Shown: positions 1 to 32,475 of the stretch, piece after piece
How positions within the stretch are numbered: the first letter of the stretch is position 1
Layout: every line of letters begins with the position of its first letter
NCBI GenBank assembly: GCA_021791415.1
Contig: JAJYWQ010000085.1
Span: 30,027-62,501, forward strand
Direction: 5' to 3'
Source of the DNA: a bacterium
GTDB taxonomy: Bacteria; Chloroflexota; Dormibacteria; Aeolococcales; Bog-877
Length of the DNA stretch: 32,475 nucleotides
Translations under genes and position numbers: made by a program
Notes under the pieces: generated by a model
What the model saw: the letters and a program-made list of their open reading frames with translations, nothing else
Databases searched by the model: none
Told to the model about the DNA's origin: nothing

Positions 1-1460
1 TTGCTGAGGCCGGCGGCCCCACACTCGCTCCCCAGCGGTACCGGCCCGGCCTTCTGGGCAGCCAGGAACCCTTCCCCGTAGTAGAAGAGGACGTTGGAGA
101 AGAGCTGGCCGCCGAATTGGATCCCGGAGCACGAGGCGCAGTTCGTGCTGTCCAGATTGTCAAGCCCTGTCCAGTCAAAGACCGCGATCCGACTGTCTCC
201 CGAGCCGAAGTAGTCAAGGGTGCCGATCATGAAGCCGGACCCGCCGTGGCTGTTGTCGTACTGGCTCGGGTCGGGTGGCTGCGCCGGGATCACCGCGTAC
301 CAGCAGGTGACACCGGCTACTCCGAAGGGGTTTTGGGCGCTGCCGCAGGTCCCGTTCGGAGTGGGGATGGTCCCCATGTTCTCCAAGGCCACGTTGAACC
401 CGGCGTCGGTGACCGGGAGGCCGGCCTCCATGGCGCCCTTGCTGAAGGCGAACTCCTGGGCCCCGTTGAAGAACCCACCTCCAAAACCCGGGACATTTCC
501 GTTCAGGGGGAACTCGTCATAGAAGAGGAGGAAGGCGTCCCGGGTCACCGAGATCTTGGCGAAGTCGTTGAGGAGGTACGGGTAGCCCGGCTCTTGCGGG
601 TTGTAGTTGGCGTTTAGGAAGTAGACGTTGTAGGGGCCGAACGGGTTCGACCCCTTGGTCACGGCTATCCCCTCGTAACACGAGGACGCCACTGCCACCG
701 AGGCGAAGCACCCGGAGAAGGGCCCACCGCTGGCCTCGCTGCTGGCGGAGACGATCTCGGTGAAGAACCAGTGCCCGCCGTTGGACGGGTCGTAGAGGCA
801 GGATGGGTCCCCCCCGCTGCTCCACCCCAGGCTCGTGAGTCCCATGACGGTGTCCAGGGGGATGACCGGGGACATCCGCTGCAGGGCGGTGTTGAACACC
901 AGGATCTCCCCGATGTTGTTGCCCTCGACGACATAGCCGTTGCCCGCGCAGAGCGCCTGGTCAGAGGGCTCGACGTCACCCACGGCGACGTTGGTGCTGA
1001 GGCTGCCGCTGTCGACAGCATTGATGCCCTTGACACCGGTGGCTCCACCGGGGCCGGAGCTGATGGTGTCGCAGCCGGCTCCCACCGGCTGGCAGATGAC
1101 GGTCGGCGGAGCGGGGTCGGGCCCCTTGCGAGGGATCCGCGGTGACGGCATCATCCTCACAGAGGGAGCCGAGTTGGGGTGCCCGGCAAGCGCGTTGGCC
1201 GCGCTGCCGCCGCTGGCCAGCGACGCCGTCGACCCTGTCGGGAACGGGCCGGTAAGGAGGTCACAGCCCGGCGTCGCGCAACCTGTCGCGGCGGAACCGA
1301 CGAAGGTCGGAGAAAAGGTACCCAAGGAAGAAGCCGTGGCGGGCCCGCCGGCCAGGGCCGTGGACGCGGTTGAGAGGGCTGCGGTCGCCGCGCCGCCAGC
1401 CACCAGTACCGCAGCAATCGCCAGTGACGAAAGTGACCGTGAAAGCCCCTTGGGCATCAT
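1..1460 (-). CDS. Secreted beta-propeller-like protein, partial (C-terminus outside window)
   Basis: An open frame runs without a stop from ATG 1460 to the left window edge (486 complete codons). ATG 1460 follows GGGGAGG with a 7-nt spacer; a second ATG is adjacent at 1457. Residues 1-38 form a Sec signal peptide: Lys/Arg near the start, a hydrophobic Ala/Leu/Val core, and a likely cleavage after ALA. The mature part is rich in Gly, Ser, Asn and aromatic residues with scattered cysteines. The stretch SDQALCAGNGYVVE, followed by a 'DPSCLYDPSNGGHWFF'-like block, recalls a family of secreted repeat (propeller-like) proteins of soil bacteria; this is recognition from memory only. I see no catalytic motif and assign no function. 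It is probably monocistronic from the promoter at 1570-1598, and its substrate or binding partner is unknown. Confidence 0.8.
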   Translation of the reverse strand, partial: MMPKGLSRSLSSLAIAAVLVAGGAATAALSTASTALAGGPATASSLGTFSPTFVGSAATGCATPGCDLLTGPFPTGSTASLASGGSAANALAGHPNSAPSVRMMPSPRIPRKGPDPAPPTVICQPVGAGCDTISSGPGGATGVKGINAVDSGSLSTNVAVGDVEPSDQALCAGNGYVVEGNNIGEILVFNTALQRMSPVIPLDTVMGLTSLGWSSGGDPSCLYDPSNGGHWFFTEIVSASSEASGGPFSGCFASVAVASSCYEGIAVTKGSNPFGPYNVYFLNANYNPQEPGYPYLLNDFAKISVTRDAFLLFYDEFPLNGNVPGFGGGFFNGAQEFAFSKGAMEAGLPVTDAGFNVALENMGTIPTPNGTCGSAQNPFGVAGVTCWYAVIPAQPPDPSQYDNSHGGSGFMIGTLDYFGSGDSRIAVFDWTGLDNLDSTNCASCSGIQFGGQLFSNVLFYYGEGFLAAQKAGPVPLGSECGAAGLS

Positions 1461-1478
1461 CCCCCTGCCTCCCCAAAA

Positions 1479-1494
1479 TGCCGCCAAGGCGGCA
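1479..1494 (-). promoter_or_regulatory. Perfect hairpin plus T4 in the leader of the secreted-protein gene
   Basis: TGCCGCCTTGGCGGCA is a perfect 16-nt palindrome read on the minus strand. TTTT and then the GGGGAGG ribosome binding site follow directly. It lies between promoter and start codon, so it could be an attenuator or an mRNA-stabilising element. The T run is short, so termination is uncertain. Confidence 0.45.
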
Positions 1495-1503
1495 GATCCC
1501 CCT

Positions 1504-1520
1504 TCGCGCAAGCTGCGCGA
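1504..1520 (-). promoter_or_regulatory. Second leader hairpin of the secreted-protein gene
   Basis: TCGCGCA-GCT-TGCGCGA is a 7-bp stem with a 3-nt loop, 9 nt upstream of the palindrome at 1479-1494. The two stems sit in tandem inside the roughly 100-nt 5' leader. I recognise no known riboswitch core. Confidence 0.4.
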
Positions 1521-1569
1521 CATGCTGGGTCATACCGCTGGCGCTCCGCTCCGCGATCTCGTTTCGGAG

Positions 1570-1598
1570 ACCTTATCAGCGTGACCTCGCCCTGTCAA
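1570..1598 (-). promoter_or_regulatory. Sigma70-type promoter for the secreted-protein gene
   Basis: On the minus strand the -35 box TTGACA (1593-1598) is separated by exactly 17 nt from TAAGGT (1570-1575), which keeps the TAnnnT pattern of a -10 box. The predicted transcript starts near 1563 and leaves a leader of about 100 nt. Confidence 0.6.
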
Positions 1599-1614
1599 GG
1601 GTTTGTAAATGGCC

Positions 1615-1662
1615 TGTTGGAGTTCAGCGATTCTGACCGCCCTTCAGAGTTCAGCGATTCTG
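1615..1662 (+). repeat. Two 16-nt direct repeats, possible IS21-type element end
   Basis: GAGTTCAGCGATTCTG occurs at 1620-1635 and again at 1647-1662 (27-nt period), each followed by a (A/T)CCG or TCCG stretch. The block begins TGTTGG. Repeated 'TTCAGCGAT..TGACCG' units behind a TGT end are what I remember from termini of IS21-family elements. No transposase or second end is visible, so at most this is a remnant. From 1663 to 2034 I see no credible gene: the short open frames there have no recognisable motifs or ribosome binding sites. Confidence 0.4.
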
Positions 1663-2034
1663 TCCGGTCATGAAGGACAGGATCACGCCGGCTTGGGTGA
1701 CCAGAAGCGACTACTTGTGCCGGCTCAGCTGGAGGCCCAAATGGTCATTCCTGAGCACGGCCGCCGAGGGCTGCGTGCTGGCCCCCGCCTGTCTCGGACC
1801 CATCTCCGCCCTGGATGCCGCATCCAAGCTCATGGGCCGGATCTGCCGGGCTGCCCCCCCGTCCGCCGGTCCAACGCCGGGATCCGGAAGCTCGATCCCG
1901 AAGGTCAGGACCTGGAGATCACCAGCGCCTCAGCGCTGCACAGGCACCTGGAGCTGCCCCAGGCGCAGCTCGGCTGGCCAGCTCGGGGCGGACGAGGCAG
2001 CGCTCCGGCCCGCCGGCCTGGGGGCGACCTCCGC

Positions 2035-3480
2035 TCAGTCCAGCGACACCATGACGTGCTTGATCTGGGTGTACTCCTCGATGGAGTAGGAGGAGAGGTC
2101 CTTCCCGTAGCCGCTCTGCTTGAAGCCCCCGTGGGGCATCTCGCTGACCAGGATGATGTGGGTGTTCACCCACACGGTCCCGAACTTGAGGCGCTTGGCC
2201 ATGCGCATGGCCCGCCCCACGTCCCTGGTCCAAACTGAGGCCGCCAGCCCGTAGTCGACATCGTTGGCCCAGGCCACCGCGGCGTCCTCGTCCGAGAAGC
2301 GCTGCACGGTAATCACCGGGCCGAAGACCTCGCGCTGAACGATCTCCGAGCGCTGGTCGGGGGGAACCACGACCGTGGGCGTGTACCAGAATCCGGCCCG
2401 GTCCATGGGAGCGCCTCCGGTGAGCACCTCTCCTCCGCCGGCGACCGCACGCTCCACAAAGCCGGTCACCCGCTGGAGCTGCTGGGAGGAGACCACGGGC
2501 CCCATCTCGGTGCCGGGATCAGAGGGGTCCCCGACGCGCAGTCCCTCCACCGCGTTCACCAGGCTGCCGACGAAGTCATCGAAGTGCCTGTCGGCCACCA
2601 GCAGGCGGGTCGCCGCGGTGCAGTCCTGGCCCGAGTTGAAGAAGGCCCCCACCTTTATCCCCTCCACCGTGGCCTCCAGGTCACAGTCGTCGAACACCAC
2701 CACCGGGGCCTTGCCCCCGAGTTCCAGGTGGACCTTCTTCAGGGTGCTGGAGGCGGCCCGGGCTATCTCCTTGCCCGTCCCCACGTCACCCGTGAGGGAC
2801 ACCATCCCCACCCCCGGGTGCCGGACGATTCCCGCGCCAACCGGGTCGCCATCTCCGGTGATCACGTTGAGCACCCCCGGGGGCAGCACCTCCGCCGCCA
2901 GCTCCGCGAAGCGCAGCGCGGAGAGCGGCGTCCACTCGGAGGGCTTGAGCACCACGGTGTTGCCGGCGGCGAGAGCCGGCCCCAGCTTCCAGACCGCCAT
3001 CTGCAGCGGATAGTTCCAGGGAGCGATCGAGCCGACCACGCCCACGGGCTCCCGGCGGATCATGCTGGTGAACCCCTGCAGGTACTCCATCGTCGCCTTG
3101 CCCTCGAGGCAGCGCGCCCCGGCAGCGAAGAAGCGCAGGGCGTCCACGGTGGGCGGCATCTCCTCAGAGATGGTGGTGGTGATCGGCTTGCCCACGTTCT
3201 GGGACTCGATGCGGGCCAGCTCCTCGCTGTGCTCCTCGACCAGAGCGGCGAGCCTCAGCAGGGCCTCGCTGCGCTCCTTGGGCGTGCTGTCACCCCAGCC
3301 GCTATCGAAAGCCCGCCTGGCGGCCTCGACCGCCCGCTGGACATCCGACTCCGAGCCCCGCGGCGCCCTGGCTATCACCTCCCCCGTCGCCGGGTTGAAG
3401 ATCTCCTGGACCGCTGAGCTCTCGCTCTCCACCCATTCCCCACCGATGAAGATCCGCCGCGTGGTCCCGGCATCGGTCAT
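2035..3480 (-). CDS. NAD(P)-dependent aldehyde dehydrogenase, aminobutyraldehyde dehydrogenase-like
   Basis: A full-length 481-residue ALDH superfamily enzyme that would oxidise an aldehyde to the acid in the cytoplasm. Visible parts: the cofactor-site APWNYP (Asn156) and VVLKPSE (Lys179), the general-base glutamate in LELGGK (Glu253), and the nucleophile in FNSGQDC (Cys287). The C-terminal [15 protein letters not shown] block with a following 'EYTQIKHVM' ending is typical of gamma-aminobutyraldehyde/betaine-aldehyde-type dehydrogenases (PatD-like). ATG 3480 was chosen over an upstream in-frame start because AAGGAGG lies just before it and the family N-terminus begins there. The ATG overlaps the TGA of the upstream aminotransferase (ATGA), indicating translational coupling. 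With a GabT-like partner it fits polyamine or aminobutyrate breakdown; the exact substrate is not proven. Confidence 0.9.
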
Positions 3481-4892
3481 CTGGAACTCGCCTCCTTCGC
3501 ATGGCCGGGCGCTCCAAACGCCCGCTCCTCCGCCCTCCGCAGCTGGCCCTCCAACACGTCCAAGCCCCGGAGCAACGGCTCCTCCTCGATCGTGAGGGGC
3601 ATGAGGGCCCTCAGCACGTTGTGCGCCGGCCCCGCCCGCAGGACCAGCAACCCCTCCTCCCGGCATCCGGCGAGGATGGCGGCGGTCTCGTCCGTGGCCG
3701 GCTCCTTGCTGTCCCGGTCAAGCACCAGCTCCACCCCCGCCATGGCCCCGAGCTGGCGGACGTCGCCCACCAGCCGGTAGCGCCTCCCCCACTCCCCGAG
3801 GCGCTCCTCCAGTATCGAGGCCAAGACTCCGGCCCGCTCCAGCAGCTGGCCGTCCTCGACCAGGTCGAGGACGGCCAGCGCCGCGGCACAGGCGACCGGG
3901 TTGCCGCCGAAGGTCCCCCCCAGGCTGCCAGGGCCGGGCGCGTCCATGATCTCCGCCCTCCCCACCACCGCCGAGAGCGGCAGGCCCCCGGCCAGGCTCT
4001 TGGCGACCGTCATCAGGTCCGGTTCGACTCCGGAGTGCTCGATGGCGAAAAGCCTCCCCGTCCGGCCCATCCCGCTCTGGACCTCGTCGACCACCAGAAC
4101 GATCCCATGCCGGTCGCAGATGGCCCTCAGGCCCCGGAGGAAGTCGAAGGGGGCCGGTACGAACCCACCCTCGCCGAGGACCGGCTCGATCACCACCGCC
4201 GCCACCGTCTCCGGAGCCACCTCTCCGTCCAACAGCGCCTCGAGCGCGCCCAGGGCGCGGGCACCGTCCCAACCCCGGTACTCATAGGGATAGGGAGAGC
4301 GGTAGACCTCGCCCACAAAGGGACCGAAGCCCTCCTTGTAGGGGCGCTCGGTCCCGGTGAGGCTCATGGTGAGCAGGGTGCGTCCGTGGAAGGCGCCGGA
4401 GAAGGCGACCACCGCGGGTCGACCGGTGTAGAGGCGGGCGATCTTGACAGCGTTCTCCACCGCCTCGGCGCCGGAGTTCAGCAGCAGAGCCTTCTTGGGG
4501 TGGGGGCCGGGTGCGAGCCGGCACAATCTCTCCACCACGTCCAGGTAGGGGCGGTAGGCCGCCACCTGGAATGAGGTGTGAATCAGGAGGTCGAGCTGGC
4601 GGTGGGCGGCGGCCACCACCGCCGGATGGCCGTGGCCGACGTTGAGCACCCCGATCCCACCTGTGAAATCGATGAACTCCCGACCGGCCCCATCCCACAC
4701 CGTGGATCCCTGGGCCCGCTCCACCAAGAGCGGGTGGGCGGGGACCATCGCCCGCGGCAGGAAGCGGGAGAGGTGGCCGTCCTCCAGGGCGGCTCCGGCG
4801 ACGGTCGGCTCCAGCACCACCCTGACGATAGCGGTCGCCAGCTCGGGCGGATATGTTGGCGGCCCCAAGAAATCAGGGCCGGGATTTGTCAC
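3477..4892 (-). CDS. Class III PLP aminotransferase, 4-aminobutyrate aminotransferase-like
   Basis: A 471-residue fold-type I aminotransferase of the GabT/PuuE/ornithine group, predicted to move an omega-amino group to a 2-oxo acid. Seen in order: the N-terminal [17 protein letters not shown] strand block, [12 protein letters not shown] (phosphate cup, residues 139-150), AFHGRT (168-172), IEPVLGEGG (Glu236 region), [11 protein letters not shown] (269-279) and the Schiff-base lysine in TVAKSLAGG (Lys298). The start is GTG 4892, which overlaps the end of the PucR-type regulator by 20 nt. No strong Shine-Dalgarno is visible, so coupling to the regulator is likely. It is coupled in turn to the aldehyde dehydrogenase downstream. 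A role in GABA or polyamine catabolism is inferred from similarity and context. Confidence 0.88.
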
Positions 4893-6474
4893 CGAGTGAC
4901 ATGATCCGGGCCGCCAGCTGGAGCTGGAAGCGCACCTCGGGGTCGGCCAGGTCCATCTTCAGCAGGTCCTGAGAGCGGTCCAGGCGATAGCGCAGGGTGT
5001 TGGGATGGATGTGCAGGCGGGTGGAGGTCCGCCGCTGGTGGAACCCCTCCCGGGCCAGGGCCACCAGGCTGGCCACCAGGACATCGCCGCCACGAACCCG
5101 CTGCAGCGGGCCGAACAGCTGCTCCAGGAACGCCGGTCGGGCCTCGGCGTCGCCGGCCAGGACCCTCGGGATGAGCATCTCCTCGTAGCGGCGCACCCCG
5201 CCCACCGGGACCTGGTCGACGATCGCCTCCGCCTCCCGGTAGCTGCGGCGCACCCCTTCGGTGCCCACCAGCTCGCGCCCCAGCGCCAGCGAGCAGTCGG
5301 AGAGGTGGGCCATCAGCCGGGCCACATCCTGCCGGCCCGGGAGCAGGAAGACCACCCGGTTCAACCGCGTGGAGGTGACGGTCACGCCACCTCCCAGGGA
5401 GAGCCCCTGGCGGATGCGATCGGCGAGGCGGTCGCGCCGCAGGACGTCGTCGCGGCTGAGCGGGAGCCTGACCGGCATGGAAGCCACCCCCACGCGGTAG
5501 CTGCCCTCCGGGTCGAAGCCGAGGAGCCGAGCCCGCTCCTGGCTCGACGCCCCCGCCTCCAGACGGCCCTCGAGCAGGGCGTCGAGAAAGGTGGCACCCA
5601 GGCGCATCTCGACCATGGCCACCTGACGCTGACTGGCGATGTGCAGGGCGGCGACCGTCGCGGCGTGCTCGGCGGCGCGCAGGTGGAGGTCACTGAGCTC
5701 GCTCTCCCCCTCCACTATCCAGACGGTCCCCACCAGCTCGCCGCGCAGCCAGATGGGGCAGACCACCCGGGCAGTCAGGGAGAGATCGGGGTGCGCCGGG
5801 ATACGCACCGGGCCGCGGCTGTGGCGGACCCGCTCCAGGTAGCCCGAGCGCTCCAGGTGCGCCAGCACCTCGCTGGGGGTGGCTCCGTGGGCGAGAGTCG
5901 CCCGCCGGACCGCGTCCGGCTGCCGGGTGGCACTCCAGCTGGCCAGCAGCTTGCCCTCGGGGTCCTCGAGGGTGATGTCACGGTCGATGAGCCGCCCCAG
6001 GGTGTCTACCAGGTCCTGCAGGCTGCCCGCGGTGACCGCGGCCTGGGTGAGCTCCTTGTGGATCAGCGCCGCCAGCTCGATGACCCGCAGCTGTTCCAGC
6101 ATGATGGCCGAGTTAACCGCCCGGGTCACCGTGTTGAACGGCACCTCCCAGGGCAGCTCGAGCAAAGGGAGCCCGAGGCCGTCCGCCGCCTGGCGGGCCG
6201 CCTCAGGGAAGTGAGGCAGGTACCGGGGGACCGCCAGCACCACGCCGGCCAGGCCGCGCTCCGCCAGCTCCTGGAGCAGGGCTCGCTGCTCCCCCTCCTC
6301 AGCCGGCCAGCTGATCCCGGTGGTGAGGAGCAGCTGCCCTGCCCCCACCCAGGGAAGCGGGTCGGGAATGTCGACCACATCCGCCCAGCGCACCTCGCGG
6401 CTCAGCCCGTCCCCGCCGGCGACCACCACCGCCTGCGCCAGCGGGTCGAGAAGGAGCGCCTGGGACACCGTCAT
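4873..6474 (-). CDS. PucR-family transcriptional regulator
   Basis: About 533 residues. The N-terminal TVSQALLLDPL-AQAVVVAGGDGLSREVRWADVVDIPDP pattern is the PucR/purine-catabolism regulatory-like domain. A central GAF-like sensory region follows (around residues 130-290). The C-terminus has the CdaR/PucR helix-turn-helix: RRTSTRLHIHPNTLRYRLDR, then a DLADPEVRFQLQLA helix. It probably activates or represses the adjacent amine genes in response to a substrate or intermediate. ATG 6474 fits the usual family start; an in-frame GTG at 6516 is possible. Neither has a clear ribosome binding site. The gene overlaps the downstream aminotransferase start by 20 nt. The 101-nt gap upstream shows no distinct promoter, so it may share a transcript with the upstream aminotransferase. 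Confidence 0.87.
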   Translation of the reverse strand: MTVSQALLLDPLAQAVVVAGGDGLSREVRWADVVDIPDPLPWVGAGQLLLTTGISWPAEEGEQRALLQELAERGLAGVVLAVPRYLPHFPEAARQAADGLGLPLLELPWEVPFNTVTRAVNSAIMLEQLRVIELAALIHKELTQAAVTAGSLQDLVDTLGRLIDRDITLEDPEGKLLASWSATRQPDAVRRATLAHGATPSEVLAHLERSGYLERVRHSRGPVRIPAHPDLSLTARVVCPIWLRGELVGTVWIVEGESELSDLHLRAAEHAATVAALHIASQRQVAMVEMRLGATFLDALLEGRLEAGASSQERARLLGFDPEGSYRVGVASMPVRLPLSRDDVLRRDRLADRIRQGLSLGGGVTVTSTRLNRVVFLLPGRQDVARLMAHLSDCSLALGRELVGTEGVRRSYREAEAIVDQVPVGGVRRYEEMLIPRVLAGDAEARPAFLEQLFGPLQRVRGGDVLVASLVALAREGFHQRRTSTRLHIHPNTLRYRLDRSQDLLKMDLADPEVRFQLQLAARIMSLGDKSRP

Positions 6475-6617
6475 GGCGCCGGACGCGGCGGTGCGCCGCA
6501 GCGGGCTGTCGATCACCGGACGGACCCGGACCGCTGGGGACGACCGCTTCGCCCGGGGAGATTCGCCACGGGCTGATGATGCACCAGTCGCCGGCCGGCG
6601 GTGCCGGGTCGCGGCCG

Positions 6618-7988
6618 TCAGGCGCGCAGCGCCCTCGCCATCTCCTCGAAATTGTCCACGTAGCGGCGGACGTCCTCCTCGGAGTGCTGGACCGACAGCG
6701 TCCAGTTCTCCTCCGCCCCGGGAGCCATCAGCACGCCCCGGTTCGACTGGTAGAGCCAGGAGAGGTAGGCGTAACTCTTGTCGATCTCGAGGTAGTCACG
6801 GTAGTTCCTGACCGGATCCTGACGGTAGGTGACGCATCCCCGAGCCCCCACCGCCACGACGTGGAAGGGCAGCTGGTATTCCCGGATCACCCGCTCCAGC
6901 CCCCCGCGCAGCACCTCGTGGAGTGCGTCGAAATGGGAATAGGCCATCGGGGTGAGAACCTCCAGAAGGGTGGCCTTGGAGGCCGCCATGGTGAGGGCGT
7001 TGCCGTTGAAGGTTCCCATCTGGCTGATGCGACCCGACGCCACCATCTCCATGATCTCCGCGGTGGCCCCCACCGCCCCGCAGGGCAGCCCCCCGCCGAT
7101 CGCCTTGGCCAGGCAGACGATGTCCGGGGTCACCGAGAAGGCCTCGGTGGCCCCGCCGGGGGCGAGGGTCACCCCCGTCTTTACCTCGTCGAAGATCAGG
7201 ACCGCGCCGTGCCGGTGGGCGATCTCCTTGAGGCCGGCAAGGTACCCGGGCTCGGGAAGCACCATCCCGATGTTCATCATCGCCGGCTCCACGATGATCG
7301 CGGCCACCTCCCCGGGGTGGCCGTCCAGGGCGCGCTCCGCGGCGGCCAGGTCGTTGAAGGGAACCACGGTCACCAGCTCCACCACTGCCTCGGGGATGCC
7401 AGCGGACTGAGGCACGGAGTTGGGGGCGTCCGCGGGGCCCATGAGCTCTGGCTTGGGCTCCACCGAGACCATCAGGGAGTCGTGGTGGCCATGGTAGGTG
7501 GCCTCGATCTTCACCACCCGCTCCCGGCCGGTGAACCCACGGGCCAGACGCACCGCGTCCAGGGTCGACTCGGTGCCGCTGTTGGTGAACCGCCACTGCG
7601 GCAGCTGGAAGCGCCTGGCCAGCTCGGCGGCCACCACCACGAAGTCCTCTCCGGGTTGGGCGAAGTGGGTCCCCCGGCCGGCCCGCTCGGCGATCGCCGC
7701 CACCACGGCAGGATGGGCGTGGCCCACCACGTTCACCCCGAAGCCGTTGTGAAAGTCCACGTACTCGTTGTCATCGGCGTCCCAGACACGGCTGCCGGCG
7801 CCTCGGTCCACGAAGATGGGGAACGGGGGGCTGTCCTGGAACGAGGATGGGACCCCTCCCGGGCTGTGCTCACGGGCCCGCCGCACCAGCTCCTGGGAGC
7901 GCGGCCGGCGGCGCCCGAACTCCCGCTCCTCACGCTCGGTGAGCTCGGCGATCCGATCAGTTGCCGGGCTCGGTCTCTCGCTGCTCAT
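6618..7988 (-). CDS. Class III aminotransferase, glutamate-1-semialdehyde aminomutase-like
   Basis: 456 residues, fold-type I PLP enzyme. Motifs: VWDADDNEYVDFHNGFGVNVVGHAHP near the N-terminus, TNSGTESTLDAVRLAR (135-150), YHGHHD (165-170), VEPAMMNIG (233-241), FDEVKTG (266-272) and the PLP lysine in CLAKAIGGGLP (Lys295). The pattern is closest to the HemL-like subgroup. The catabolic neighbourhood and the absence of other haem genes argue that this copy is a catabolic amine transaminase rather than the tetrapyrrole enzyme. ATG 7988 has AAGGAG 8 nt upstream and is the first gene of the minus-strand group, divergent from the FAD oxidase across a 329-nt gap. Confidence 0.85.
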   Translation of the reverse strand: MSSERPSPATDRIAELTEREEREFGRRRPRSQELVRRAREHSPGGVPSSFQDSPPFPIFVDRGAGSRVWDADDNEYVDFHNGFGVNVVGHAHPAVVAAIAERAGRGTHFAQPGEDFVVVAAELARRFQLPQWRFTNSGTESTLDAVRLARGFTGRERVVKIEATYHGHHDSLMVSVEPKPELMGPADAPNSVPQSAGIPEAVVELVTVVPFNDLAAAERALDGHPGEVAAIIVEPAMMNIGMVLPEPGYLAGLKEIAHRHGAVLIFDEVKTGVTLAPGGATEAFSVTPDIVCLAKAIGGGLPCGAVGATAEIMEMVASGRISQMGTFNGNALTMAASKATLLEVLTPMAYSHFDALHEVLRGGLERVIREYQLPFHVVAVGARGCVTYRQDPVRNYRDYLEIDKSYAYLSWLYQSNRGVLMAPGAEENWTLSVQHSEEDVRRYVDNFEEMARALRA

Positions 7989-8317
7989 TTCCCATCTCCT
8001 TCACACAAGTCGCGCCCCAACCTGGATGGACACCCTGTGGGGCACACCTCTGCCCCTCGCAGAGGACCCGTCAGGTGGGCGCCAGGGCCCGGGTGCGCCG
8101 GGAGGATGGCCGCGGTGAGGTGGTACCCCCCTCCCCCGCCGCAGCGCGAGTCCCCTCGGGGCAACGGCATGCGGCGAGCTGGAGCGCCGGCGAATGGGTG
8201 GGCATCGGAGTCCAACTCTATCCCCCCTCCCGGGCCTCGGGACATGTGGGCCCGGCCCAGAGTTGCCCCCACATTTTGTGACCCAAGTCCAATGCCAGCG
8301 CCCACGGGGGCGAACTT
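7989..8317. promoter_or_regulatory. Divergent control region between aminotransferase and FAD oxidase
   Basis: A 329-nt gene-free region that must hold the promoters of both divergent units. The clearest symmetry is CACATTTTGTG at 8270-8280, a short inverted repeat 38 nt before the oxidase start and a candidate operator. GGGCCGGGCCC-like runs lie nearby. I do not find a good -35/-10 pair on either strand. Confidence 0.35.
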
Positions 8318-9715
8318 ATGATCAGCGCCGTGACCCGCGTCCCACCGCAGCTGGCACCCGGCTTCTGGATCTCCGACGCTCATCCCGGCGCGCCGCGCGC
8401 CCCCTTGCAGGGGAGCCGCCGGGTGGATGTGACGGTGGTGGGGGGTGGCTTCACCGGCCTTTGGACGGCATACCACCTCCTGCGGCTGGAGCCTTCCGCC
8501 AAGGTTCTCGTCCTGGAGCGGGAGCGGGTGGGATTCGGAGCCTCGGGGCGTAACGGCAGCTGGTGCGTCCCCGAGCTGAATGCCGGGCCGACCCTTCTGG
8601 CCGGGCACTTCGGGGCCCCGAGGGCGGCGGAGCTGCATGCCGCGATGCGGGCCACGGTGGACGAGATAGGGCAGTTCTGTTCCCAGGAGGGCATCGAGGG
8701 GTTCGACAAGGCCGGGGTCCTGCTCGTGGCCCGAGGTCGGGGACAGATGCCCGCCCTGGAGGCCACCCAGCGGGAGTGGGAACAGGCCGGCATGACCAGC
8801 CCCTACCAGCGGATGACCGCTGCCGAGGCGGATGGGAAGCTGGCAGTCCACCAGATGGAGGGCGCCCTGTTCTCCCCGGAGGGGGCTTCGGTCCACCCGG
8901 GAAAGCTGGTCCAAGGGCTCGCTGCCGCCGTGGAGCGAATGGGTGGCGAGATCTTCGAGGGGAGCGGCGTCACGAGCATCGAGGAGGGCAGGCCGCCCAG
9001 GGCTCGGACGGAGCTGGGCGAGGTGACCGCCGGCGTCGTCGTCCTGGCACTGGAGGCTTACCTCACCCAGCTCCCCGGGTGGCACCGGGCCGTCCTCCCG
9101 GTGTACTCCCTGATCGAGTTGACCGAGCCCCTGACCGAGGCCCAGTTGGCATCGGTGAACTGGCGGTCGCGGATCTGCGTCTCCTCGATGCGGCTCACGG
9201 TCGACTACCTGGCGCTCACCCCCGACCGGCGGGTCCTGGTCGGGGGACGGGGGGCCCCTTATCGATACGGCTCAGCTCTATCCCCGGGGCTGGAGCACCA
9301 CCGAGCCACGCACGAGGGACTGCGGGCGATGTTCCGGGAGTGGTTTCCCGCCCTCGCGGGGGTCAAGTTCACCGATTCGTGGGGAGGGGTGTTGGGGATG
9401 CCCAGGGATTGGATCCCCCAGGTGAGGCTGGACCGGGGTCGAGGTCTCGGGGTCGCCTACGGGTACACCGGGCACGGGGTCGCCACCACCCACCTTCTGG
9501 GCCGCACCATGGCCGAGCTGATCGCCGGCCGGGAATCAGAGCGCACCGATCTGCCGCTGGTGGGGCACCGGTCGCCGGCGTGGGAGCCGGAGCCCCTCCG
9601 CTGGATGGCCGTCCGATATGTGCAGCGGCAGCTGGCCGGGCTGGACTCCCGCGCGGCCAGGGGGGGGCGTCCCCCCTCCGGTCGGACGGTCGCGGAGAGG
9701 CTGGCGGCGCACTGA
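8318..9715 (+). CDS. FAD-dependent oxidoreductase, DAO/PuuB-like amine oxidase
   Basis: 465 residues. An N-terminal Rossmann dinucleotide-binding motif VTVVGGGFTGLWTAYHL (GGGFTG at 42-47) and ERVGFGASGRNGSW follow the pattern of the D-amino-acid-oxidase superfamily, in particular glycine-oxidase and gamma-glutamylputrescine-oxidase-like members. A late GVAYGYTGHGVATTHLLGR block is the usual second FAD contact. It would oxidise a C-N bond of an amine with FAD, releasing an aldehyde or imine and peroxide; the substrate is unknown. It has no signal peptide, so it should be cytoplasmic. The ATG follows a G-rich CGGGGGCG stretch, a moderate ribosome binding site. Its place beside aminotransferases and aldehyde dehydrogenases suggests it supplies the aldehyde. 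Confidence 0.86.
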   Translation: MISAVTRVPPQLAPGFWISDAHPGAPRAPLQGSRRVDVTVVGGGFTGLWTAYHLLRLEPSAKVLVLERERVGFGASGRNGSWCVPELNAGPTLLAGHFGAPRAAELHAAMRATVDEIGQFCSQEGIEGFDKAGVLLVARGRGQMPALEATQREWEQAGMTSPYQRMTAAEADGKLAVHQMEGALFSPEGASVHPGKLVQGLAAAVERMGGEIFEGSGVTSIEEGRPPRARTELGEVTAGVVVLALEAYLTQLPGWHRAVLPVYSLIELTEPLTEAQLASVNWRSRICVSSMRLTVDYLALTPDRRVLVGGRGAPYRYGSALSPGLEHHRATHEGLRAMFREWFPALAGVKFTDSWGGVLGMPRDWIPQVRLDRGRGLGVAYGYTGHGVATTHLLGRTMAELIAGRESERTDLPLVGHRSPAWEPEPLRWMAVRYVQRQLAGLDSRAARGGRPPSGRTVAERLAAH

Positions 9716-9717
9716 GG

Positions 9718-9732
9718 CCACCCACCGGGTGG
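9718..9732 (+). terminator. Hairpin after the FAD oxidase stop codon
   Basis: CCACCC-ACC-GGGTGG starts 2 nt after the TGA. It is a 6-bp GC stem with a 3-nt loop but no U-tract, so it is a weak intrinsic terminator or a 3' stabiliser. Confidence 0.35.
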
Positions 9733-9965
9733 ACGGATTGTGATCGGGCCACAAATCGCCAGACTCAGATTTGATGATCGGCCCCATGGCCGCGCCCTGA
9801 GCCTCGGCCTAAAGTCGGAGGTTGCCGTGAGTGCCGGGTGGCTCGCGGGAGATCCGGTGCTGTTTCGGACCAAGAGGCGCGGAGGCCGAGAGGATGCGCC
9901 CGCTGGGACGGGAAGAGGCGGTGTTCCATCTGTGCCAGGGCTACCGGGGAGAGGAGTAGAGAGTG

Positions 9966-11867
9966 ATGAGATTCATCAGGGTCCACGGTGACGGCTCGTC
10001 CGCCGGGGGCGCTCACCGGAGCAGGGGACGCCGGACCGCCCTCGGGGCGAGCATGCTGGCGGGGCTGGGGCTGCTGGTGGCAGCCTGTGGTTCCACCACC
10101 ACCTCGTCCCCGCCGGTTCCGACCAACATCGCCCAGACCCCGCCGACCGGCGGAACCCCGGTGGCCGGGGGCACCGCCAGCTACGCCCTTCCCATCGGGG
10201 AGGACTTCTCCTGGATCTTCCCGATTGAGAACCAGGCCAACTACGAGGACTGGAACTCCAACATCGAGGGGGGTATGTGGCGGCCGCTCTACTTCGCTGG
10301 GGGCCCCGGCCAGACGGGCATCAACTACCAGCTCTCGATCGCCAATCCCCCCGTGTACTCCAACGGAAACCGCACCGTGACCGTGACCATGAAGCAGGGC
10401 TACACCTGGTCCGATGGCACGCCAGTGACCACCGCCGACGTGCAGTTCTTCTTCCAGCTCTTGAGCGCCGGCAAGAACAAGGACGGCGCCTACATCCCCG
10501 GTGAGATGCCCGACGACGTCAGCTCGGTCTCCATCGACAGCCCCTACCAGTTCACGCTCAACCTAAACCAGGCCTACAACCCCAGCTGGTTCACCAACAA
10601 CCAGCTCACCTGGATCTACCCCCTGCCGCAGCAGGCGTGGGACAAGACCTGCCTCACCTGCCAGGTGGGCAACAACGCCGCCACTCCCTCGGGCGCCAAG
10701 AGCGTCTTCAACTTCCTGTATGGCCAGTCGGAGAAGCTGAGCACCTACTCCAGCAATCCCCTGTGGAAGGTGGTGGACGGGCCCTGGGTCATCAAGTCCT
10801 TCGACCCCACCACCTACACCGCCCAGTTCTCCGCCAACAGCCACTACACAGGGGCGGGAAAGCCCCAGCTGAGCGGGTACTCGGTCTACAGCTTCCAGTC
10901 GGACACCGCCGAGGTGGACGCCCTGCGTTCGGGAGCCATCGACTTCGGCTTCCTGCCCTTCACCGACCTCACCCTGGCGACCTACTTCCACCAGCACGGC
11001 TTCACCACCGCGCCCTGGCCGGTCTTCTACAACGAGACCGTCGAGCTGGGATTCACCAGCAAGACCTGGGGGCCGTTGGTCAAACAGCTGTACATCCGTC
11101 AGGCTCTCCAGCACCTCATCAACGAGTCGCTCTTCCTGCAGAAGACGCTCCACGGCTTCGGCCTCCCCGACTACGGGCCGGCCCCGGTCTACCCCAACTC
11201 CCAGTACGTAAGCCCCCAGACCACCTCGGACCCCTACCCGTACAGCGTGAGCGCCGCCAAGCAGCTGCTGGCCAGCCACGGCTGGACCCAGGGGTCCGGC
11301 GGGGTGGATGTCTGCAGCCGGCCGGGTACGGCCAGCGATGAGTGCGGCGCCGGGATTCCCAAGGGCAAGCAGCTCAGCTTCCTCTTCATGTACTCCACCG
11401 GAACCCCCAGCTTCCTGGCCCAGGTCGAGGCGTTTGCCACCGCAGCCAAGTCGGCTGGGATCGGGATCAACCTGGACGGGCAGACCGAGACCACCATGTT
11501 CTCGATCGGCGGTGTCTGCCCCTCCTCACCCCCCTGCAACTGGGGCCTTTTGGCCTACAGCGGCTTCATGTGGGACTACGGCCAGTACGAGATCCTTCCG
11601 GTGGGTGGGAACCAGTTCGGCCAGGGCAACTACTGGGCGGGGGGCTACAACTCCTCTCAGGCTCAGCACTTGATCACCGCCGCCCACACCCAGCCCGGCC
11701 TGACTCCCCTCTACAACGTGGAGAACTATCTCTCCACCGACGAGGCCTCGCTCTGGTGGCCGCTGGCGGACTACGAGATCGTGGTGGCCAAGAACAGCCT
11801 GCGCGGCTGGTACCCGCTCAACCCCTACGCCAACTACCACCCCTCCAGCTGGTACTTCGTGAACTGA
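9966..11867 (+). CDS. ABC transporter substrate-binding lipoprotein, peptide/nickel (SBP_bac_5) type
   Basis: 633 residues. The N-terminus has an Arg-rich n-region, a hydrophobic stretch and a lipobox LLVAAC, so the mature protein is predicted to be lipid-anchored at the cysteine near residue 41. A Thr/Ser/Pro linker follows. The mature part carries family-5 binding-protein features: a 'GGMWRPLYF' early block, VTMKQGYTWSDGTPVTTADVQFFF, and a later 'YIRQALQHLINESLF' helix. It would capture a peptide, amine-containing or amide solute and pass it to the Dpp-like permeases encoded downstream. ATG 9966 and an adjacent GTG 9963 are both reachable from the GGAGAGGAG ribosome binding site. Extra cysteine pairs in the C-terminal half may form disulfides. 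Confidence 0.9.
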   Translation: MRFIRVHGDGSSAGGAHRSRGRRTALGASMLAGLGLLVAACGSTTTSSPPVPTNIAQTPPTGGTPVAGGTASYALPIGEDFSWIFPIENQANYEDWNSNIEGGMWRPLYFAGGPGQTGINYQLSIANPPVYSNGNRTVTVTMKQGYTWSDGTPVTTADVQFFFQLLSAGKNKDGAYIPGEMPDDVSSVSIDSPYQFTLNLNQAYNPSWFTNNQLTWIYPLPQQAWDKTCLTCQVGNNAATPSGAKSVFNFLYGQSEKLSTYSSNPLWKVVDGPWVIKSFDPTTYTAQFSANSHYTGAGKPQLSGYSVYSFQSDTAEVDALRSGAIDFGFLPFTDLTLATYFHQHGFTTAPWPVFYNETVELGFTSKTWGPLVKQLYIRQALQHLINESLFLQKTLHGFGLPDYGPAPVYPNSQYVSPQTTSDPYPYSVSAAKQLLASHGWTQGSGGVDVCSRPGTASDECGAGIPKGKQLSFLFMYSTGTPSFLAQVEAFATAAKSAGIGINLDGQTETTMFSIGGVCPSSPPCNWGLLAYSGFMWDYGQYEILPVGGNQFGQGNYWAGGYNSSQAQHLITAAHTQPGLTPLYNVENYLSTDEASLWWPLADYEIVVAKNSLRGWYPLNPYANYHPSSWYFVN

Positions 11868-11882
11868 CGCCGGAAACCCCTG

Positions 11883-13535
11883 TTGCAGCCCCGAACCGAC
11901 CTGCTCATCACCGGCGGTCCGATCTGGACCGGCCGCTTAGAGCAGCCCTGGGTTGAGGCCCTGGCGGTCCGCGACGGCAAGGTCGCGGCCGCCGGGCCAC
12001 TCAGGGAAGTCAGGGAGGTATCGGCGCCTCGGGCCGAGACCTTTGAGCTGAGGGGGCGGGCGGTCATTCCCGCGTTCCACGACGCCCACTGCCACCCCAT
12101 CGGCGGCGGGCTGCAGCAGCGCAGCTGCGACCTCGAGGGTGCGAGAACCCCTGGCGAGTGTCAGGAGAGGATCCGAGCGTACCTGGCCGCGCACCCGGAT
12201 GTGGAGTGGGTCCTTGGCAAAGGATGGTCGATGGAGCTGTTCGCGCGGGGCACCCCCGAGCGGCAGCTACTGGACCAGGTGACCGGGGAGCGCCCGGCCT
12301 ACCTCATCAACCGCGACGGCCACAGCGCCTGGGTCAACTCGGCCGCCCTCCGGCTGGCGGGGATCGAAGCCACGACCCCGGATCCCCAGCACGGCAGGAT
12401 CGAGCGGACGGAGGGCGGCGACCCCCAGGGCACTTTGCACGAGGGCGCCATGGAGCTGGTCGGGCGCCTGGCCCCCACCACCACCGATGCGGAGCGGCTC
12501 GCCGCACTGCGTCAGGCCCAGGCCCACCTGCACGGCCTGGGGATCGCCGGCTGGCAGGATGCCATGGTCGACCCCAAGACCGAGGCGGCCTACACGGCTC
12601 TGGCCCAGGCCGGGGACCTCTCCGCCAGGGTGCGCCTCGCCCTCTGGTGGGAGCGGGAGCAGGGCCTCGAGCAGGTCGAGGAGCTGGACCATCGGAGGAG
12701 GCGCCTGGCGGAGTTGGGGCTGGACGGCGGCAGCGTCAAGATCATGCTCGACGGGGTGATGGAGACCTTCACCGCCGCGCTGCTGGATCCCTACCTGACC
12801 CTTCCCGGCGGACCGCCTCCGGGCCAGCTGGGCCACCTCTTCCTGGATCCCGAATCGGCGACGGCCGCCACTTCGGCCCTGCACCGCCAGGGCTTCCAGG
12901 TCCACTTCCACGCGATCGGGGACCGCGCGGTGCGAGTCGCCCTGGACGCGGTGGCGCGCGCGTCCAGGGAGGGTGGACGGGACCTCCGCCACCACGTAGC
13001 TCACATCCAGCTGGTGCATCCCGCCGATCTTCACCGTTTCCACGAGCTCAAGGTGGTGGCCAACATGCAGCCCTTCTGGGCCTGTCACGAACCACAGATG
13101 GACGAGATGACCATCCCCTTCCTGGGAGCGGAGCGGTCTCTGCACCAGTACCCCTTCCGGGACCTGGCCCACTCCGGGGCGGTCCTCGCGGGGGGGTCGG
13201 ACTGGCCGGTCTCGACCGCCAACCCCCTGGAGGAGATCGCCGTGGCCACGACCCGCCGCGCTCCCTGGGACAGGGACCGAGGGGTGTCGTCACCACCCGC
13301 CTTCCTACCCGAGCAGGTACTCCCCCTGGCCACGGCGCTGTCAGCCTTCACCGCGGGGTCGGCCTACGTCAACCACCTGGAGCATGTGACCGGTACCCTG
13401 GAGGCCGGCAAGGCGGCGGACCTGGTGGTGCTGGCCCAGGACCCGTTCTCCATCCCCCTGGACCGGCTGCCCGAGGCCCGGGTCGAGATCACCATGGTCG
13501 ACGGCCGGGTGGTGTTCCACCGGGACGGGGCCTGA
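11883..13535 (+). CDS. Amidohydrolase family 3 (YtcJ-like) metal-dependent hydrolase
   Basis: 550 residues. The N-terminal composite beta-sandwich begins TDLLITGGPIWTG. The metal site HDAHCHP has the HxH pair at residues 69 and 71. Further conserved signals are a SVKIMLDGVME block (carbamylated-lysine position in relatives), VHFHAIGDRAV, LRHHVAHIQLV, and the catalytic aspartate in GGSDWPVS. A C-terminal GTLEAGKAADLVVL strand closes the fold. It would hydrolyse an amide, N-acyl or cyclic C-N bond of a small molecule in the cytoplasm; substrate not predictable. Start TTG 11883 lies only 15 nt after the binding-protein stop with a weak GGAAA signal. It interrupts the transporter genes, tying the reaction to the imported solute. 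Confidence 0.85.
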   Translation: MQPRTDLLITGGPIWTGRLEQPWVEALAVRDGKVAAAGPLREVREVSAPRAETFELRGRAVIPAFHDAHCHPIGGGLQQRSCDLEGARTPGECQERIRAYLAAHPDVEWVLGKGWSMELFARGTPERQLLDQVTGERPAYLINRDGHSAWVNSAALRLAGIEATTPDPQHGRIERTEGGDPQGTLHEGAMELVGRLAPTTTDAERLAALRQAQAHLHGLGIAGWQDAMVDPKTEAAYTALAQAGDLSARVRLALWWEREQGLEQVEELDHRRRRLAELGLDGGSVKIMLDGVMETFTAALLDPYLTLPGGPPPGQLGHLFLDPESATAATSALHRQGFQVHFHAIGDRAVRVALDAVARASREGGRDLRHHVAHIQLVHPADLHRFHELKVVANMQPFWACHEPQMDEMTIPFLGAERSLHQYPFRDLAHSGAVLAGGSDWPVSTANPLEEIAVATTRRAPWDRDRGVSSPPAFLPEQVLPLATALSAFTAGSAYVNHLEHVTGTLEAGKAADLVVLAQDPFSIPLDRLPEARVEITMVDGRVVFHRDGA

Positions 13536-13574
13536 CGGCGTGAGAATGCTGCCCATGTCCACCCCGGCGCGGCC

Positions 13575-14516
13575 GTGACCCGCTACCTGCTGCGGCGCCT
13601 GGGGCAGGCAATCCTGGTACTGCTGCTCGTCTCGGTGCTGGTGTTCTCGCTCCTCCACGTCCTGCCGGGGGGACTGGTTCGAGCCCAACTCGGCCCCAAG
13701 GCCACCCCCCACGAGGTGGCCCAGCTGGCCATCCAGGAGGGGTTGAACAAGCCGATCTTCGTCCAGTACGCGATCTGGCTGGGCAACGCCCTCCATGGCA
13801 ACCTGGGGTACTCCTACAAGCTCAACTCCCCGGTGGCCACTCTGCTCGGGGAGTACTTCCCCCGCGACCTGCTGCTGGTCGGGATCGCCCTCTTCCTGGC
13901 CATCGCGATCTCCATCCCCCTGGGCCTCCTGCAGGGAGTGCGGCGCAACCGGGACATCGACTACGGCCTCTCCTTCCTCCTGCTGGCGCTCTACTCCATG
14001 CCCAGCTTCCTCCTCGGGGTCATCGGGATCATCCTCTTCAACATCGAGTTCAACGTCTTCCCCCCGACGGCGATCCACTTCGGCACCTCCTTCGGGGCGG
14101 ACGTCTCGGCCCTGGTGCTGCCGGTGGGCACCCTCATGCTGGGCAACGTCGCCTACTACAGCCGCTACATGCGGTCGGCGGTCATCGACAACCTCTTGGA
14201 GGACTACGTCCGCACCGCCAAGGCCAAGGGCTCCAGCTGGCGGAGGATCCTCTCCCGCCACGTGCTGCGCAACTCGCTCCTCCCCACCGTCAGCCTGGTG
14301 GGCATCAGCTTTCCGTACGTGATCAGCGGGTCCCTCATCGTGGAGGCGCTCTTCGACTATCCAGGGATGGGGCTCCTCTTCTGGAACGCCTCCCAGGACC
14401 GTGACTACCCCGTCCTCCTGGGCGTCATCCTCCTGATCAGCGCCGCGGTCGTCGTGGGCAACCTGGTGGCCGACATCCTCTACATGGTGCTCGACCCGAG
14501 GATTCGCTATGGCTGA
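13575..14516 (+). CDS. ABC transporter permease, DppB-like
   Basis: 313 residues with about six predicted membrane segments, beginning MTRYLLRRLGQAILVLLLVSVLVFSLLHVLPGG-like, the standard DppB/OppB N-terminus. The cytoplasmic EAA loop is seen as DYVRTAKAKGSSWRRILSRH followed by VLRNSLLPTV. It forms half of the membrane channel for the upstream binding protein. The start is GTG 13575. No clear ribosome binding site precedes it, but a 10-codon open frame (ATG 13546) ends in a TGA overlapping this GTG and could provide coupling. The downstream permease overlaps its last 8 nt. Confidence 0.9.
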   Translation: MTRYLLRRLGQAILVLLLVSVLVFSLLHVLPGGLVRAQLGPKATPHEVAQLAIQEGLNKPIFVQYAIWLGNALHGNLGYSYKLNSPVATLLGEYFPRDLLLVGIALFLAIAISIPLGLLQGVRRNRDIDYGLSFLLLALYSMPSFLLGVIGIILFNIEFNVFPPTAIHFGTSFGADVSALVLPVGTLMLGNVAYYSRYMRSAVIDNLLEDYVRTAKAKGSSWRRILSRHVLRNSLLPTVSLVGISFPYVISGSLIVEALFDYPGMGLLFWNASQDRDYPVLLGVILLISAAVVVGNLVADILYMVLDPRIRYG

Positions 14517-15471
14517 CGCCCTGGACGAGCCCCTCGCCACCGCGCCCGCGCTGGCCGACGCCGAGCCCGCCGCACTCGGGCCGGGGGAGGCGAGCGAGCT
14601 GGCCTGGGAGGAGGCCTGGACCCCGCCCAATCACCTGCTGGAGAACCTCCGGGTCTACGCCAAGAACCGCATCGCCCTCGGAGGGGCGGTCTTCCTCGCC
14701 CTGGTGGTCCTCTTCTCCTTCCTGGGACCGCTCATCTACCAGACCGACCAGGTCTCCACCAACCTGCTCAACGGCAACCTCACCCCCTCGGCCGCCCACC
14801 TTCTCGGCACCAGCCCCGAGGGCCGTGACATCCTCGGGCGACTCATGGTCGGCGGCCAGGCGACGATCGAGGTCGCGCTGGCGGTGGCGGCGATCGCCAC
14901 CGCCTTCGGCACCCTCTGGGGTGCCCTGGCCGGGTTCCTGGGTGGGGTGGCGGACGCCTTCATGATGCGGGTGGTGGACGCCATGCTGTCCATCCCCTTC
15001 CTCTTCTTCGTAGTCCTGCTGGCCGCCCTGGTCCAGCCGTCACTGCCCATCATCATCCTGGCCATCGCCTCGGTCAGCTGGCTCTCCACCGCCCGGCTGG
15101 TGCGGGGCGAGGTGCTCAGCCTGCGCACCCGGGACTACGTGGCGGCGGCGCGGTGTTTCGGGAGCGGGCCCTGGCAGATCATCTTCCGCCACCTGCTCCC
15201 CAACTCCCTGGGCGTCGTGGTGGTGAACGCCACCCTCAAGGTGGCGGACGCGATCCTGACCTTCGCCTCGATCAGCTTCCTGGGGCTGGGGGTGCCTCCC
15301 CCGGCCACCAGCTGGGGACAGATGCTCACCACCGGCATCAGCAACCTCTTCAACGGGTACTGGTGGGAGCTTTGGCCGGCCGCCTTCTTCATCGTGGGGA
15401 CGGTGATCGCCATCAATGTCATGGGCGACGGTCTTCGCGACGTGGTGGAGAAGCGCCTTCAGCAACGTTGA
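14509..15471 (+). CDS. ABC transporter permease, DppC-like
   Basis: 320 residues. An acidic, Ala-rich cytoplasmic N-terminus of about 50 residues precedes the first membrane segment (ALGGAVFLALVVLFSFLGPL). The LLGTSPEGRDILGRLMVGGQ block is characteristic of DppC/OppC proteins. The EAA loop appears as RTRDYVAAARCFGSGPWQII with a following LLPNSL. It overlaps DppB by 8 nt, so the two are translated together. No ATP-binding subunits lie in the window, so the ATPases must come from another locus. Confidence 0.9.
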   Translation: MADALDEPLATAPALADAEPAALGPGEASELAWEEAWTPPNHLLENLRVYAKNRIALGGAVFLALVVLFSFLGPLIYQTDQVSTNLLNGNLTPSAAHLLGTSPEGRDILGRLMVGGQATIEVALAVAAIATAFGTLWGALAGFLGGVADAFMMRVVDAMLSIPFLFFVVLLAALVQPSLPIIILAIASVSWLSTARLVRGEVLSLRTRDYVAAARCFGSGPWQIIFRHLLPNSLGVVVVNATLKVADAILTFASISFLGLGVPPPATSWGQMLTTGISNLFNGYWWELWPAAFFIVGTVIAINVMGDGLRDVVEKRLQQR

Positions 15472-15517
15472 GCGCCGCCTCGCGTGAGCGGCGGACGTGA
15501 ATAGGGAGGAGACACCG

Positions 15518-16996
15518 ATGACGCTGACCCTGGCCGCCCAGGCCCGCTCCGCCCTCGGGCCGGAGCCGCTCCACCTTCGCCTCTATCTCGGAGGTGCCGG
15601 CGAGGAGACCAAAGAGCACCTGCCGCTGGTGAGCCCGGTGACCGGGGATGTGATCGCCGAGGTGCCGGTGCCCGAGCGCGAACAGATCGCCCGGGCGGTG
15701 CTGTTGGCGCGCGACGCCCAGCGGCGGTGGGCCGAGGTGGGCGCCTTCCAGCGGGCCGAGGTATGCCACCGGATCGGGGATGCACTCCTGGCACGCCGGG
15801 ACGACCTGGCCCGGCTGCAGACCTTGGAGCAGGGGAAGCCCCTGGCGGAGTCGGTCGCGGACATCGAGGAGGCGGCCCAGCTCTTCCACCTCCACGCCGA
15901 GGACCTGGTCCGCCTCAGCGGCGAGACGCTGCCGGTGCGCGACCCGCACAAGCGCATGGTCACCTTCCGGCGACCGGTGGGCACCTGGGCCATCATCACC
16001 CCCTGGAACTTCCCAGTGCTGATGATGGCTGAGTTCACGGCGCCGGGCCTCGCCACCGGCAACGCCCTGGTGGTCAAGCCGCCGGCTCACACCTGCGCCG
16101 CGGTGCTGGCGGCGACCGCGGCCTTCGAGGAGGCCGGACTGCCCCCAGGTCTGGTGAGCGTTCTCCCGGGCGACGGGGGGGTCGGCGAGATGATGCTGGA
16201 GGAGCCGGGGTTCGACGCCATCGGATTCATCGGCTCATCGGCCACCGGGGCCCGCATCCAGGCCCTGGCCGGGCTCCGCCGGACCATCATGGAGTGCTCG
16301 GGAAACGGTCCGGTCGTCGTCTGCGCCGACGCCGACGTGGAGCGTGCCGCCAGGGCGGCGGTGTACGGCGCCTACCTCTGCTCGGGGCAGGTCTGCTGTG
16401 CCACCGAGCGGGCCCTGGTGCACCGGGCAGTCCACCGGGACTTCCTGGATGCCTGTGCCGCCGAGGCCCAGCGGGTCCGGCTCGGGGACCCCTTCGACCC
16501 CGAGGTGAACCTGGGCCCCTTGAACAACGCCGCGGTGGCGTCCAAGATGGACCGCCACATCCAGGACGGCCGCCATAGGGGAGCCCGGGTGCTCACCGGG
16601 GGAACGCGCCGCGCGGGGATGCCGACCGACCTCTACTACGAGTTCACCATCATGGACCAGGTGACGCCGGGGATGGCGGCCTTTCAGGAGGAGTCGTTCG
16701 GTCCCCTGCTCCCGGTCACCGTGGCCGACGACGACGCCGGGCTGCTTCAGCTCGCCAACCAGGACGCCCTCGGCCTGCAGGCGGCGGTCTTCACCCGCGA
16801 CCTGGCTCGGGCATTCCACTTCGCCGAGCACCTCGAGGTCGGGCAGGTGGTGGTCAACGACACCACCGACTACTGGGACATCAACATGCCCTTCGGAGGC
16901 GCAGGCGGCAAGCACAGCGGCTGGGGACGGATCGGGGGAAAGTGGACCCTGATGGACATGTCGGACATCAGGACGGCGATCCTCGACCTCTCCTGA
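15518..16996 (+). CDS. NAD(P)-dependent aldehyde dehydrogenase, second copy
   Basis: 492 residues, ALDH superfamily. ATG 15518 is preceded by AGGGAGGAG at a 6-nt spacing, so I reject the upstream in-frame GTG 15497. Motifs: ITPWNFPV (Asn164), LVVKPPA (Lys187), the general base in MECSGNGP (Glu259) in place of the common LELGG pattern, and the nucleophile in CSGQVC (Cys293) with a second cysteine just after it. The C-terminal MPFGGAGGKHSGWGR block is the usual oligomerisation and active-site region. It is only about 29% similar by eye to the copy at 2035-3480, so it should have its own aldehyde substrate. It follows the permease genes by 46 nt on the same strand. Confidence 0.87.
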   Translation: MTLTLAAQARSALGPEPLHLRLYLGGAGEETKEHLPLVSPVTGDVIAEVPVPEREQIARAVLLARDAQRRWAEVGAFQRAEVCHRIGDALLARRDDLARLQTLEQGKPLAESVADIEEAAQLFHLHAEDLVRLSGETLPVRDPHKRMVTFRRPVGTWAIITPWNFPVLMMAEFTAPGLATGNALVVKPPAHTCAAVLAATAAFEEAGLPPGLVSVLPGDGGVGEMMLEEPGFDAIGFIGSSATGARIQALAGLRRTIMECSGNGPVVVCADADVERAARAAVYGAYLCSGQVCCATERALVHRAVHRDFLDACAAEAQRVRLGDPFDPEVNLGPLNNAAVASKMDRHIQDGRHRGARVLTGGTRRAGMPTDLYYEFTIMDQVTPGMAAFQEESFGPLLPVTVADDDAGLLQLANQDALGLQAAVFTRDLARAFHFAEHLEVGQVVVNDTTDYWDINMPFGGAGGKHSGWGRIGGKWTLMDMSDIRTAILDLS

Positions 16997-17013
16997 GCGG
17001 CAGAGGGAGCGGC

Positions 17014-17407
17014 CTACCGGGTCTCCCGGCACACGCAGAATTCATTGCCCTCGGGGTCCGCCATCACCTGCCACTCCCACGGCTGGCCGCCGAAGGGGGC
17101 CCCGACCAGGGTGGCGCCGGCCCCCAGCAGCTCCGCCACCAGCCCCTCGGGGTCGGTGGTGAAGAGGTCGAGGTGCACTCGGTTCTTGACCGCCTTGGCC
17201 TCCCGCACCCGCTGGAGGAAGACCGGGAGCCCCCCCGGAGGGGGCACCAGGTCGAGGTAGGGATCTCCATTCCCGCTGGTCTCCGAGTAGCCGAGGGCCC
17301 GGAGCCAGAACGGCGCCAGCGCTGCCGGGTTAAGGCAATCGATCCCCACCTCAAGCCTGGGGCGGGGGAGGTCCCCCGGGGTCCGGCGCCTGCCGGACCC
17401 TGGGGGA

Positions 17408-17415
<8 letters not shown>
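17014..17415 (-). CDS. VOC (glyoxalase/dioxygenase fold) family protein
   Basis: Up to 133 residues. The body starts [23 protein letters not shown] and ends [15 protein letters not shown], the two halves of a glyoxalase-6-like vicinal-oxygen-chelate protein. Such proteins bind metals or small ligands; no specific reaction is inferred. The only early in-frame start is TTG 17415, which overlaps the rpoC stop and lets the first 20 codons run through a large hairpin. A GTG at 17349 would give 111 residues but start inside the first strand. It converges with the aldehyde dehydrogenase across 17 nt. Confidence 0.7.
17373..17406 (-). terminator. Large GC hairpin immediately after rpoC
   Basis: A 15-bp stem (CCCCCAGGGTCCGGC paired with GCCGGACCCCGGGGG, one mismatch) and a 4-nt loop begin 1 nt after the rpoC TGA. 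It has no U-tract. It is a candidate end of the rpoBC transcript or a 3' stability element, and it also lies inside the predicted 5' coding part of the VOC gene. Confidence 0.5.
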
Positions 17416-21763
<4,348 letters not shown>

Positions 21764-21859
21764 GGCTTGTCCGCCTCCTGGCGAATGGGTGGATGAGGTC
21801 GCGGCGCAAACGAGCGGCGGGCGCGGGTATCGGTCGGGGAAGTCGGCGGCAGAGCACCC

Positions 21860-25390
<3,531 letters not shown>

Positions 25391-25451
25391 GAGCTAGAGT
25401 TCTCCAGGCAAGCGTGGGCGAAGGCTGAACTTCACAGGCGGCGGAATGACA

Positions 25452-25460
25452 ATCCTACCA
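25452..25460 (-). promoter_or_regulatory. Possible extended -10 promoter ahead of rpoB
   Basis: TGGTAGGAT on the minus strand matches TGnTAnnnT, about 60 nt upstream of the rpoB ATG. No good -35 is seen. A weak hairpin GGCGC-N8-GCGCC (25487-25504) lies between it and the rplL stop. This gap may hold attenuation plus a supplementary start for rpoBC, as known in other bacteria. Confidence 0.3.
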
Positions 25461-25512
25461 CACCCGCCGTCCATGCCCCGTTGGCAGGCGCGGCCGCGAG
25501 CGCCGGAAGCCG

Positions 25513-25893
25513 TTACTGGATCTCGGCGCTAGCCCCGGCCTCCTGAAGCTTCTTGGCGACCGACTCCGCCTCCTCGCGGCTGACGCCCTCGCGCACCGGC
25601 TTGGGCGCCCCGTCGACCAGGTCCTTGGCCTCCTTCAGGCCGAGACCGGTGATCTCACGCACCGCCTTGATGGCGGCGATCTTCTGGTCCCCCGCCGCGG
25701 TCAGGATCACCGCGAACTCGGTCTGCTCCTCCGCCGGGGCCTCCGCCGCCGGCCCGGCCACGGCCACCGCCGCCACCGGCGCCGCCGCGGTGATGCCGTA
25801 CTTCTCCTCGATCAGCTTCTTGGCGTTGACGAGGTCCAGCACGGTCCAGTCGGCCAGCGCCTCGACGAAGTCTTCCACCTTGACCTTGGCCAT
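25513..25893 (-). CDS. rplL: 50S ribosomal protein L7/L12
   Basis: 126 residues. N-terminal dimerisation helices ([28 protein letters not shown]), an Ala/Pro/Glu-rich hinge at about 38-58, and a C-terminal globular domain with the conserved [20 protein letters not shown] factor-binding helix region. ATG 25893 is chosen over GTG 25899 because AAGGAGG lies 9 nt upstream of ATG but only 3 nt before GTG. It forms the ribosomal stalk with L10. It lies 52 nt downstream of rplJ. Confidence 0.96.
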
Positions 25894-25945
25894 GTCCACC
25901 TACCTCCTTATGTAATGCATCTTGTCGGGGCCTGGGGCTGACGGC

Positions 25946-26494
25946 TCAGGCGGCCTTCTCCGCCTTGGCGTCGAGCAGCCCCACCAGGCCCTGTACCGGT
26001 GACTGCAGCAGCTGAACCGACTGGGCCACCGGCGCCTCGATGACCCCCAGCAGCTGGGACATCAACACCTCGCGCGAGGGAAGGTCGGCCAGCTGCCGGA
26101 CCTCCTCGGCCGAGAGGACCTGGCCCTCGGCGATACCCCCCTTGACCATCTCCGGGCGCCGGTGTCCCCGGGCGTACTCCACCAGGATCCGGGCGGGGGC
26201 GCTCAGGTCTTCGTAGCCGATGGCCAGCGCCGTGGGCCCGACGAGGCTGGAGCTGAGCTGGGGGATGCCCGCCTCTGTGCTGGCTCGGCGGGCGAGGGTG
26301 TTCTTGACCACCACGTAGTCGACGCCGCTGGACCGCAGGGAGCGGCGCAGCTCCTCCAGCTCGGCCACGCTCAGCCCCCGGTGGTCGGTGAGCACGGCGC
26401 TGCTCATCTTCCCGAACCTTTGGGTCAGATCGGCCACAGCGCTCTGCTTGTCGTCGGGGATCCGGGCGGCGCCGTGGGTGGGGGCGACGGTCAT
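25946..26494 (-). CDS. rplJ: 50S ribosomal protein L10
   Basis: 182 residues. The N-terminal rRNA-binding domain contains 'AVLTDHRGLSVAELEELRRSLR' and YVVVKNTLARRA. The C-terminal helix (PVAQSVQLLQSPVQGLVGLLDAKAEKA) binds L12 dimers. ATG 26494 has AGGAGG 10 nt upstream. It starts a separate subunit of the cluster: a promoter and an L10-type leader lie directly upstream, so its synthesis, with rplL, is probably autoregulated by L10-L12. Confidence 0.95.
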   Translation of the reverse strand: MTVAPTHGAARIPDDKQSAVADLTQRFGKMSSAVLTDHRGLSVAELEELRRSLRSSGVDYVVVKNTLARRASTEAGIPQLSSSLVGPTALAIGYEDLSAPARILVEYARGHRRPEMVKGGIAEGQVLSAEEVRQLADLPSREVLMSQLLGVIEAPVAQSVQLLQSPVQGLVGLLDAKAEKAA

Positions 26495-26545
26495 CGGGCG
26501 ACTACCTCCTCGTCACCCGGGGGAAGCCAGGCTCGCGGGCGCCGA

Positions 26546-26555
26546 CCCCGCGGGG
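26546..26555 (-). promoter_or_regulatory. CCCCGCGGGG palindrome that can compete with the L10-leader stem
   Basis: This perfect 10-nt palindrome lies between the leader and the rplJ ribosome binding site. Its CGCGGGG half is identical to the 5' strand of the leader helix, so either can pair with the single CCCCGCG at 26573-26579. A switch between two structures is therefore possible. Confidence 0.4.
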
Positions 26556-26560
26556 CCGCC

Positions 26561-26640
26561 GCCGGTCACCTGCGCGGGGTGGGGGTTTGAGCATCGCTGC
26601 CCCCGCGGTCTTCGGCTCCGGGGAACTGGCTGGTTCCAGA
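26561..26640 (-). ncRNA. L10-type autoregulatory leader of rplJ-rplL
   Basis: Read on the minus strand, GCCG (26613-26616) pairs with CGGC (26561-26564). Inside, AAGAC faces CAGGTGAC as an asymmetric internal loop, and CGCGGGG (26601-26607) pairs with CCCCGCG (26573-26579). This helix, kink-turn-like loop and helix arrangement, with CCGAAGAC and GCGCAGGTGA, is what I know of the ribosomal L10 leader. A further hairpin GGAAC-CAGCCA-GTTCC lies upstream near 26624-26639. No covariance search was possible. Confidence 0.65.
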
Positions 26641-26647
26641 GGGACCA

Positions 26648-26677
26648 AGTATAGGGCTCAGCGGCCCCCCGGGTCGC
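26648..26677 (-). promoter_or_regulatory. Promoter candidate for rplJ-rplL
   Basis: The -10 box TATACT (26648-26653) is identical to that of the rpmG promoter. The best -35 match is weak (GCGACC, 18-nt spacer) and lies in the last codons of the deoC gene. Transcription would start just before the L10 leader. Confidence 0.45.
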
Positions 26678-27362
26678 CGGCCGGGCGCAAGCGCCATTCC
26701 TCCACTATCCCGATCCCCCGGGACGCCCCCACCCGGGTGGCTCCGGCGTCCACCATCTCCTCGAGCTGCCCCAGGGTCCGGATCCCGCCGGCGGCCTTGA
26801 TCCCGGTCGACGGCGAGAGCCGCGAGCGCAGCAGGCGGACGTCTCCGGCGCTGGTGGTCCGGATCCCCAGCTGCTTGTAACCGGTGGAGGTCTTGACCAG
26901 GTCCGCGCCCCCGGCCTCGGCGGCGACCCCCACCGGCCCCACCAGGTCGGCCGCGAGGACCGGGACCTCGATGATCACCTTGAGGAGCCGCGGATGTGCC
27001 ACCGCCCGGCGGACCGCCGCGACCTCCCGCTCCACCCAGCCGAGATCTCCCTCCCGAGCCCGCCCGGTGTGCACCACCATGTCGATCTCATCGACCCCCA
27101 GGTCGCAGAGCTCCCCCGCCTCCTGGGCCTTGACCTCCCGCGCGTCCAGGCCCAGCGGAAAGGAGACGCAGGCCGCGAGCCCGACCGAGGTCCCCCTCAG
27201 GATGGGGAGCGCCACCTCCACCTGATCGGGAAGCAGGCACAGGGCCCGGAATCCGAAGGGCACGGAGCGTTCGCAGAAGGCGGCGATCTCCTGCGCGGAA
27301 GCCCCCATCTCCAGGTTGGTCTGATCGATCAGCCCCGCCAGCTCCTCCTCGGTGCTGATCAC
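26658..27362 (-). CDS. deoC: Deoxyribose-phosphate aldolase
   Basis: 234 residues, TIM-barrel class I aldolase that splits 2-deoxyribose-5-phosphate into glyceraldehyde-3-phosphate and acetaldehyde. The three catalytic positions are intact: Asp94 in DEIDMVV, the Schiff-base Lys157 in VKTSTGY, and Lys189 in GIKAAGGIRT, with spacings like the E. coli enzyme (Asp102, Lys167, Lys201). The C-terminal GATRVGASRGIGIV phosphate-binding strand is present. The start GTG 27362 overlaps the TGA of the upstream homologue by 4 nt (GTGA). Its position between rplA and rplJ is unusual: these ribosomal genes are normally adjacent. Confidence 0.9.
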   Translation of the reverse strand: MISTEEELAGLIDQTNLEMGASAQEIAAFCERSVPFGFRALCLLPDQVEVALPILRGTSVGLAACVSFPLGLDAREVKAQEAGELCDLGVDEIDMVVHTGRAREGDLGWVEREVAAVRRAVAHPRLLKVIIEVPVLAADLVGPVGVAAEAGGADLVKTSTGYKQLGIRTTSAGDVRLLRSRLSPSTGIKAAGGIRTLGQLEEMVDAGATRVGASRGIGIVEEWRLRPAGDPGGR

Positions 27363-28021
27363 GGAATCGACCGGGTGGAGAACGCCGACCAGCCAACCGC
27401 CACCCGGGTGGCGCCGGCCCGCAGCAGCTGAGCCGCCAGAGCCGGCGCGGTCACCCCTCCGGACGCCACCACGACCGCATCCCGGCCAACCCTGAGGCGG
27501 AGCGCGGCGACCTGCTCCACGCTGACCTCGCCGTCGAAGTGAGAGTTGGTCATGAGCACGTCGGCTCCCGCGTCCAGGGCGCCGGCCGCGGCCTCCGCCC
27601 CGAGATCGCTACCCAGCAGGGCCAGGTGGCAGATGACCCTCAGGGTCCGGCCCACCGCCAGCCGTCTCAGGGGAGCAACCCCTCCCAGGGCCCGTCCCAG
27701 CTGCCCGGAACGCACCAGCGAAGGGTCCATGGCCACCGCCAGCTCGTCCGCGCCGTCCGCCAGCGCCCGCTCGGCCTGGGCCATCCGCGAGGCGCTGGTC
27801 ATGGCCCCCAGGGGTGCCGAGACCAGCGCCACCACGGCCATGGGGGATGCCCCGAGAAGACCACGGGCCAGGGCGACCTCCGCGGGGTCCACGGCCAGCG
27901 CCGCCATCCCGGCCCGCGAGATCCCCCGGATCGCTGTGCCCAGCTCCGCCCGGGTCGCGGCCACGAGGTCCGGCCAGCCCTCCAGCTGGTCACTACGCGC
28001 GGGCGCCACCGAGGCCGACAT
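27359..28021 (-). CDS. DeoC-like protein lacking the catalytic residues (probable pseudoenzyme)
   Basis: 220 residues. It aligns by eye with the deoC gene downstream: VSAPLG matches VSFPLG, the DEL strand matches DEID, GADVLMTNS matches GADLVKTST, and ASGGVTAPALAAQLLRAGATRVAVG matches AAGGIRTLGQLEEMVDAGATRVGAS. The catalytic aspartate is Ala95, the Schiff-base lysine is Met157 and the second lysine is Val185, so aldolase chemistry is not expected. The phosphate-site GATRVAVG is retained. Start ATG 28021 has a weak AGGG signal; rplA ends 49 nt upstream. It could be a regulatory or structural partner of the active DeoC; this is inference. The frame is clean, so it is not a decaying gene. Confidence 0.82.
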   Translation of the reverse strand: MSASVAPARSDQLEGWPDLVAATRAELGTAIRGISRAGMAALAVDPAEVALARGLLGASPMAVVALVSAPLGAMTSASRMAQAERALADGADELAVAMDPSLVRSGQLGRALGGVAPLRRLAVGRTLRVICHLALLGSDLGAEAAAGALDAGADVLMTNSHFDGEVSVEQVAALRLRVGRDAVVVASGGVTAPALAAQLLRAGATRVAVGWSAFSTRSIP

Positions 28022-28070
28022 CGGCCCTATGGTCGCCCGGGACCTGAGCCGAGCACCCTGAGGGGCCGGC

Positions 28071-28781
28071 TCAGGCGGCGCTCAGCCTGGCCGCCGCGGC
28101 GGGGTCGATCCGGACGCTCGGCCCCATGGTGGGAGCCAGGAAACAGGCTCGGACGTAGGTCCCCTTGGCCGCCTGGGGCTTGGCCTTGACGATGGCCTCC
28201 ATCATGGTGGCCAGGTTCTCCAGCAGCGCCAGGTCCTCGAAGTCCGTCTTGCCCACGGGCACGTGGACGATGCCGTAGCGGTCCACCCGGAACTCCACCC
28301 GCCCGGCCTGGACCTCCTTCACCGCCCGGGCGATGTCGAAGGTGACTGTCCCCGCCTTGGGGTTGGGCATCAGGCCCCGGGGGCCGAGGATCTTCCCGAG
28401 CCGGCCCACAGATCCCATCAGGTCCGGGGTGGCCAGGGCCACGTCGAAGTCTGTGAAGCCCTCCTGCACCCGCTTGACCAGGTCCTCACCACCCACGATC
28501 TCGGCGCCGGCGTCGCGGGCCTCGCGTTCCTTCTCCCCCTGGGCGAAGACCGCGATCCGGCGCTGCCTGCCGGTCCCGTGGGGGAGGACCACGCTGCTCC
28601 GCACCATCTGATCGGCGTGCCGGGGGTCGACCCCGAGCCGCACGTGCAGCTCCACGGTCCCCGGGAACCTGGAGGTGCTGGCGGCCTTCACCATCCGCAC
28701 CCCCTCCTGGGGCTCCGCGGGGGCGGCCCCCGAAGTTGCCTTGGCCGCTTCCACGTACCGCTTGCCGTGCACCTTGGTCAT
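28071..28781 (-). CDS. rplA: 50S ribosomal protein L1
   Basis: 236 residues. The two-domain L1 fold shows [20 protein letters not shown], then [15 protein letters not shown], the signature [19 protein letters not shown] and a C-terminal GKTDF block. It binds 23S rRNA at the L1 stalk. An Ala/Glu/Pro-rich stretch at residues 14-28 is longer than in many homologues. ATG 28781 has AAGGAG 9 nt upstream. rplK lies 55 nt before it. Confidence 0.96.
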
Positions 28782-28836
28782 ATCGATCTCTCCTTCGTGG
28801 TACTGGCGGACGCCAGGCGTCCTCCCACTTCTCGGG

Positions 28837-29265
28837 TCAGGCGACTACCTTGACTCCCATCGACCGAGCCGTCCCCTCGACCATCCGAGCAGCCATCTCG
28901 GGATCGGTGGCGTTCAGGTCGGGCAGCTTGGTGGCGGCGATCTCCAGCGCCTGCTGGTGGGAGAGCTCGCCCACCAGCTCGCGCGGCGGCTTGGCCGCCC
29001 CCTTGGGGATCCCCGCCGCCTGCTTGATGAGGTCGGCGGTGGGCGGGGTCTTGGTGATGAAGGTGAAGGTGCGGTCCTCGTAGATGGTGATCTCAGCCGG
29101 GATCACCATGCCCGCCTGGGACTCGGTGCGCTCGTTGTAGGCCCGGCAGAACTCCATGATGTTCACCGAGTGCTGCCCCAGCGCCGGCCCGATCGGGTAC
29201 CCGGGGCTGGCCTTGCCCGCCTCGATCGCCAGCCGCAGCACCGTCTTGACCTTCTTCTTTCCCAC
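28837..29265 (-). CDS. rplK: 50S ribosomal protein L11
   Basis: 142 residues. The N-terminal [34 protein letters not shown] is the L11 signature and the C-terminal RNA-binding domain includes [20 protein letters not shown]. It forms the GTPase-associated centre with 23S rRNA. The GTG 29265 start has AGGAG 8 nt upstream, placed within the 11-nt gap after nusG, so the two are tightly linked. Confidence 0.97.
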
Positions 29266-29276
29266 TCCAGTTACTC

Positions 29277-29834
29277 CTAGCGCAGCCGCTCGACCTGCAG
29301 CAGGTCCAGCTCGACGGGGGTCTCGCGCCCGAACATGTTGACCATCACCTTCAGCTTGCCCTTCTCCGGGCTGATCTCGCCCACCTTGCCGTGGAAGTCG
29401 GTGAAGGGGCCGTCGACCACCCGGACCGAGTCGCCGACCTTGAACTCCACCTGGACCTTCGACTGGACCTCGGTGCCCATGGTGCGCTGGATGGAGCGGA
29501 CCTCCGCCTCCTGCAGCGGCACCGGTCGGGTGCCGGACCCCACGAAGCTGGTGACCCCCGGAGTGTTGCGGACCACGTACCAGGACTCGTCGGACATCAC
29601 CATGCGCACCAGGATGTAGCCGGGGAAGATCCGCTTGGAGACGTGCCGGCGCTGGCCGTCCTTGATCTCCAGGACATCCTCGGTGGGGACCAGGACCTCA
29701 AAGATCTGGTCGTGCATGTCCATGGACTCGACCCGCTTCAGGAGGTTGGCCCGGACCTTGTCCTCGTGGCCCGAGTAGGCGTGGATGACGTACCACTGGG
29801 CCTGGTCGGCGACTGACTTGGTGGCTGGGGTCAC
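29277..29834 (-). CDS. nusG: Transcription termination/antitermination factor NusG
   Basis: 185 residues. The NGN domain starts [22 protein letters not shown]-like and includes FPGYILVRM and [11 protein letters not shown]. The KOW domain follows: [21 protein letters not shown]. It binds the RNA polymerase clamp and links it to Rho or the ribosome. GTG 29834, with GGGAG 6 nt upstream, gives a normal family length; the much longer upstream open frame is low-complexity and overlaps secE. It follows secE by 28 nt. Confidence 0.96.
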
Positions 29835-29862
29835 GGCTTGCTCCCGGTCTGGATGTCTGGGC

Positions 29863-30201
29863 TCACTTGGTGGGTGAGGCGGATGGTAACGGGCTGGCCG
29901 AAGGCGCGGCGCTCGCCGACGGCTTGGGGGTGACGGCGGGGGTGGCGCCGGTCGACGGCGTGGCCGCCGCCGTGGGCGCGGGGGTGGTGGTGTACAGGGG
30001 GGCCAGCGTGGCTGCCAGTCCAAAGTCGAGGAGCCCGAGGAAGACACCCAAGAGTACCACTGTGACGATCACCACTCCCGTCATCTGGCGCAGCTCCGGC
30101 CACGTGGGCCAGACCGTCTTCCGAAGCTCGGACCATACCTCTCTCAGGTATCCGCCGCGCTCCCGCGCCTCGGGGGACGACTCCCCCACCGAGTTGGCCA
30201 C
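29863..30201 (-). CDS. secE: Preprotein translocase subunit SecE with a long Pro/Ser/Thr tail
   Basis: 112 residues. The conserved cytoplasmic amphipathic helix GGYLREVWSELRKTVWPTWPEL is followed by one membrane segment (about residues 41-67), the standard SecE core that clamps SecY. After it comes a 43-residue tail of Pro, Ala, Ser and Thr with no charge except two lysines. Given the usual topology it should face the outside. GTG 30201 lies 6 nt after AGGAG. An ATG two codons upstream (30207) directly abuts AGGAG, so the GTG is preferred. It sits between tRNA-Trp and nusG, its classical place. Confidence 0.92.
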   Translation of the reverse strand: MANSVGESSPEARERGGYLREVWSELRKTVWPTWPELRQMTGVVIVTVVLLGVFLGLLDFGLAATLAPLYTTTPAPTAAATPSTGATPAVTPKPSASAAPSASPLPSASPTK

Positions 30202-30233
30202 CTGCATCTCCTCTCAGCCGGGCGGTTCTGGTG

Positions 30234-30306
30234 CAGGGGCGGCACGATTCGAACGCGCGACCTGCGGTTTTGGAGACCGCTGCTCTACCAACTGAGCTAC
30301 GCCCCT
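30234..30306 (-). tRNA. tRNA-Trp (anticodon CCA)
   Basis: A 73-nt cloverleaf. The acceptor stem AGGGGCG pairs with CGCCCCT, the anticodon loop is CTCCAAA (CCA) on a GCGGT/ACCGC stem, and the T-arm is GCGCG-TTCGAAT-CGTGC with one G-T pair. The discriminator base is G. The 3' CCA is not encoded. It lies between rpmG and secE, a common arrangement. Confidence 0.96.
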
Positions 30307-30327
30307 TCGAAGATCCGGCCCCGCCCC

Positions 30328-30480
30328 CTACTTGGTCTCGCGATGGGAGGTGTGCCGCCGGCAGCGCCGGCAGTACTTGCGCAGCTCCAGGCGATCGGGG
30401 TCGTTGCGCTTGTTCTTCTGAGTGGTGTAGTTGCGCTCCCGGCACTCGCCGCACTGCAGGGTGATGATAGTTGCCGGCAC
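30328..30480 (-). CDS. rpmG: 50S ribosomal protein L33
   Basis: 50 residues, reading [18 protein letters not shown] and ending in a [10 protein letters not shown] tail. It has two CxxC pairs (CGEC and CRRC), so it is the zinc-binding form of L33. The conserved [17 protein letters not shown] centre is present. Start GTG 30480 has GGAG about 10 nt upstream. It is the first gene of the rpmG, tRNA-Trp, secE, nusG transcript, 21 nt from the tRNA. Confidence 0.95.
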
Positions 30481-30498
30481 CTTCCGATCTCTCCACAC

Positions 30499-30521
30499 AA
30501 AAACGCCTGGCCGAGCCAGGC
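30499..30521 (-). promoter_or_regulatory. Terminator-like hairpin with T5 at the 5' end of the rpmG transcript
   Basis: GCCTGGC-TCG-GCCAGGC (30505-30521) is a perfect 7-bp stem followed after one base by TTTTT. It begins only about 4 nt after the predicted transcription start and ends 19 nt before the rpmG GTG. It could terminate or attenuate very early, or cap and stabilise the 5' end. Confidence 0.55.
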
Positions 30522-30531
30522 TTCAGCAGGG

Positions 30532-30560
30532 AGTATAGGCCCTGCCGGGGGAGGGGTCAA
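30532..30560 (-). promoter_or_regulatory. Strong sigma70-type promoter for rpmG-tRNA-Trp-secE-nusG
   Basis: TTGACC (30555-30560), a 17-nt spacer and TATACT (30532-30537) on the minus strand: 5/6 matches in each box to the housekeeping consensus. Predicted start near 30525. Confidence 0.75.
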
Positions 30561-30820
30561 ATCCAGCCCTGAGCCGGGGCCCCACTTTTCAGGGCGCGGG
30601 CGGCAGCCGGAGCAGCCGAAGTCACCGTAACAGCGCCGTGGGGCGGGATGACGGTTTCGTTGCCCATCGGCCCGGGTAGTCCCGGGAGCCCAATCGTTTT
30701 GGTGTATGTGAAAGTGCAGATGCGCCTCCTTCCTCTCCCCTCGGCCGGCGACCGTCGCGTCCCGCTCCCACTGGGGTCACTGGCCTTCGCCCAAGGCTGC
30801 GGGGCCCCTGACGGGGTACT

Positions 30821-30883
30821 CCCGGCCGAGAGCCGGGCCGGAGGGTCCGCTGGCTGGACCACCTGTCCCCCGGAGCCCAGCGG
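30821..30883 (+). promoter_or_regulatory. Hairpin-rich leader before the TadG-like gene
   Basis: The 335-nt gap between the rpmG promoter and the TadG-like gene holds no credible gene. Near its right end are CCCGGC-CGAGA-GCCGGG (30821-30837), then GGTCC/GGACC (30844-30860), which competes with CCGCTGG (30847-30853) pairing to CCAGCGG (30877-30883). The last stem touches the GGGAGG ribosome binding site. I see no convincing promoter boxes, and the fold is only a hand-made proposal. Confidence 0.3.
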
Positions 30884-30895
30884 GAGGTGGTGGTG

Positions 30896-32062
30896 ATGAT
30901 GGTCCGGTTGCCCCGGCGGATGACCAGAGCCGCACAGCGACCTCTGGGACGGCCGGGGAGCGGCGCCCGCGGCCAGGTGGCCGTCCTGTTCGCCATCGCA
31001 GCGGTGGCCATCATCGGGATGGCCGGGCTGGCCCTTGATGCCGGCCTGAGCTACATGGGACAGACCGGACTGCAGAGCGCGTCCGACAATGCGTCACTCG
31101 CCGTGGCGCGGATGTTGGCTACGGACTACATGAGCCAGCAGCAGTCCCCGCCCGCGGCCTCGATGCCGTTCACCTACGCGCAGATGGTCTCCACCGTGCA
31201 GGACCTGGTGGCAGCCAACGGCGCCGGTTCAACTCGTGCTACTTCGTACTCAGCCTACTTCACCAACACGAACGGTACCCACATCTGGTGCCAGTTCGCG
31301 CCCGCCACCCTGGCCAGTTGCCCGACCATATATCCCTTGAGTGGCGGGCTACCCGAGGCCTCGGGAGTTCTCCTCGCTAGCGGGGCCAAGGTCGTGCCCA
31401 CCAACACTCACCAGACCAGCGTGCTCGGCATTTTGGGGATTGACCGGGCGAGTGAGAGTGCACCGGCCACCGCGGTCTTCGGGGTGGTCCAGGGGATAGC
31501 ATCCAACACCGCCAACTTCGGCGTGTACGACATCTACTGCCCCACGAACTCAGCGCTGACCCTCTACGAGACCATCACGTACTACTCGCCGCAGTGGCAG
31601 AAGTCCTGGCCCTGCGCCGGGCTTCAGGACTCCAACTACAAGGGAGACCTGCATCAGGCTCTGCCCGACCCGCTCATAGCGCCCGGGTGGATGAGCGCCA
31701 AGAGCGGAAGTGGGACTGTAGCCCCCGTCGGCAGGGGGAACATCATCGTCGTCCCCATGATTGACTGCGCCGCTCATGGGACGGTTTGCAGTCAACCGGC
31801 AACACCGTCGCCTCCGGCGTGCCCGACCCCCTTCCCCTCCACGCTGCCCACGTCCGGACGGGACGTGATGTGCACGGTGGGCCTGATCGCGATCAAGGCT
31901 CTCAATAACTGCAACACCGGCTCGGTGTGCATAGGGGAAGTGGTCCCGTTCCTTTCCGGGCAGGCGGGCGTGCTCATCTGCCCCACCCTTACCGACCCCC
32001 AATGTGGGAATGAGATTGGAACCAAGGGGACAGCGACGGTCGCCACCGAGCTTCTCAACTAG
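30896..32062 (+). CDS. TadG-like Flp pilus-assembly protein (TadE/G-like)
   Basis: 388 residues. After an Arg-rich N-terminus, ARGQVAVLFAIAAVAIIGMAGLALDAGLS-like sequence forms one membrane segment at about 26-50, followed by QTGLQSASDNASLAVARM: the pattern of the TadG N-terminal domain. The remaining 300 residues should be outside. They are rich in Ser, Thr, Pro and Asn with several cysteines, and no von Willebrand motif is evident. ATG 30896 has GGGAGG 8 nt upstream; three preceding in-frame GTG codons are less likely. It probably takes part in Tad-type pilus or surface assembly. The TadE-like gene follows after 1 nt. Confidence 0.75.
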   Translation: MMVRLPRRMTRAAQRPLGRPGSGARGQVAVLFAIAAVAIIGMAGLALDAGLSYMGQTGLQSASDNASLAVARMLATDYMSQQQSPPAASMPFTYAQMVSTVQDLVAANGAGSTRATSYSAYFTNTNGTHIWCQFAPATLASCPTIYPLSGGLPEASGVLLASGAKVVPTNTHQTSVLGILGIDRASESAPATAVFGVVQGIASNTANFGVYDIYCPTNSALTLYETITYYSPQWQKSWPCAGLQDSNYKGDLHQALPDPLIAPGWMSAKSGSGTVAPVGRGNIIVVPMIDCAAHGTVCSQPATPSPPACPTPFPSTLPTSGRDVMCTVGLIAIKALNNCNTGSVCIGEVVPFLSGQAGVLICPTLTDPQCGNEIGTKGTATVATELLN

Positions 32063-32063
32063 A

Positions 32064-32475
32064 GTGAGGCGCAGGTTGCCGGCCGCCCGCGGTCAGTCCC
32101 TGGTCGAGTTCGCCTTGGTGCTGCCGCTCCTCCTTCTCTTGTTGGCGGGAGGGGTCGACCTAGCCCGAGCCTACTTCGTGGGCATCGAGGTGAGCAACGC
32201 CGCGCGGGAGGCGTCCCTGTACGTGGCCCGCACTGGCCCATACGTCACTTCCCCGGGCGTTTTGACCGCAGCGCAGCAGTACGCGGCTACCCTGCCCCCG
32301 GCAGGTAGCGAGATGGGCTGTCCCCCGCCAGGCGGTACAGAGGGCCCCGCAGTCGATGCCGGATGCGCATCCTTCCAGGGCAGCTTCCTCTCGTGCCCAG
32401 CGAGTGAGATGACCTGGCAGTTCACTCCGGCCACCCTCCCACCTCAGTCGGGCACCGACCCGGTATCGGACTCGT
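32064..32475 (+). CDS. TadE-like pilus-assembly protein, partial (3' end outside window)
   Basis: An open frame of 137 codons without a stop up to the window end. ARGQSLVEFALVLPLLLLLLAGG-like sequence followed by VDLARAYFVGIEVSNAAREAS is the TadE signature, with the conserved glutamate after the pre-segment Gln. The start GTG 32064 is 1 nt after the TadG-like stop (TAGAGTG), suggesting coupling. An in-frame ATG at 32010 is an alternative with a poor ribosome binding site. The domain beyond the membrane segment is Pro/Gly/Ser-rich and cysteine-containing. Confidence 0.78.
   Translation, partial: MRRRLPAARGQSLVEFALVLPLLLLLLAGGVDLARAYFVGIEVSNAAREASLYVARTGPYVTSPGVLTAAQQYAATLPPAGSEMGCPPPGGTEGPAVDAGCASFQGSFLSCPASEMTWQFTPATLPPQSGTDPVSDS

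Follow-up and report, generated by a model that had tools for sequence, protein, structure and literature searches.

A selected DeoC pseudoenzyme gene paired with a deoxyribose-phosphate aldolase gene in Candidatus Dormibacterota

In a genus of Candidatus Dormibacterota, DeoC2, a predicted deoxyribose-phosphate aldolase (DERA), is encoded beside a catalytically dead DeoC copy, here called DeoC1, which is a genuine pseudoenzyme kept by selection and a gene stably partnered with DeoC2. The pair was found in the window, the whole 32,475-nucleotide stretch of DNA analysed here, which lies in contig C78 of the MAG of a soil-type Candidatus Dormibacterota bacterium (G000; 2.16 Mb, 86 contigs). From sequence, we see an even chance that the two proteins form a heteromeric aldolase in which DeoC1 is the pseudoenzyme partner, retained by selection.

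The gene pair and its catalytic residues

On the minus strand of the window the gene order is nusG-rplK-rplA-DeoC1-DeoC2-rplJ-rplL-rpoB-rpoC. DeoC1 (27359..28021, 220 aa) begins with ATG after a 49-nt gap from its upstream neighbour rplA (L1; 28071..28781), and its TGA stop overlaps the GTG start of DeoC2 (26658..27362, 234 aa) by 4 nt in a GTGA junction (27359..27362). Downstream of DeoC2 lie a conserved leader (26495..26657) and rplJ (L10; 25946..26494). The open reading frames and coordinates bear out the two overlapping deoC-family genes with a GTGA junction that an earlier note had placed between rplA and rplJ, and alignment to solved DERAs agrees with its residue calls for both proteins. 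The two proteins share 31% identity over 176 aa. As the pair recurs in other lineages and in eight genomes of the genus that were assembled separately, an assembly artefact was ruled out; its presence in the eight genomes also makes it more than a chance arrangement.

Against TIGR00126, the NCBIfam deoC equivalog with a curated cut-off of 117.3 bits, DeoC2 scored 163.8 bits. Its Asp94, Lys157 and Lys189 (codons 27081..27083, 26892..26894 and 26796..26798, minus strand; Lys157 forming the Schiff base) align with Asp102, Lys167 and Lys201 of Escherichia coli DERA, for which catalytic roles have been described (PMC8403123). By family score and catalytic residues, DeoC2 is assigned as a class I deoxyribose-phosphate aldolase. 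DeoC1 also hits TIGR00126, but under the cut-off (76.6 bits, E = 1.7e-21), and a profile HMM search with it found no match to any new family. At the positions of the catalytic Asp, the Schiff-base Lys and the second Lys, it has Ala95, Met157 and Val185 (codons 27737..27739, 27551..27553 and 27467..27469, minus strand), and these residues are present in all six full-length copies from the core genus. The phosphate-binding strand that the earlier note described in DeoC1 is retained in part: Gly-Gly is kept (G188 G189), whereas Thr replaces the Arg two positions further along, and Val-Gly-Trp replaces the ancestral Thr-Ser-Ser at 209–211.

AlphaFold2 single-chain models predict a DERA barrel for DeoC1 (pLDDT 81, pTM 0.81) and a barrel for DeoC2 (pLDDT 93, pTM 0.90). 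In a Foldseek search with the DeoC1 model, the best PDB match was 5dbu (TM 0.83), and the top PDB matches listed were DERAs or DERA-family aldolases with TM values of about 0.8.

Distribution, phylogeny and selection

The pair is present in the rplA–rplJ region in 8/8 genomes of the genus, with the 4-nt overlap in seven and, counting the core genus by itself, in 7/7, and it lies between the two ribosomal genes in every member with enough contig; the G006 and G002 loci end at contig ends, which in G006 cuts DeoC1. In G001, the most distant congener, an FGGY kinase gene (L032:6235-7788, plus strand) also stands between rplA and DeoC1. This kinase scored under all NCBIfam cut-offs, with XylB closest, and was rejected as a conserved partner, there being no close copy in the other pair genomes (best 32%). 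In G008, from another genus of the family, the pair has guaB-, guaA- and purD-like genes and one for a DksA-type protein in its vicinity. Outside the phylum, it was found in at least three MAGs or genomes, namely G110 (L073, Acetobacteraceae), G294 (same family) and G111 (L074, Acidobacteria), and its neighbours there are MFS transporters (G110 and G294) or LacI, SDR and nucleoside hydrolase genes (G111). In all lineages found, the order is DeoC1-DeoC2 and the two are always adjacent, with a 4-nt overlap in 9/12. The earlier note had proposed checking for co-occurrence with the adjacent deoC across a clade: DeoC1 was always paired, and isolated copies were not found.

This distribution, from a scan of genome contigs, is a lower bound. 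Samples of 399 genomes from the phylum of G110 and 396 from that of G111 yielded no further DeoC1; other DeoCs in these samples reached at most 168 bits, against more than 350 for the true DeoC1 of those groups. A separate canonical DeoC accompanies the pair in G110 and G111. A search of G000 by family profile gave no other TIGR00126 gene, and its only PF01791 match within threshold is a different aldolase-family protein of 304 aa. Plasmid-borne relatives were also considered and set aside, with best identities of 37% for DeoC1 and 46% for DeoC2. A single DeoC relative (L013; G017:C47:37549-38091) that lacks the KTSTG motif is highly divergent and sits on a long tree branch.

In a 71-row tree, DeoC1 and DeoC2 (11 rows each) form one clade each, with support of 100/99, and no canonical DeoC falls inside either. 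In a tree of the pair members alone, the DeoC1 and DeoC2 halves agree: G001 joins the core genus and G110 joins G294, such matching sub-clades being expected from co-inheritance. The DeoC1 of G008 joins the core clade in the 71-row tree, where the pair-only tree instead puts G001, as for DeoC2; holding G008 with the core gave a p-AU of 0.08. The 71-row placement is probably a long-branch effect. The branch to core DeoC1 has about 2.3–2.5 changes per site, compared with 0.6–0.7 on the matching DeoC2 branch.

The ancestral-type DeoC1 proteins (G001, G110, G111 and G294) keep the Asp and the Schiff-base Lys, with Met in place of the second Lys, and that of G001 passes TIGR00126 at 125 bits. The DeoC1 of G008 has Asn, Ile and Met at the catalytic positions, and the second Lys is changed in every DeoC1 seen. 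Taken with the core genus, these residue states imply that catalytic loss was stepwise: the sequences indicate that DeoC1 was not born fully dead and that the remaining catalytic residues were lost on one fast branch. Because relatives still carry the intermediate state (second Lys lost, other two kept), each step of the transition from enzyme to pseudoenzyme can be traced and tested.

DeoC1 is under purifying selection, weaker than that on DeoC2. Core DeoC1 has dN/dS of 0.19–0.46 (median about 0.37), compared with 0.17–0.27 (about 0.22) for core DeoC2, 0.02–0.11 for rplA and 0.05–0.11 for rplJ; in neutral simulations from the same sequence, the 95% ranges start at 0.63–0.76. The six full-length core DeoC1 copies, 69–94% identical and so differing by up to 31% in protein, contain no internal stops or frameshifts. 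These results rule out a pseudogene: the clean 220-codon frame pointed out earlier is an intact, selected gene, and the relaxed selection (dN/dS near 1) that was to be looked for was not found.

Compared with ancestral DeoC1, the core-genus copies have fixed changes on the catalytic face (Y69A, D95A, YY131-132CH, K157M, G161H, G163D, M185V and TSS209-211VGW) and, at the N-terminus, a new, nearly invariant DQ(L/V)EGWPDLVA motif with a 3-residue insert. The loops and strands of the catalytic face are 72% invariant, compared with 53% for the helices, and the new pocket residues Cys131-His132, His161, Asp163 and Trp211 are invariant in the core genus. The changes on this face and the better conservation of its loops and strands argue against simple decay and leave room for a new ligand site.

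Proposed role and alternative explanations

The two genes form one co-inherited, usually overlapping unit, in which DeoC1 arose from a paralogue already altered at the second Lys (to Met) and, in this genus, became a catalytically dead but selected pseudoenzyme. We propose that it most likely assembles with DeoC2 and, in a structural or allosteric role, would stabilise or tune the enzyme. DERAs are reported as dimers or tetramers (PMC8403123), so a hetero-oligomer would be an easy step. The suggestion that the dead copy is a partner of the active aldolase thus holds as far as the gene is concerned, which is stable, selected and always paired, as expected for a subunit; the assembly itself we infer. 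Several observations speak against a subunit. DeoC2 has all the DERA residues and might need no partner, the evolutionary rate of DeoC1 is higher (dN/dS about 0.37 vs 0.22), and the loops of the DeoC1 catalytic face are among its most conserved parts, which could mean a ligand site and not an interface. About 11 pairs were available for co-variation.

G008 also fits poorly with an active DeoC2 and a helper. Neither member of its pair (L033:8664-9515 and 9512-10180, minus strand) has the Schiff-base Lys, which is Gln (codon CAG) in DeoC2 and Ile in DeoC1, and the G008 genome yielded no further DeoC. Either a sequence error, a loss or a non-aldolase pair would account for this.

In G000, the likely job of the pair would be to cleave deoxyribose-5-phosphate to glyceraldehyde-3-phosphate and acetaldehyde, because the pair is the only DeoC found there and a pyrimidine-nucleoside phosphorylase is encoded elsewhere. 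The phosphorylase (TIGR02644) is above cut-off in G000, G004 and G007, and none was found in G001 and G008, both incomplete MAGs. It is therefore plausible that the core-genus pair provides the DERA step in deoxynucleoside breakdown. In other lineages the pair more likely acts on carbohydrates, and the ancestral pair probably served the breakdown of an externally taken-up sugar, judging by its neighbours (sugar transporters, an FGGY kinase and a LacI regulator).

The former aldolase pocket of core DeoC1 (Ala95, Met157, Val185 and the new invariant residues) might have become a new site for sensing a ligand or for catalysis, so that in a regulated aldolase of two subunits one barrel would sense and the other cut; we hold this reading to be unlikely. 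The many fixed catalytic-face changes of core DeoC1 (Y69A to TSS209-211VGW), its new N-terminal motif and its well-conserved catalytic-face loops favour neofunctionalisation, with the old active site rebuilt for binding or converting a different ligand and DeoC1 staying by DeoC2 only via a common pathway. We consider this unlikely given that the two genes are strictly paired and mostly overlap in whichever lineage and at whichever locus they occur, that the HMM search gave no new family match, and that the changes are read from a small set of six similar core sequences. A further alternative is that the two ancestral proteins were both enzymes of a sugar pathway, catalysing two aldolase steps or acting on two substrates, and that core DeoC1 is a remnant decaying slowly under relaxed selection. 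The Asp and Schiff-base Lys retained in G001, G110, G111 and G294, the kinase, transporter, LacI, SDR and nucleoside hydrolase genes beside these pairs, and the extra canonical DeoC of G110 and G111 agree with such an ancestor, and the long branch and higher dN/dS of core DeoC1 agree with erosion. The dN/dS is, however, well under neutral, the core copies have stayed full-length and uninterrupted despite their divergence, and new invariant residues arose alongside the catalytic loss, leaving this explanation unlikely.

The genomic setting raises another explanation, that placement between rplKA and rplJL ties the pair to ribosome synthesis, with deoxynucleoside salvage thereby following growth rate. 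The pair holds this position in all genus members with enough contig, and a simple scan of the 49-nt gap after rplA showed no terminator-like site; the pair may be co-transcribed with rplKA. However, it is located elsewhere in G008, G110, G294 and G111, and a conserved leader separates it from rplJ. This leader of about 163 nt is nearly invariant in seven genomes and starts with a conserved TATACT-like element right after DeoC2, suggesting that rplJ probably has a separate start and is controlled through its own leader. Genes intervening between rplA and rplJ occur in other bacteria (Mycobacterium), so the position by itself says little about function. We regard ribosomal coupling as improbable, and the link to growth rate suggested in the earlier note is weak and goes unsupported.

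The region 26495–26657 (minus strand) is probably an L10 leader, with GGAAC/GTTCC and CGCGGGG/CCCCGCG helices. It had no match in Rfam 15, even at E 5, and its predicted structure showed no covariation because the sequence barely varies. Elsewhere in the window, rpoC (17408–21763, minus strand) starts with TTG and carries an extended coiled-coil-like insertion (about residues 150–330) that is probably lineage-specific. Translations from 4873–16996 read as a PucR-type regulator, an aminotransferase, an FAD oxidoreductase, a peptide-type ABC transporter, an amidohydrolase and an aldehyde dehydrogenase, a cluster resembling polyamine/GABA breakdown.

Comparison with known systems

Literature searches found no report of tandem deoC genes or of a DERA pseudoenzyme. 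The pair resembles DeoC/DERA (TIGR00126; EC 4.1.2.4) in the family score, Asp/Lys/Lys residues and predicted barrel of DeoC2 and in the fold of DeoC1, whereas DERA is normally one gene and a homo-oligomer and here is accompanied by a dead paralogue in overlapping genes. The pair would also be relevant to the engineering of DERAs, for which stability and oligomeric state are important.

In trypanosomatid deoxyhypusine synthase, a dead paralogue activates its catalytic partner (PMC3663545). As in the DeoC pair, enzyme and dead paralogue are both kept, providing a model for activation by a pseudoenzyme subunit; unlike the DeoC pair, known from sequence alone, that system is eukaryotic, of another family and pathway, and biochemically proven. 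Two plant proteins, the TSB-like paralogue that activates the catalytic partner in tryptophan synthase (PMC12727527) and PDX1.2, a pseudoenzyme of PLP synthase that regulates vitamin B6 synthesis (PMC6829848), are, like DeoC1, non-catalytic paralogues of metabolic enzymes, but belong to other families and have no overlapping gene pair. The enzyme–pseudoenzyme pairs found in the literature here are eukaryotic; the DeoC pair offers a bacterial candidate, from an aldolase family that is well understood.
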